From Kiritimatiellia bacterium (GTDB lineage Bacteria; Verrucomicrobiota; Kiritimatiellia; RFP12; UBA1067): a stretch of 64,000 bases of DNA. How positions within the stretch are numbered: position 1 is the stretch's first letter; each line of letters opens with the position of its first letter. The stretch spans positions 1 to 64,000 of the forward strand of contig JAQUCE010000005.1 in assembly GCA_028686345.1 (NCBI GenBank), in the 5' to 3' direction. Both the position numbers and the translations under genes were made by a program. The notes below the pieces were generated by a model. The model was not told where the DNA came from and searched no databases. It worked only from the letters and a program-made list of their open reading frames with translations. This document shows positions 1 to 64,000 of the stretch, piece after piece.

Positions 1-222
1 TTTTTTACCCGCGAATCTCCGCGAATGGATAAGGGTATTTCATCCCCACTTCGTGGGGTCGCTAATCGCTTGAAATACCCTTATCATAAGATCACTTTTA
101 AAAACATGACTTGTAATTTTAACATGGGACTCTGCGCTTTAAATCTTTATCCATTAACGACTCTCCGCAGTAGAGAAAAAATTTAAAGCGCAATATTCGC
201 GGAAATTCACGGACAAAAAAAT
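1..222 (-). repeat. MITE-like element, copy 1 (inverted relative to 57082-57245), carrying an internal insertion at about 34-90
   Basis: TTTTTTACCCGCGAATCTCCGCGAATGGATAAG ... ATTCGCGGAAATTCACGGACAAAAAAAT matches the reverse complement of 57082-57245 apart from an extra ~57 bp. Confidence 0.85.
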
Positions 223-619
223 TAAAGTGCAACCACAAGGAACCTAGCGCAGCATAGCCGCAAACAATTTTTTATCTCTGACAGAGGCACCCTCCTACGC
301 CAAGGCTACGGCGTGCCATGCAGAGTTCTCAGAGTAACATACTTTGCGCTCTGTGTTCTCTGAGCCTCTGTGAGAAACCCCTACAAAGCGCACCCCTTTC
401 GTGTTTTCCGTGTGTTTCGTGGTTAAAAAAAGAGGTGCAGGAAAACGAACTAAGCTTTTAGTCTTCACCCATGGCGGGCACTAACCACGCAACACGCGCG
501 CGTAAAGTGCAAATATAAAACGAACTATTGTTCAGAAAATAAGGCAAAAAACACTAAGTTTTTCACGTCTATGTCAAGTGGTCTGTATGTCCAGTGATCT
601 GGATTGCCGTGGGAGGGCA

Positions 620-1741
620 TCATTTCAGCTTGCCCCTGGCAATGCGATATTCATGCAACCATGCATCCGGGTTTTTGCCGGTAAGGTCGCTCCAGGTTTG
701 CTCTGTATAGGAACCCTCTTTAAGTGCGCGGTTGAGTTTTGCCAGCAGCAGCGGGTTGTTGTGCGCTTCAACCCATGACAAAAAAAGCGCGGTGTCCCTG
801 TAGGCATTGTGATAATCCAGCTTTTCGGGGTCAATGCGGTCAACAGCTTGCCGCCAAGGGTCATCGGCCGGGCTGAGCTTGTAGCGGAGCGCCTCCGCGA
901 GACCTTCCACCAGCCAGCCAGGACGTTCCCCTGGACCGCCGTAGCCCTGGACAACGTGGGTCAGCTCATGGATGAACAGGCCGCGCACATCGTCGGGGTT
1001 ACGCAGGATGTGGGGGATGCTCAGGGTCATTGTCTGGCCAGAGACATAGCCTGGCACGCCGGGTTGCATGTCGTTTCGGAAGCGGATCTTCAGCGCGCGC
1101 GGCAGCCCTTGGGTTGGGGCCTCTAGCATTGCGACAATCTTGGGATAGAAGTTGAAAAACCATGCGGCTGTTTCATCCAGCTGGTCGCGCATCAGCACAG
1201 CATAATCGCCGGGAACCTCGGCAAAGTTGCACTCGGCGGTTAATCGCCCAAAAGGCGCCTCGCCTGAGAGTGTCACCCCTACACTGCGCAGCACACTGTC
1301 ATCCATCGCAATTTCGCGGATCGCAACGCCGGCGGTGCCCTCTTTGAGGGCCCGCACGCGGATGGAGGCAACCACCTCTCCATCACCGTGCCACTCGGCC
1401 TCGCCACGCTCCAGGGGAATTGCGGCAGAGTAGGTTTTACCGTCAGAGGAGAGTTCCAGCAGGGCATTCTCAAAGCGTCCGCCGCCATCCGGGCGGCCGC
1501 TCAGCACACGCACTGAGGTCAGCTTCTGCGGTGCTCCGAGGTGGAGCGTGAGATGCTCCCCGGCGCGGGGCGGGCGTGAGCTTTGGAACCATGTCCCGCG
1601 GTCGCCATCCGCCGCAGCGGAGGGAGCATGGTGTTTATCGGCTGGTATCGAGGATTCAATCCGCATCTTTGCCCCGGCTGTCAGCGCGCCAAATCCAAGA
1701 CAGAGGGTCATGGCCAGGGTTGTGAATGGATTATGGTTCAT
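620..1741 (-). CDS. Secreted putative metallopeptidase (plant/bacterial basic secretory protein type) with N-terminal discoidin-like region
   Basis: Signal peptide MNHNPFTTLAMTLCLGFGALTAGA; motif IHELTHVVQGYGGPGERPGWLVEGLAEALR. Confidence 0.7.
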   Translation of the reverse strand: MNHNPFTTLAMTLCLGFGALTAGAKMRIESSIPADKHHAPSAAADGDRGTWFQSSRPPRAGEHLTLHLGAPQKLTSVRVLSGRPDGGGRFENALLELSSDGKTYSAAIPLERGEAEWHGDGEVVASIRVRALKEGTAGVAIREIAMDDSVLRSVGVTLSGEAPFGRLTAECNFAEVPGDYAVLMRDQLDETAAWFFNFYPKIVAMLEAPTQGLPRALKIRFRNDMQPGVPGYVSGQTMTLSIPHILRNPDDVRGLFIHELTHVVQGYGGPGERPGWLVEGLAEALRYKLSPADDPWRQAVDRIDPEKLDYHNAYRDTALFLSWVEAHNNPLLLAKLNRALKEGSYTEQTWSDLTGKNPDAWLHEYRIARGKLK

Positions 1742-1859
1742 ATGGTCTCCTTTTGTCTGTTGCATGTTTATACAAGGATGCTTGCACTGCTCTATTATCA
1801 CTTTTACATTAACACCTCACTGGCCCGCTTCGGAGCAGGCTAAAGCCTGTACAACAAAC

Positions 1860-2567
1860 TTAGCCTGACAATGCCGAGTCTCGCAGGTTGCGCTCCAGCC
1901 TCTTCCAATCCGGCAGGTAGCTTTCCAGCAGGTCATAAAAATCCTGGTTGTGTCCGTGGCAGGTTATGTGACAAAGCTCATGAATAATAATATAATCAAT
2001 CAGCGCCAGGTCGAGCTTTATCAATTTCAGGTTGAGGCAGACCCGCTTGGTTCTGGGTGAGTAGCTGCCGTGGCGGCTGGTCATGCTGCGGATAGCGAGC
2101 TTTGGTACATGGGGAAGCTTGAACCGCATTGCGCAGAGTTGGAGCTGCTCGGCAAAAACGCGTGCGCCCTCCTGGCCGTACCACGCATCCAGCAGCTTGC
2201 GCGTGTAGAGGCTGCTTTGCGGCCGCCAGCTGCTGACCACAAGCTTGTCACCCTGCAGGAAGACGCACTCCTTATCAGTCGCACCCTGGACCAGCAGCTG
2301 ATACTCTTGACCCAGATAGCGGAAAATTTCGCCGCTGATGTACTCCTTGGGAATCTCGGGTTTGAATTTCTCGAAGTGTCGCCGATGCTTGAGAATCCAG
2401 CGCAGTTTGCGCTGGAGAAAAGCATCGATTTTCTCGTCTTTCGTATCCAGCGGGGCAGTCACAACCACCGATCTGTCCGGCTTCACTTGAATCATCATGT
2501 GCGTGCGCTTTTCCCGGATCAGCTCATACTCAAAAGTAACGCTCAAATATGTAAACAGTTTTTTCAT
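1860..2567 (-). CDS. YgjP/DUF45-type SprT-like metal-dependent hydrolase
   Basis: DYIIIHELCHITCHGHNQDFYDLLESYLPDWKRLERNL. Start set at MKKLFTYL because the upstream in-frame sequence is a dispersed repeat. Confidence 0.75.
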   Translation of the reverse strand: MKKLFTYLSVTFEYELIREKRTHMMIQVKPDRSVVVTAPLDTKDEKIDAFLQRKLRWILKHRRHFEKFKPEIPKEYISGEIFRYLGQEYQLLVQGATDKECVFLQGDKLVVSSWRPQSSLYTRKLLDAWYGQEGARVFAEQLQLCAMRFKLPHVPKLAIRSMTSRHGSYSPRTKRVCLNLKLIKLDLALIDYIIIHELCHITCHGHNQDFYDLLESYLPDWKRLERNLRDSALSG

Positions 2568-2599
2568 AAAATCGTCCACCAGCATCGTCGCCGCTATCG

Positions 2600-3964
2600 T
2601 CAACTGGAGGCAGGGCCGACCTCGGTGCCGGTGAAGCGTATTATTATCTCTTTCCCGTCGTAATCTTTGCCGGGGTTGGGGACAAGGATGAAGTCGTCGG
2701 TGATCACGGGCGTGTGCTCCGCCCCCTGGATGATCCGGGGTTTGCTGATGCGGCGGGGAAGGTAGGCGACTACCGGGCGACCACCGCGCTGGGAACCGTT
2801 GGTATTGACGGGCAGGAAGCTCGCCCGGCCGCGGTTGGGGGTGATGGTGAGGGTGAAGAGACCGTTGCTCTCGTCGAGTCTCTGCTCCCAGCAACACGCA
2901 GCCGCTGCCATCTTGGCGCTCCAGGCAGGATCGCCGTAAATTGCCACATGGTCGCGGTCAAACTCAAGCCCTTTGGATGGCTCGCTCCGGAGTTTGTGGA
3001 CCAGCGCGTGGTGGTTGGCAAAGAAGGCCTCAATCAAGGTGTAGCGTCCCGGCTGCTCAATAAAGTAGTCGAGGCAGCCCCACCCCGCATAACCGAACCA
3101 GGTGGGCTGGATGTAGCCGATCATCTGGTGCACACCGGCACTGTTCATCCAGGCCAGCGCCATGGCGTCAGGGCCGTCGATATGGCCCATCAGGCAGTTG
3201 CCCACCGGGAGATAGATCTTGGGATTGGGGGAGTTGACAGGATGGCGCACCTGATTTGTGTCTTCACCATAGATCGCGCCCTTTTCGCATTTAAAATATC
3301 CGTTCTTGTAGCGGTAGCCGAGTTGCCAGTTGTGCTCTGTGGCGTGACCGGAGGCCACCAGGCAGTCGGCCTGCCATAGGTTGAGGGTGTCGACCAGTGC
3401 ACGGGTGGTATCCTGTGGAACTTTGGTTTGCACCGGGCTGTGGCCCGGCTCTTTCCAGACCTTTTTACCAGCCTCAAGTTCATCATACCACCCGCCCTGC
3501 TCGACCATCTCCAAGGCGATCTCTGTGCCGGAGGCCACCTTGCGTATGGTCAGCGGCTGATTGTGGCCGGCAATGCGCAGGGCGTTGGCAGCGTCGTATC
3601 CGGTTAGGATGGCCCACAGGGTATCGGTGTATGGGTCGCTGTCGTACGCGGCGGTCAGCCGGTGGATCTCCCGCACAAAATCGCGGCTGACTTCAGAGGG
3701 GCGGCCCACGAAGCAGGTGTAACGCGGGTGGCTCTGCTGCAGTTGCGGGAGTAGCTCGGTGGGGTGATCGGCGTAAACCAGCCGCTGCGCGCCGATGTGT
3801 TTGCTTTCAAGGGCAGCCACCACCTCCGACCACCCGGAGGTGTTGAGGGTTGCCTCTGAGACAATAATGGCGTAACTGCAACTTCTGCGGGGAATACTAC
3901 GGCAGGCGCAGGTGAAAATCAGCGATAGGCAGAGGGTGGTAACAAGAGAAGCGGTAGATTTCAT
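2600..3964 (-). CDS. Secreted lipoprotein-like, caspase-fold (C25/gingipain-like) putative cysteine peptidase
   Basis: Signal peptide MKSTASLVTTLCLSLIFTCAC; possible His/Cys dyad in ASGHATEHNW and LPVGNCLMGHID. Confidence 0.5.
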   Translation of the reverse strand: MKSTASLVTTLCLSLIFTCACRSIPRRSCSYAIIVSEATLNTSGWSEVVAALESKHIGAQRLVYADHPTELLPQLQQSHPRYTCFVGRPSEVSRDFVREIHRLTAAYDSDPYTDTLWAILTGYDAANALRIAGHNQPLTIRKVASGTEIALEMVEQGGWYDELEAGKKVWKEPGHSPVQTKVPQDTTRALVDTLNLWQADCLVASGHATEHNWQLGYRYKNGYFKCEKGAIYGEDTNQVRHPVNSPNPKIYLPVGNCLMGHIDGPDAMALAWMNSAGVHQMIGYIQPTWFGYAGWGCLDYFIEQPGRYTLIEAFFANHHALVHKLRSEPSKGLEFDRDHVAIYGDPAWSAKMAAAACCWEQRLDESNGLFTLTITPNRGRASFLPVNTNGSQRGGRPVVAYLPRRISKPRIIQGAEHTPVITDDFILVPNPGKDYDGKEIIIRFTGTEVGPASS

Positions 3965-4123
3965 TATAATTCCTTTGTGTAACTGCGCACCATTGTAAGG
4001 AATTTGCCGGGCAATTGAAACGGTAAAAGTGATAATGGAGTAGTGCAAGCATCTTGCTAGCAGCAACTCTTCTTTAATCCGGAGCCAAGTAAGATATGAA
4101 TATGCCAAATATCGCGTACGTCC

Positions 4124-4190
4124 CTGGGAACACCGACGTCCCCGTCGGCATGGCTGAGAACAAAGCCGACGAGGATGTCGGCGCTCCCAG
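4124..4190. repeat. Imperfect palindromic element, 26-bp arms
   Basis: CTGGGAACACCGACGTCCCCGTCGGC / GCCGACGAGGATGTCGGCGCTCCCAG. Confidence 0.75.
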
Positions 4191-4860
4191 AACAACCAAC
4201 GACGTTCTTGCCAATAGAATAACCATAAATGGTCTTTTTAATGGTTTAAGTGTAAGCAAGCACTGCAACTTTCATGATGACCGCGCCCTGTTCAGAAGAC
4301 ACGCTAAAGCGTGAACTACATGCCGTTGCTGCGTAAGGCTTGTTGTCCAGCCTTTCTTTGTCCGCCGTAGCCTTGGCGAAGGAGGATGAAGCAATTTGTG
4401 GATGCCGGGCGGATGTTCGTCAAAGGTGCGCCATGGGGTTTCATGATCTTTGTTTGGCTCAGAGAGCCAACCCTACAGTTTCAACTTGAGTGAAGCTTGC
4501 AAATCGCGGCAGACGCAAGTGTACCAAAGGCAACGAATTAGCACTCGATAGACAACTTCTTGGAAAGAACAATTAATGGTTCTTCTGCGCCTTGTAAGCG
4601 ACTAGATCCGCGCAGGGCGCGCAGGTCGCAGTGGCGAATGGCAAGCGGCAATAGGTGAATCCGAACGTCCAACATCGAACATCGAACTTCCAACATCGAA
4701 TGAGCGGTCGCGCCTGTGATGCGGGAGCAACGTATCCTGAGTTCTAATCGACACCTGTGTTCAGCTGATTGCTATACTTGTGCAAGTAATCAGGAAAACC
4801 CCGAAGGGGTGAATTCACCTTAGCCCGGGGCAAGCGAAGCGAAGCCCAGGGAGGTAAGAA

Positions 4861-4922
4861 GTTAGATTTGTGGCCTGAAAGGTCACCTCAAAATCGCGGC
4901 TGAGGTGTCCTTTCAGGACACA
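4861..4922. repeat. Palindromic element TTGTGnCCTGAAAGGnCACCTCA...TGAGGTGnCCTTTCAGGACACA (second copy at about 27799-27868, inverted)
   Basis: Near-identical sequence at both loci, in opposite orientation. Confidence 0.8.
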
Positions 4923-4955
4923 AGTTTGTCGGAGTTCGCAGAACTCCGACAAACT
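4923..4955. repeat. Perfect 15-bp hairpin, 3-nt loop
   Basis: AGTTTGTCGGAGTTC-GCA-GAACTCCGACAAACT. Confidence 0.85.
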
Positions 4956-5063
4956 GTTAGACAACCCGAAGCAATAAAGTGTAATATTAAGCATACAAAT
5001 ATTGAGTAGTCAAAACTGAAGATTGAATTATGAAACGTATTGGGATGATTTGTCTTTGACCCA

Positions 5064-5332
5064 GGTGGCGGCAAACCGGGCACGCTGAAAAGGTATATCC
5101 CTGGCGCAGAGCTTAACGGGTGGGCGCTGGTTGTCTCAGTGCAATCTGCCAACAGCTCAAAGATTAAGGTTGAGGAATCGGTTTATGCGATGGTGGATGA
5201 GGTTATCGAAAAGTATCCGATTGACAAAAACGTATTTACGCCTACGGGCACTCAGGTGGTTCACGTGTTGCCGCGGAGTTAGGTGCAGATATGCGCAAGC
5301 AAGGTTTTGCGGGATTATTGGCTAATAAGTGA
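5064..5332 (+). pseudogene. Frameshifted, truncated alpha/beta hydrolase remnant
   Basis: Frame 1 reads GGGKPGTLKRYIPGAELNGWALVVSVQSAN...VIEKYPIDKNVFTPT; after a shift it reads GHSGGSRVAAELGADMRKQGFAGLLANK*, containing a GxSxG elbow. Confidence 0.7.
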
Positions 5333-5391
5333 ATGTGGCTTTCAAGGAGTGCATGTTGCTATACTAAATTAATTCAAGAAGGACGTAAATC

Positions 5392-6459
5392 ATGAAGGCT
5401 TTTTACACGACTGCGGCTGTGAGTTTATTTGTTTGTGGTGTTGGCTTGGCCGAACCGCAACGCGGCTTAATCGCGGATTTCCCAATCGACACAAAGCTGT
5501 TTCCCGCAACAAAAGAGTATTATAAGTCCAAGGTGCCGCGCAAGGTGTTCAAGGCTTATGATGATGGCAATGTACCCGCTTCATGGAAAGAAGCGAAAAC
5601 ACCTGTTGATGAGTGTATTGAGTACAATCCGGCTGAGCACACAACCTTAATCTATGTTCCGGAGAGCTACAGTGAAACCGGAAACTTCGGGGTTTATCTG
5701 CACAACAGTCCCGGTGAAAGGGGGATCACCCCTGCCGCTGATTGGAAAGCCATTATGGATAAGTTTAAACTGATCTATATCAGCCCGCATAAGGCGTCAA
5801 ATAACACCCCGCATATGCGGCGTCTTGTTCTTGCCATGGACAGCCTTGCCACAGTCAGGAAACACTTTAAGATTAATGATCAGCGGGTGTATGTCGGAGG
5901 TTTGTCAGGTGGCGGGCACATGGGCATGATGTGCCAGATGGTTTATCCTGAGCAGTTCAATGGCGCCATCAGCCATGCGGCGCAGAGTTACCTGCCTGAT
6001 CGGGGCTGCGGCCACTTTCCCGGTCTAACCTTGGCTGATGCCAAGAGTGCGCCCCGCAAAAAATTAAAATGGTGTGTGGTCTCCGGCGATAAGGATTTTA
6101 ACTATAAGGCAATATTGGAAACCAGCAAAGAGTGGGATAATGCCGGGTTTATGTACAAGTTTTTCGATCACAAGGGCATGGGACATGCAAACGCATCCGG
6201 ACCGGCTTTAGAGGAGGCTTTAATCTGGATTGGAGCTGATGAACTGTCGGAGTCTGCCGGCAACAGCGAGGCCGTTACTCCAAAGAGTTTTGGGCTGCGG
6301 ACATGGAGCGCTGTGAACGGCAAAACCATAGATGCAACGCTGGTGGAAGACAAGGGAGTGCGTGTGGTTCTAAAAACAGAGGCAGGTCAGGAACTCTCAA
6401 TTTACACAGCCCAACTCAGTGCCGCCGACAGGAAATATCTGGCAGATCTGAAACAGTAA
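5392..6459 (+). CDS. Secreted alpha/beta hydrolase (PHB depolymerase/esterase-like) with SHD1-like C-terminus
   Basis: Signal peptide; GLSGGGHMGMM nucleophile elbow; C-terminal LRTWSAVNGKTIDATLVEDKGVRVVLKTEAGQELSIYTAQLSAADRKYL. Confidence 0.65.
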   Translation: MKAFYTTAAVSLFVCGVGLAEPQRGLIADFPIDTKLFPATKEYYKSKVPRKVFKAYDDGNVPASWKEAKTPVDECIEYNPAEHTTLIYVPESYSETGNFGVYLHNSPGERGITPAADWKAIMDKFKLIYISPHKASNNTPHMRRLVLAMDSLATVRKHFKINDQRVYVGGLSGGGHMGMMCQMVYPEQFNGAISHAAQSYLPDRGCGHFPGLTLADAKSAPRKKLKWCVVSGDKDFNYKAILETSKEWDNAGFMYKFFDHKGMGHANASGPALEEALIWIGADELSESAGNSEAVTPKSFGLRTWSAVNGKTIDATLVEDKGVRVVLKTEAGQELSIYTAQLSAADRKYLADLKQ

Positions 6460-6593
6460 GGCAGTTTTCCCGCTTTTTAGTTGGTGTTCTGTTTTGATAT
6501 CATTTTGTTGTTTTGCTATACTGAAAAATTTAGCTCGACGTACATACGTCAAAGCAACCGTTGTTTTCAGAACAACCATAGGTAAATTTAGAT

Positions 6594-7715
6594 ATGTTAT
6601 ATTTTTTAGGGGAACATTTGGAGTCGGTGTGGGGGCCATTCCGTCTGCTGACATCTCACATCATGCTTTTGTCAGCGGGTACCATGTTGAGCGCCCTGCT
6701 GGTCTGGGCACTGTTGCCAAGGTTATGGAACAAACTGCCGCGTGATGGCGGCAAGGTGCTTGCAGCGGATGGCGGCAGGAGCGCCAAGGGCAAGCCGACC
6801 GGTGCTGGTGTGGTGATCACCCTCCTCTCTCTGCCTGCGATCGCGCTCTTTGTGCCAATGGATTGGTGGCAAATGGCCGTGCTCCTCTGTCTCTATCTGA
6901 GTATGCTGTTCGGGTTTTTGGATGATCGAAGCGTGGTTCCGTGGAGTAGATGTCAAAAAGGGGTGCTCGACTTACTGATCTCCGGGGCTGCCGCGCTCTG
7001 CATCTACTATGCCTGCGGCTCTGAGTTGTGGCTGCCCTTTGTGAAGCACGGCGTTGTGGTGCCGCTCTATATTTATCTGCCGCTGGCAGTGGGGCTGCTG
7101 TGGATTACAACCAATGCCACCAATTGCAGCGACGGGGTGGACGGGCTCGCCGGTTCGCTGACCCTGCTCTCACTCTTTGCTATGGCCGGGCTGCTCTACG
7201 GCGTTGTTGGTTACAAACCAGTGGCGGATTATCTCCTGATTCCCACCACAACCAACGCCGCCCGCTGGGCTATTCTTGTTTCGACGATTGCCGGGGGGCT
7301 GGCCGGATATCTATGGCATAACGCGGAGCCAAGCCGGGTTTTGATGGGTGATGCTGGCTCGCGCTTCCTAGGGCTGCTGGTGGGCATCACGGTTCTTGTG
7401 GCAGGCAACCCCTTCCTGATCATTGTGATCGCCCCTGTGGTGCTTGTCAATGGCGGAACAGGCATACTCAAGCTCTCTCTGTTGATTGCGCTTGGACGAT
7501 TGGGTTTTGATGTCAGAATAACCCATCAGCTTTCACTGGAGGAGGCGGCCAAACAGAGTGTGCTGGTCAAGTCTCTGCACAGCATCCGCTTTCCCCTGCA
7601 TGACCACTGCCGCAAAAACCTGCATTGGAGCAATGCTCAGGTATTGATGCGGTTTGTGCTCTTGCAGTCATTCCTGACACCTCTGCTCTTTGTAATTTTA
7701 ACCAAGATCAGGTAG
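6594..7715 (+). CDS. mraY: MraY/WecA-family phospho-sugar transferase (MraY-like)
   Basis: FLDDRSVVPWSRCQKG, NATNCSDGVDGLAG, GDAGSRFLG, IRFPLHDHCRKNLHWSNAQVLMRF; multiple TM segments. Confidence 0.75.
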   Translation: MLYFLGEHLESVWGPFRLLTSHIMLLSAGTMLSALLVWALLPRLWNKLPRDGGKVLAADGGRSAKGKPTGAGVVITLLSLPAIALFVPMDWWQMAVLLCLYLSMLFGFLDDRSVVPWSRCQKGVLDLLISGAAALCIYYACGSELWLPFVKHGVVVPLYIYLPLAVGLLWITTNATNCSDGVDGLAGSLTLLSLFAMAGLLYGVVGYKPVADYLLIPTTTNAARWAILVSTIAGGLAGYLWHNAEPSRVLMGDAGSRFLGLLVGITVLVAGNPFLIIVIAPVVLVNGGTGILKLSLLIALGRLGFDVRITHQLSLEEAAKQSVLVKSLHSIRFPLHDHCRKNLHWSNAQVLMRFVLLQSFLTPLLFVILTKIR

Positions 7716-8032
7716 CGGGCTAAAGCAGTTGGCTGCAGGAACCAAATGAGCTTGTGTGCTGTGCGGGAGGTCGTCGCCCTGGCTGCTGTGCAAGCTTGCA
7801 GGGGCGCGCCAGTCGAGTTATACGCAGGTCGACCGTGCCGCGCGCTGCGAAAAAACGATGGGGTAACTCGAAGGCCTGTTGAATCGGAGTCCGGGTCAGT
7901 AAGCAATGCCACCGAGTCACCTGGTCACCATGTTACCTGGTCACCGCGTCACCACGTCACCTGGTCAAAAACAGCTTGCAGCAAGTTGCAAGCGATACGC
8001 CGGAGGTAGGAGATCATTTACATACGCTTTTT

Positions 8033-8055
8033 GACCCCGACCCCGACCCCGACCC
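8033..8055 (+). repeat. (GACCCC)n microsatellite
   Basis: gaccccgaccccgaccccgaccc. Confidence 0.9.
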
Positions 8056-8104
8056 AGAGGCTCAAAACTAGGCTAAATGAATAATTAACGACAAGAGGAG
8101 TACT

Positions 8105-8803
8105 ATGAAAACCAGAGTCATCATATTTAATTTAGGATCAATTGATCGCTTTACCGCCGACCCTTTGCAGGTGCTGAGAGAGGGCGGCTGGAGTGCGGAT
8201 GTTGATGTGGTCGAGGTTGCGGAATTGGCGGCGCAGGTGCTCCCGAAAGGCCGTGCGCTCTTGCAGGGACTCTTTGCCGAAGAGGTGCACTATCTGTGTT
8301 GCGCCTCCCGTCCGCGCACTGTTCGGGCACTGCTGGATTTTGGCAATGTCGAATTTCGCTCTCAAAAGGTGACTTGGATTACCGTGCCGTATGATGCCGG
8401 CGCGCTGAAAAAAGAACATGGTAAGCCCTGGTTTCCAGTGATTGATCGTGAACGTTGCACAGGTTGCGGGATATGTCATGATTACTGTCTCTTTTCAACC
8501 TACATCCTCGATAACTCATGCGAGCCGGCGTCGCGGGTTGAAGTGAAAAACCCATTGAATTGCAAAGCAGGGTGTCCTGCCTGTGCGCGTCTCTGCCGCG
8601 GCAACGCGCTGATCTTTCCCTTTTGCCCGGAGGCTGCGCTGAACGGCGCGCTTGACGAAGTAGGGCGCACCGGGGACGATGCCCTGCTGCAAGCCTTTGA
8701 GGCGGATCCCTTAAAGGTGCTGGCTGAGCGTCGCCGGAAACGCCGCCTGATTGACGACAAAAAACTGGCTGACGCTGAACGCGACAGTTTCGTTGGGGGG
8801 TGA
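8105..8803 (+). CDS. 4Fe-4S ferredoxin-type protein
   Basis: RCTGCGICHDYC and NCKAGCPACARLCRGNALIFPFCPEAAL. Confidence 0.75.
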   Translation: MKTRVIIFNLGSIDRFTADPLQVLREGGWSADVDVVEVAELAAQVLPKGRALLQGLFAEEVHYLCCASRPRTVRALLDFGNVEFRSQKVTWITVPYDAGALKKEHGKPWFPVIDRERCTGCGICHDYCLFSTYILDNSCEPASRVEVKNPLNCKAGCPACARLCRGNALIFPFCPEAALNGALDEVGRTGDDALLQAFEADPLKVLAERRRKRRLIDDKKLADAERDSFVGG

Positions 8804-8914
8804 GACCTTTGCGCCGGGATTAAAAGCGCGTGCCAATCGTCCACCAACATCGTCGCACAGCATTGTCAGCCGATGCCGCTGGCAGTGCGGCATGTGGGAA
8901 GCGGGATGCTATTT

Positions 8915-8978
8915 CGTCCACCGCATAGCGGCGGACATACTGAAAGCAACACAGTATATCCGCCGCTATGCGGTGGAT
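8915..8978. repeat. Palindromic repeat (copy A of the tccaccgcatagcggcgga family)
   Basis: gtccaccgcatagcggcggacatactgaaagcaacacagtatatccgccgctatgcggtggat. Confidence 0.9.
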
Positions 8979-9099
8979 GATTGCGAAGTAAGGAAGTCGT
9001 CCGCTATGCTGGCAGTGCGACATTTTGCAGCAGGCTCATGAAGGGCGCGCCTTGGTAGGTGTAAGGTTTAACCATTTGAAGTTATAGGCAAGAAAAATT

Positions 9100-10302
9100 A
9101 TGAACAAGAAAAAAAACAGATCGCTTGCTCTGCGTTTTTTAACAGAGGTCAAGCCGCGCCTGCTGCTGAAATTTATCTTTGGCGCCGGGATCGGCAATAT
9201 GCGCGCGATTCGGGCCTTTGAAAAGCGCAAGCAGCGCGGTGTAGTATTTCCGCCCTTTGTTTTTGTCAGTATCACCGGGCGCTGCAACCTCGCCTGCCCC
9301 GGTTGCTGGGCGATTGGGGCGAAGAACCCGGTGGATATGTCGCATGAGCTTCTCGCGCATATTGTTAAAGAGAGCCGACGGCAGGGGTGCCGTTTTTTCG
9401 GCATTCTGGGGGGTGAACCATTGCTGGTGGATTGGCTGCCGGGTTTCTTTAAAGCGCATCAAAACTCCTACTTTCAGATGTTCACCAATGGGCACTTGCT
9501 AACAGCGGCCATTGCAGCAGAGCTGGTGGAAGCCGGCAATGTTTCGCCCTTGATCAGCATTGAGGGGTGGAATGAGAGCTATGCTGAGAGGCGCGGCACA
9601 GGATTTCAGCGGGCGCTCGACGCCCTGGCCCTTTGCCACAGAAGCGGTCTGGTGACCGGCGTGGCGGTCTCGGCCTCCAACAGCAACTTCGACGATGTTG
9701 TGACGAGCGAATTTGTGGATGAGATGGTCCGGCGCGGAGCCCACTATCTCTGGTATTACATCTACCGCCCTTCAGGGCAGGAGCCAAATTTCGCGGATGC
9801 GCTGGACGATGGCAGGGTGCGCCGGCTCAGAGAGTTTTTGGTGGCGGAACGTAAACGCTGCGGCTCAATTGTGATTGTGGATGCTTATTGGGATTACAAG
9901 GGCGAGGCGCTCTGCCCGGGTGCTGTAGGCATCAGCCACCATATCAACGCCATGGGGGATGTGGAGCTGTGTCCGCCAGTGCAGTGCTCAGATTGTCGCC
10001 TGACCCTGGCGAGTGATGTCGCGGCAGAGATCAGCGGCTCAAAGCTGCTACAGGATCTGCGGGTTGAAATTCCAAAAATCACACGCGGCTGTGTTTTAAT
10101 GGATCATCCGGCAGAGCTCTCCCGGTGGGCGCATGCCGCGGACGCGATTGACAGCAGCGGACGCGACACCTTCTTTCAAGAGCTCTCCGAGCGGAGCCCC
10201 ATGGGCTGTCACAATCACAGCGGCAGCCCCATCCCGGAGACGAGCTTCGCGTACAAGCTGGCCAAAAAATATTGGTTCTTCGGTTTTGGCGCGTATGGCT
10301 GA
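9100..10302 (+). CDS. Radical SAM protein
   Basis: CxxxCxxC motif in ITGRCNLACPGCWAIG; later Cys cluster ELCPPVQCSDC. Confidence 0.8.
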   Translation: MNKKKNRSLALRFLTEVKPRLLLKFIFGAGIGNMRAIRAFEKRKQRGVVFPPFVFVSITGRCNLACPGCWAIGAKNPVDMSHELLAHIVKESRRQGCRFFGILGGEPLLVDWLPGFFKAHQNSYFQMFTNGHLLTAAIAAELVEAGNVSPLISIEGWNESYAERRGTGFQRALDALALCHRSGLVTGVAVSASNSNFDDVVTSEFVDEMVRRGAHYLWYYIYRPSGQEPNFADALDDGRVRRLREFLVAERKRCGSIVIVDAYWDYKGEALCPGAVGISHHINAMGDVELCPPVQCSDCRLTLASDVAAEISGSKLLQDLRVEIPKITRGCVLMDHPAELSRWAHAADAIDSSGRDTFFQELSERSPMGCHNHSGSPIPETSFAYKLAKKYWFFGFGAYG

Positions 10303-10489
10303 GGATTTTGGATTTTGGATTTTGGATTTGCAAAGCGGTGATTGAGAAGTTACCTTTGTGGTGTAAAAAACATAAAAATGAAGGATAATCGCCAGGATAG
10401 CGAAAAAACCATTCATTCACTTGTTTATAAGCTTGGAATTTCGATTTAAATTCATTATTGTGTTTATGTGAACTAAGGAAGAATAAATC

Positions 10490-10858
10490 ATGAAAATACT
10501 ACTATACAGTGCGGTTTTTGGGCTTTGTGTACAACTGAGCGGTTATTGTGCGGAGGTTGAGGCCAGGAAGAAAGAGTTGAATGACGCGATGGCGGAGCGG
10601 GCAGCCTTGATGGTTAAAGCACATCAGACAGAGGAGCGGCTGGATAAAGCCTGGAATAACAAAGAGTATACATCCGCGGAGATCGAAAAACTGCGGGAGC
10701 GTTATCAAAATCTTAACCTTGAGCTCATTGCGGTGCGTGAAAAACTCAAGCGCGAAGTCAGCAAGCTGCCAGCTGTGCAGCAGCAGGCGGAAGAGGTCAA
10801 GGCCATGCGTGAAAAGCAGGCAGTGCTTGAAGAAAAGATCAAAGATTTAAATAAATAA
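10490..10858 (+). CDS. Small exported coiled-coil protein
   Basis: Signal peptide followed by charged helical repeats; ends just upstream of glgA. Confidence 0.5.
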   Translation: MKILLYSAVFGLCVQLSGYCAEVEARKKELNDAMAERAALMVKAHQTEERLDKAWNNKEYTSAEIEKLRERYQNLNLELIAVREKLKREVSKLPAVQQQAEEVKAMREKQAVLEEKIKDLNK

Positions 10859-10881
10859 CAGTGTTTATCAGAGAGGCAAGT

Positions 10882-12426
10882 ATGGCAGCCGAAAATAGAA
10901 AAAAAAGAACCGGGCTTAGAAAACCCCGAATTTTGATTGTTACACCTGAGATTACCTATCTGCCCGATGGCATGGGGAACATGGCTCACAAACTAACAGC
11001 CAAGGCAGGGGGGCTGGCAGATGTTTCCGCTTCCCTGGTTGCGTCACTGTTTGATCTGGGCGCTGATGTGCATGTGGCTCTGCCGCACTACCGCCGCATG
11101 TTTCACATGGAGGTGGGTCAGCTGATCAGCGATGAGTTGCGCGTTTATAAAAGCCGTCTGCCCGACTCCCGCATCCATCTGGCGGAGGACCGCTGCTTTT
11201 ATTACCGCGACACGGTTTATAGCAGCTCTGGCAGCGAGAACCCCAAACTGGCGCTGGCCTTTTCACGCGAGGTGATCAACAATATTATCCCAACCGTGCA
11301 GCCGGACTTGATTCACTGCAACGACTGGATGACCGGGCTGATCCCTGCCGCGGCGCGGCGGATGGGGATTCCCTGTCTTTTCACCGTTCATAATATCCAC
11401 ACCCATGATTTGACACTGGCTCAGATTGAGGACAGCGGCATTGATGCGGCTGAATTTTGGGCCAACCTGTATTTCAAACGGATTCCTTTCAATTATGAGG
11501 AGTCACGTAACAGCAATCTGATTGACATGCAGGCCAGCGGTGTTTTCGCCTCGCATTTTATCAATACCGTCAGCCCCACGTTTTTGAAGGAGATTGTCAA
11601 CGGCTGGCACGACTTTGTGCCGGAGTGTCTGCGCCGCGAGATGCGCAACAAGTTTGAATCAGATTGCGCTGTTGGCATTCTGAACGCCCCTGATGTGAAT
11701 GATGACCCTGAGACCGACGAGTTCCTCAAGGTGAACTACAATGCTGAAACGCATAAGGAAGCCAAGCGTCAGAACAAATTGGCGTTGCAGCAGAGAACAG
11801 GACTGGAGGAGGATCCGGATGTGCCGCTCTTCTTCTGGCCCTCACGCCTTGACCCGATTCAGAAGGGGCCGGAGCTGCTGACTCAGATTTTATATAAATT
11901 TTTGGCACGCCACTGGAAAGAGAGGGTTCAGGTTGTGTTGGTGGCAAACGGAGCATTCCAGCGCCCCTTCTGCGAAATTTTATCGCATCACGATCTTTAT
12001 GGACGTCTGGCGGTCTGTGATTTTAACCAGGAGCTCTCCAAACTAGCCTACGCTGCCGCGGATTTCATATTGGTGCCCTCTCGTTTTGAACCCTGCGGTC
12101 TGCCTCAGATGGTTGGCCAGCTCTATGGAGCATTGCCGGTTGTGCATGATACCGGCGGGCTGCACGATACGGTGGAGCACCTTGACTGCGGCGCCGACTC
12201 CAAAGGCAACGGCTTTGTCTTCAAAACGTATGACAGTTTCGGTCTCTTTTGGGCCATGGATCGGGCCATGGCGTTTTATAAGCAGGACGAAGATATCCGC
12301 GAAGCGCAGATCAGCCGCGTGATGCGTGAGGGGCGGTTACGCTTTAACCATGATGTCTGCGCGGCGGCGTATATCGAAATCTACGAGAAGATGCTCGATC
12401 GCCCGCTCGTGAAGTCGTTTGAATAG
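10882..12426 (+). CDS. glgA: Glycogen/starch synthase
   Basis: ILIVTPEITYL, KAGGLADVSASL, PSRFEPCGLPQM, YGALPVVHDTGGLHDTV. Confidence 0.85.
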   Translation: MAAENRKKRTGLRKPRILIVTPEITYLPDGMGNMAHKLTAKAGGLADVSASLVASLFDLGADVHVALPHYRRMFHMEVGQLISDELRVYKSRLPDSRIHLAEDRCFYYRDTVYSSSGSENPKLALAFSREVINNIIPTVQPDLIHCNDWMTGLIPAAARRMGIPCLFTVHNIHTHDLTLAQIEDSGIDAAEFWANLYFKRIPFNYEESRNSNLIDMQASGVFASHFINTVSPTFLKEIVNGWHDFVPECLRREMRNKFESDCAVGILNAPDVNDDPETDEFLKVNYNAETHKEAKRQNKLALQQRTGLEEDPDVPLFFWPSRLDPIQKGPELLTQILYKFLARHWKERVQVVLVANGAFQRPFCEILSHHDLYGRLAVCDFNQELSKLAYAAADFILVPSRFEPCGLPQMVGQLYGALPVVHDTGGLHDTVEHLDCGADSKGNGFVFKTYDSFGLFWAMDRAMAFYKQDEDIREAQISRVMREGRLRFNHDVCAAAYIEIYEKMLDRPLVKSFE

Positions 12427-12542
12427 GGCAGGCTCTCAGGGCATTAAAAACTTTGCGACAAAGCTCATGACAAAGTGAAAAAAACATGAAAACCCCTTAA
12501 AACCATTTGAATTTACAGGCACGTTACTAAACCGATTTAACA

Positions 12543-14588
12543 ATGGAGCGAAACATGCAGCGTAATGCACCTCGAACCCGGCTACAGGATGACCCCTATC
12601 TGGAGCCGTACATTGATACTATTAAGCGGCGCAGTGAGCTGGTAGAGAAACGAATCAAAGAGCTTGTCGCAGCTCCTGGTTCACTGGCCGAGTTTGCCTG
12701 CGCGCATGAGTATTACGGGCTGCACAAGAATACGGAAGGGTGGGTTTTTCGCGAGTGGGCGCCCAATGCGACGGCGATATGCTTGGTGGGCGATTTTTCA
12801 GGGTGGAAGATTCTCGACAAGTTTAGGCTGCATCGTCTGGAAGGGCGCGAGGTCTGGGAGGTGAGGCTGCCCCTTGACGCGCTGCGGCATGGACAGTTCT
12901 ATCGCCTTGAGATGTGCTGGCCGGGGGGGCGCGGTGAGCGCATACCCGCCTATGCCCGACGGGTGGTGCAGGACGAGGCTTCGCTGTTGCAGGCCGCGCA
13001 GGTCTGGGACACCCCCGAGTATGATTGGCAGGTGCCGGATTTCAAAGTGCCTGCCAGCGGCTTGACTATTTACGAGGCCCATGTCGGCATGGCGCAGGAG
13101 GAGCCCAAGGTCGGTTCCTATGTCGAGTTCCGCGATAAAATATTGCCGCGAATTGTCAAAGCCGGCTACAACACCATTCAGTTGATGGCAATTATGGAGC
13201 ACCCTTATTACGCTTCCTTTGGCTACCATATCTCAAGTTTCTTTGCAGCCTCTTCGCGTTTCGGAACCCCGGAAGAGCTCAAGTCGCTGGTTGACGCAGC
13301 GCATGCCGCAGGTGTGGCGGTGATCATTGATATTGTCCACTCCCACGCAGTCAAAAACGAGCGCGACGGTCTCAGTGCTTTTGATGGCACTACCTATCAG
13401 TATTTTCACGACGGGATGCGAGGCTGGCATGAAGCTTGGGACTCTCGCTGCTTTGATTACGGCAAGGTGGATGTGCTGCACTTTCTGCTCTCCAACTGCC
13501 GCTACTGGCTGGATGAGTTTCATTTTGACGGCTTCCGCTTTGACGGCATCACCAGTATGCTCTATCTGCATCACGGGCTGGGAGTTGATTTTGTGGACTA
13601 CAGTCAGTATTTTGATATGACCGTTGATGAGGATGCCTGGGTCTACTGCTGTATGGCGAACCGGCTGATTCATGAGCTGCGCCCTGACGCGATCACCATT
13701 GCCGAGGATGTCAGCGGCATGCCCGGACTGGCCGCGCCGGTGGAGGAGATGGGCGCTGGTTTCAATGCCCGTATGGCCATGGGTGTGCCCGAGTGCTGGT
13801 TTAAGCTGGTGCGTGATGTCAAAGATGAGGATTGGAGTGTCGGCTATCTTTGGCATGAGTTGACCAACTGCCGCTCCGATGAATGCACCATCAACTATGT
13901 TGAGAGCCACGACCAGGCCCTTGTGGGCGGTAAAACACTTTTCTTTGAATTGGTGGACGATGCGATTTACAGCTCAATGGCCAGAGGCACACAGAACATC
14001 AATGTTGAGCGCGGCATTGCGCTGCATAAACTGGCCCGGCTGGCAACCTTAGGCACCTGCGGCTGCGGATACCTGAACTTCATGGGCAATGAGTTCGGCC
14101 ACCCCGAGTGGATCGATTTTCCTCGTGAGGGCAATGGGTATTCATACAAATATGCGCGCCGCCAATGGTCGTTGCGGGATAACGAGGGGCTGTCGTATTG
14201 GTGCCTGGCGGAGTTTGACGAGGCAATCGTCAATCTGATGAAAGAACATAATGCCCTGGCAGGCAGCGCTCCCCGCAGGCTTTATGTGAATGATCATGAC
14301 AAAATATTGGTCTTCGAGCGCGGCGATTTGGTCTTTGTTTTTAATTTTCACAGTGCCAACTCGGTGGCGGATTACTCGATTGTCATTCCTCCCGGCGAGT
14401 ACCAGCACCTGCTGGACAGCGACCAGGAGCGCTTTGGAGGCCACGGGCGGATTGAGCCGCACCAAAACTTTACGTTGATGAACGATGTGCGCGACACAGA
14501 GAGCTGCAATATCATCAAGATCTACCTGCCCTGCCGCTGCGCAATGGTGATCAAACGGAGGAAGCCCGGCAACATGCGGGGCGGGTGA
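12543..14588 (+). CDS. glgB: 1,4-alpha-glucan branching enzyme
   Basis: FREWAPNATAICLVGDFSGW, FRFDGITSML, ITIAEDVSGMP, NYVESHDQALVGGKT, FMGNEFGHPEWIDFPR. Confidence 0.9.
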   Translation: MERNMQRNAPRTRLQDDPYLEPYIDTIKRRSELVEKRIKELVAAPGSLAEFACAHEYYGLHKNTEGWVFREWAPNATAICLVGDFSGWKILDKFRLHRLEGREVWEVRLPLDALRHGQFYRLEMCWPGGRGERIPAYARRVVQDEASLLQAAQVWDTPEYDWQVPDFKVPASGLTIYEAHVGMAQEEPKVGSYVEFRDKILPRIVKAGYNTIQLMAIMEHPYYASFGYHISSFFAASSRFGTPEELKSLVDAAHAAGVAVIIDIVHSHAVKNERDGLSAFDGTTYQYFHDGMRGWHEAWDSRCFDYGKVDVLHFLLSNCRYWLDEFHFDGFRFDGITSMLYLHHGLGVDFVDYSQYFDMTVDEDAWVYCCMANRLIHELRPDAITIAEDVSGMPGLAAPVEEMGAGFNARMAMGVPECWFKLVRDVKDEDWSVGYLWHELTNCRSDECTINYVESHDQALVGGKTLFFELVDDAIYSSMARGTQNINVERGIALHKLARLATLGTCGCGYLNFMGNEFGHPEWIDFPREGNGYSYKYARRQWSLRDNEGLSYWCLAEFDEAIVNLMKEHNALAGSAPRRLYVNDHDKILVFERGDLVFVFNFHSANSVADYSIVIPPGEYQHLLDSDQERFGGHGRIEPHQNFTLMNDVRDTESCNIIKIYLPCRCAMVIKRRKPGNMRGG

Positions 14589-14705
14589 GTTCGGAAGTCG
14601 AGAGAATCGAGTTAATCGAGGTAGTCGAGAGGATTGAGGTAATCGCCGGAGTCGAGGTAGTCGAGTGAGTCGAGGTAGTCGAGAGCATCGGTTCCCTCGA
14701 TTCCC
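14588..14705. repeat. Degenerate short tandem repeat (tcgaggtagtcga family)
   Basis: gtcgagagaatcgagttaatcgaggtagtcgagaggattgaggtaatcgcc...; related tracts at about 18240-18275, 39770-39845 and 43230-43285. Confidence 0.8.
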
Positions 14706-14785
14706 TCGACCCAACCTTCGCCTTGTAATTCGCCGCTTTACGCACAGCACTCAACGCGCAACCTAAAACAACAGAAAGTAACTCT

Positions 14786-16447
14786 ATGGACGATGCCAAA
14801 ATTATAACACCGCCGCCACCCCCGCGTGGCGGTCGTCGAGCCGCGGGCGCCTCTGCCCGTCCGCCGCTCAAGCCGCACTCAGCCGCATTGCCGGCCCTGC
14901 CATTCCTGCTCCTGATCGCAGTTGTGCTGCTCCCGCTCTGGGTCTGGTTCTGGTGGAGGATTGAACCTGAGGCCGGTGAGATCGCAATCCTGATTAAGAA
15001 GACCGGCAAAAACCTGCCAACCGAAGAGATCATCGCCACCTCGGAGGAGTACAAGGGGGTGCAGCTGAGTGTTCTGCCCGAAGGGCGCTTTTTCAAGAAC
15101 CCCTATGTGTACAGCTGGAGCGTTATTAAAACCACCGATATTCCAGCCGGTAAGTTCGGGGTGCTGGTGCGCAAGTACGGCCAGAACCTGGCTGGGGGTG
15201 AGATTATCGCCCTGGATGCGAACCACAAGGGGATCGTGGGCGATGTGCTCGGAACCGGCAAGCACCGCATCAACCCGTATGCCTATGAGATCAAAATCTT
15301 CGACGATATCAAGATCGCGCCCGGACACGTCGGCGTGGTCACATCGCTGGTCGGTACGGATCTGCTCTCCGCCACAAATGCGGTAGCCTACGAGGACGAT
15401 GGTTTTCTGGCAGCCGAGGGCTGGAAAGGGGTGCGCCGTGAGGTGCTCAAAGAGGGCACCCACCGCTTGAACCCCTACCTCTACGCTGTCTCGATTGTCA
15501 ATATCCAGAGCCAGCGCTTCGAGTTCTCCGGTGAAGAGGCGATTATGTTTCTTACACTTGATGGCTTTATGGTGACGGTTGAGGGCACGCTGGAGATCAA
15601 CCTCAATGTTGACCGGATCGCCAAGCTGACACATGAGGTGGGCGATATGGAAGACATCATGAGCAAGCTGATTTTCCCCAGCGCCCACGGGTTTTTCCGG
15701 ATTGAGGGCAGTAAACTGCCGGCAACTGAGTTTATTGTCGGCGAGTCACGCCAGGCCTTTCAAAACAGCCTTGAGGTATATTTGAGAGATGTCTGCTCCG
15801 AGTGGGGTATATCACTCAACTCGGTCCTGATCCGCGACATAATTGTACCCCAGGAGATCGCCGGGATTGTGCGCGACCGTGAACTGGCGGCCCAGGAGGC
15901 CATGAAGTTTGAACAGCAGATTGTGCAGGCCAAATCCAAAGCCGAGCTCGAAAAACAAAACGCCCTGGCAGAGCAGAATCGGCTGATGGTTGACGCAGAG
16001 ACCGAGAAGATCCGTCAGCTGGTGATGGCCGAGCAGGGCCAGCTGGAGAAGACCATTGCGGCCAGCACCGAGCTGGCGGTCACCAAGGTCAAGCTTCAGG
16101 CAGCGAAGGCCGATGCCGAGGCGCTGCTGACCCTCGCGGAGGCCAACCGCAAGGTGATTGAAGCCAAGAATAAGGCCGACGCTGAGGTGCTGAAACAGCA
16201 GGTCTCAGTTTATAAGGATGAGTCGGACTATGTGCGGGCGCGCTTGTATGAGGTTGTGGCGCCGAATATTGAGAGCATTCTGGCCACCGACAAAGCCGGC
16301 GACCTCTTTGGTTTGCCTGTCAAGGTCTATCCAGCCACCCCCGCCAAGGTTGCTCCGGTGCCTAAGAGTGCCGCACAACCTCCGGCTCAACCTCCCGCAC
16401 AACCGCCTGTCTCCCAACCCGCAGCCCCGAAAGGAGGTGCCCAATGA
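14786..16447 (+). CDS. SPFH/band-7 membrane protein with tandem N-terminal beta repeats and coiled coil
   Basis: N-terminal TM; repeats such as AGKFGVLVRKYGQNLAGGEIIALDANHKGIVGDVLGTGKHRINPYAYEI; SPFH region; long coiled coil. Confidence 0.7.
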   Translation: MDDAKIITPPPPPRGGRRAAGASARPPLKPHSAALPALPFLLLIAVVLLPLWVWFWWRIEPEAGEIAILIKKTGKNLPTEEIIATSEEYKGVQLSVLPEGRFFKNPYVYSWSVIKTTDIPAGKFGVLVRKYGQNLAGGEIIALDANHKGIVGDVLGTGKHRINPYAYEIKIFDDIKIAPGHVGVVTSLVGTDLLSATNAVAYEDDGFLAAEGWKGVRREVLKEGTHRLNPYLYAVSIVNIQSQRFEFSGEEAIMFLTLDGFMVTVEGTLEINLNVDRIAKLTHEVGDMEDIMSKLIFPSAHGFFRIEGSKLPATEFIVGESRQAFQNSLEVYLRDVCSEWGISLNSVLIRDIIVPQEIAGIVRDRELAAQEAMKFEQQIVQAKSKAELEKQNALAEQNRLMVDAETEKIRQLVMAEQGQLEKTIAASTELAVTKVKLQAAKADAEALLTLAEANRKVIEAKNKADAEVLKQQVSVYKDESDYVRARLYEVVAPNIESILATDKAGDLFGLPVKVYPATPAKVAPVPKSAAQPPAQPPAQPPVSQPAAPKGGAQ

Positions 16448-18195
16448 AGCGCCTTTCTGTTGTATTGATCCCTGTTTTGGCTGTTATTGGCGCAGTGGTT
16501 TTCTTCCTTTGGACCTTCTGTCGCATACCGGTCAAGGCTGGCTATATGGCGATTGTGACCGCCAAGATCGGCCAGCCGCTGCCGCCCGGGCAAATTCTGG
16601 CTGAACCAGGCCAGAAAGGGGTGCAGAGCACCCCGCTCCCGGAGGGCCGCCACTTTCTCAATCCCGTGACACATGAGTGGCGCATTGTTCCAGCTATCAA
16701 CATCCCGGTCGGCAAGGTCGGGGTGGTCACCTCCAAGGTGGGAGCTGAGCTGCCCTCGGGTGAGATTATAGCTGCCGACAGTGGCAGCAAGGGCATCTGG
16801 AAGGATGTGCTCGGGCCGGGCACCTACCGCCTCAACCCTGAGGGGTATGAGGTGACCCAGCTGGATGTGATCAATATTCCGATTGGTTATGTGGGTGTGG
16901 TCACCTCCCAAACCGGTGAGCCCGTGTTGCCAGGCCAGTTTGCCGGCGTGGGCCAAAAGGGTGTTATGAAGGATGTTCTGCAACCAGGGCTGTTCTATGT
17001 TAACAACCTCGCCTATCAGGTTGATGTGCTTGAGATCGGTATGAATCAGGTTTCGATCCTGGGCCGCTCTGGGTCGGTTGTGATGACTAAAAATCAAATT
17101 TTCAGTGCCAGCACCGCGCTCGATTCGCTACAGCAGAATACGATCCAGGCTCAGCAGGAGAAGCGTAATAAGTATCTTGAGCAGAATGAGAGTCGCGGCT
17201 TTATCTCGCAGCAGACACTCACCGATGATATCTCCAGCATGGTGCAGTCCTCCCGCCAAAAACTCAAGGAGTTTGGTAAATCCAGAGAGGATCTGCCTGC
17301 CGGCGCTGCGCAGCCGCGCTCAGGAGGTGACCGGATTGATACCACCCCGGCACCGGAGTCGGTTGCTTTCGGGTTGAAACGCTTTGTGGAGTTCCCTTCA
17401 CGCGATGGCTTCCAGATTCTGATCGATATGACCGTTGAATTCGAGCTGCTGCCCGAGAACATCTCCAAGATCTACATGCTCTACGGTGATTTGCCGGCAG
17501 TGGTCGATAAGATCATCCTGCCGCAGATCCTTTCAATCTCCCGTATCAAGGGTTCCAGCTACGGTGCCCGCGACTTTATTGACGGTGAGGGGCGCCAGCA
17601 GTTTCAGATGGATTTGACCAAAGAGTTGACCACAGTTATGAAAGAGAAGCACATTGTGATTCACAATGCGATTATCCGTCATGTGGAGGTGCCCAAGGAG
17701 ATCCTGGATCCGATCCAGCAGGCCAGTGTGGCGACAGAGCAGGACCTGACCAACCAGGCCCTGCAAAAAACCGCCCGCAAACAAGCGGAGCTGAACACGC
17801 AAACTGCCATGATCTCCCAGTTGAAGAAGCAGGTGGAACAGGAGACCGAGAAAGAGGTGGCAACCATTGTGGCCAAAACCAAGAAGGAGGTGGCAGCTAT
17901 CGCGGCCGCAGCTGAGCTGGAGGTGGCCCAGATTAACCTTGAAAAGGCCGCGGTTCAGGCTGGTATCACTGAGTTGAGCGGTGAGGCAAAGGTGCAGGCC
18001 GACTTTGTGGTGGCCAATGAAACCGCGCTCGGACGCAAGATGCTGGCCGCGGTCTTCACCGACCCCGCCACCTTGGCGGAGTTGAAATTCGTGGAGGAGC
18101 TTAACCCCCGCCTCGGCATCCGTATCATTCACGCCGGCGAGGGCACGCTCTGGACCGACCTTAAAAACCTGGCACCAACGCTGCCGGTCAAGTGA
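16444..18195 (+). CDS. SPFH/band-7 membrane protein, paralogue of the preceding gene (ATGA overlap)
   Basis: Repeats VGKVGVVTSKVGAELPSGEIIAADSGSKGIWKDVLGPGTYRLNPEGYEV; SPFH region; coiled coil. Confidence 0.7.
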   Translation: MKRLSVVLIPVLAVIGAVVFFLWTFCRIPVKAGYMAIVTAKIGQPLPPGQILAEPGQKGVQSTPLPEGRHFLNPVTHEWRIVPAINIPVGKVGVVTSKVGAELPSGEIIAADSGSKGIWKDVLGPGTYRLNPEGYEVTQLDVINIPIGYVGVVTSQTGEPVLPGQFAGVGQKGVMKDVLQPGLFYVNNLAYQVDVLEIGMNQVSILGRSGSVVMTKNQIFSASTALDSLQQNTIQAQQEKRNKYLEQNESRGFISQQTLTDDISSMVQSSRQKLKEFGKSREDLPAGAAQPRSGGDRIDTTPAPESVAFGLKRFVEFPSRDGFQILIDMTVEFELLPENISKIYMLYGDLPAVVDKIILPQILSISRIKGSSYGARDFIDGEGRQQFQMDLTKELTTVMKEKHIVIHNAIIRHVEVPKEILDPIQQASVATEQDLTNQALQKTARKQAELNTQTAMISQLKKQVEQETEKEVATIVAKTKKEVAAIAAAAELEVAQINLEKAAVQAGITELSGEAKVQADFVVANETALGRKMLAAVFTDPATLAELKFVEELNPRLGIRIIHAGEGTLWTDLKNLAPTLPVK

Positions 18196-18291
18196 CGCGT
18201 GTCAGTGGTCGGCGGCCGGTGGCCGGTGGCCCGCCACAAAATTGATTACCTCGATTACCTCGAATCTTTCGACCCCTAACCGAGACACACG

Positions 18292-19641
18292 ATGAATAAA
18301 AAAACGATCAACTGGCTACAAACAGAGATTGATTCCTGGCTGACCGAAGGTGTGATCAGCGCAACAGCTGCCACCCAGCTGAAATCGCGCTATGCGCGCA
18401 TCAGCCGGGATCAGCGTCCGATTGGGTTAATCATCCTGGGCGCGCTGGGCGCGCTTCTGATTGGGCTGGGCATTATCTCGCTGCTGGCCGCCAACTGGGG
18501 TGATCTGCCCCGCGATGCCCGGGTGGTGATCTCTTTTCTGCCGCTGATTCTCTCCTACAGCGCCGCGCTCTATGCTTTGTTGCGGAGCGATCGCTCACTG
18601 GCATTCTGCGAGCCGCTGGGCATCTTCTGGGGGTTATCAATCGGGGCGGGTATTGCCTTGATCTCCCAGACCTACCACCTGCCCGGTGAGCTGAACGCTT
18701 TTCTGATGACTTGGATGCTCCTGCTGGTGCCAGTGGTCTACCTGACCCGCTCGCTCGGCTGTGTCGCCGGATATTATATCGGGCTGCTATCCTGGTCTAT
18801 GGTTATTCAGAGTGAAATGGGTGTCAGCCTCTATTTCTGGCCGGTCTCTGCCCTGATTCTGCCGGTGGTACTCTCTGTCAAGCGCGAGAATCCAACCGGC
18901 ATGCGCGGAGTTTTCATGTTCTGGTCGCTCCTGATCAGCACCATCATCGCGCTGGGTGTCACCCTCGACAAATCACTGCCCGGTCTGTGGATCATCATCT
19001 ATGTGGCCTTTTTTGCGATTCTGCTGTTAGCCGGGATGCTTGAGAGTTCAGAGGACTCTGAGACCTGGTCAAAGCCGATGTCGCTCTGCGGTGCTGGCGG
19101 GCTGGCATCAATGCTTTATCTGCTCTGTTACAAGTGGCCTTGGAAGGATGTCGGTCCGTCATACTACCGCGATGGCTATGGCTACTATCTCTGGGCATCG
19201 GTTGTTTATGATTTCGCCTTGGTTGCTCTGTTGCTGGCAGGCGCATTGTTTCTGTTCGTACGATGGAATCGACGGCGTGCGGAGCAGGGCGCGCTCTCAC
19301 GAATCACCAAGCTTGGCTGGGTTGCCGCACCACTGGCTGTGACTGCTTTTTACGGTATCGCCTCGTATGCGGAGAGTATCAGCGGTCAATTGTGCGGGGC
19401 TCTGACCTCGGTTTATGTGATTATTCTGAGTCTGCTGACACTGGCCGATGGAATCGGGAGGCGGGCGCTCTGGATGGTCAACTGCGGCGTGTTGCTCTTT
19501 CTGGCGGTTGTGCTCGGCAAGTTTTTTAACGAGGACTTTTCATTCACAATCAAAGGGGTTGTGTTCATACTCTGCGGGCTGCTGTTCTTTATGGTGAATA
19601 CCATCTTTGCCCGCAAGATCAAGCGGGAGGTGCGCTCATGA
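18292..19641 (+). CDS. DUF2157 multi-pass membrane protein
   Basis: N-terminal helical region, then GALLIGLGIISLLAANWGDLPRDARVVI; many TM helices. Confidence 0.75.
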   Translation: MNKKTINWLQTEIDSWLTEGVISATAATQLKSRYARISRDQRPIGLIILGALGALLIGLGIISLLAANWGDLPRDARVVISFLPLILSYSAALYALLRSDRSLAFCEPLGIFWGLSIGAGIALISQTYHLPGELNAFLMTWMLLLVPVVYLTRSLGCVAGYYIGLLSWSMVIQSEMGVSLYFWPVSALILPVVLSVKRENPTGMRGVFMFWSLLISTIIALGVTLDKSLPGLWIIIYVAFFAILLLAGMLESSEDSETWSKPMSLCGAGGLASMLYLLCYKWPWKDVGPSYYRDGYGYYLWASVVYDFALVALLLAGALFLFVRWNRRRAEQGALSRITKLGWVAAPLAVTAFYGIASYAESISGQLCGALTSVYVIILSLLTLADGIGRRALWMVNCGVLLFLAVVLGKFFNEDFSFTIKGVVFILCGLLFFMVNTIFARKIKREVRS

Positions 19642-20309
19642 AAAACAAGACATTTCTAGTCGTGGCCTCAGCCGCCTTTATTTTGCAGGCGGGAATCTTG
19701 GCCTGGATGATCATCCAGCGCGAGATTATCCTGACCCAGGGTGAGCTTTACAGGTTCAAAGCAGCGCCTGTGGATCCCTACGACGCCTTTCGCGGACGCT
19801 ACGTGCGAGTTGACATTGAGGGGGGCGGCCCTTTCCGCACCGACACCCAGCTGCAGCGCGGCATGCCGCTCTATCCATCGCTGGTGGTGGATGCCAATGG
19901 TATCGCCACCTTGACCAACCCTGCGGTCAGACCGCCAGTAGACACGCCGTATATCAAGGTCAAGTGTCGCTATAGCAGCCCTGTGATGCGCGATAGCGGG
20001 ATTGTGACCACCAACTTTGATAAATACGCCAACAATGTGGTTGCCACCAACACCAGCCCCAAGATGGTGATGAGCGGGAAATACACTACCCATGTTGAGC
20101 TTCCTTTTGACCGTTACTATCTCGATGAAAAACTGGCGCCCAAGGCGGAGCAAGTTTACAACGAAACTCGCAGCGGAGATCAAAGAAATCGTAAAGCAGC
20201 CACTCTGCTGGTGCGTGTGCGCAAAGGGCGCGCCCTGATTGAAATGCTTGAAATTGATGGCATCCCGATCCGGGATCTCGCGCTGGAGGAGCAGGCGCGC
20301 ACCCCTTAG
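19638..20309 (+). CDS. GDYXXLXY-domain protein
   Basis: Follows DUF2157 with ATGA overlap; DPYDAFRGRYVRVDI, FDRYYLDEKLAPKAE, KGRALIEMLEIDGIPI. Confidence 0.7.
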   Translation: MKNKTFLVVASAAFILQAGILAWMIIQREIILTQGELYRFKAAPVDPYDAFRGRYVRVDIEGGGPFRTDTQLQRGMPLYPSLVVDANGIATLTNPAVRPPVDTPYIKVKCRYSSPVMRDSGIVTTNFDKYANNVVATNTSPKMVMSGKYTTHVELPFDRYYLDEKLAPKAEQVYNETRSGDQRNRKAATLLVRVRKGRALIEMLEIDGIPIRDLALEEQARTP

Positions 20310-20587
20310 GCCCTTACCGAAGGGCAAGACAAACATGTTGGTCCTTAAATAACCCGCTTTGGGGCAGCCTTCCTCCTTCTCCAAGGCTACGGCGCGACAA
20401 GAAAGGCTGGACAACAAACCTTACGCACCGTTTGTTGTTCACGCTTCCCTGCCACGGCGTAAAAGCGAAGCTCGACTTGTCCGGGCGTAGCTATTGCGAA
20501 GCCTGAAGCCGGAAGCGTGCTCTTTGTTCTCTGCTGGTTCTTGCGAAGTTACCTTCAAGGCTGCATTGTTTAAAGTTTTAGGTATGG

Positions 20588-21013
20588 TTAGACCCCGGCG
20601 CGGATAATCAGGGCTAACCCAGCGACAAAGAAGATGAACATGGCCAGATTCAGTTTGTGGGCTATGCGCGGCGCGCCTTTGAACTCCTTCCAGACCAGAA
20701 TCCCCCACAAGGCCGCCACCAACGTGGCGCCTTGGCCAAGGCCGTAAGAGATGGCCGGACCTGCCGTGCCGGCCGCCACCAGGTTGATGGCATTGCCCAA
20801 TCCCCAGATCAGCCCGCCTAAAATACCGACAAAGTGAATCCCCATCCCGCCCTTAAAATATGCGCTGATCGAAACCGGGGTGCCCGCAACCGGACGCTTC
20901 ATGGCAATCGTGTTGAAGACAAAGGTGCTGGCGAAAATACCGCACGCAAAAACAAAGAAGGCCGAATATGGTGTCATCTTGCCCGCGGCCGGTGCCACAA
21001 AATTCATATCCAT
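20588..21013 (-). pseudogene. Probable 5'-truncated GRP/RhaT-like sugar transporter (C-terminal half only)
   Basis: 141-aa ORF with about four TM helices, GGLIWGLGNAINLVAAGTAGPAISYGLGQGATLVAALWGILVWKEFKGAP; frame closes upstream inside the 3' end of rbsK. Confidence 0.5.
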
Positions 21014-21054
21014 TGAGGCGGCAATAAAGTCTGTAATTTCAATTAGTTTGCAAG

Positions 21055-21960
21055 TTAATGATCTGCCACTTCATGCCGGTAGGGTGCGGAGGCTTGTGCG
21101 CCCATCCGCGTGACCGACACCGCCGCGGCTCTGGCCGCGAACGCCACACCATCGACCAGTTCGCGGCCTTCGGTCAACGCCACAGCTAAAGCCCCGCTGA
21201 ACACGTCACCAGCAGCGGTCGTGTCAATAACCGGCACCTTTATCGCATCCACCATGACCCCCTGGGTTCCGTCAAATGCGTAGGCACCTGCTTTCCCCAT
21301 TGTGATGACAACCTGTAGCGCACCTTTGTTGCAAAGTTCGCGCGCGGCGGCTTCAGCGCTCTTTAAGTCCGACACTTTGATGCCAGTCAACAGCTCGGCC
21401 TCGCTCTGGTTGGGTGTGATGACTTCAAGGCATTCGTATAGACCACTCGGAATTGCCTGTGCCGGGGCTGGGTTGAGGATCACCGGGACACCTTTGTTGA
21501 CCGCTATTTCGGCTGCCCGACAGACTGTGTCGAGCGGGGTCTCGAGCTGCAAAAGCACCAAGTCAGCAGACTCAATAATTCCCTGGAGATCTTCGATCTC
21601 TGACGGCGATAGGGTGCCGTTGGCACCGGAAGCCACAGAGATGCAGTTCTCGCCATTTTCGTCCACCATGATCAGGGCTACTCCGGAAGGCTCCTTGGTG
21701 TCGGTGAAGATGTGGTCAGCGCAAATGCCCTCTTTTTGAAAGAGAGCTTTGGCCTCACGCCCGAAAAGATCGTCTCCGACCTTGGCTATGAAGGTCACTT
21801 GACCGCCAAGGCGTGCCGCCGCAACAGCCTGGTTAGCACCCTTGCCTCCGGGATTCATCATGAATCGCCCGCCCAGGATTGTCTCGCCCGGCGCGGGGAT
21901 ACGCGCTGCCTTGACCACCATATCTGTGTTTGTACTACCTATGATCACGATTCGTTTCAT
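21055..21960 (-). CDS. rbsK: Ribokinase
   Basis: VVIGSTNTDMV-like start, GGKGANQAVAAARLGG, DTTAAGDVFSGALAVAL. Confidence 0.9.
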   Translation of the reverse strand: MKRIVIIGSTNTDMVVKAARIPAPGETILGGRFMMNPGGKGANQAVAAARLGGQVTFIAKVGDDLFGREAKALFQKEGICADHIFTDTKEPSGVALIMVDENGENCISVASGANGTLSPSEIEDLQGIIESADLVLLQLETPLDTVCRAAEIAVNKGVPVILNPAPAQAIPSGLYECLEVITPNQSEAELLTGIKVSDLKSAEAAARELCNKGALQVVITMGKAGAYAFDGTQGVMVDAIKVPVIDTTAAGDVFSGALAVALTEGRELVDGVAFAARAAAVSVTRMGAQASAPYRHEVADH

Positions 21961-21970
21961 TTGACCTCCA

Positions 21971-22190
21971 TAGTCGTTTAAGCGAATAGAAAAAACAATT
22001 AATTGTTCTTTCCTAAAAAGTTGTTTATCGGGGTTTAGTGCGGCTTGTTTCGCAATCATCCACCGCATAGCGGCGGATATACTTTTCAATCATCCACCGC
22101 ATAGCGGCGGATATACTTTTCAATCATCCACCGCATAGCGGCGGATATACTGTGCTGCTTTCAGTATGTCCGCCGCTATGCGGTGGATGC
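21971..22190 (-). repeat. Composite palindromic element (copy B) with one arm tandemly repeated three times
   Basis: caatcatccaccgcatagcggcggatatactttt at 22053, 22087 and 22121; other arm at 22164-22189; tail contains aacaattaattgttcttt and agtcgtttaagcgaata. Confidence 0.9.
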
Positions 22191-22398
22191 CCGTTTTTCG
22201 CGTGCCAGTCGCAAAATGCCGCTCGTAGAGCGGCTACTACACCGAACAACAACCCTTGCATTCCACAGTCGCTCTACCAGCGACATCGGTCGACGATGTT
22301 GTGCGACGATGTTGATGGACGATTGGGATCATGCGTGGGCTCGTCAACCAGCATCGTCGTAAGTCACCGTCAACCAAAGGCGAAGCCGACCGTCTGTA

Positions 22399-22446
22399 GG
22401 TCCGGTTTCCAACCGGACATCTCCGCTTGGAAATCGGAGCTGCGTT
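22399..22446. repeat. Dispersed double-hairpin repeat gtaggtccgatttccaatcggacatgtccggttggaaaccggagct
   Basis: Related copies at about 30378-30428, 33664-33712, 35200-35247 and 57411-57452. Confidence 0.85.
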
Positions 22447-22478
22447 GCTCCCGCACCAAAGGCGCACTTCTCCGCTCA

Positions 22479-23489
22479 CTACCTTCTCGGCGGTTCAACG
22501 CAGAGTTGTACGATCGCCTCACGCACGCGGGCACTCTGCTCTGCGCTCATTACCAGATAGCGGTCGCGCCCTCCTCCCTCTTTTCCGGGTTTAAAGACCG
22601 TTGCGCCATCGTCAGCCACGGTGACCGTCCCGGGTGGTGAGAGATCGAAATAACCGCGCTCCGGATAAACCGCATACAGCAGGGTGGTCGGATCCCATGT
22701 TGGGCGGTCGTGCCCTTTCGGCGAGTAGAGTGCATACGCTTCAGGCATTGGATGGTGCTTGATGTAGCCGTAATCCCGCTCAATCGACGCATAGGGATAG
22801 CATGCCGCTATGCCTATTTCAAAGCCGCTCCAGACCACTGGTGAGGGCCACTCTTTCGCCAGCTTCTGTGCGGCCGGGATGTCCTTGATGACGTTGTACT
22901 CCAGATAGCGGGTGTTCCAGTTAATGGTTTGGAACGCGCCTGCCATGATTGAAAGCAGTTTGACCTTTTTGGCGATCAGCGCTTTTCCGTCCAGCGGCGA
23001 ATATTCGTCTGGCTGAGAGCCCAGCAGCCGCTGAAAATTGGTAAAGAACCCCACCTGCACCAGTGTTACGCTGTTATCCGGCTGTCCAGCCAGGATTTTG
23101 CGAATCAGCCCTGTTGCCTCAGGTGCGTCAATGCCGCTCTTCAGGTCATGAGGATAACGCAGATTGCCATCCGCATCCTTTGCCTCTGCCAGCAGGTTGA
23201 ATTTGCCGGGTTCAGGGGTCACGCCGTTTTTGACCACACCGACCGGAATGTCGGGGCGTCCGTAGAAGGTGTTGACAGCATCCGTAAAAGCGGCGGCCTG
23301 CGGGTGGTCTTTTGTGATCGTAACCGCGAGCAGATCCACCGCGCCGCGGGATTGTAAAGCGTGGATCATGCACAAAGCCATCAGGTCATCTGAATCATTA
23401 CCCATGTCGGTGTCGAAGATCAATCGTACTGGTTCGGCGTGCGTGAGTGTAGCTGCCGCGATAAGAGCCATAAGCCATTTGCTGTTCAT
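22479..23489 (-). CDS. Nucleoside hydrolase (IunH-like), exported
   Basis: Signal peptide; PVRLIFDTDMGNDSDDLMALCMIHAL. Confidence 0.8.
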   Translation of the reverse strand: MNSKWLMALIAAATLTHAEPVRLIFDTDMGNDSDDLMALCMIHALQSRGAVDLLAVTITKDHPQAAAFTDAVNTFYGRPDIPVGVVKNGVTPEPGKFNLLAEAKDADGNLRYPHDLKSGIDAPEATGLIRKILAGQPDNSVTLVQVGFFTNFQRLLGSQPDEYSPLDGKALIAKKVKLLSIMAGAFQTINWNTRYLEYNVIKDIPAAQKLAKEWPSPVVWSGFEIGIAACYPYASIERDYGYIKHHPMPEAYALYSPKGHDRPTWDPTTLLYAVYPERGYFDLSPPGTVTVADDGATVFKPGKEGGGRDRYLVMSAEQSARVREAIVQLCVEPPRR

Positions 23490-23850
23490 ACTTTCAATGC
23501 CTTTCGGTGTGATACGGTTAACGTTTTTCGGGGCTGAAGGCGCACTCGCCTTTAACCGCCTGTTTTTATCTCTCACAGTGGCACAGAGTGCGCAGAGCGA
23601 GACCGACAAAATTCGAGAGCGAGATCGGCCAATTTCTGCCGCGCAAAGATCTAACTCTGTGAGCTTCGCCTCTCCGCGAGGATTCATTTTTTAGGTAAAA
23701 AATGGGTGGTAAAAAATGTTGTCGCGTTGTTTTTGAAACCCTTATCACCTTTACAGCAACGGCTCAACAGCCCGCTTTGGAGCAGGCTTCCGTCTTTGCG
23801 CTTCGCAGCTACGCCGGACACGGAAAGCCTGTACAACAAACTTCGTTATG

Positions 23851-25665
23851 TTAATCGTTGAAGAGCGTCTTCAGCATCTGCCAGCGGATCATCCCATTGA
23901 ATGGCGTTGTATCATAAAAGAGCGCATCGAGAGCCTTTTGGCATCCCTGCTTGACCCGCAGCTGGTCGCCTATGAGAAGGTTGTAGCGCGTGTAAAGCAG
24001 GGGGTTGGCGCGCGGGGCTCGATTGTCATGCTCCTCGATCCGCATCAGCTGTTCCAGTTTGCAGGCAGCGTAAACCCAGGCGTGGTGATTGGCCAGGCGT
24101 TCGGCTTGTATGCTGAGAACCGAGGGTTTTGAGGGCGGCTCAAAGAGACGGGGGTCAAAGTCGTATGAGTAATCAACCATCTCATAGTTGAAGTTGTCGA
24201 GATCATCCTCTTTGCTCTCAGAAAAAATCTCCGGTGTTGGGGTAATGGCTGGATCAGAGTCTTCGCTCTGCTCTTTGCCCTCCGCGGCGAGTAGATCCTC
24301 GCAGTGCTCCCAGCGTGCGCTCAGATCGCCATAGTGCAAGATGGTGTGCAGATCCAGCAAGGTCGCGTGGTTACGCTGTTCCAGCAGTATAAACCGGTTA
24401 TCCATCAGCAGTGAGATGGCGGTCACCGGGTTGTTGCCGCACCGCATGTACTCTTTCAGGTCAACCTGAACAACCTCATCCTTTGATTTCTCCGAGGCAA
24501 TCTCCAGCACACTGTTCTCACGCAGATGAATGCGCCACGCGCCATCCGGCGTTTGAATGGAGGTGGAGGAGGTTTGCACTGCCCTGCTCACGGCATTGGT
24601 CGTGTTCAACGTAATGGTATCATCCACAGGTTTATAGAGCAGAGTCCATTCACGCACAACCGGCTCAACCATCTGGAACGTGGTTGCAAGTTGTACCTTA
24701 AGTTCAGAGCCATCGCGGTTGGCTTCCAAGGCCAGGACAGTCGTGTTAGTCGACGCATTCCAGGCCTCTTTGGTCTCTAGTTTAAGCTGTGTGAAGGCAT
24801 CGTAGATTGTGACAAACCCGTCCGCTGCCCTGAATTTCAGCAACCCGTTGCCTGAAAAGCAGGTATACTGATCAAACGCGCCAACATCATACAACCCAGG
24901 CAGGTCGCGCAGGGCATAACCTTTGAGGGTGCTGTCCTGTTCATCACAAACAAAGTAGAGGTTGGAGGCAACTGCCACCGGGCGGCCGGGAATTCCGGCA
25001 TCCCGCACAGGTGCTTTGACAGGGAAGGGGCCGCCCGCGCCGAGCGCGTCAATGGCGACAATTTTCCCGGTCGGATCAATTTCCATTGCAAACCGGCGGT
25101 TGTTCTTTGAGCTCCTGACAACCGTGGTGTTATTGAAAACCCAGGGGCCTTCATGCGTCTCGGGCCAGGGCAGCGTGTTTTGCCAGAGCCAAAGATCCTC
25201 AACAAAGCTGTACAGTCCGACCTTGCGGCGCAGCGCATCACCGCCAGTGCTCTTTTCCACTGCCAGCGCATACTTGCCGTCCCGCGACAGATGCCACTCG
25301 CAACGCGTGCCCTCCTCCATTGGAGGAAGTGTGATGAGCAGCTCAGGCAGCGCAGTTGCAGCCCAGATGCGAATGTTAGTGAATTCAATTGGCAGGCCGA
25401 GTTTCCGCAAGGCAGCGCGGTGTTGGAGAAGTGCGGCGCGGTCAGCTCCTGCCGGGCATACGGGCGCCGCGCTCTGCTCCGCCTTACGCGCGGCCTGAGC
25501 CTGTTTTTTCCCTGGTGAGAGGTGGTTGACCAGCAACCCCAGCAGGATGGCGGCGGTGAACGGGACTAGAAATATTAAAGCAGCCAAACGTATAGTTTCC
25601 CTCAGGTTTTTAGATTCGTTCCCCTTTTCACTTTGTTTTTGTGCGCTCTTGATTTTATCGTGCAT
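23851..25665 (-). CDS. Membrane-anchored protein of unknown function
   Basis: 604-aa ORF with one N-terminal TM segment; ends of the pair are 2 bp from the amidase gene, same strand; no family recognised. Confidence 0.6.
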   Translation of the reverse strand: MHDKIKSAQKQSEKGNESKNLRETIRLAALIFLVPFTAAILLGLLVNHLSPGKKQAQAARKAEQSAAPVCPAGADRAALLQHRAALRKLGLPIEFTNIRIWAATALPELLITLPPMEEGTRCEWHLSRDGKYALAVEKSTGGDALRRKVGLYSFVEDLWLWQNTLPWPETHEGPWVFNNTTVVRSSKNNRRFAMEIDPTGKIVAIDALGAGGPFPVKAPVRDAGIPGRPVAVASNLYFVCDEQDSTLKGYALRDLPGLYDVGAFDQYTCFSGNGLLKFRAADGFVTIYDAFTQLKLETKEAWNASTNTTVLALEANRDGSELKVQLATTFQMVEPVVREWTLLYKPVDDTITLNTTNAVSRAVQTSSTSIQTPDGAWRIHLRENSVLEIASEKSKDEVVQVDLKEYMRCGNNPVTAISLLMDNRFILLEQRNHATLLDLHTILHYGDLSARWEHCEDLLAAEGKEQSEDSDPAITPTPEIFSESKEDDLDNFNYEMVDYSYDFDPRLFEPPSKPSVLSIQAERLANHHAWVYAACKLEQLMRIEEHDNRAPRANPLLYTRYNLLIGDQLRVKQGCQKALDALFYDTTPFNGMIRWQMLKTLFND

Positions 25666-25667
25666 AT

Positions 25668-27086
25668 TTATTTCACCTTGTTGTTCTCATAAAATTCAGC
25701 CAGTTTTTTCAAGCTTTCAGAGTCGCTCTCCGGCTGCGTTCCGGTTGCGGCGTTTTTGAGATAGATGTTGGTGGCAATTGATTGAACCTGGTTACCTGCC
25801 AGTGTCTGCAGGTCAATCGCAGGGGTGCGTATGTTCTCAGCGCGGGCGTTTTTGGCGTGATTGCCGCGATTTTCAGGGGCTGGCAGCGGTTGAACTTGCG
25901 CTGCGGCTGTTACCGCTGGCTGGCTGCTCTGTGTAACAACGGTTGCAGCAGGCAGGAGAGGCGTTGGGGGAGTGGTAACGGCTGGCAGCAATTTGTTGTC
26001 GGCGACCTGTGGCAGCTTGGCTATTTGCTGCGCCCTCTTTTTCTGTGCCAGATACTCCCGCCAGCGCTCATTGGCCTCAGCGTCTTTTTTCCGTTTTTCA
26101 GCGACCGCAACCTCCAGCGAGTTCACCTTGTGGCAGTAGTCGATAATGCCTGCGGCAATTTTTTCCGCGCAGGCACTCTGCCATGCGTGCTCCTTCATAC
26201 GCCGCGCTTCATCCCGGTTTGAGAGAAAGCCGCACTCAATCAGAGCTGCCGGACAGTGTGTCTCCCGCAGCACAAAAAAAGATTGGCGTTTGAGCCCGCG
26301 GTCAAAACTACTCTCCAGTCCGGTGAGTTGTTTGTGAATGGCATAGCCCAGCAGGTTGTTGTTGTAATCATTTTTGTTGCCGATCTGCCAGCCGCGCGGC
26401 GGGCTGCCCTCGGCGGTGCCGGGATATCCGCTCGGTGTCAGGATAAATGTCTCCACGCCGCAGGCATTGATGTTGGCGGCATGGTTGGCGTGGATGCTGA
26501 CAAAAAGATCTGCTTTTTCTTTGCGCGCAATTGCCGCGCGTTCGTTCAGGGAGAGCGTCTTATCGCTGTCGCGCGTGGCGCGCACCTTAAGTCCGTGGCT
26601 GCGCAGGATCTTGCCAACGCGTCGGGCCAACTCCAGCGTGATCTTCTTCTCATAGAGGTCACGACCAGGTGTAATCGCGCCTGAGTCATCGCCGCCATGC
26701 CCTGGGTCCAGCACGATCTTCAGCGGCTGCGGCTTGTCCGCGGGCTTTGCCTGCAGCATCAGGGCGATTAAATCCATATCAATCGCGGAGATCTTCCAGC
26801 CAGCGCCTGAAGCGCACAGTTCAGGCGCCACATTCAGCCAGACCGTCACACCATTGATCAGCACTCTGCGACTGTTGTTGTGAAAAATCAGCGTGCTGGT
26901 CTGGTTTGAAAAAATACAGGTTTCGGCGGTGACCACCGCATTGCTGGCGGCAAACTGCTCCTGTGCCTGTTCCAGTGTTCTCCACGAAAAATAGGGGTTG
27001 TTGGGCGCGGGGGTGGCGGCAGCGCACTGAGTTGCAAACAGTACGGGAGAGAGATAAAGGCAGAAGTTTTTCAAAAATTTGTCCAT
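25668..27086 (-). CDS. N-acetylmuramoyl-L-alanine amidase (Amidase_3)
   Basis: KIVLDPGHGGDDSGAITPG, RDSDKTLSLNERAAIARKEKADLFVSIHANHA, ALIECGFLSNRDEARRM. Confidence 0.85.
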   Translation of the reverse strand: MDKFLKNFCLYLSPVLFATQCAAATPAPNNPYFSWRTLEQAQEQFAASNAVVTAETCIFSNQTSTLIFHNNSRRVLINGVTVWLNVAPELCASGAGWKISAIDMDLIALMLQAKPADKPQPLKIVLDPGHGGDDSGAITPGRDLYEKKITLELARRVGKILRSHGLKVRATRDSDKTLSLNERAAIARKEKADLFVSIHANHAANINACGVETFILTPSGYPGTAEGSPPRGWQIGNKNDYNNNLLGYAIHKQLTGLESSFDRGLKRQSFFVLRETHCPAALIECGFLSNRDEARRMKEHAWQSACAEKIAAGIIDYCHKVNSLEVAVAEKRKKDAEANERWREYLAQKKRAQQIAKLPQVADNKLLPAVTTPPTPLLPAATVVTQSSQPAVTAAAQVQPLPAPENRGNHAKNARAENIRTPAIDLQTLAGNQVQSIATNIYLKNAATGTQPESDSESLKKLAEFYENNKVK

Positions 27087-27885
27087 AGTCAATCGGGTTC
27101 TGGTCTGGAATTTAATACACCAAAGCTTGCGCATCCTGTTAGGAAGCTAAAGAAGAGTATCATAGCACACCTGTAATTCAGAATCCAGAGGTCATCGCAG
27201 AATTGCTGGCAGTATTGCCGGCAGTATTACCAGGATCATTTTTGCCGGTCAATTTTTGCCACAGAGTCACTGGGAGCGCCGACATCCCTGACGGCATCAG
27301 TAGCTTCACAAGGACAAATTGCCGACTCGTCTTCATCGGCTTCGCAACCTATGCCGCGGCAGGCAGGCGGTTAACACAAAAAGCACGAAAAGGGTGCGCT
27401 TTGTAGGGGTTTCTCACAGAGGCTCAGAGAACCCAGAGCGCAAAGTATGTTACTCTGAGAACTCTGTGCCTTCCCCGTCAGGGCGTAGTTCCGTTTGCGG
27501 GACGAAGCCTGATGTGAGAGATAAAAAACGTGCAAAAAAACACGGAAATGAATGATAGCAGTACAAAGAGCCGTTACAGGGCTCGGGTTCTTAGACCCTT
27601 AAACCCTTAGCGAAGGGCAAGATAATCATGTTGGTTCTTAAAAACATGTTGTCGGTGGCTACTCCTAATCCCAACCCTTATCCCTTTCGACCAGCCACAG
27701 GCTCCCGTTGTTTGATTAGGATTGTTCGTATTACCGGCCCAACGGGTCGGATTCACCATAGCCATGGACAACGTCCCGGGTATCCGACCCCGCATTTATG
27801 TGTCCTGAAAGGGCACCTCAACCACGATTTTGAGGTGACCTTTCAGGTCACAAATCTAATTTCTTACCTCAAAAAACCGAACTCC

Positions 27886-30135
27886 CTAAAAAAGCTCGCA
27901 GTTGCCGCCAGCACAGGCAATCGTCTCGGCCACTGTGGTGTTGTCCTGCCGCTCAATGAGCTGCGTGTAGTCAACCGGCGCGTGGGTGCGGGTTAAATCC
28001 TCCCACATCTTGCAGGTGCTGATGCGCTTGAGACAGCGGGTCATTTTGAGCGCGTCTTTTTTGAAATAATTCTCCGCGAACTTATGCGCACGGCGCACCC
28101 AGTCGAGCTTCTCCAGACGGACTGTTTCAATCGCCTCATAGACGCGCATGGGATAAGTTTTGGCTGTTGCCAGCTCCAGATTCTCACCGCGTCCCAGGAC
28201 ACAATCGCAGGCTGCCCACAGGTTGTCATCAAAGGCGTGCTGCCCATCAACAATCAGCCCTGAAGCCAGAATAGCGCCGACTCCGTAGATTTTAACAATC
28301 GTGGCCGCGTCCAGCACCTCGCAGAACGGGGCCTGCGGATAGTCGAGGTCGCCGCCGTCGGGCAGCAGGGAGATGCCGGCGAACGCGTGGCGGTTGGCAT
28401 AGATGTACTCTTCAACATCATCCCACTCATCATCCTTGACCGAGATGGTGTTGGAGACATTGTGGCTGAGCCAGGGCTCGGCGCACAGCTCCACCTGCTT
28501 GCCGGCGTCAATCCAGTTCTCTTTTGTAAGCTTAACCTTTTCCAGCAGATCAGTTGCGCACAGGTCGCTTTTAATCAGCGCATCCGGCTGCGCTTTGATG
28601 CAGAATGTGAGCACCACATCGGTGCCGTTCGGATTCCAAACCGATTTTTCAACGGCTTTCGGGTTCTGGCCTTTAAAAAAGTCAACCAACAGCTCATCTT
28701 CATTGGCCTGGGCACGGCGCAGATAGCGCTTGGCGTGGTGGGGGTGGATCCCGGAGGATGTTCCCAGAATCGAGCTGGTGGTGCCGGCCGGCTTGACGCA
28801 GGTTGCCCGCGCGGCCGGGTTGATCCCGATCCGCTGCGCCACCTCGGCGTTGATTTTAATGATGTGTTTGGCCATGGCGCGCTGCAGCTCAGGGTCAAAG
28901 GCGATCTTCGGGTGCTCCATCATGCCGGTCATGGAGATGCCAAGCAGCGCTTCACGCTTGGCGATGCGGGTGCTGACCTCGCCCAGATATTCAAACTCGG
29001 TGTAATCAGCTTGCAGGGTTCCGAGAATGGCGGCCACCTCGCACGCCTCTTTAAACTTCTCCGGGCTGTCAACAAGGCCCATATTGATCTCGCAGAGGTT
29101 GCAGAAGGCGAAACCGGATTGGCCGTCAATCTGCGGATAGAGGCCAATCTCAACGCAGGGGTTGAAGGTCATCTCCAGGCTGTCGGTCCAGACAAAGCCC
29201 GGCTCGCCAAACTCCTTGACCGAGTGCATCAGCTCTGTGAATTGGGCGCGCGAGGTGGTGTCACGCAGCAGAATGGCCGAGTTGTTGGAACGTGCGCGCT
29301 GCGGGTTTTCGTTGAACCAGTTGCCGGTTTTTGATTTGGCCATCAGCTCGTCGTCAGGCGAAAAAAGACAGATTGTCGCGCTGCGGCGCACCCCGCCTGA
29401 GAGCACAGCGTCAGAGGCGTGCATCAGGATGTCATAGGCATCCAGTGAGCGCAGTCGCTCCTGGCCGTCAGCCACGCAGCGCTCCAGCAGATCGGTGATC
29501 AGCGCCAGGCTGCGCTTGAGCGGCTCCGGGCCGGGTGCGCGCCCCATGCCTGAGGAGATCGGGCGTCCTTTGGGGCGAATCAGCGAGAAATCAAAGTTGA
29601 CCCGCTTGCCGGCAAACTCGGGAAAGGGGTGGTCAGAGGTGAAGTAGCAGGAGAGCAGAACGCCGAGCGAGTCGCCCCACCCCTCGATTGTGTCAGGTAT
29701 CACAAAGGTCTCGAGCGCGCCGGTGGCCGCGGCGATGCCGGGCAGTTTCGCAACATGATGTTTTTGCACTGAGAAGCCCACCCCGCAGCCGCAGAGCAGC
29801 AGCCAGAGAGCCTCCTGGAAGAAACGGGCCCGGTCGCAGTAGGAGGTGGTGCAGTTATAAATGCGGGCGTTTTTTCTCAGTATGGGCTCGCCGCCGAACT
29901 GCATTGCGCGCTGGCTGCCGAGCACCATACGTTTCTTGATCGCGCCCTCGCAGCGCTCCAGCAGATCATCCACGTTGATGTTTTTGGCGTTAAAGTGGGT
30001 GCGGTGCATTTCAATTACGCGTTCAACCGCCTCGTCAAAGGTTTCACGCCGCATTTTCTCGGGGATATAGCGGCTGTATTTAGATGTAAAAACATAGTTC
30101 TGCAGTGATTCTGTACTCATATTCAAAAAATCCAT
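27886..30135 (-). CDS. nrdJ: Class II (adenosylcobalamin-dependent) ribonucleotide reductase
   Basis: QEALWLLLCGCGVGFSVQKHHVAKLP, LRSLDAYDILMHASDAVLSGGVRRSATICLFS, FCNLCEINMG, KPAGTTSSILGTSSGIHPHHAKRYLRR. Confidence 0.8.
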   Translation of the reverse strand: MDFLNMSTESLQNYVFTSKYSRYIPEKMRRETFDEAVERVIEMHRTHFNAKNINVDDLLERCEGAIKKRMVLGSQRAMQFGGEPILRKNARIYNCTTSYCDRARFFQEALWLLLCGCGVGFSVQKHHVAKLPGIAAATGALETFVIPDTIEGWGDSLGVLLSCYFTSDHPFPEFAGKRVNFDFSLIRPKGRPISSGMGRAPGPEPLKRSLALITDLLERCVADGQERLRSLDAYDILMHASDAVLSGGVRRSATICLFSPDDELMAKSKTGNWFNENPQRARSNNSAILLRDTTSRAQFTELMHSVKEFGEPGFVWTDSLEMTFNPCVEIGLYPQIDGQSGFAFCNLCEINMGLVDSPEKFKEACEVAAILGTLQADYTEFEYLGEVSTRIAKREALLGISMTGMMEHPKIAFDPELQRAMAKHIIKINAEVAQRIGINPAARATCVKPAGTTSSILGTSSGIHPHHAKRYLRRAQANEDELLVDFFKGQNPKAVEKSVWNPNGTDVVLTFCIKAQPDALIKSDLCATDLLEKVKLTKENWIDAGKQVELCAEPWLSHNVSNTISVKDDEWDDVEEYIYANRHAFAGISLLPDGGDLDYPQAPFCEVLDAATIVKIYGVGAILASGLIVDGQHAFDDNLWAACDCVLGRGENLELATAKTYPMRVYEAIETVRLEKLDWVRRAHKFAENYFKKDALKMTRCLKRISTCKMWEDLTRTHAPVDYTQLIERQDNTTVAETIACAGGNCELF

Positions 30136-30181
30136 TAGTAAATTTATATCTCAAAAGCGGAAAAAGGGCTTTCAGCAAGCG

Positions 30182-30225
30182 ACTATATATAGTGGTTGTT
30201 GCGGTGATTGTCCACTATATTTTGT
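30182..30225 (-). promoter_or_regulatory. Putative tandem NrdR boxes upstream of nrdJ
   Basis: ACTATATATAGTGG (30182-30195) and CCACTATATTTTGT (30212-30225), 16-bp spacer; compared with consensus ACACWATATCTTGT. Confidence 0.75.
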
Positions 30226-30436
30226 ATTTTTTGTGTAAGTTGTTGTAAATCAAGGATGCTTTTGTTGTAGGTTTAACGGAGTTTAGATGTTGGGTTTTTG
30301 GGTTTCCAGCATGTTCCCAATCGTCCGCCATGCGGGCAACCGCGGGTAACACGCGAATGATCAGCAGGGTACGCAAAAACGCAGCTCCGATTTCCAATCG
30401 GAGATCTCCGGTTGCAAACCGGAGCTCCGCAAAATA

Positions 30437-32290
30437 TCACCTGATTGGTTCCAATCGCAAGGCATGACCGCCGTTGGCTGCCATCTCGGCTGTGATGACG
30501 CTGGTAGAGTCGACCACTTGCTTTTCGCATTTGACGCTTGTCCGCTCCGAGCCATCCGGTGCTCCGTCACTGTAAATAAAAGCCGTGTATTTTTGTTGAG
30601 GTTTGAGAAATGTGAGCGGGATCTTCAGTTCACGGCGCTCGAGGGCGTTGATGGAGCCCACAAACCACTCTTCGCCTGCACGACGCGCGATGGTTGCATA
30701 GGCCCCGATTTGGGCGTTAATCACCTTGGTGTCATCCCAGGTGGTTGGTGTCCGACGCCAGAAATCCAGCTCAGGCTCATTTTTAAAAGCCGATGGGCGG
30801 TCATACCAGAAAAGGAATTGCCAGGGGCTGTAGGTGACAGCTGTCAGCGCCAACTGATGTGCACGCGTGTTTTGAACGCGTCCGTTGTACCAGCAGGGGG
30901 TGTAGTCGCCTGCGCCGCAGAGATAACGGGTGAAGGGAAGCGCGCAGTTATGCTCAGCAGGGGGCATCTCTTCATTGCCGGCAATGCCTTCCACTGTCAT
31001 GAGGTTGGGGTAGGTGCGTTGATTACCGGTCATCCGGTATTCATCGTGAATGTCGATCATCATCTCAGCTTCAGCGGCTTTGCGGATGGCCTCGTGCAGC
31101 CAGGTGGTCCACACTTGACTGCCCACATTGACAAACCCGTACTTCATGCCGACAATGCCCCATTTTTTATAGAGCAGCAGAATTTCATCCAGCCGCGCTT
31201 CAAGCTGGTGCCGGTTGACATAGAGAATCACGCCAATCCCGTTTTTCTTGCCATACTCAATCACAGCCGGCAGATCCAGCGGTCCCTTGGAGCGCTTGGG
31301 GTCAAGTGTTACAGTTCGCGCATCGGATGCTGCATCATATTCGTGGCCATACCAGCCGGCGTCAAATTCAACATACTGCAGATTCATCTCTTTCGCAAAA
31401 TCAACGCACTCCATGCCGCCTTGAGTTGTGAGTGTGGTCTCGCGGATAACCTTGCCTGGTTTGATCCAGCTGGTATCTTTTATTTTACAGGGTTCATTCA
31501 GGTTCAGCAGCAAGTCGTTGTTTTCCAGCAGTGCGCCGGCATGGTCGGCCACCATTACAAAACGCCAGGGGCTTTGATCCGGCAGGCTCAGCTCAACCGC
31601 TGAGTCCAACTGCGCGCACAGGGTGTTGGCTTTGCCGGGCATGGGCCGGTATTTCATGCGGGCAAAGGTGAAAAGGGCGGCCTCTCCAATGGCCAGCACC
31701 ACGCCATCCTGCATTTCAACCGTTAGCGGACGTTCACACTTTGGCTTAATCTGGCTGATGGTTGCAGGTTTATACTGCCCTTGAGCGTGATAGACCGGCC
31801 ATGCGCGGTGGTCGCCGGTGAACGTATATTCAGTCAGCTCCTGATTGATTTTCAGGGTGGCGCGGGGCTGTTGAGGGAAGATATAACGAAAGGCAAACCC
31901 TTGGTCATAGGCACGGCACTCAAGGCGCATAACAAGATCATCGCAGCGTTGGTTGAGAAGATTGAGGTTAAGGGCGTTGTAGTTATCGATAATGACTGCA
32001 CGTTCGCCGTAAACCGGCTTCCAGCTTTTGTTTTCATGATGGCGGGATTGACTGGTCAGTGAAAAACCATGGCTGAGCTCCTGGCCATCATTGATGTTAA
32101 ATCCCATGCGGGAGTCGAGGATAACTGGTTTGCCCCTGTAGTTGACATGGTAGGTTAAACCGCCACTCTCTGAAATGGCAACCACAGCGGTGATACTCCT
32201 GTCAGGCGACTCCAACGTAAATTGGTCTGCAAGCAGGTTGAAGCTCAGCAGCGCAAGCTGCACTATTAAAGTAAATCTGCAAAATTTCAT
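30437..32290 (-). CDS. Glycoside hydrolase family 97 protein
   Basis: Exported; SPDRSITAVVAISESGGLTYHVNYRGKPVIL, FDAGWYGHEYD, MIDIHDEYRMTGNQRTYPNLMTVEGIAGNEE. Confidence 0.85.
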   Translation of the reverse strand: MKFCRFTLIVQLALLSFNLLADQFTLESPDRSITAVVAISESGGLTYHVNYRGKPVILDSRMGFNINDGQELSHGFSLTSQSRHHENKSWKPVYGERAVIIDNYNALNLNLLNQRCDDLVMRLECRAYDQGFAFRYIFPQQPRATLKINQELTEYTFTGDHRAWPVYHAQGQYKPATISQIKPKCERPLTVEMQDGVVLAIGEAALFTFARMKYRPMPGKANTLCAQLDSAVELSLPDQSPWRFVMVADHAGALLENNDLLLNLNEPCKIKDTSWIKPGKVIRETTLTTQGGMECVDFAKEMNLQYVEFDAGWYGHEYDAASDARTVTLDPKRSKGPLDLPAVIEYGKKNGIGVILYVNRHQLEARLDEILLLYKKWGIVGMKYGFVNVGSQVWTTWLHEAIRKAAEAEMMIDIHDEYRMTGNQRTYPNLMTVEGIAGNEEMPPAEHNCALPFTRYLCGAGDYTPCWYNGRVQNTRAHQLALTAVTYSPWQFLFWYDRPSAFKNEPELDFWRRTPTTWDDTKVINAQIGAYATIARRAGEEWFVGSINALERRELKIPLTFLKPQQKYTAFIYSDGAPDGSERTSVKCEKQVVDSTSVITAEMAANGGHALRLEPIR

Positions 32291-32448
32291 ATCAATCTCC
32301 TGTTAAATTATAACACATCTTCCGGGTTGTGAATCGGGCGGCTAAAATTATCTGAATGGGATATAATAGCAAAAGTTTTCCTTAATTTCTTGTTTTTTAC
32401 GGCAGGAGTTGAGAGAATAACCATTAGTCAAATCTAAGGGAGATCAAG

Positions 32449-33603
32449 ATGAGCAAATTCAAGACGCATGTGGTCATTTTATCGGATCAGGTTTTGCCGA
32501 ATGTTCTGCCGGTTCTGGATTATACCACCGCGCCGGAGTTGGTTATTATCTGCGAAAACGACGCAATGCACAACCGGGGTCTGGGCACGCGGATGATCAG
32601 GTTTCTGGAGACAAAAAACATACGCGGTGAGCTTTTCAGAGTCGGAGGCGGCTCTGATTTCAAGGAGCTGCAGAAAAGATTTCAGGAGTTGGCCACACGT
32701 CTGGGTTCCCGCGCCGCTGAGGTCGCGGTCAATCTTTCCGGGGGTAATAAGCTGATGTCGTGCGTTGCGCAGAATGTTTTTGCAGGCAAACGATTCACCT
32801 GTTTCTATGGTTTACCGGCACAGGGCGAGCTGGTGGAGTTAAGCGGCGGGCTGGCTCAGTTTCATCAGTTGCGCGATAAGCTGAAACTGACAGACTTCTT
32901 TAAGGTTCATGGCTACACAGTGCTTGCCAAGCGCGAGAAGAACCTCAAGCTGATCAGCGGTTCGCATGCTTTGTGCCGGGATATTTTAGCGGATTTCAGT
33001 AAGTACGGGAGACACATCGCCTACCTCAACCGACTGGCAGCCGGCGCGGAAAATCACTTCTCTTTAAAGGCGAAAGCCAATATAACCCCGGACGAGGCTC
33101 CGCTCTTTGAGCTTTTTGCCAGGCACGGATTTATCTCCAAGTTTGATGATGGGATGGTTGAGTTTGTCAGCGATGAGGACCGCGGCTTTTGCAAGGGTGG
33201 TTGGCTGGAGGACTATCTGCATCAGACGCTTAAAAGTATTCATAAAGAGGTCGTGTTGCAGGACTTCGCGACTTCGGTTGAGATCGAAGGTGAGTCTGGC
33301 CGGCGGAGTGAACTGGACGCGGCCTTTCTCTTCAAGAACAAACTTTACATTGTTGAGGCAAACACCTCTCCTGTGCATGACCGGGGCGCCAGCCTGCTTC
33401 ACCGGCTGGATACCCTCAAGGATTTTGCCGGAACATACACCTTTTCAATCCTGATTGCGCTGAGGGGCGCGCAGAATTTTGACCGCCGACGTGCGCAAGA
33501 TCAGGGTGTGCATCTGATCCAGAGCACGGAGATCAATGATCTCGAGAGTCGCATCAGAGCTGTGATCGGCGCCCCTGTGCAGAAACCAACGGATAGCCGC
33601 TAA
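32449..33603 (+). CDS. CARF-domain nuclease-like protein (Card1/Can2, DUF1887 family)
   Basis: CARF-like AEVAVNLSGGNKLMSCVAQNVF; nuclease-like GGWLEDYLHQTLK...RRSELDAAFLFKNKLYIVEANTS. Confidence 0.75.
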   Translation: MSKFKTHVVILSDQVLPNVLPVLDYTTAPELVIICENDAMHNRGLGTRMIRFLETKNIRGELFRVGGGSDFKELQKRFQELATRLGSRAAEVAVNLSGGNKLMSCVAQNVFAGKRFTCFYGLPAQGELVELSGGLAQFHQLRDKLKLTDFFKVHGYTVLAKREKNLKLISGSHALCRDILADFSKYGRHIAYLNRLAAGAENHFSLKAKANITPDEAPLFELFARHGFISKFDDGMVEFVSDEDRGFCKGGWLEDYLHQTLKSIHKEVVLQDFATSVEIEGESGRRSELDAAFLFKNKLYIVEANTSPVHDRGASLLHRLDTLKDFAGTYTFSILIALRGAQNFDRRRAQDQGVHLIQSTEINDLESRIRAVIGAPVQKPTDSR

Positions 33604-34077
33604 AGCAGCTAGTCGCCGCAACCAAAAAATACTGTGTGATGTGCGGAAGCTTGAGGAACTTCATTGTAGGTACGATTTCCAATCGGACATATCCGGTTGG
33701 AAACCGGAGCTGCTGAGGCCGGCTACGCCTCCGATTGACGATAGCGGCGACGATGCTGGTTGACGATTTTCACGCATGATCCCAATCGTCCGCCAACATC
33801 GTCGCACAGCATCGTCGACCGCACCGGTAGGGCACGGCCTCCACCGCGCCCGCGAACGACCTTGCGGCGCAAGCGTAAACGTTGTGAAGTATATCCGCTG
33901 ATATGCCCCGCTGGTTTAGTCAACAACGCTATGCGTTGCATAGAAAAGATGGAAGTTCTTTTTTTTGCGCCTTTTGCGGCTATTCCTTTTTTCCTTTGCT
34001 TCGTTATGTTTAGCCGCAAAAAAACGCAAAAGTCGCAAAATCTTTCGCAAACACGATAGGATTTAAGAAAAGAGGTA

Positions 34078-34800
34078 CTAAAGCGCCTCCATCACCTCAC
34101 AGATATCCTGGTTGATAACAATGGCTGCCTCTTGATCCAGGGGGGTGGGGTCGCGATTGATGATAACCAGTGGCGTTCTCGGTTTACGGCAGCTCGGCAG
34201 GCTGGCCGCCGGATAAACGGTGAGGGAGGTTCCTATGACAAGCAGCAGATCGCTCCCACTGATGGCCGTCATCGAGGCGTTCCACTCCTGCTCAGGCAGC
34301 ATCTCGCCAAAGAATGTGACCTCAGGCTTGTAGATTCCGCCGCAGATGCAGCATGGCAGCTCGCCTCGTTCAATCACGGGCAAGAGCTCCTCGGTTTGGA
34401 CTACTTTGTTACAGGTGGTGCAGATGCTGGTGATGAAAGTGCCGTGCACAGTGTGTACCGGCGCTGATCCAGCGCGTTGATGGTAGTCGTCAATATTTTG
34501 CGTGATAATTGTCACCCTTTTATCTCGCTTCAGCCACTCGGCCAATTTGTGATGGGCAGCGTTGGGCTGCGCTTGGCGCACCAGTGGATAGAACTTGCGT
34601 GCAAAGTTATAATACAGGGTGGGCTCCCGATGGAATGTACCCAGATCGAAAACATTGATGTTGCGCTCATCAGCGTAGAGACCGCCGGCAGAACGAAAAT
34701 CAGGTATGCCGGAGGAGGTTGAGATCCCCGCCCCGGTGAGCACTGCGATGGAATCGGCGTTGCGGAGCAATTCTATTAATTGTTTTATTTTATCATTCAT
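34078..34800 (-). CDS. cobB: Sir2-family NAD-dependent protein deacylase
   Basis: VLTGAGISTSSGIPDFR, ITQNIDDYHQRAG, VHTVHGTF, two CxxC pairs (CTTC, CCIC). Confidence 0.85.
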   Translation of the reverse strand: MNDKIKQLIELLRNADSIAVLTGAGISTSSGIPDFRSAGGLYADERNINVFDLGTFHREPTLYYNFARKFYPLVRQAQPNAAHHKLAEWLKRDKRVTIITQNIDDYHQRAGSAPVHTVHGTFITSICTTCNKVVQTEELLPVIERGELPCCICGGIYKPEVTFFGEMLPEQEWNASMTAISGSDLLLVIGTSLTVYPAASLPSCRKPRTPLVIINRDPTPLDQEAAIVINQDICEVMEAL

Positions 34801-35509
34801 TTTTAAAAAGCCTAGCTGTTTTCATGGCACTTAATATAGACTATTTAGTATGTATGTCAAGTGCGATCCTCGGCGTCATGTCATGTGAACGAGGATGTCT
34901 AGAAGACGGCTTACAGCTAAATGCTTTGGTTGTAACGTTCCCAAAAAATACAGGTGCTTGAGGGTGCTGAAAAAACCCGTGTATTATCTGCTTACTGCTT
35001 GATTTAGCCATACTGATATGTTTTAATTTAAACATGAGGTAATTCTTCTGGTGGAGTAGTGTCTGTGAATTGGACGGGCGTTATATTGTTCTACACTCCA
35101 GACTAGGTTGCTGCTGCAGGTCGGTTCGCGTTAGTGTAGAATTATTTTGTAGCCCTAGTGAATAAAGCATAGAATCGCGTATTTTGTGCGAGAGCAACGT
35201 AGGTCCGATTTCCAATTGGACATGTCCGGTTGGAAACCGGAGCTACGGGAGGGTGGCTTCGCCCCCGGTTGGCGATAGCGGCGACGATGCTGGTGGACGA
35301 TTGAGAACAGGCGGAGGATCGTCCACCAGCATCGTCGCACAGCATCGTCGGCCATATCCGCCCTACTTGTGTCGGGCATCAGGCTGCCAATAGCTACGCC
35401 CGGACAAGTAGTTCCGCCATGCCACGGCGTAGCCCCGCTAGCGGGCGAAGCCGGGTTGCGGCGCCACGCCTGATGAGCGGCACTGCGTTCTTGAGGTGAA
35501 AAATGGGCG

Positions 35510-35658
35510 TCCACCGCATAGCGGCGGACATACTGAAAGCAGTACAGTATATCCGCCGCTATGCGGTGGATTATTGCGAAACAAGCCGCAATAACCCCCG
35601 ATAGCCAACTTTTTGAAAAGAACAATTAATTGTTTAGTCAAGTCGCTTAAGCGACTAG
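35510..35658 (+). repeat. Composite palindromic element (copy C)
   Basis: Hairpin 35510-35570, then gaaaagaacaattaattgttt and agtcgcttaagcgact; ends 17 nt before the DUF2339 start codon. Confidence 0.9.
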
Positions 35659-35675
35659 ACTAAAGGAGCTTCGTT

Positions 35676-38198
35676 ATGTATGGTTTGTTGATCGTGTTGT
35701 TCATTATCTTTGGCGTTATCGTTATCTCCATGATCATGGCTTCGCTGGCTCAGATCAAACAGCGGCTCGAGACCATAGAGCAGACCAACCTCAGAGTTCT
35801 CAAGCGCCTCTCTGCTCTGCATCCCAAGAGCACCCCTGCGCCAACTCCAGAGATGACCACGCGGCCTGAAGCCGTGGCCGAGATGGGTGCAACCAACCTT
35901 AAAGCAGTGCACCCTGCTGTAATTCCGATAATCGACCCGCGCAATTTCCCGCAACCGCCGGAGCGCGCGCCTGTGGTTGTACCGCCGCCCCTTAAACCGC
36001 CGCCGCTCAAACAGAGCGAAGTCGCGCGCGACCCTGCTGCGCGGCAGGAGCCGCCTCCAATCTCAGCTGTGCTGGGGGTTCCGAAGGGCGAGCATCGTGA
36101 ATCTAAGTTCGCCGCCTCACTCCGCGAAATCTTCCGCAAGATTTGGTGCTGGATTCTGGTGGGTGAGGAGTATCAACCCAAGGGCATGACAACTGAGTCC
36201 GCAGTTGCCAGCACCTGGCTGATGCGTGTTGGCATTATTTTCATTACTGCCCTGGCAGCCTATTTTCTTAAATGGAGTATGGCGCGCGAACTGATCGGTC
36301 CAGCCGGACGCTTTGCCATTGGTATTGGCTTAGGTGTCGCGATGCTGATCAGCGGCATCAAGCTGATCAGAACCCACTACAAGATCATTGGACAGGGGTT
36401 GCTGGGCGGCGGAATTGTCGTGCTCTACCTGGCCATCTACGCGGCTGATGCCATGTATCATATCATGCCTACTCCGCTGGCATTTGCCCTGATGGCCCTG
36501 GTCACGCTGACCGCCGGATTTCTGGCAATCAAGCTCGACTCGATGCTGGTGGCGATCTTCGGCATTATCGGCGGCTACCTCACCCCAATCGCGCTGCCGG
36601 CCACAGTGCTGAGCCTGCCCGGCTTCTACTCCTACCTCTCGGTTCTGAGTGTGGCGGTGTTGGTGATCGCACTGGTAAAACAGTGGCGGTTGCTCAACTA
36701 CCTGGGTTTTGTCCTGACCTACGGGCTCTACTTCTTCTACTCCATGGAGCACTACGACAAAACAACCGACTTCCCAGTTGCCATTTTCTTTCTGACCCTG
36801 CTCTTTGTGCTCCACTCCTTGACCGTCTGCCTGCACAATATCGTCAAAAAACAGGCCAGCACCATCCTCGAGGCGATCCACCTGATCCTGAATGCACTGG
36901 TCTACGCAACAGGCGGCTATTTTTTGATTGCCGAGGCCCATGGTCGCCCTTACCCGGCCCTGATGGCGCTTGGGCTGGCCCTCTTTCATATGCTCTATAT
37001 AAGCTTGTTTCTCCGCCGCGGGCTAAAGGACCGTCTGCTACTGCTCTGCCTGATATCACTCGCGGCTGCTTTCACGGCCTGGACTCTGCCGCTGATCCTT
37101 AAAAAAGAGAGCCTCACGATCGCACTGGCGCTGCTCGCCTTTGTCTTTCTCTGGCTGGGGCGCAAGGTGAAGAGCAACTTCCTGCAGAGTCTGAGCTATC
37201 TGGTTTATGGAACTGTATACTTTCGGGTGCTTTTCATGGAGATGCCGGGACACTACAACTTGAACAGGTCATCTCCAACGCTCTGGTCCGAGTATTTTGC
37301 AGAGATCCTTGATCGGTTCTTTACCTTCGGGGCCTCAATTGGCTCGGTGGTCGCCGCCTTTCTGCTGAGTAAACGCGAGGCCAGGGAGTCCTCGCTCATC
37401 TTCCCTGAGAACGATATTGCGGCGGCAATTCCCGCGCCCCTCGCGAGCGGCACCCTGTTCTGGGTTGCGGTTACCTTTGTCTTTCTTTTTTTGAATCTTG
37501 AACTCAACGCCATGTTCCTCTGCTGGAACCCCATCCGGCTTCCCATGCTGACCCTGTTGTGGGGCGCGATGGTGCTGTTCCTCTTCAGTCGCATGCGCGC
37601 CTGTGAAAGGGCTGGCGGCAAGGGCGAGCTGCTCTTTGCTCTCACAATTGTATTTCTGGTAATCACTCTAGGCAAACTGCTCCTTTTCGACTCCCAGTCG
37701 TGGAACCTGAATATGAATTTTATCTACAATCAGGAGTATCTGCTGCTGGACAGTGCCATGCGCCTCTTTGATTTCGGTATCCTCGTGGGAGTTATCATGG
37801 TGCTCTGGCGGATGATTGCCGGCAGCCCGGATAATTCACAGCATAAGACACTGTTCGGTTATCTCGGGCTCGCGCTCTTTTTCCTCTACGCCAGCCTGGA
37901 GGTGCGCACCCTGCTCTACTGGAAGATGCGGGGTTTTATGCCTGCCGGGCTCTCTATACTGTGGTCGGTTTTCGCGATCAGTTTCATTGTCTGGGGCATC
38001 ACCCGCCGCTCCGGGGTGCTGCGCGCCCTGGGGCTGGCCCTGTTTGTGATTGTCTGCGGCAAGATCACCCTCTTTGATCTGCGCGGCACTGAGATCATCT
38101 ACCGCGTGATCGCGCTGCTGATCATTGCGGTAACGCTCCTGCTGGGCTCATTCGCTTACTTGAAATCCAGTAAGCTGGAGGGTGGGAGGAGCTCGTAG
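35676..38198 (+). CDS. DUF2339 multi-pass membrane protein
   Basis: 840 aa with many TM helices; followed by a DUF3999-like gene. Confidence 0.75.
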   Translation: MYGLLIVLFIIFGVIVISMIMASLAQIKQRLETIEQTNLRVLKRLSALHPKSTPAPTPEMTTRPEAVAEMGATNLKAVHPAVIPIIDPRNFPQPPERAPVVVPPPLKPPPLKQSEVARDPAARQEPPPISAVLGVPKGEHRESKFAASLREIFRKIWCWILVGEEYQPKGMTTESAVASTWLMRVGIIFITALAAYFLKWSMARELIGPAGRFAIGIGLGVAMLISGIKLIRTHYKIIGQGLLGGGIVVLYLAIYAADAMYHIMPTPLAFALMALVTLTAGFLAIKLDSMLVAIFGIIGGYLTPIALPATVLSLPGFYSYLSVLSVAVLVIALVKQWRLLNYLGFVLTYGLYFFYSMEHYDKTTDFPVAIFFLTLLFVLHSLTVCLHNIVKKQASTILEAIHLILNALVYATGGYFLIAEAHGRPYPALMALGLALFHMLYISLFLRRGLKDRLLLLCLISLAAAFTAWTLPLILKKESLTIALALLAFVFLWLGRKVKSNFLQSLSYLVYGTVYFRVLFMEMPGHYNLNRSSPTLWSEYFAEILDRFFTFGASIGSVVAAFLLSKREARESSLIFPENDIAAAIPAPLASGTLFWVAVTFVFLFLNLELNAMFLCWNPIRLPMLTLLWGAMVLFLFSRMRACERAGGKGELLFALTIVFLVITLGKLLLFDSQSWNLNMNFIYNQEYLLLDSAMRLFDFGILVGVIMVLWRMIAGSPDNSQHKTLFGYLGLALFFLYASLEVRTLLYWKMRGFMPAGLSILWSVFAISFIVWGITRRSGVLRALGLALFVIVCGKITLFDLRGTEIIYRVIALLIIAVTLLLGSFAYLKSSKLEGGRSS

Positions 38199-38199
38199 C

Positions 38200-38351
38200 G
38201 GGATGGGCGGGATGGGCGGGATGGGCCTTATGGGCCTTATGGGCTTTATGGGCCTTATGGGCTTTATGGGCTTTATGGGCTTTATGGGCCTGATGGGCCT
38301 GATGGGCCTGATGGGATGGATGGGATGGATGGGATGGATGGGATGGATGGA
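38200..38351 (+). repeat. 9-nt minisatellite (ATGGGCNNN)n
   Basis: ggcgggatgggccttatgggccttatgggcttt...; reads in frame as MGGMGGMGLMGLMGFM...MGWMGWM. Confidence 0.95.
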
Positions 38352-38409
38352 AAGTATTTTCGCGGGTTTTTTTAGATTAGGATTGGTTGACGGTTATGAA
38401 AGAGAAGTT

Positions 38410-39795
38410 ATGATGAAAAAAACAGTGACAGCCCTTTTGAGTCTTCTGTTGGCCAGCACCCTGTACGCTGCCATGCAGCTTGGCGACTACCCTTACACTC
38501 AGGCGTTGGAGCTGCAAGCAGGCTCCAACACCACCGCGCGTTTCGGTTCCTTTGTGGTGACTGAGGCGCTCTTTAACCAGCTGAATCCGCAGATGAGCAA
38601 CCTGCGCGTCATGGATCGTGCTGATGTTGAAACCCCCTTTCTGACCCGTGTTAAAAAAGGGGAGCGCATTGTGACCCAGGAGCGCAGCGTACCCTTTGAA
38701 AAGCTCTCCTTTAAAAAGCTGCCGGAGAACCAGATCGAGGTTGTGGTGCAGAACAGAGAGGAGCGCAACTTTAAGAAGCTGCTGCAAAGCATTGTGCTTT
38801 CCAGCGACATCAAAAATTTCGAGAAGCATGTCACGCTCTACTGCAGTGATGACCAGCAAAATTGGCGGCTGATTGCTGAGCGCAAACCCATCTTTGATTA
38901 CTCCCAGTACATCGACATTCGCAACAATCGTGTCAACTTTGCGCCAACCGCTGCGCGCTACTTCAAGATCATCATCTCCAACATCACCGAGAAGCAGGAG
39001 TCGCCCTTCACCACCCTGACCCGTGAAACCCGCGGTGGTCAGGAGTTCTCGGCTGTGGAGAGCTCCAGCTTCACCCGCGCCGACTTTCACATCAATGATA
39101 TTTATCTCTATGAGCGGATCTCTACACTTGTCAAAGATAGGGTACTCAAACAGCCCTGCACCCTCTCGGATCTCAAAATCACTACGGAGGATAAGAGCAC
39201 CCTGGTTACCTTCAGTACTGCCAAAGCGCCGGTGGTTGGGATCACCTTGAGCATAACCACCCCGTATTACCACCGCCGTGCTGTTGTTGAAACCAGTGCA
39301 GACAATAGAAGCTGGAGCAGCGCGCACGTTTGCACTGTCAGCTCGGTTACCACCGACGCAGGCAGCAATGAACAGCGGACTATCCAATTGCCGCGCCCGC
39401 TGCGCGCCGCACACTACCGCATCACGATCCAGAACCAGGACAGCCCTGCGCTGGAGATTACCGGAGTTGAGCTAGAGGCTGAGACCCACGAGGTGCTCTT
39501 TTACTGCGATCAGGCTAACAGCTATCGTGTGATCTACGGGGCTGTGGAGGTTGACCAACCAATCTATGACATTGGAGTGGTTTTGAGCCAGACAAAGAGC
39601 GAGACCACCGCCGCCTACCTGGCTGGCCCGCAGCAGACCAATCCGAGCTACGCCGCTAGGAGCAATTGGAACTTTCTCAGCCGCCGCACGATCATGACCA
39701 TCGCGGTGATCCTGATGATCGCGGTGCTCGGCTGGGTGATTGTCAAAACCGCGGGCTCGATCGAGAAGATCGAGGGGGGCGAGGGAATCGACTGA
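38410..39795 (+). CDS. DUF3999-like exported protein with C-terminal TM
   Basis: Signal peptide MMKKTVTALLSLLLASTLYA; C-terminal TIMTIAVILMIAVLGWVIVKTAG; position after DUF2339. Confidence 0.65.
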   Translation: MMKKTVTALLSLLLASTLYAAMQLGDYPYTQALELQAGSNTTARFGSFVVTEALFNQLNPQMSNLRVMDRADVETPFLTRVKKGERIVTQERSVPFEKLSFKKLPENQIEVVVQNREERNFKKLLQSIVLSSDIKNFEKHVTLYCSDDQQNWRLIAERKPIFDYSQYIDIRNNRVNFAPTAARYFKIIISNITEKQESPFTTLTRETRGGQEFSAVESSSFTRADFHINDIYLYERISTLVKDRVLKQPCTLSDLKITTEDKSTLVTFSTAKAPVVGITLSITTPYYHRRAVVETSADNRSWSSAHVCTVSSVTTDAGSNEQRTIQLPRPLRAAHYRITIQNQDSPALEITGVELEAETHEVLFYCDQANSYRVIYGAVEVDQPIYDIGVVLSQTKSETTAAYLAGPQQTNPSYAARSNWNFLSRRTIMTIAVILMIAVLGWVIVKTAGSIEKIEGGEGID

Positions 39796-39869
39796 ATCGA
39801 CTACCTCGGCTGAATCGATTACCCTCGATTACCCTCGATTACCTTGAATCCAATCCAAAAGGCGGGCCC

Positions 39870-40673
39870 ATGCGACCGGGAATAAAAAAACGAATGATCA
39901 TCTATCCACTTATTTACATCCTGCTGGGGGTATTCCTCTTCTTCCGTCAGCGCGGCATGATTTATTTTCCGACGGCGGCGGAGGCGCACCGCCATGCAGA
40001 GCTTACGCTAAGTAACGAAGGTGAATCGATCAAGGTGATAGTGCTGCATCCAGGGCAGGAGCGCGCGATCATCTATTTTGGGGGCAACGCCGAAGCAGTG
40101 GTCTATAACGCCTCGGATTTTGAGCAGCACTTTCCCGACTTCACCGTCTACCTTTTCAACTACCGGGGGTATGGCGGTAGCAGCGGCCAGCCCACAGAGC
40201 AGGGAGTCTTCTCCGATGCGCTGGCACTCTACGATCAGATCCGAGCGCAGCACAGCTCTATATCCTCAATTGGGCGCAGTCTGGGCAGCGGCGTGGCCGC
40301 TTATCTGGCGGCTGAGCGCGACATCCATTGTCTGGTGCTGGCAACTCCCTTTGACAGTATCCTGCGTGTCGCGCAGCGCCGTTTTCCGATCTACCCCCTG
40401 CGGCTGCTGTTGTTGGATCACTACAACACCATTAGCCGCGTGCGAGCGATCACTGCACCTGTTTTGGTGCTTATGGCTGAGAACGACCGGGTTATTCCGC
40501 GCAAAAGCTCGCTGCGGCTGGTTGCCGCGTTTCCGGTCGGTCAGATCACCGCAGTCACGATCAAAGAAGCTGGTCACAACACACTCTCTGAGTTCCCGGA
40601 ATACTATGAGCAGGTTCAGAGGTTTATGGGCAAAAACCCGCCGCTTGAGGCCCTTACCAAAGGGCAAGACTAG
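39870..40673 (+). CDS. Membrane-anchored alpha/beta hydrolase
   Basis: N-terminal TM; FNYRGYGGSSGQPTEQGVFSDALALYD, SIGRSLGSGVAAYLA, VLVLMAENDRVIP. Confidence 0.8.
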   Translation: MRPGIKKRMIIYPLIYILLGVFLFFRQRGMIYFPTAAEAHRHAELTLSNEGESIKVIVLHPGQERAIIYFGGNAEAVVYNASDFEQHFPDFTVYLFNYRGYGGSSGQPTEQGVFSDALALYDQIRAQHSSISSIGRSLGSGVAAYLAAERDIHCLVLATPFDSILRVAQRRFPIYPLRLLLLDHYNTISRVRAITAPVLVLMAENDRVIPRKSSLRLVAAFPVGQITAVTIKEAGHNTLSEFPEYYEQVQRFMGKNPPLEALTKGQD

Positions 40674-40857
40674 CATGTTTTTAAGGACCAACATCGTCGT
40701 ACAGCATCGTCGACCGCAGCGGTAGGGCACGGCCTCCACCGCGCCCCGCGAATGACCTTGCAGCGCAAGCGCAAGCTTTGTCGTTAGCTTTGTCGGAGTG
40801 GAATGAACGCGCTGCGTTGTTTTTGAGGTGAAAAATCTTAGAGGTGAAAAATGGGCA

Positions 40858-41006
40858 TCCACCGCATAGCGGCGGACATACTGAAAGCAACACAGTATAT
40901 CCGCCGCTATGCGGTGGATTATTGCGAAGTGTGTCCGCAACAAGCCCTGACAGACAACTATTTGGAAAGAACAATTAATTGTTTTTTTCTAGTCGTCCAA
41001 GCGACT
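40858..41006 (+). repeat. Composite palindromic element (copy D)
   Basis: Hairpin 40858-40918, then ggaaagaacaattaattgttt and ctagtcgtccaagcgact. Confidence 0.9.
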
Positions 41007-42561
41007 ATTGGCTATCTGCGAGTTCCATGCGGAGAGTTCGCAGCTCAATGGTGCTTTTGAGTTGCTGTATATACTGTGCGACTGCGGCACTTGGCTCTGC
41101 CCGCTCATTTTGCAGTTGCATGGCTTTTTCCGCATAGGCGAGGGAGTTCTCCCAGTTGGGGTGAAGGTTGAGAGCGTGCGCGTTCACGCCTGTTGTGAAT
41201 GCGTGCCTCATGAGTGCAACAGCATCGTTTGTCGAGCGATTCAGGCTTTGATTGAAGAGTGCTTCGGCCTGCTTTGATTGTCCGGTTTTAGCAAGCACAA
41301 CCGCCAGTGCGTACTCGGCTTTAGCGCGCAGCGCCTCACTCATGGCCGGGAATTTGTGGAGGAGCTCCCTGGTGGTGATAATCGCCTTGTTGAGAGAGGG
41401 CACTGGGAGCAGATCATAATCAATAATCAGGTCTAGAAAAGCCTCAATCCACGCCTGAAAACTTTCGCAGCAGTCAAAGAGTTCACAGTCAGGATCTCCG
41501 GGATCAACGATATTAGTTTTGATCATGTTTGTGTCAATAATTTCGCGCCACGCTTGGTTCCAGCAGAGGAATGCGTCATCGTTCTGTTCTTGCTCGCAGC
41601 TCGCATAGCCGCAATCGATCAGTTGGTCGGCATAGTTGGCTGGCTCCTCCGGCTCCCAGGGAGCGAACGTTTCGCTGTTAATGCAACATTTTTTGAATTT
41701 TTTGCCGCTGCCGCAGGGGCAGGGGTCATTCCGCCCTACAGGTGTTTGGCTGGCAAGCAGCTTGAGATAATCATCGTACAAGAGCTGCTCCAGCAGCTCT
41801 TCCACTCTTTCCCTTTCGACCTGATCGGGTGTTTGCGCACCCTTTGTCCACTGGGGTAAATAAGATAACATTGCTTCATCGGTCGTGTCACGGAATTTGT
41901 CCTCATACTGGCCTAGAGAGCCATCTGACAGCCCAATCTCGCGCACCATATATTCAAAAGGGAACACACGGTCATTGACAAAGCCGTTGGCATAGGCATC
42001 TTCAATTAGAGGCAGAGCTTGGGCCATGCCGAGCTTAATACATTGAAATATCATCACGTGCCAGATTAATCCCAGCTGCGGTTCCAGGCGGAAGTCGAGT
42101 AGGTCCAGGCAGTAGCTCTCTAATGCCGCACGCGGGAACTCTTCGGTAACGATAAGCAAGCACAGCGCATCCAGCGCTGCGGCGCGTGCGAAGCTGTCCA
42201 GGCTTTCATCTTCAACAACCGCTTTCAATGCGTCAAAACGTCCATAGCAGGTACGGGCCAGTATCTCATACATGTGCGATGAAATGACATCATCTACCAG
42301 GAAACGTATCACAGATGTTGGCAAGCGGCAGATTTTGATGTAGCGCTCAAAGGCGGCTCGGCTGCGCATTTCGGCGCAGAGAAAAAGGGCGTAGTAGAAG
42401 AGGATCGGGGGCAGGTGGCAAGGGTTGGCGAGGGTTTGGTCGAGAGAGTTCAGCAGCAAAGGTTCAGTATCTTTCCAGTTTTCCCGCAGGCATTGCACGG
42501 CTTCGCCGGGTGGCAGGCTGTTTGGCGAGTTTAATTGAGCGATAGCTTCGGAGATAGTCAT
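41005..42561 (-). CDS. DUF1186-like protein with SEC-C motif
   Basis: PVGRNDPCPCGSGKKFKKCC. Confidence 0.7.
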   Translation of the reverse strand: MTISEAIAQLNSPNSLPPGEAVQCLRENWKDTEPLLLNSLDQTLANPCHLPPILFYYALFLCAEMRSRAAFERYIKICRLPTSVIRFLVDDVISSHMYEILARTCYGRFDALKAVVEDESLDSFARAAALDALCLLIVTEEFPRAALESYCLDLLDFRLEPQLGLIWHVMIFQCIKLGMAQALPLIEDAYANGFVNDRVFPFEYMVREIGLSDGSLGQYEDKFRDTTDEAMLSYLPQWTKGAQTPDQVERERVEELLEQLLYDDYLKLLASQTPVGRNDPCPCGSGKKFKKCCINSETFAPWEPEEPANYADQLIDCGYASCEQEQNDDAFLCWNQAWREIIDTNMIKTNIVDPGDPDCELFDCCESFQAWIEAFLDLIIDYDLLPVPSLNKAIITTRELLHKFPAMSEALRAKAEYALAVVLAKTGQSKQAEALFNQSLNRSTNDAVALMRHAFTTGVNAHALNLHPNWENSLAYAEKAMQLQNERAEPSAAVAQYIQQLKSTIELRTLRMELADSQ

Positions 42562-42694
42562 GGGAGATCCTTTTTAGTTTCTGTTTATGGCGCATGAATA
42601 TACAAAAAAGAGGGCGGTTTGAAAAGCGGTAGTTTTGCAGTTGTGTAGATGGTGAGTGTGGAGTATAATAAATACTAAACGACGGGGATGCTTT

Positions 42695-42934
42695 ATGAGC
42701 CCAACAATTTTTCGAGAAGATGGTTACAGGTTTCATTTTTTCTCGCTTGAAGAGAGTCGAAAGCATGTGCATGTAGTCTCTTCTGGCGGTACAGCTAAAT
42801 TCTGGCTTGAGCCGAAGGTTGAGCTTGCGATGTCCAAGGGGTTTTCAGTGAAGGAGCTTAATTGCATGGAAACAATCATAAAGGAGCGTAAAGATGAAAT
42901 TGAAGATGCATGGCGAGTCCACTTCGGTGGCTGA
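42695..42934 (+). CDS. DUF4160 protein (putative toxin-antitoxin-like partner)
   Basis: MSPTIFREDGYRFHFFSLEESRKHVHVVSSGGTAKFWLEP. Confidence 0.8.
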   Translation: MSPTIFREDGYRFHFFSLEESRKHVHVVSSGGTAKFWLEPKVELAMSKGFSVKELNCMETIIKERKDEIEDAWRVHFGG

Positions 42935-43199
42935 GGTATCAAACATTGAGTCCGTCGGTTTCTGGTTGTTGCTGGATGGAGAAGAGCTTTTTCTTGATTA
43001 TAAAAAGTTCCCCTGGTTTCTGGATGTTCCTGTAAAAAAAATAATAAATGTTAAAAGTGAGTCAGACCAGCATCTGTATTGGCCTGACCTTGATGTTGAC
43101 TTAACGGTTGAGATGATCAAACACCCCGAGCGTTTTCCTCTGAAGGCAAAGCGCGCTGATCAGGTGGCGGAGAGTGCCGCTGGATATGCTTCCAAGTAG
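42894..43199 (+). CDS. DUF2442-like protein
   Basis: VGFWLLLDGEELFLDYKKFPWFLDVPVKKIINVK...HLYWPDLDVDLTVEMIKHPERFPL; overlaps the DUF4160 gene. Confidence 0.75.
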   Translation: MKLKMHGESTSVAEVSNIESVGFWLLLDGEELFLDYKKFPWFLDVPVKKIINVKSESDQHLYWPDLDVDLTVEMIKHPERFPLKAKRADQVAESAAGYASK

Positions 43200-43395
43200 T
43201 AGGGTTCGGGCGTTGGTGTAGCTGGTGGAGTGATGGCGGGGTCGAGGTAATCGAATTAATCGATTCCCTCGATTCTCTCGATAAAAAAAGAGCCACCTTG
43301 AAAAAAAACAAACTTTTTACAAAATGCACTTGCGGTGCAACGCATGAGTGTGGTAAATTAGCCGTCCATTTGTATCAAGTAGAAGGAAAATTTAG

Positions 43396-43779
43396 ATGCC
43401 GACGATTAATCAGTTAGTACGCCAGGGCAGACGTCCATTGCGTAAAAAGACCAAATCACCTGCGTTGAAGGGTTGCCCTCAGCGTCGTGGTGTGTGTTTG
43501 GTGGTTAAGACCCAGACACCTAAGAAGCCGAACTCCGCTCTGCGTAAGGTCGCCCGTGTGCGTTTGACCACTGGCTATGAGGTCTCAGCGTATATTCCCG
43601 GAGAGGGACACAACCTTCAAGAGCATAGCGTAGTGCTGGTGCGTGGAGGGCGTGTAAAGGATTTGCCTGGTGTCCGCTATCACATTGTGCGTGGCAGCTT
43701 GGACACGCTGGGGGTGAATGGACGTCGCCGCAGCCGTTCTAAGTATGGTGTAAAGCGTCCCAAAGAGGTGGCGAAATAG
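43396..43779 (+). CDS. rpsL: 30S ribosomal protein S12
   Basis: [33 protein letters not shown]. Confidence 0.97.
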
Positions 43780-43831
43780 AGGGACGGAGATTGATCCGTT
43801 TTTGAAATTGTAAAAATTTATTGAGGCGAAC

Positions 43832-44302
43832 ATGGCTAGAAGGCGTAGAGCAGTAAAAAGGGTTGCACCCATTGATCCCCGGTTCAACAGCGAACTGGTG
43901 GCGCGCGTAATTCGTGCGCTGATGCGGAGCGGTAAAAAGACAACCGCCGAGCGTATTGTGTATGGCGCGATCGAAGAGATCCAACTCAAGACCGGCAAAG
44001 ATCCGCTGGAGGTGATGGACCGTGCGATATCCAACATGAAGCCCAAGGTTGAGGTTAAATCCCGTCGCGTAGGCGGCACAACCTATCCGGTACCGGTTGA
44101 GATTCGCCCAGGGCGTCAGATGTCGCTGGCACTGCGCTGGATGGCGCAGTACGCGGCTGGCCGCCGCGGCATGTCGATGCCCAAGGCGGTGGCGGCTGAG
44201 CTGATTGACGCATTTAACGATCAGGGCAATGTGATTAAGAAACGCGACGATGTGCATCGTATGGCGCAGGCGAACAAAGCCTTTGCGCACTATGCGTGGT
44301 AA
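43832..44302 (+). CDS. rpsG: 30S ribosomal protein S7
   Basis: MARRRRAVKRVAPIDPRFNSELVARVI...HRMAQANKAFAHYAW. Confidence 0.97.
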   Translation: MARRRRAVKRVAPIDPRFNSELVARVIRALMRSGKKTTAERIVYGAIEEIQLKTGKDPLEVMDRAISNMKPKVEVKSRRVGGTTYPVPVEIRPGRQMSLALRWMAQYAAGRRGMSMPKAVAAELIDAFNDQGNVIKKRDDVHRMAQANKAFAHYAW

Positions 44303-44376
44303 TGATTTTGGCGGCGTGTAGACCGCTGTGGACGGGGGCAGTTAGCTGCCCTCTTGATCTTTGAAAAGTAAGGTAA

Positions 44377-46512
44377 ATGGTGAGCGTCTTGGAATGCAAG
44401 GCAAAGAAACGTAGTGCTGCGACGGCTGGTGATAAATCAGACGGCTGCAATGCTGTGCTTTCAGATGTTCGGAATATCGGGGTTGTGGCGCATATTGATG
44501 CAGGGAAGACAACCACCACCGAACGTATCTTGTATTACGCAGGGCGCACGCACCGTCTCGGAAATGTAGACGAAGGCAACACTGTTACCGACTGGATGAT
44601 GCAGGAGCGCGAGCGCGGCATAACAATTGTCAGCGCCGCGATCACCTGCAACTGGCGTGATCATCAAATAAATTTAATTGACACGCCGGGTCATGTAGAT
44701 TTCACCATCGAGGTGGAGCGCTCAATGCGCGTACTCGATGGTGCAGTGGGTGTGTTCTGTGCGGTTGGAGGTGTCCAGCCGCAGTCTGAGACGGTCTGGC
44801 GGCAAGCGGATCGTTATCATGTTCCGCGACTGGTATTCATCAACAAGATGGATCGCATGGGCGCGGACTTCAAAGCCTGTGTTGCTGAGATTCGGAAAAA
44901 GCTGAAGGCCAATGCAATCACTCTGCAACTGCCGATTGGTGCGGCCGCGACCTTCACAGGTGTGATTGACTTGCTGGAGATGCGCGCTCTATCCTACGAC
45001 GGTGACGGGCGGGCTGTGGCAGAGAGCGAGATTCCGGCTGAGATGCTGGATGAGGCAAGAGCTGCCCGCGCCCTGCTCTGCGAGCAGGCGGCTGAGGTTG
45101 ACGACACAATTTTAGAGCAATACTTTGCAGATCCGAATTTGTCGGCTGAGCTGCTGCGAACCTCTATCCGCCGCAGTGTTGTGGCGAGCCGGATTGTTCC
45201 GGTGCTCTGCGGAACAGCTCTGCGCAACAAGGGCATCCAGCAACTGCTGGACGCGGTGGTTTGGTATTTACCATCACCGGCGGATCGCCCGACAGTTCAC
45301 GCAACTGATTTAAAGTCTGAAGAGAAGATTATCCGTCACAACACCCCGGAGGCACCGCTGACAGCTCTGGTCTTTAAAATTGCCATGGATCCATTTGTGG
45401 GGCGGCTGTTTTTTGTGCGTATCTACGGCGGCAAGATCAGCAAGGGTCAGAACGTCTACAACCCGAGAATTTTTAAGCGCGAGCGCGTGATGAAGATTGT
45501 GCGCTTATTTGCCGACGCGCAGAGCGAGGTGGATGTTTTAGAGGCAGGGCAGATTGGCGCGCTGGTTGGATTAAAAGAGGCTACAACAGGTGACACCCTT
45601 TGCGCGGAGCGCGAGCCGGTGTACCTGGAGCGCATTGTGGCGCCTGAGCCGGTGATGTTCATGGCGATTGAGCCGCGATCACGGGCGGATAAAGAGCGAC
45701 TGGCAGAGTCGATGGGCTTATTGGCAGCCGAGGACCCCACCTGCCAAGTGAGAGTGGATCCTGAGACAGGACAAACAATTTTGAGCGGCATGGGCGAGTT
45801 GCACCTGGAGATACTGGTGGACCGGCTGCGCCGTGAGTTTAAGTGTGAGGCCAACATTGGTCGACCAATGGTGTCATATTACGAGACCGTGCATGGCGAG
45901 GGCAGAGCGACTTATCTCTTTGACCGCGACTTGGGCGGAAGACGGCATTATGTGCAATTGGAGATTGAGGTGATACCTCAGAAGCGAGGCGTGGGGCATG
46001 CGGTGGAAATCAGCGCGGCAGCCATGCGGAAGCTTCCCGATGTGAAAATGGCCGATTGCGTGAAGCAAGGATTGACGGACGGCATCCTGACCGGGGTTTT
46101 AGCGCGCTATCCAATGACGGATGTGCTGGCTCGGGTGGTGGATGTTGTAACCATGGAAGATGAGACGGCAACAGACGTAGCGTTCAGAACTGCGGCTGTC
46201 ATGGGGTTCCGGGAGGCGGCTTTGGCTGCCGGAGCGGAACTCCTTGAGCCTATCATGTCCCTGGATATTGCGACTCCGGCTGAATCGGTGGGAGACATTA
46301 TCGGGGATATAAACGGGCGCCGCGGTTCTGTGAGTGAGATGACAACGCGTGGAGACATGCAGATTGTTAACGCTCGCGTTCCGTTGGCAGAGCTGTTTGG
46401 GTATTCCACTGTGATCCGGTCGCTCTCACGCGGCCGGGCCAGCTATTCAATGCAGACTGGTGAGTTTGCAGTGGTGCCACGAACTGTAAAAGAACAACTA
46501 CTGAACAGGTAA
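44377..46512 (+). CDS. fusA: Elongation factor G (divergent)
   Basis: [38 protein letters not shown]; unusual domain IV. Confidence 0.9.
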
Positions 46513-46519
46513 CGTTAGA

Positions 46520-46828
46520 ATGCAAGGTCAGCGAATACGCATACGATTGCAAGCATACGATCATAGAGTACTGGATCAGGCTGTAGGTGACATCATCGAC
46601 ACAGCCCGCGGAACAGGAGCACAGGTTGTCGGGCCAATTCCTCTACCAACGAGGATTGAGCGCTTCACAGTCAACCGCTCCCCACACGTAGACAAAAAGT
46701 CTATGGATCAGTTCGAGATGCGTACGCACAAGCGATTGCTCGATATAGTGGGCCCCACAGCTAAAACTGTGGAAGAGCTCAAGAAACTGAATCTGCCGGC
46801 TGGCGTGGACATCACAATTAGAATTTAA
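46520..46828 (+). CDS. rpsJ: 30S ribosomal protein S10
   Basis: [41 protein letters not shown]. Confidence 0.97.
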
Positions 46829-46842
46829 GGACGGTGAACACG

Positions 46843-47469
46843 ATGGAAGGTTTGATTGGAAAAAAAATTGGAATGACTCAGATCTTTGATGATCAGGGTC
46901 ATAGAATACCCGTGACTGTGATTGAGGTTGGTCCATGCCCTGTTGTCCAGGTGAAGACCACCGCGACGGACGGCTACAACGCTGTTCAGCTCGGGTTTGA
47001 GGAGCAGAAGCCGCATCGTATGACAAAATCGATGTTGAAGCACTTTGAAAAGGCCTCTGTCAAACCGTGTCGAATCACTCGGGAGTTCCCTCTGGCCGAA
47101 GGCCAGGAGGCGACACTCGGTGAGGATGTGACGGTTAATATTTTTGAGGGCATCAAGTACGTCGATGTTTCCGGCATCAGCAAGGGACGGGGTTTCTCGG
47201 GGCCATTCCGCCGCTGGGGATTCTCGGGCGGACATCAGACACATGGCGGCCACTCTAAGCGCCGTGTGGGTTCAATTGGTGCCTGCACGTTTCCGGGCGA
47301 GGTCCAGAAAGGCAAGAAGATGCCGGGCCACATGGGAGCAGTCAACCGCAAAGCGCGCAACCTGACGGTAGTGGAGGTTCGCGGCAAGGACAATCTGCTG
47401 CTGGTTCGCGGAAGCATTCCGGGACCGATAGGCGGCGTAGTCATTGTTAAAAAAGCCCTGAAGAAATAA
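46843..47469 (+). CDS. rplC: 50S ribosomal protein L3
   Basis: GLIGKKIGMTQIFDDQG; GRGFSGPFRRWGFSGGHQTHGGHSKRRVGSIGACTFPGEV. Confidence 0.97.
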   Translation: MEGLIGKKIGMTQIFDDQGHRIPVTVIEVGPCPVVQVKTTATDGYNAVQLGFEEQKPHRMTKSMLKHFEKASVKPCRITREFPLAEGQEATLGEDVTVNIFEGIKYVDVSGISKGRGFSGPFRRWGFSGGHQTHGGHSKRRVGSIGACTFPGEVQKGKKMPGHMGAVNRKARNLTVVEVRGKDNLLLVRGSIPGPIGGVVIVKKALKK

Positions 47470-47485
47470 GTGGGGTGGAGAAAAA

Positions 47486-48127
47486 ATGAGTACGATTAAA
47501 TTATTTGATTCGGCTGGCGAGGCTGCCTCTGAGATCACATTCGCGGACGAGCGGCTGGTGCTTGACAAAGGCTCCCAGGCGGTGAAGGACACGGTTGTGG
47601 CTTGGCGGAACGCATTGCGTGCTGGAACGGCTTGCACCAAGAGCAAGGGTGAGGTTGCCGGAAGCAACAAGAAGCCGTGGCGTCAAAAGGGAACAGGGCG
47701 GGCCCGGGCGGGCTATCGTCAGAGTCCTATCTGGCGTGGCGGCGGTGTTGCGTTTGGTCCTAAACCACGTGATTTTTCGCAGAAGATCAACAAAAAGGTT
47801 GGCAAGCTGGCGTTTACACGGGCTTTGAGCGAGAAGATCAATAATGGTCAGGTGGTATTGATAGAGCGTTTCGATTTGGCTGAGGCCAAGACCAAAGCGC
47901 TGAAAGCCATGCTGACTAAGATGGGTTTTGAGCGTTCGGTTTTGATTGTGGTCAATGCGTACGATGAAAAGTTGCTGTTGGCCGCGCGTAATCTGCCGAA
48001 GGTTGAGGTTGTCACTGCCGAGGAAGTTAGTGTTTACGCGCTGCTCCGATACCGCGACATTATCGCGACTAAGGCTGGCTTCCAGGCCATGACTGAGCGC
48101 ATGAGCAGCACGGAGGTTTCGGTATGA
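47486..48127 (+). CDS. rplD: 50S ribosomal protein L4
   Basis: KSKGEVAGSNKKPWRQKGTGRARAGYRQSPIWRGGGVAFGPKPRDFSQKINKK. Confidence 0.97.
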   Translation: MSTIKLFDSAGEAASEITFADERLVLDKGSQAVKDTVVAWRNALRAGTACTKSKGEVAGSNKKPWRQKGTGRARAGYRQSPIWRGGGVAFGPKPRDFSQKINKKVGKLAFTRALSEKINNGQVVLIERFDLAEAKTKALKAMLTKMGFERSVLIVVNAYDEKLLLAARNLPKVEVVTAEEVSVYALLRYRDIIATKAGFQAMTERMSSTEVSV

Positions 48128-48402
48128 AGCATGCGAATATCATTCACAGGGTTCAGATAACAGAGAAGGGTACGCAGCTTGCGTACGACAACAAGTACAT
48201 TCTCGAGGTTGCTCCCAAGGCAAACAAGATTGAGATCAAGCAGGCTGTTGAGAAGCAGTTTGGTGTGCATGTTCTTTCCGTTAACACCCAGAACTACAAG
48301 GGCGTGATGCGCACACTGCGTAACCGTCGCGTGGTGCGCGCCAAAAACTGGAAGCGTGCGATCGTGACAGTGAAAAGTGGCGAACGCATTGAGACTGTAT
48401 AA
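48124..48402 (+). CDS. rplW: 50S ribosomal protein L23
   Basis: ITEKGTQLAYDNKYILEVAPKANKIEIKQAVEKQFGVHVLSVNT. Confidence 0.95.
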   Translation: MKHANIIHRVQITEKGTQLAYDNKYILEVAPKANKIEIKQAVEKQFGVHVLSVNTQNYKGVMRTLRNRRVVRAKNWKRAIVTVKSGERIETV

Positions 48403-48422
48403 CGTCGCCGGAGGAGAGAACC

Positions 48423-49247
48423 ATGGGTCTTAAGACATTTAAACCAAGAAGCGCGGGGCTGCGTCACAGAGTGGCGCAGACCTTTGAAGAGGTCACAGAG
48501 AAAAAACCTCTGCGCAGTTTGACGGTGGCGATGAAGAGCAGCGCTGGCCGTAACAACCAGGGACGCATCACAACGCGTCACCGCGGCGGCGGCGCCAAGC
48601 GCCGCTATCGGATTGTGGATTTCCGTCGCGACAAGATCGGTATTCCCGCTCGCGTTGAGGCGATTGCCTATGATCCCAACCGCACAGCCAACTTGGCGCT
48701 GCTGAAGTATGTTGACGGTGAAAAGCGTTACATTCTGGCACCGGCCGGGTTAAAGGTGAACGACGCGGTGATCTCCGGCCCTGAGGCTGAGCCGACGATT
48801 GGCAACACCATGCCGTTGGGCTTGATCCCGTTGGGCATGGCCGTGCATAACGTTGAGTTGGTTCCGGGAGAGGGCGGCAAGATGGCTCGCTCGGCTGGCA
48901 ACAGCTGTCAATTGATGTCGCGTGACGGCAATCACGCGACGCTGCGTCTGCCTTCGGGAGAGATGCGGCTGGTGCACATCAAGTGCATGGCCACGATCGG
49001 AGCGATCAGCAATGCTGACTGGAACAAAGTTCAGTTCGGCAAAGCCGGGCGCAAGCGCTGGTTGGGCATCCGTCCGACAGTGCGCGGTGTGGCGATGAAC
49101 CCGATTGACCATCCGATGGGTGGTGGCGAGGGTCGAACCTCTGGCGGCGGTCATCCTGTTTCACCCTGGGGCAAATTGTCAAAGGGCGGCAAAACACGCA
49201 ACCGCAAGAAGAGCAGTGGCAAATTTATTCTGAAGGGGAGAAAATAA
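48423..49247 (+). CDS. rplB: 50S ribosomal protein L2
   Basis: KSSAGRNNQGRITTRHRGGGAKRRYRIVDFRRDK; NPIDHPMGGGEGRTSGGGHPVSPWG. Confidence 0.98.
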   Translation: MGLKTFKPRSAGLRHRVAQTFEEVTEKKPLRSLTVAMKSSAGRNNQGRITTRHRGGGAKRRYRIVDFRRDKIGIPARVEAIAYDPNRTANLALLKYVDGEKRYILAPAGLKVNDAVISGPEAEPTIGNTMPLGLIPLGMAVHNVELVPGEGGKMARSAGNSCQLMSRDGNHATLRLPSGEMRLVHIKCMATIGAISNADWNKVQFGKAGRKRWLGIRPTVRGVAMNPIDHPMGGGEGRTSGGGHPVSPWGKLSKGGKTRNRKKSSGKFILKGRK

Positions 49248-49250
49248 CGC

Positions 49251-49517
49251 ATGTCAAGGTCGATCAAAAAAGGCCCTTACGTTGAGAAGTGCCTGCTCGA
49301 TAAAGTCGAGAAGATGAACGCGACCGGCAAAAGACAGCCGATCAAAACCTGGTCGCGCCGGTCGATGATACTGCCGGATTTTGTGGGACACACATTTGCC
49401 ATTCACAATGGCAAACAACATGTGCCGATTTTTATAACTGAGAATATGGTTGGGCACCGTTTGGGCGAGTTTTCGCCGACGCGACTCTTCCGTACTCACG
49501 GCGGCGCTGGTAAGTAA
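49251..49517 (+). CDS. rpsS: 30S ribosomal protein S19
   Basis: [34 protein letters not shown]. Confidence 0.97.
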
Positions 49518-49530
49518 GGGAGTTTGAAGT

Positions 49531-49866
49531 ATGGAAGTGACTGCCACTACCCGTAATTGCAGAATGTCAGCGCAGAAAGGCCGCCCTCTGGCCCGCGAGG
49601 TTCAGGGGTTGCCTGTAGCTGATGCTCTCAAGATAATAGAGTTTAGTCCGCGTAAAGCGGCGACGTTTTTGAGCAAGACAATCAAATCCGCCGTGGCCAA
49701 CGCGATAAACAACGAGAATCTCGATGTTGACACCCTCAAAGTTAAGCTGAGCGTGTTTGATGAAGGCGCTACCATGCGTCGCTTTTGGCCACGGGCTCGC
49801 GGCAGCGCGAGTCCGATTGCGAAACGCACCTGTCATTGCAAGGTGGTCCTGACCGACGGTCAGTAA
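49531..49866 (+). CDS. rplV: 50S ribosomal protein L22
   Basis: RMSAQKGRPLAREVQGLPVADALKIIEFSPRKAATFLSKTIKSAVANA. Confidence 0.95.
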   Translation: MEVTATTRNCRMSAQKGRPLAREVQGLPVADALKIIEFSPRKAATFLSKTIKSAVANAINNENLDVDTLKVKLSVFDEGATMRRFWPRARGSASPIAKRTCHCKVVLTDGQ

Positions 49867-49905
49867 AAAGGCCGGCGGCTTTTTCAAGAATTAAGGAGCA
49901 AACAG

Positions 49906-50583
49906 TTGGGACAGAAAGTAAATCCGATAGGTTTTCGAGTTGCAGTGAACAAACAGTGGCGCAGCCGCTGGTTCGCCAACAAGAAACAGTTTGGCGAGTT
50001 GCTCGCCGAAGACTCGATGATTCGTGATGCGGTTAAAAAGCGTCTTGAGAGTGCAGCGATCACCAAGATCCTGATCGAAAGATATGCGAATCGTGTGCGA
50101 GTAAATCTCTTCACAGCCCGCCCGGGTGTGGTTATTGGCCGCAAAGGGCAGGATGTTGAAAAGATCCGTCATGAACTGGCGCTCAAAACAGGCAAGGAGA
50201 TTTATCTCGAGATCCACGAGGTGCGCGACCCGGATGCGGACGCTCAGCTGGTGGCCGAGAGTATCGCCCAGCAGGTCGAACGCCGTGTTGCAATTAAACG
50301 CGCCATAAAGCGGGCTGAGAAGGTTGCTATGGATATGGGCGTGGATGGAATCAAGATTCGTTGTGCCGGACGTATCAACAACGCGGAGATTGCCCGTGTG
50401 GAGTGGAGCAAAAAGGGCAAGGTCCCGCTGCATACTCTACGCGCGAATATCGATTATGGTTTTGCCGAGGCAATGACCACTGCGGGGTTGATCGGCATCA
50501 AGGTCTGGATCTGTAAGAAAGACGATTTCCAGCCGGTGAGAACCGGCGGACAGAGGAGGAGAAGAGATGCCTCTAATGCCTAA
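49906..50583 (+). CDS. rpsC: 30S ribosomal protein S3 (TTG start)
   Basis: [52 protein letters not shown]. Confidence 0.97.
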
Positions 50584-50989
50584 GCGGGTTAAATTCCGCA
50601 AACAAAACAAGGGCAACCGCGCCGGGTTCGCGACATCTGGCGCAACCCTGGCCTATGGCGAGTATGGTTTAAAAGCCATGGGCCGCGGGTACCTTTCCAA
50701 CACGCAGATTGAAGCCTGCCGTGTGGTGATCAACCGTCATATGAAACGTAAAGGCAAGCTGTGGATTCGGGTCTTCCCTGATAAGCCGGTCACGCGCAAG
50801 CCGATTGAGGTTCGTATGGGCGGCGGTAAAGGCAACCCGGAACTGTGGGTTGCGGTGATTCTGCCAGGTAAGATCTTGTTCGAGGTCGACGGTGTTTCCG
50901 ATACCATTGCACGCGAGTGTCTGAGGTTGGCTGACACCAAACTGGGGATCCGCACAGTGCTGGTGACACGTCATGGAAAAGGAGCCTGA
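50567..50989 (+). CDS. rplP: 50S ribosomal protein L16
   Basis: [54 protein letters not shown]. Confidence 0.97.
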
Positions 50990-50994
50990 GCCCT

Positions 50995-51189
50995 ATGAAA
51001 GCAAGAGATCTTAAAGAAATGGGAGTTGTCGAACTGGAACAGAGAATCCAGGAGATGACTCAGGAACTGACCGACTTACGCATCCGAAATAAATCCGGCG
51101 CGGGCGTTGAAAAGCCAGTTCGCATCCGTATGGTGCGCCGGGAAATTGCGCGCATGAAAACTGTAAAAGCTCAGCAGGAGGCTAAATAG
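50995..51189 (+). CDS. rpmC: 50S ribosomal protein L29
   Basis: 64 aa, MKARDLKEMGVVELEQRIQEMTQELTDLRIRN; position. Confidence 0.93.
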   Translation: MKARDLKEMGVVELEQRIQEMTQELTDLRIRNKSGAGVEKPVRIRMVRREIARMKTVKAQQEAK

Positions 51190-51190
51190 T

Positions 51191-51454
51191 ATGGCCGAAA
51201 CAAGTCAGAGCCGCGGCGACCGTAAGATCCGTAAAGGCACGGTCGTGAGTAAGAGCGGCGATAAATCAGTTGTGGTTAAGAGTGAGCGGCGCGTGCGCCA
51301 CCCTCTTTATGGCAAGGTGATTAAAAAGATTAAGAAGTATCATGCGCATGACGAGGCTAACACCGCGAGTGTCGGCGATCAAGTGACGATCGTCGAGACA
51401 CGTCCGCTGAGTGCCACCAAGTGCTGGCGCATCGTCAAATTGGAGGAGAAGTAA
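51191..51454 (+). CDS. rpsQ: 30S ribosomal protein S17
   Basis: [42 protein letters not shown]. Confidence 0.96.
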
Positions 51455-51455
51455 G

Positions 51456-51821
51456 ATGATTCAGGAACAAACAGAGCTGGTGGTGGCAGATAACACCGGT
51501 GCCAAACGGGCGATGTGCTTCCGCATCATAGGGCAGCGCAAGCAGTTTGCCTATGTGGGTGATAAAATCCGCATTGCAATCAAAGAGGCGGCTCCCACAG
51601 GTGTGATCAAGAAAGGCACAGTGCAAACAGCTATTATTGTGCGCACTGCTCACCCTCTCCGCCGTGATGATGGCTCCTTTGTGCGCTTTGATCAGAACGC
51701 CTGCGTGATTGTGGATGCCAAGATGAATCCGATTGGGTCACGTATTTTCGGGCCGGTCGCCCGCGAGCTGCGTGAAAAGAATTTCATGAAAATCGTCTCA
51801 CTGGCGCCTGAAGTGGTTTGA
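51456..51821 (+). CDS. rplN: 50S ribosomal protein L14
   Basis: [62 protein letters not shown]. Confidence 0.97.
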
Positions 51822-51905
51822 GCCGTGAACGACCGTGACGCTGATGATCCGCAATGGCTAAGGCAGCTGATTTGCGGGTCAAAACGGTTGCGAGTTAGGA
51901 ACAAC

Positions 51906-52223
51906 ATGAGTATTGCGAGAATAAAAAAAGGCGACACGGTTTACTGTACCACAGGTGAGTCAGCCGGGTTGAAAGGTAAGGTCCTCAAAATCAACACAGA
52001 GAAAAATGTGGCGGTGGTTGAAGGCCTTAACATGGTGAAGAAGGCGATGCGCCCCTCCGAGGCCTACCCACAAGGTGGTTTCCTGGAACGCGAAGCGCCC
52101 ATCCATCTGTCGAATCTGATGCCGTATGACGCGGACGTGAAAAAGGGTGTTCGCATCCGGCGCGTGCGCGAGGGCGACAAATGTGTGCGTAAATCACAAG
52201 CAACAGGTAAGTCTTTAGACTGA
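51906..52223 (+). CDS. rplX: 50S ribosomal protein L24
   Basis: [48 protein letters not shown]. Confidence 0.95.
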
Positions 52224-52235
52224 TAAGGGAGCGAA

Positions 52236-52775
52236 ATGGCCAGACTTAAAGATAAGTATCAAAAGGAATGGGCTCCCGCTTTGCAGAAGAAGCTTGAGCT
52301 TTCCAATAAGATGCTGACACCCAGGCTCGACAAGATTGTTGTCAATATGGGCTTTGGGATTGTTGAAAAAGATGTGCAGAAAAAGATTGTTGAGAACCTT
52401 GGATTGCTGACAGGTCAGCACCCGGTGCTCTGCAAAGCACGTAAGAGCATCTCGAATTTTAAATTACGTGACGGTATGATTATTGGCGCCAAGGTAACCT
52501 TGCGCGGTGACCGCATGTATGAGTTTGCAGACCGGTTGATCAACAGCGCGTTGCCGCGTATCCGCGACTTTCGCGGTGTGCCCAAGCGCGGGTTCGATAA
52601 ATTCGGCAACTACACAATGGGTTTGAAAGAGCATTCGATCTTCCCTGAGATCGTTGACACGGGTAATCACGCGGTGGATGTGGGTATGGATATCACATTT
52701 GTGACAACAGCTGCGAATAACACGCACGCTCGTGAACTGCTTGAAATTATGGGTATGCCTTTTGCAGGCAGATAA
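52236..52775 (+). CDS. rplE: 50S ribosomal protein L5
   Basis: TPRLDKIVVNMGFG; ITGQ-like LLTGQHPVLCKARKSISNFKLRDGMIIGAKVTLRG. Confidence 0.97.
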   Translation: MARLKDKYQKEWAPALQKKLELSNKMLTPRLDKIVVNMGFGIVEKDVQKKIVENLGLLTGQHPVLCKARKSISNFKLRDGMIIGAKVTLRGDRMYEFADRLINSALPRIRDFRGVPKRGFDKFGNYTMGLKEHSIFPEIVDTGNHAVDVGMDITFVTTAANNTHARELLEIMGMPFAGR

Positions 52776-52790
52776 AGGAGATTTTCCAAG

Positions 52791-52976
52791 ATGGCTAAAA
52801 GTTGTTTGATTGCAAAAGCCAAACGTACGCCGAAGTTTTCTTCGCGCAAGAACTATAGGTGTTCACGCTGCGGGCGTCCGCGTGCGTATATTCGTAAATT
52901 TCAGCTTTGTCGTATCTGTTTTCGCGAGCAGGCATTGGCCGGAATGATCCCTGGTATAACCAAAGCGAGCTGGTAA
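52791..52976 (+). CDS. rpsN: 30S ribosomal protein S14, short zinc-ribbon (type Z) form
   Basis: 61 aa; [40 protein letters not shown]. Confidence 0.96.
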
Positions 52977-52990
52977 GGAGGATACTAAAA

Positions 52991-53383
52991 ATGATGTCTG
53001 ATCCTATAGCTGACATGTTGTTGCGTATTCGTAATGCGCTGAGTGCTGGTCATCCCAGCGTTGAAATGCCGGGCTCCCGACTCAAAGGTGAGATTGCGCG
53101 TGTTTTGAAAGAGGAGGGCTACATCCTGAGTTTCAGCATGGAAAACGCTCTGCCCCGCACGCTGACCGTTGAGCTGAAGTATAACGAGGACGCTGAGCCT
53201 GCCATTCGCGGGGTGCGCCGGGAGAGTCGTCCAGGACTGCGCAAGTTCTGCAATGTCCAGGAGATACCGTATGTGCTGGGCGGCCTGGGAGTTGCGGTTT
53301 TGAGTACCTCCCGCGGTGTGCTGAGCGGCAAGGATGCCCGCAAGCGTAAGCTGGGCGGAGAGTTGATTTGCACAATCTGGTAA
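52991..53383 (+). CDS. rpsH: 30S ribosomal protein S8
   Basis: MSDPIADMLLRIRNALSAGHPSVEMPGSRLKGEIARVLKEEGYI; GVLSGKDARKRKLGGELICTIW. Confidence 0.97.
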   Translation: MMSDPIADMLLRIRNALSAGHPSVEMPGSRLKGEIARVLKEEGYILSFSMENALPRTLTVELKYNEDAEPAIRGVRRESRPGLRKFCNVQEIPYVLGGLGVAVLSTSRGVLSGKDARKRKLGGELICTIW

Positions 53384-53396
53384 GAGGGCTTCAATA

Positions 53397-53936
53397 ATGT
53401 CAAGAATTGGTAAAAATCCGATCGCCATTCCCGCAGATGTTACAGTTGCTGTTGACGGCCAGACCGTCACTGTCAAAGGTAAACTCGGTGAATTGAGCCG
53501 CGATCTTGTTCGGGGAATCAGTGTGAAGGTCGAGGATAACACGGTTACAGTTGACCGCGCTGACGACTCCCGCACGCAGAAAAGCTGTCATGGACTGAGC
53601 CGCACTTTGATCTTTAACATGATTGAGGGTGTGACGAAAGGCTTCAAGAAAGAGCTTACGATTGAGGGCACAGGCTTTAAGGCTGTGGATAACGGTAAAA
53701 CACTGAGTCTCTTTCTCGGGTTTGCCTCTGCCAAAGATTACGCTATTCCCGAAGGAATCAAGGTTACCGTGGAAGGTAATGGCGTAAAGCTGGCGGTGGA
53801 AGGGATAAGTAAAGAGTTGGTTGGGCAGGCTGCCGCAAGAATCCGCAGCTACTATCCGGCCGAGCCTTATAAGGGCAAGGGTGTTAAATATGCCGGCGAG
53901 GTCATTCGTCGCAAGCAGGGCAAAACAGTTGCATAA
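53397..53936 (+). CDS. rplF: 50S ribosomal protein L6
   Basis: MSRIGKNPIAIPADVTV; AARIRSYYPAEPYKGKGVKYAGEVIRRKQGK. Confidence 0.97.
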   Translation: MSRIGKNPIAIPADVTVAVDGQTVTVKGKLGELSRDLVRGISVKVEDNTVTVDRADDSRTQKSCHGLSRTLIFNMIEGVTKGFKKELTIEGTGFKAVDNGKTLSLFLGFASAKDYAIPEGIKVTVEGNGVKLAVEGISKELVGQAAARIRSYYPAEPYKGKGVKYAGEVIRRKQGKTVA

Positions 53937-53959
53937 TGCCTGAACGGAGCTGATAAAAA

Positions 53960-54343
53960 ATGAGTTTTAATCGCAAAGAACAACGCACACGCCGCCACCT
54001 GCGCATCAGACAGCGCATCAAGGGCACGGCCGAGCGTCCACGTATGGCAATCTGCGTCTCCAACAAGCACATGTATGTGCAGTTTATTGATGATATCGCC
54101 ATGCACACTCTGGCATCCTCCTCCACTTTGAAAGAGGGCCAGCGCTGTAATATTGAGAGCGCCAAGAAGGTCGGCACCGATGCCGCCGAGGCAGCCAAGG
54201 CTAGCGGCATATCAGTCGTGGTCGTTGACCGCGGCGGCTTCGCCTTCCATGGCCGCGTGAAACAGATCGTTGACGCGGCGGTCGAAGCTGGCCTGAAGGT
54301 GACTGTCAAAGAGAAAAAAGATAATTCCAAGGAGGCTAAATGA
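53960..54343 (+). CDS. rplR: 50S ribosomal protein L18
   Basis: RHLRIRQRIKGTAERPRMAICVSNKHMYVQFIDD; VVDRGGFAFHGRVKQIVDAAVEAGL. Confidence 0.96.
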   Translation: MSFNRKEQRTRRHLRIRQRIKGTAERPRMAICVSNKHMYVQFIDDIAMHTLASSSTLKEGQRCNIESAKKVGTDAAEAAKASGISVVVVDRGGFAFHGRVKQIVDAAVEAGLKVTVKEKKDNSKEAK

Positions 54344-54831
54344 GCGCTGATCCAAGATTTTCGAGGGATGCGAGTGCAAGTGAGTTTGACGAGCGCGTAG
54401 TGTTCGTTAACCGTTGCGCAAAGGTTGTGAAGGGCGGACGCCGTTTCAGCTTCAGCGCCGTGGTAGTGGTCGGTGACCGCGAAGGGCGCGTCGGCTATGG
54501 TTTCGGCAAAGCCAATGAGGTCAGTGATGCCATCCGCAAGGGCGGCGAGGCTGCCAAGAAAGATATGGTCACAATCAAGCTGGAGGGCAAGTCTATACCA
54601 CATGAGGTGATTGGCATCTGTGATGGCGGCCATGTTTTGCTTAAGCCGGCGCCTGATGGAACCGGGCTGATCGTCGGCGGCGGTATGCGCCCCGTACTGG
54701 AAGCGGCCGGTGTGCGTGACGCGGTTGGCAAATCACTGGGCAGTAAGAATCGCCTGAATGTGGTGAAAGCCACTATGGCGGCCCTGCTGCAGTTGCGCTC
54801 AGCAGAAGAAATCGCCGCTACCCGGGCATAA
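54340..54831 (+). CDS. rpsE: 30S ribosomal protein S5
   Basis: ERVVFVNRCAKVVKGGRRFSFSAVVVVGDREGRVGYGFGKANEV. Confidence 0.97.
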   Translation: MSADPRFSRDASASEFDERVVFVNRCAKVVKGGRRFSFSAVVVVGDREGRVGYGFGKANEVSDAIRKGGEAAKKDMVTIKLEGKSIPHEVIGICDGGHVLLKPAPDGTGLIVGGGMRPVLEAAGVRDAVGKSLGSKNRLNVVKATMAALLQLRSAEEIAATRA

Positions 54832-54936
54832 TTTTGCGACCACACTGTATTTTGCGACCACAGAGTGGTCGCAAACATGAGAGTAAAAAGTATCACATTT
54901 TATCCACTTATTTGCGACCACCCGGTGGTCGCGAAA
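54831..54936. repeat. Cluster of TTTGCGACCAC / GTGGTCGCAAA palindromic units between rpsE and rplO
   Basis: Half-unit 54831-54843; TTTGCGACCAC-AGA-GTGGTCGCAAA 54851-54875; TTTGCGACCACCCGGTGGTCGCGAAA 54911-54936. Confidence 0.9.
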
Positions 54937-54957
54937 TGAGTGAAAATGGAGTTCATT

Positions 54958-55398
54958 ATGGATTTATCATCACTTAAAAATACGCCGGGTGCGCGTAAAA
55001 CCCGCAAGCGTGTGGGACGCGGTATGGCATCCGGACACGGTAAGACCTCGGGCCATGGTCATAAAGGTCAGTATGCCCGTAAGGGACATAAACACAAGCT
55101 GGGCTTTGAAGGCGGTCAGATGCCGCTGATTCGCCGTATTCCAAAACGCGGTTTCACCAACTTTACACGCCTTGTCTATTGCCCGGTGAACGTCAGTGCA
55201 CTTGAACGTTTTGAAGATGGCACCGAGGTGACTGTCGAACTTCTGAAGCAGAACAATATGTTCTCGAATAAGTTTGACGGAGTTAAGATTCTCGGCTGCG
55301 GTGACCTCACCAAAAAACTGATAATCAAAGTCAATGGTGTCAGTGCCACCGCGAAAACCAAAATTGAAGCTGCCGGTGGTAGTGTCGAAATTGTGTAA
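54958..55398 (+). CDS. rplO: 50S ribosomal protein L15
   Basis: TPGARKTRKRVGRGMASGHGKTSGHGHKGQYARKGHKHKLGFEGGQMPLIRRIPKRGFTN. Confidence 0.97.
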   Translation: MDLSSLKNTPGARKTRKRVGRGMASGHGKTSGHGHKGQYARKGHKHKLGFEGGQMPLIRRIPKRGFTNFTRLVYCPVNVSALERFEDGTEVTVELLKQNNMFSNKFDGVKILGCGDLTKKLIIKVNGVSATAKTKIEAAGGSVEIV

Positions 55399-55409
55399 GG
55401 GACCTTACC

Positions 55410-56798
55410 ATGGCCATGCTTGCTACCTTTGCTAATACATTTAAGATTCCTGATCTCAGGAAACGCATTTTGTTCACTCTCGGCTTGGTCTTTGTCTGCC
55501 GCTTAATCTCTATGGTGCCAACACCTGGGGTTGATTGGCAGACCTTGCAGGCCGAGCTGGCCCGTATCCGTGAAACCGCCGGTGTTGGCGGTGGTCTTAT
55601 GGATTGGCTGAATGTGTTCAGTGGTGGCGCTCTCAATCAGTGTGCCGTGGGTTTTCTAAGCATCTGGCCCTATATCAGTGCCTCAATTATTGTTCAATTG
55701 CTGACCGCTGTGATTCCACAGCTTGAACGGCTCTCCCGTGAGGGTGAGACCGGACGCATGCAGATCAATCAGTATACCCGTTATCTGACAATCGGTATCT
55801 GTATGTTTCAGGCGTTCGCCCTCGCCACAGCGCTGCAGAACCCTGCCCATATGGGGCTGGGCAATGTTCAGATCGTCACCCGGCCAGGGCTGTCATTCAA
55901 TATCACAACTGCTATCTGTATGACCTCCGCAACCCTGCTGGTGATGTGGCTGGCAGATCAGATCACGCAGCGCGGCATTGGCAACGGGACATCGCTGATC
56001 ATTATGATCAACATCACCTCACGTCTGCCCTCAGCGATTATGGAGGCCTGGGCTCGCTACTTTGGACTCTCCGGCCTCGAGGCAACCAACAGCCCTGTGG
56101 AGCTGGTGCTCTTGCTGCTCTTCGGCTTTATGGTGATTATGGGAACTGTGATGCTCACGCAGGGCGTGCGCAAGGTGCCGATTCACTCCACCCGCAAGGC
56201 GGCCGGCGGATCAGGCGCCTATGGGCGGATGCAGCAGACTTATATGCCGCTGCGTGTGAACTACACCGGCGTGATGCCGATCATCTTTGCCGGACCGTTG
56301 ATTCAGTTCCCGGCCGCACTGATGTCCCGCATTCCAGTGGAGATCAAGGGGCTTGGCTGGCTGCGCTGGTTTGGAACTAAACTCAGCGATATGACCAGCC
56401 CGATCCATCTGACAGTCTACGCGTTGCTGATCATGTTCTTTGCCTTCTTCTGGGTTGCAACTCAGTTTAATGCAATGCGCATCTCCGACAGCCTCAAAAA
56501 AGAGGGTTCCTATGTTCCAGGCATTCGCCCGGGCATGGCAACCGCCGAGTACCTGGATGCTTTGATGACCCGTGTAACCCTGATTGGCGGCACTGGCCTG
56601 CTGATTGTGGCACTGCTGCCGCAGCTATTGCGCGGCTTGATGCAGCTCCCCTGGGAGATGGCCTCGTTCTTCGGCGGCACCTCGCTGCTGATCATCGTGG
56701 GTGTTGCCCTTGATACACTGCGCCAAATGGAGTCGTTCCTGCTGATGCGTAACTATGACGGCTTCCTGAAACACGGCAGCCTGCGCGGCAGACGGTAA
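55410..56798 (+). CDS. secY: Preprotein translocase subunit SecY
   Basis: IWPYISASIIVQLLTAVIPQLERL, YTRYLTIGICMFQA, GIGNGTSLIIMINI, GVALDTLRQMESFLLMRNYDGFL. Confidence 0.97.
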   Translation: MAMLATFANTFKIPDLRKRILFTLGLVFVCRLISMVPTPGVDWQTLQAELARIRETAGVGGGLMDWLNVFSGGALNQCAVGFLSIWPYISASIIVQLLTAVIPQLERLSREGETGRMQINQYTRYLTIGICMFQAFALATALQNPAHMGLGNVQIVTRPGLSFNITTAICMTSATLLVMWLADQITQRGIGNGTSLIIMINITSRLPSAIMEAWARYFGLSGLEATNSPVELVLLLLFGFMVIMGTVMLTQGVRKVPIHSTRKAAGGSGAYGRMQQTYMPLRVNYTGVMPIIFAGPLIQFPAALMSRIPVEIKGLGWLRWFGTKLSDMTSPIHLTVYALLIMFFAFFWVATQFNAMRISDSLKKEGSYVPGIRPGMATAEYLDALMTRVTLIGGTGLLIVALLPQLLRGLMQLPWEMASFFGGTSLLIIVGVALDTLRQMESFLLMRNYDGFLKHGSLRGRR

Positions 56799-56820
56799 CG
56801 AGCCACCTCAGATCAAATTG

Positions 56821-56858
56821 AAAAAGCACCCTGGCAGCAGCCAAGGTGCTTTTTTTTG
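56821..56858 (+). terminator. Rho-independent terminator after secY
   Basis: AGCACCCTGG-CAGCAG-CCAAGGTGCT followed by a T-tract. Confidence 0.85.
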
Positions 56859-57081
56859 TCTCCCATTTGCCGCATATTATGCGGTGAATGGTTGACTTAA
56901 TCCCCGCACTTTGCTGCAAGTACGCCAAAATGACAGGTCGTTCCACCGAGAATCAAAGCCAACAGCTTAGTTTATTTTCCTGTACCTCTTTTATTAACCA
57001 CGAAAAGCACGAAAAGCACGAAAGGGGGTGCGTAGCTGATTTTTAACCACAAAGAACCTAGCGCAGCATAGCCGCAACCAA

Positions 57082-57245
57082 TTTTTTTCCCGCGAATCTC
57101 CGCGAATATTGCGCTTTAAATTTTTTCTCTACTGCGTAGAGTCGTTAATGGATAAAAATTTAAAGCGCAAAGTCCCATGTTAAAATTACAAGTCATGTTT
57201 TTAAAAGTGATCTTATCCATTCGCGGAGATTCGCGGGTAAAAAAA
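57082..57245 (+). mobile_element. MITE-like element, intact copy, with ~26-bp terminal inverted repeats
   Basis: Ends TTTTTTTCCCGCGAATCTCCGCGAAT and ATTCGCGGAGATTCGCGGGTAAAAAAA; no ORF inside. Confidence 0.75.
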
Positions 57246-57857
57246 TCTGTTGCAGCGTGATAGTTTTAAGGTAAAAAATGGGGTAGCGTGTTTGTTTTTT
57301 TTAACTACGAATAAGTAGGTCAGTCGCTATGCGGCTGACTATGCCGGCGCCTGATGGCTCGCGTGCCACCCGCGGTCGCCCGCAAAGCGGACGACTTTCT
57401 TGCTTCGCGCCTTGGTTTCCAATCAGACATGTCCGATTGGAAATCGGACCTACGTTGCTTCCACTCAAAAGGCGCGCTTTTCACATGCCTGTAGCAAAAT
57501 GCCGCTCGCAGAGCGGCTACTACACGTGCGACAACTCTTGCAAACATCTAAAAAACTCTGTGTCTCTGTTGCAAAATTTTAAGGTATTAAAAACAACCTA
57601 GTAAAGCGGCTTTCCATTGTCTGTCTGCGTGTCACTACGAACAGGCAGGCAAACCTAAAAGTGATAATGGAGTAGTGCAAGCATTTTGCTTGCAGAAAAA
57701 ATTCTCATTCAAGCTGGAAGCTTGAGGTACTTCATTCAAGCTGGAAGCTTGAGATATCATTTTAAATTTTTACTTGTTTTGAAGTCAATTTAGCGTTACC
57801 TTAAGTACGTCATCAAATTTGTAACCTTGTTGTTTTCTATTAAGCAGGAGAAGTGCT

Positions 57858-60800
57858 ATGAAAGTACATGTGACAAAGAGTGTGTTGGTGCTAAGTGCAG
57901 TGGTTGCCGCGGTTTTCGTAGCGGTTGGTGTGAGAGCTGGAGAGATCAATCCCGGCGATTATGCAAATACAGCGTTAATCCGCTTTGATGGCTACACAGG
58001 GGCCTCCACCCTGACCAACTTTCCTGCCCTGATTCAACTGCAAGAGGGGGTCAACGGATTTTCATTCAGCCAAATGAACTCCGAGGACTACTCTGACCTG
58101 CGCTTTACCAAGGATGACGGGGTTACCGAGCTTGCCTTTGAAGTGGAGGAGTGGAACTCAACCGCACCGATCGCCGCAAATCCAACAAATGTTGCGGGTT
58201 GTCAGGTTTGGTTCAAAGCGGATGCAGGCGTTCTGACAAATGCCTCAGGCAGGGTCACGAGCTGGCTTGATCAATCCGGCAGGGGCCGCCATGCGACCAA
58301 TAACACCGCCGACCAGCAGCCTGCTCTGCGGCAAAACGCTCTCAACAGCCTGCCTGCCATCCGTTTTGACGGAATGGACGACCGACTCAATTTTAACGCA
58401 ACTTTTCTTGCTAACACCGGATACACGATCTTTCTTGTTGAGGGGCGGCTGAGCAGTAAGGCGTCTAATTGGATTATTCGCGGAACAGACGCTGACGGAG
58501 AAGCCAGCAGGAATAAAAACCTGCATGTCGGTTATCGTGACAACATAACATTTGCGCACGCCCAGTATTCGAACGATTATAACATGGACGTGCCAGGGTA
58601 CTCATCGCAGCAGTTTGAGGTGTATACGCTGGATTGCGGTGATTCCAAGCATACCTGGCTGAACGGAACCCTGTTGGGAAGCGCAGCTGATTCAAGCAAG
58701 CTTTTATCGTATAATGGCGCCAGTGTCGGCGGCAACGGAGCTTATCAAGGTGAAATCGCGGAGTTGATAATCTACAACCGCATCTTGAGCAAGCGCGAGA
58801 TGGCGGGCGTGCACCTCTACCTGAAGCATAAGTACGCGCTTGAGATCGTTGTGGATGATGCGCAAACTATCTCCGCATTGGTTTGGGTGCAGGTGCCGGA
58901 GCTGACCCACAATTCCGCGATTCACGCCTACTGGGGTAATCCGGTAGCGACCGTTATCCCTGATTACACAACCAACGGTGCTGTGTGGGCGGCGGAGTTC
59001 GGCGGTGTCTGGCATATGAATGAGCGTGATGTGATTGACACAACTGTGAACCAGAACCACGGCCTTTCCTCGAATAGCCCCGCAGTTGTCCCTGCCAATA
59101 TCGGGGCTGGTGTCGCAGTTGAGGCCAGTGCCCGGCAGGATATCCGTGTGGATCAGGGCGACAGTATCAAGGCCACCGACAACTTCACCGCCTCTATCTG
59201 GTTCCGGAGTTCCTGGGAAGGCAAATGGTTCCGAAACCTGATGGGTAACTTTGGCGCGGGTGGTAATGGAGGTAGCGGAACCTTCTGGGGTCTAGGCTGG
59301 ATGGAAAAAAATGATATTGGCTTCGCAGTCCGTGTGGACAATCAAAGCACCTACCTCAAAGGCGGAGCTTTTAACGACGGCCAATGGCATCACCTTGTTG
59401 GTCAGAAAGAGGGCGATCTTGTCCGCCTCTATATCGACGGGCAATTGATGGATTCCGGCACACGCCCTGGGACTCCTGTTAACGGCGAGCAGCTGAGGTT
59501 CGGCAGTCACCAGGAGGAGTACATCACAGCCACTGTGAATGAAGCTCGCTTTGAGAATCTGGTGCGCAGCGCGGATTGGATTAAGGCTGTTTACGACAAC
59601 CAGATTAACCCCGCCGCCTTCTCGTTTGTCGACAGCACTTATTATTACGACACCGGCGCGGATGCTGGTCTTCAGTCAGGGGATGCTATATGGAGTACAG
59701 CAGCGGCAGCCTGGAATACCGCTGCTGATGGCACTGATACGCTCAGGGTCTGGCAGAATGATGCGCACGCACTCTTCGGAGCCAACGGAACATCTGTTGT
59801 CAGCGTTGATACAGTGCGAGCCAATAAAATTACCATCCATGGCAGTGGCTACAGTATCCAAGATGGTGCCATCACACTCGGTCGCGGCGGCATCAAGGCC
59901 TATGAGTCGGTCGGGATCAGCTCTGCGCTGTCACTCTCTGAACCGCAGGGTTGGAGCGCGGCAGATGGTAAAACCCTGACAATTTCCGGCGCAGTTGCGA
60001 ACAACAGCTTTCCGCTCACCATTACCGGGACTGGAGATACCACGCTGGACGGAGTGATCAGCGGCAGCGGTGCAGTGCTCAAAGAGGGCCCTGGCACATT
60101 GACGTTGAGCGGAGTCAACACCTACGCGGGTGCTACAATGGTCACGCACGGCCTCATGCGGCTCAGTCAGGGCGGCGGCGCCGGCGCGATTCGCGGCACC
60201 CTGACCGTTGAGTCCGCTGGACAGGTCGACCTGTTGGTCGCGAACGCCTTGGGCTACACCGCTGGTCAGAGATTGAACACACTCAACATCAACGGCGCTC
60301 TGGTCAACAACGTAGCCAGCGGCGATAACGGCAGGGGGCTGACAATCAACTTAACCGGCGGTGAGCTGCGCTCGAATGGCGGTGTGGCGAGCGACATCAC
60401 CGGGCAACTCTACTCATTGGGCGGCGGCTCAGCCGTGAATGTGTTGGCAAGCGCTGCCACAGCGACGATTTCGGGACGCCTTGTTCTGCATGACGGCAAC
60501 CCGAGCGGCCAGCTGCCCTTCAATGTGGCTGCTGGCAGTGCGGGTGTTGATTTGCGGGTGAGCGCATCAATCACTGAGGCCAATGGCTCGCATGGCATTG
60601 CGAAGCGTGGTAACGGAGTTATGGAGCTGGTTGCGGCCAACATCTATTCAGGGCCAACATTGATTGAAGATGGAACATTGCTGGTCAATAACACTGCTGG
60701 CTCCGCCACTGGCAGCGGTGCGGTGGAGATCAACGGCGGTGTGCTGGGTGGAACTGGAACAGTGTCAGGCGCGGTTTCATGCCTTAATAATGGGGGTTTT

Positions 60801-63653
60801 GTCTTTCCCGGCAATGATTCAGGGGAAGCTGGCACCTTGACCGTCGGCGGCCTGACCTTTACCGCCGCGGCACCCTCCGGTCTATATATCGAGATCGCCG
60901 ATGCCGCGAGCCATGACTCTTTGGTTGTCAATGGTCCTGTCACCCTGACCGGCGCTCTGCTCTCCGGCCAGGTTACCGGCGCGGTCAACCCCGGTGATCT
61001 GCTTTTCATTATAATCAATAATTCAGGTACTCCTGTTAGCGGAACCTTTGCCGGCTTGCCGCAGGGCGGTACGGTCGCCTTTGGCGAACATGCCTTTACA
61101 ATCAGTTACACCGGCGATGCCGCCACGCAGGCGACAGTTGGCGGCCACGACGTTGTGCTTTACAATGCCTCAAGCAACGTGGAGGCACTGCCCACAGGGC
61201 GGGAGTTCAGCTTTCCTGGCTATACCCGCACTACAACCTTGACCAACTTCCCTGTGCTGGTCGCACTGCAGGAGGGACTGGCTGAGTTTTCATTCGCGAA
61301 TTTTCTCTCACCGTATGGCGATGACCTGCGCTTCTATACCGATCAGAGCCAGAGTGTTGAACTCAACTACGAGATCGATCTTTGGGACACAAACGGCATC
61401 AGTTATGTCTGGGTGCAGATCCCCGAATTCACGCGTGCGAGCTCCATCTGGGCGAGCTGGGGCAACCCCGCGGCTGCCGCCAAACCGAGCTACACAACTA
61501 GCGGCGCAGTTTGGAGCGCGAACTACGGCGCTGTCTGGCATATGAACCAGGCCGATCTTATCGATTCGTCGCCCAACAAGAATCACGGTGTTGCCTACAA
61601 TGCGCCTGCTGTGAGCACTGCGCGCGTGGGGCGGGGTGTGACTTTGGACTCCGGCAGCAAGCAGCACATCCGAGTCAACAACCATAGCACCATTGACCCG
61701 CCTGATAATTTCACCGCCTCAATCTGGTGCAACACAACCTATAGCGGAGGCTGGTATCGTAACATCATGGGAAATTTCGGAAGCAGCGGGGGGATCAATC
61801 CCAAGCAGACATTCTGGGGACTGGGGTGGATGCACTCCGGCGCGATCGGTTTTGTTGCCCGTGTTTCGAACAATTCAACTGACGTTAATGGCACGACCGA
61901 TCGCTACGACGATGGTGGCTGGCACCTGCTGACAGGACAAAAAGAGGGGGCAACAATGCGCTTCTACGTTGATGGAAACCTGGTTGCCACTGGAACGCGC
62001 GCGGGGAATGTCAGTAACTGGGAGCAGATCTGGTTTGGTTGGCATGGAAATACCACCAGCCAGCATATCAGCGGAACGCTTGATGAGGCGCGCATTGCCA
62101 ACGCTGTGCGCTCTCCTGACTGGATTTGGGCCTGCTACGCCAACCAGGTTGATCCCATGGCGTTCACCGGTGAAAGTGCTTCTGGCAGATATTGGGACAC
62201 GACGCCCTCTATCGGCATTCAGGGTGGAGATGGAGTATGGGACATTGATTCAACAGCGCTTTGGAGTGATAACAAAATCTTTGGCAGCGTACCCTTACAG
62301 CACTGGCGTTCAGCCCTCAACGATGCGTATTTCACCCGGGGCGCCTCTGCCGTGACTGTCAGTAACGCGGCAGCGAACCGGGCGGTCTTCGAAGCCGCCG
62401 GTTGCTCGCTCACAGGCGGTGATCTGCAGCTCGCACGCGGCTTGCACGCCGATGAATCGCTGAGTGTTGGCAGCAAGCTGCTTTTGAGCGACGACCAAAG
62501 CTGGCATGTGGCCGCAGGCAAAACCGTTACGCTCAATACTGGTTTCGATGGGCGTGTCCGCCTCACCAAGAGCGGTGAGGGCGATCTGTATCTCAACCGC
62601 AGGGGCAGTAAATATTTCAAAGCCAATGCAATTATCATTGATCAGGGGCGCGTTCGCTTTAATACCGGCGGATATTCCGAAGATCCGTTTCAGGATTGGC
62701 CCATAACCATCACCATCAATCAGGGTGCCACTGCCCGCACCGAGACCACGCACGCCTTCGGTAACCAGAAACATTGGGTAAAAATTGTTGGCGGAGCACT
62801 GGAGCTTAACAATGAGCAGTATCTGCGTGATGGCTCGGAGATGTTTGGCGGCGAAATCAAAGGCTCTGGTCAGCTTCGGCTCAGTGGTAATATAACACTC
62901 TATGTCCGAACTTCAGGCGAAACCGCTGTGATCAGCGCGCCGGTTGCATCGTATAACTCTGACAACAATCTCCTGGTTGAGGACGGTCCCTCAGCGGTCG
63001 ACCTTCTTGTCAGTGGAAGGATGATGGACAGGGGTTTCCGCAAGCGCGGGGCCGGCACTGCGGAGTTTACAAACTCCAACAACAGCTACACCAATACAAC
63101 CGCGATTGAGGGTGGGACGCTTTTGGTGAACAACGCGGCTGGCACCGGCACAGGGGTCAGTGCGATCTACATCAACGGCGGCACGCTTGGCGGAACAGGT
63201 TCGGTGGCCAATGCTGTTAGCTTTGGTCCGGCTGGCGGCGCCATCGCGCCGGGATCGAAAACAGGTACGCTCACAGCCAACTGTGATGTGAACTTCACGA
63301 CTGCAGGTGCAAAACGCTTTAATGTGGTGGTTGACAGCAGCGCCGAGGGCGGATACAGCCAGCTGGCAGTCAATGGCGCGGTAACACTGGATAACGCGAC
63401 TCTGAGTGTTCAGCTCAATAGCGAGGTAAGGCTTAGCGACAGGCTTTTTATTATTGTCAACCATGGTGCGAACCCGATTGTCGGAACCTTTGCCGGCCTG
63501 CCGAATGCCGGGAGCATCTCAGTTCCGATGGGTGCCAGGAATCAGAGTTTCCAAGTTTATTATACCGCTGACGCTGTTACCGGCACCATCATGGGCGGCA
63601 ATGATGTCGCATTGGTTCCCATAGCGGTAGGCACCCAGATAATCCTCAGGTAG
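57858..63653 (+). CDS. Large exported surface protein: DUF2341 + LamG/concanavalin + autotransporter-associated (PATR) repeats, in two tandem halves
   Basis: Signal peptide; GTLTLSGVNTYAGATMVTHGLMRLSQ, IYSGPTLIEDGTLLVNNTAGSATGSGAVEINGGVLGGTGTVSGAV; second half repeats the order. Confidence 0.75.
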   Translation: MKVHVTKSVLVLSAVVAAVFVAVGVRAGEINPGDYANTALIRFDGYTGASTLTNFPALIQLQEGVNGFSFSQMNSEDYSDLRFTKDDGVTELAFEVEEWNSTAPIAANPTNVAGCQVWFKADAGVLTNASGRVTSWLDQSGRGRHATNNTADQQPALRQNALNSLPAIRFDGMDDRLNFNATFLANTGYTIFLVEGRLSSKASNWIIRGTDADGEASRNKNLHVGYRDNITFAHAQYSNDYNMDVPGYSSQQFEVYTLDCGDSKHTWLNGTLLGSAADSSKLLSYNGASVGGNGAYQGEIAELIIYNRILSKREMAGVHLYLKHKYALEIVVDDAQTISALVWVQVPELTHNSAIHAYWGNPVATVIPDYTTNGAVWAAEFGGVWHMNERDVIDTTVNQNHGLSSNSPAVVPANIGAGVAVEASARQDIRVDQGDSIKATDNFTASIWFRSSWEGKWFRNLMGNFGAGGNGGSGTFWGLGWMEKNDIGFAVRVDNQSTYLKGGAFNDGQWHHLVGQKEGDLVRLYIDGQLMDSGTRPGTPVNGEQLRFGSHQEEYITATVNEARFENLVRSADWIKAVYDNQINPAAFSFVDSTYYYDTGADAGLQSGDAIWSTAAAAWNTAADGTDTLRVWQNDAHALFGANGTSVVSVDTVRANKITIHGSGYSIQDGAITLGRGGIKAYESVGISSALSLSEPQGWSAADGKTLTISGAVANNSFPLTITGTGDTTLDGVISGSGAVLKEGPGTLTLSGVNTYAGATMVTHGLMRLSQGGGAGAIRGTLTVESAGQVDLLVANALGYTAGQRLNTLNINGALVNNVASGDNGRGLTINLTGGELRSNGGVASDITGQLYSLGGGSAVNVLASAATATISGRLVLHDGNPSGQLPFNVAAGSAGVDLRVSASITEANGSHGIAKRGNGVMELVAANIYSGPTLIEDGTLLVNNTAGSATGSGAVEINGGVLGGTGTVSGAVSCLNNGGFVFPGNDSGEAGTLTVGGLTFTAAAPSGLYIEIADAASHDSLVVNGPVTLTGALLSGQVTGAVNPGDLLFIIINNSGTPVSGTFAGLPQGGTVAFGEHAFTISYTGDAATQATVGGHDVVLYNASSNVEALPTGREFSFPGYTRTTTLTNFPVLVALQEGLAEFSFANFLSPYGDDLRFYTDQSQSVELNYEIDLWDTNGISYVWVQIPEFTRASSIWASWGNPAAAAKPSYTTSGAVWSANYGAVWHMNQADLIDSSPNKNHGVAYNAPAVSTARVGRGVTLDSGSKQHIRVNNHSTIDPPDNFTASIWCNTTYSGGWYRNIMGNFGSSGGINPKQTFWGLGWMHSGAIGFVARVSNNSTDVNGTTDRYDDGGWHLLTGQKEGATMRFYVDGNLVATGTRAGNVSNWEQIWFGWHGNTTSQHISGTLDEARIANAVRSPDWIWACYANQVDPMAFTGESASGRYWDTTPSIGIQGGDGVWDIDSTALWSDNKIFGSVPLQHWRSALNDAYFTRGASAVTVSNAAANRAVFEAAGCSLTGGDLQLARGLHADESLSVGSKLLLSDDQSWHVAAGKTVTLNTGFDGRVRLTKSGEGDLYLNRRGSKYFKANAIIIDQGRVRFNTGGYSEDPFQDWPITITINQGATARTETTHAFGNQKHWVKIVGGALELNNEQYLRDGSEMFGGEIKGSGQLRLSGNITLYVRTSGETAVISAPVASYNSDNNLLVEDGPSAVDLLVSGRMMDRGFRKRGAGTAEFTNSNNSYTNTTAIEGGTLLVNNAAGTGTGVSAIYINGGTLGGTGSVANAVSFGPAGGAIAPGSKTGTLTANCDVNFTTAGAKRFNVVVDSSAEGGYSQLAVNGAVTLDNATLSVQLNSEVRLSDRLFIIVNHGANPIVGTFAGLPNAGSISVPMGARNQSFQVYYTADAVTGTIMGGNDVALVPIAVGTQIILR

Positions 63654-63695
63654 TCTGGATAAATAAGCGGCGACAATAAACCAGGAGCGAGAATT

Positions 63696-64000
63696 ATGTG
63701 TATATTAAAACGGCTTTCCTTGACCATAGTTGCAATGCTTTGCAGCGCGGTTGCCAACGCCATGGAGCTGTATGTTGCTGTCAACGGCAACGATGCCTGG
63801 TCAGGTCGGCTGCCGAAAGCGAACTCCGCTTTGACCGATGGGCCGTTCGCTACGATTGAGCGCGCTCAGAAAGAGGCCCGCCAATTGAAGGCAGATAGCG
63901 CGGTGACGGTGCTTATCCGCGGTGGCACGCACATCCTTCATAAGACGCTGGTGCTGGAACCACAGGATTCGGGCACGGCTGACCGTCCTGTTGTTTACGC
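63696..64000 (+). CDS. Exported right-handed beta-helix-like protein, truncated by the window edge
   Basis: MCILKRLSLTIVAMLCSSAVANAMELYVAVNGNDAWSGRLPKANSALTDGPFATIERAQKEA...; open at position 64000. Confidence 0.6.
   Translation, partial: MCILKRLSLTIVAMLCSAVANAMELYVAVNGNDAWSGRLPKANSALTDGPFATIERAQKEARQLKADSAVTVLIRGGTHILHKTLVLEPQDSGTADRPVVY

Follow-up and report, generated by a model that had tools for sequence, protein, structure and literature searches.

A solitary Card1/Can2-family CARF nuclease gene from a Kiritimatiellia bacterium, with asparagine in place of the active-site lysine

Introduction

Card1 and Can2 are effectors of type III CRISPR systems that are activated by cA4, and the nuclease domains of both carry the ExK motif. 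In Can2, cA4 is contacted by the side chains of Ser19, Asp20, Thr42, Lys99, Tyr118, and Ser121 (PMC7969007). An inactive variant of TsuCan2 is the E302A/K304A double mutant, which includes the lysine equivalent to the position at issue in this study, and the published double mutants leave the effect of this lysine alone unseparated (PMC7969007). Working PD-(D/E)xK enzymes that lack the lysine are on record in a review, with E in BamHI, Q in BglII and NotI, and N in MspI (PMC4081073).

CARF effectors are regarded as dependent on cyclic oligoadenylates made by Cas10, yet orphans persist without Cas10. Members unlinked to CRISPR-Cas are found in every CARF family (PMC4012209). The RNase activity of VC1899 is no more than weak, does not depend on cA4, and is not stimulated by cOA; according to the authors of that work, the protein keeps essentially no cA4 contacts (PMC7969007). 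Here, we describe a family member in the genome of a Kiritimatiellia bacterium (GCA_028686345.1), encoded in the first 64,000 nucleotides of contig JAQUCE010000005.1; this whole stretch is referred to as the window.

Results

Family membership and domain structure

The gene is an intact open reading frame with an ATG start, and GGGAG just 5' of it is a plausible ribosome-binding site (Table 1). Pfam assigns an N-terminal CARF_Card1 domain (PF23400) and a C-terminal Card1_endonuc domain (PF09002), both exceeding the curated cut-offs, and the PADLOC model CARF4--CARF_PDDEXK matches the protein at 2.8e-74; a search of NCBIfam gave no match. The closest solved structures in the PDB by sequence are VC1899 (1.1e-30), Can2 (5.1e-17), and Card1 (2.3e-08). 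An AlphaFold2 model with a mean pLDDT of 89.6 matches the folds of VC1899 (TM 0.86), Can2 (0.77–0.79), and Card1 (about 0.7). Membership in the Card1/Can2/VC1899 (DUF1887) family is secure. An earlier note, made from the letters of the window alone, had called the protein a Card1/Can2-like CARF protein with a DUF1887-type nuclease, and had named structure prediction against Card1 and Can2 as a check; the Pfam, PADLOC, and PDB sequence matches and the fold of the model all bear out this assignment. Homology to a non-CARF family is ruled out by the Pfam domain and fold matches. The missing lysine bears on the status of the protein as an active Card1-type nuclease, and the homology is not in doubt.

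Table 1. Position and basis of the gene, its domains, and the residues discussed, in window coordinates
Feature	Position	Strand	Basis
Solitary CARF + PD-(D/E)xK gene, Card1/Can2/VC1899 family, 384 aa	32449..33603	+	ORF; Pfam, PADLOC, and PDB matches; model
CARF domain, residues 7-149	32467..32895	+	Pfam PF23400, 1e-12
S12-D13, equivalent to Can2 Ser19-Asp20 (cA4 contacts), kept	32482..32487	+	Alignment; PMC7969007
N37, at the Can2 Thr42 position (adenine contact); Ser/Thr in the other 20 rows	32557..32559	+	Alignment
G98-G99-N100-K101, CARF motif GGTK changed to GGNK; K101 equivalent to Can2 Lys99	32740..32751	+	Alignment
Y120, equivalent to Can2 Tyr118 (cA4 contact), kept	32806..32808	+	Alignment
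PD-(D/E)xK nuclease domain, residues 243-371	33175..33561	+	Pfam PF09002, 2.9e-18
E254, invariant acidic residue of a nuclease-domain helix (GGWLE)	33208..33210	+	Alignment
E288-L-D290, invariant active-site acids (VC1899 E291/D293, SthCan2 E276/D278)	33310..33318	+	Alignment
E303-A304-N305, ExK motif with K changed to N; N305 is AAC at 33361-33363	33355..33363	+	Alignment
R319, K in the other 20 rows (YKL motif, helix after ExK)	33403..33405	+	Alignment and model

The altered active site

The protein was aligned with 20 other family members (alignment A2, 21 rows), and Card1 residue numbers were read off the sequence alignment. N305 falls in the column of Card1 K310 and TsuCan2 K304, and all 20 other rows have lysine there; the equivalents of the ExK motif are E308-C-K310 in Card1 and E302/K304 in TsuCan2. 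The change from ExK to ExN, which had been proposed in the earlier note, is confirmed exactly, down to the AAC codon. An alignment slip that hides a lysine is ruled out, as the 60%-identical orthologue from GH19, a MAG of the same genus, aligns EAK to EAN gap-free. A second invariant lysine is altered as well, position 319 being K in 20 of 20 other rows and R in the window protein. The acids E254, E288, D290, and E303 are invariant in A2, and all of them are kept.

AAC is one base from AAG, the codon of GH19, and an error in the consensus or assembly could in principle account for N305, since the genome is a fragmented draft (5.3 Mb, 218 contigs, 90% complete) and was the only genome of its species in the collection analysed. 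However, N37, N100, and R319 differ too, and one error would not explain the set; the CGG codon of R319, moreover, is two bases from the AAG of GH19. We regard such an error as very unlikely.

Another reading is that the protein is still an active nuclease, in which N305 replaces the lysine, perhaps aided by R319, R285, or K324 (the only candidate substitutes that can be named from the sequence), with an altered rate, metal, or substrate preference. The precedents of BamHI, BglII, NotI, and MspI (PMC4081073) speak for it, as do the retention of every active-site acid and a nuclease domain that is no looser than the CARF domain (see below). On the other hand, the alignment places no new lysine beside the active site, the second conserved lysine is altered too (K319R), and no such case occurs among the other sampled family members. 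On balance, we consider continued activity through ExN rather unlikely, though it is the leading alternative.

The predicted ligand pocket

Equivalences between Can2 and the window protein were taken from a sequence alignment with Can2. Besides the residues listed in Table 1, the equivalent of Can2 Ser121 is P123, and proline is also found at this position in several type III-linked rows; N100, in the GGNK motif, is shared with the type III-linked L045. Overall, the ligand pocket is predicted to be mostly intact, unlike that of the orphan VC1899.

A solitary gene in a genus without detectable Cas10

Neither a Cas10 palm domain nor a RAMP-superfamily protein was found in the 90%-complete genome of the window, with positive controls in the same searches, and neither was found in the 91%-complete genome of GH19. 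Given this completeness, the evidence for absence from the window's genome is strong, though not absolute. Neither the 64-kb window nor the remainder of its contig has a CRISPR array. The earlier note had seen no array in the 64 kb and had proposed a genome-wide search for Cas10 and type III loci; both results support the solitary state, whereas its idea that an orphan effector of type III works in trans becomes unlikely, Cas10 and RAMP proteins being undetected in the window's genome and in GH19. Its two other readings, a sensor lacking nuclease activity and a nuclease that draws on a different residue, may still apply.

The only CRISPR-Cas system found in the window's genome is type I-C, with a cassette (Cas3, Cas5, Csd1, Cas7, Cas4, Cas1, Cas2) and array on contig C116 (L076, 2831-13187). 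Next to type I restriction-modification genes, the genome also has a CBASS-type cyclase that is accompanied by a 2TM effector (L081, contig C105, 4388-5813). The protein might be switched on in trans, either by an unseen type III system, as the draft is only 90% complete, or by this cyclase, and its core CARF contact residues are kept. Yet Cas10 and RAMP proteins are undetected in both members of the genus that carry the protein, and the SMODS match in GH19 is weak (30.9 bits). CBASS was judged unlikely as a partner because its locus has its own 2TM effector. Activation in trans by either route is, in our view, highly improbable.

Most of the other relatives are encoded in Cas10-bearing genomes (G514, G189, G291, G173, G472, G244, G040, G053, G151, G010, G011, and others). 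Two proteins that appeared solitary by Cas10 search (L017, L020) were rejected as such because their neighbours (Cas6, VVA1548, RAMP, Cas1) show them to be CRISPR-linked, and L043, on a 3.2-kb contig of an 84%-complete genome, was assigned to neither group. In the tree, the window and GH19 proteins group together at 100/100, within a mostly type III-linked clade of Verrucomicrobiota-type proteins. The nearest protein outside the genus, with moderate support (89/84), is L042, which is 39% identical and has Cas10 about 1.5 kb away. Since GH19 is also solitary and the nearest relatives are mostly type III-linked, the simplest reading is that the genus escaped type III control ahead of the change at the lysine, and solitary life probably predates that loss.

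A second solitary clade, in genus g154 of the same phylum (L049, L050, L051; G458, G352, G364), lies on a separate branch of the tree, and neither Cas10 nor RAMP proteins were found in genomes G352, G364, and G458. Its members have an intact ECK, and changes in the CARF pocket (S12N, D13E, Y120R, and GGTK to GGSK or CGSK); pN is much below pS in this clade.

Gene neighbourhood

The neighbours of the CARF-nuclease gene are a divergent GH97 glycosidase gene, a convergent gene of the Sir2 family, and genes for a DUF2339 membrane protein and ribonucleotide reductase, and the gene looks monocistronic. The Sir2-family gene (34078-34800, minus strand) is a stand-alone one. A search for conserved neighbours between the window contig and an 11.6 kb stretch from GH19 matched the CARF-nuclease gene alone; the neighbours of the GH19 orthologue differ from those in the window, and are likewise non-defence genes. 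The GC content of the gene is ordinary for the window. Collections of plasmids and phages held no match to the protein, and a search of viral contigs with the protein as query returned 22 pattern matches and no relatives, so that these searches give no sign of a mobile origin.

Dispersed repeats of ~150-190 bp, which contain imperfect palindromes, occupy intergenic positions in the window (33640-33830, 35190-35366, and 30391-30426). Across the genome, at least 40 copies of the family were scored (first-look candidates numbered 474), but only short fragments occur in the two other members of the genus analysed. The family resembles a small non-coding element that expanded recently.

Comparison with the GH19 orthologue

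The orthologue in the Kiritimatiellae MAG GH19 (L002/L016), a key comparison that the earlier note lacked, is the only close relative found. It reads EAKT and retains both lysines (305 and 319), S37, and T100. Because this same-genus orthologue has the lysine, the loss most simply followed the split of the two lineages, and the change would be private to the window lineage. Beside the active site, both solitary proteins deviate from the family: each has C304A, N287 has become S or F, and Y318 has become H or S. This suggests that the surroundings of the active site began to change independently of the loss of the lysine, and probably before it.

Between the window and GH19 genes, pN is 0.246 and pS 0.713 (ratio 0.345), with synonymous sites near saturation. 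By domain, pN/pS is 0.346 for the nuclease and 0.371 for CARF, the nuclease being no looser. This shows purifying selection on the gene over the whole history since the GH19 split, rather than specifically in the period after the loss of the lysine. Among the sites that are invariant in five related sequences, the window lineage alone has changed at 10 and the GH19 lineage alone at 9, and branch lengths are 0.30 and 0.28, respectively. By these measures, the window protein shows no visible sign of faster decay than its lysine-bearing orthologue.

These numbers bear on the view that the gene is on its way out, type III control having gone, the lysine having been lost by drift, and no function being left. 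The solitary setting would suit such decay, as would the changes at several functional positions in a single lineage (N37, N100, N305, R319). Nevertheless, the reading frame is intact and has a ribosome-binding site, N100 recurs in the type III-linked L045, and the conserved-site changes and branch lengths reveal no acceleration. Decay is, in our judgement, quite unlikely.

Discussion

The account that we favor, to which we would give an even chance, is that of an orphan CARF homodimer, resembling VC1899, in which binding of a ligand and of nucleic acid has persisted and cleavage is weak or absent. In this scenario, a family member escaped from type III control, an event most simply placed in the ancestor of the genus. 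The protein probably remained a CARF homodimer with a small molecule as ligand, probably a cyclic nucleotide or an oligonucleotide. Ligand binding would rearrange the two nuclease-like domains around nucleic acid, presumably with metal still bound. In the window lineage, K305N together with K319R would have abolished or strongly weakened cleavage, and the main action of the protein would most likely be ligand-gated binding of nucleic acid, or only residual nicking.

The reduced cleavage is suggested by the presence of the lysine in all 20 other members, including the solitary GH19, and by the inactive E302A/K304A variant of TsuCan2, in which the equivalent lysine is one of the two residues changed. 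Retained function is suggested by the conservation of the acids and of S12, D13, K101, and Y120, the confident fold, a pN/pS of 0.35, and the lack of excess changes. VC1899 offers a precedent for an orphan with weak activity, and Can1 for a nuclease-like domain that serves DNA binding. Against the favored account stand some PD-(D/E)xK enzymes that are functional although E, Q, or N occupies the position of the lysine (PMC4081073), the fact that the lysine was mutated only within double mutants (PMC7969007), and the long span of the selection estimate, which reaches back to the GH19 split.

A bolder version is that a Card1-type nuclease was rebuilt after its escape from type III control into a selected, ligand-gated switch that binds nucleic acid and senses a cellular nucleotide, either without cleaving or with ExN chemistry. 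We offer this tentatively and think it unlikely.

Orphan members such as VC1899 are already known, and it is the ExN form that is new; a search of open-access literature turned up no description of a Card1/Can2 member with ExN. The protein is a genuine, if modest, variation on a known family. The genus provides a natural pair of equally solitary orthologues, one with and one without the catalytic lysine, and with this pair, together with the g154 clade in which the opposite change is seen, one can test what orphan CARF proteins respond to and whether they still act by cleaving.

Compared with known systems, Can2 (S. thermosulfidooxidans, 7BDV) and Card1 (T. succinifaciens, 6WXW) have in common with the window protein the CARF and PD-(D/E)xK architecture, the acids, and the SD, GG.K, and Y motifs of the pocket. 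However, these are cA4-activated type III effectors with ExK, whereas the window protein has ExN and no detectable type III system. In Can1 (6SCE), nuclease-like domain 2 has the same fold without the canonical active-site residues and contributes to DNA binding (PMC6981274); there, a single chain holds both this domain and an active one, while in the window it is the whole protein that is altered. The GH19 orthologue also has no detectable Cas10 or RAMP proteins and has changes adjacent to the active site in common with the window protein, but differs in K305, K319, S37, and T100. The g154 clade is solitary like the window protein, but with ExK intact and the CARF pocket altered. VC1899 (PDB 1XMX, Vibrio cholerae) has the same two domains, is the best PDB match by both sequence and fold, and is likewise an orphan, reported as not associated with type III CRISPR (PMC7969007). 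VC1899 keeps ECK and has lost the cA4 contacts, and the window protein is the reverse, keeping most of the contact residues and having lost the lysine.
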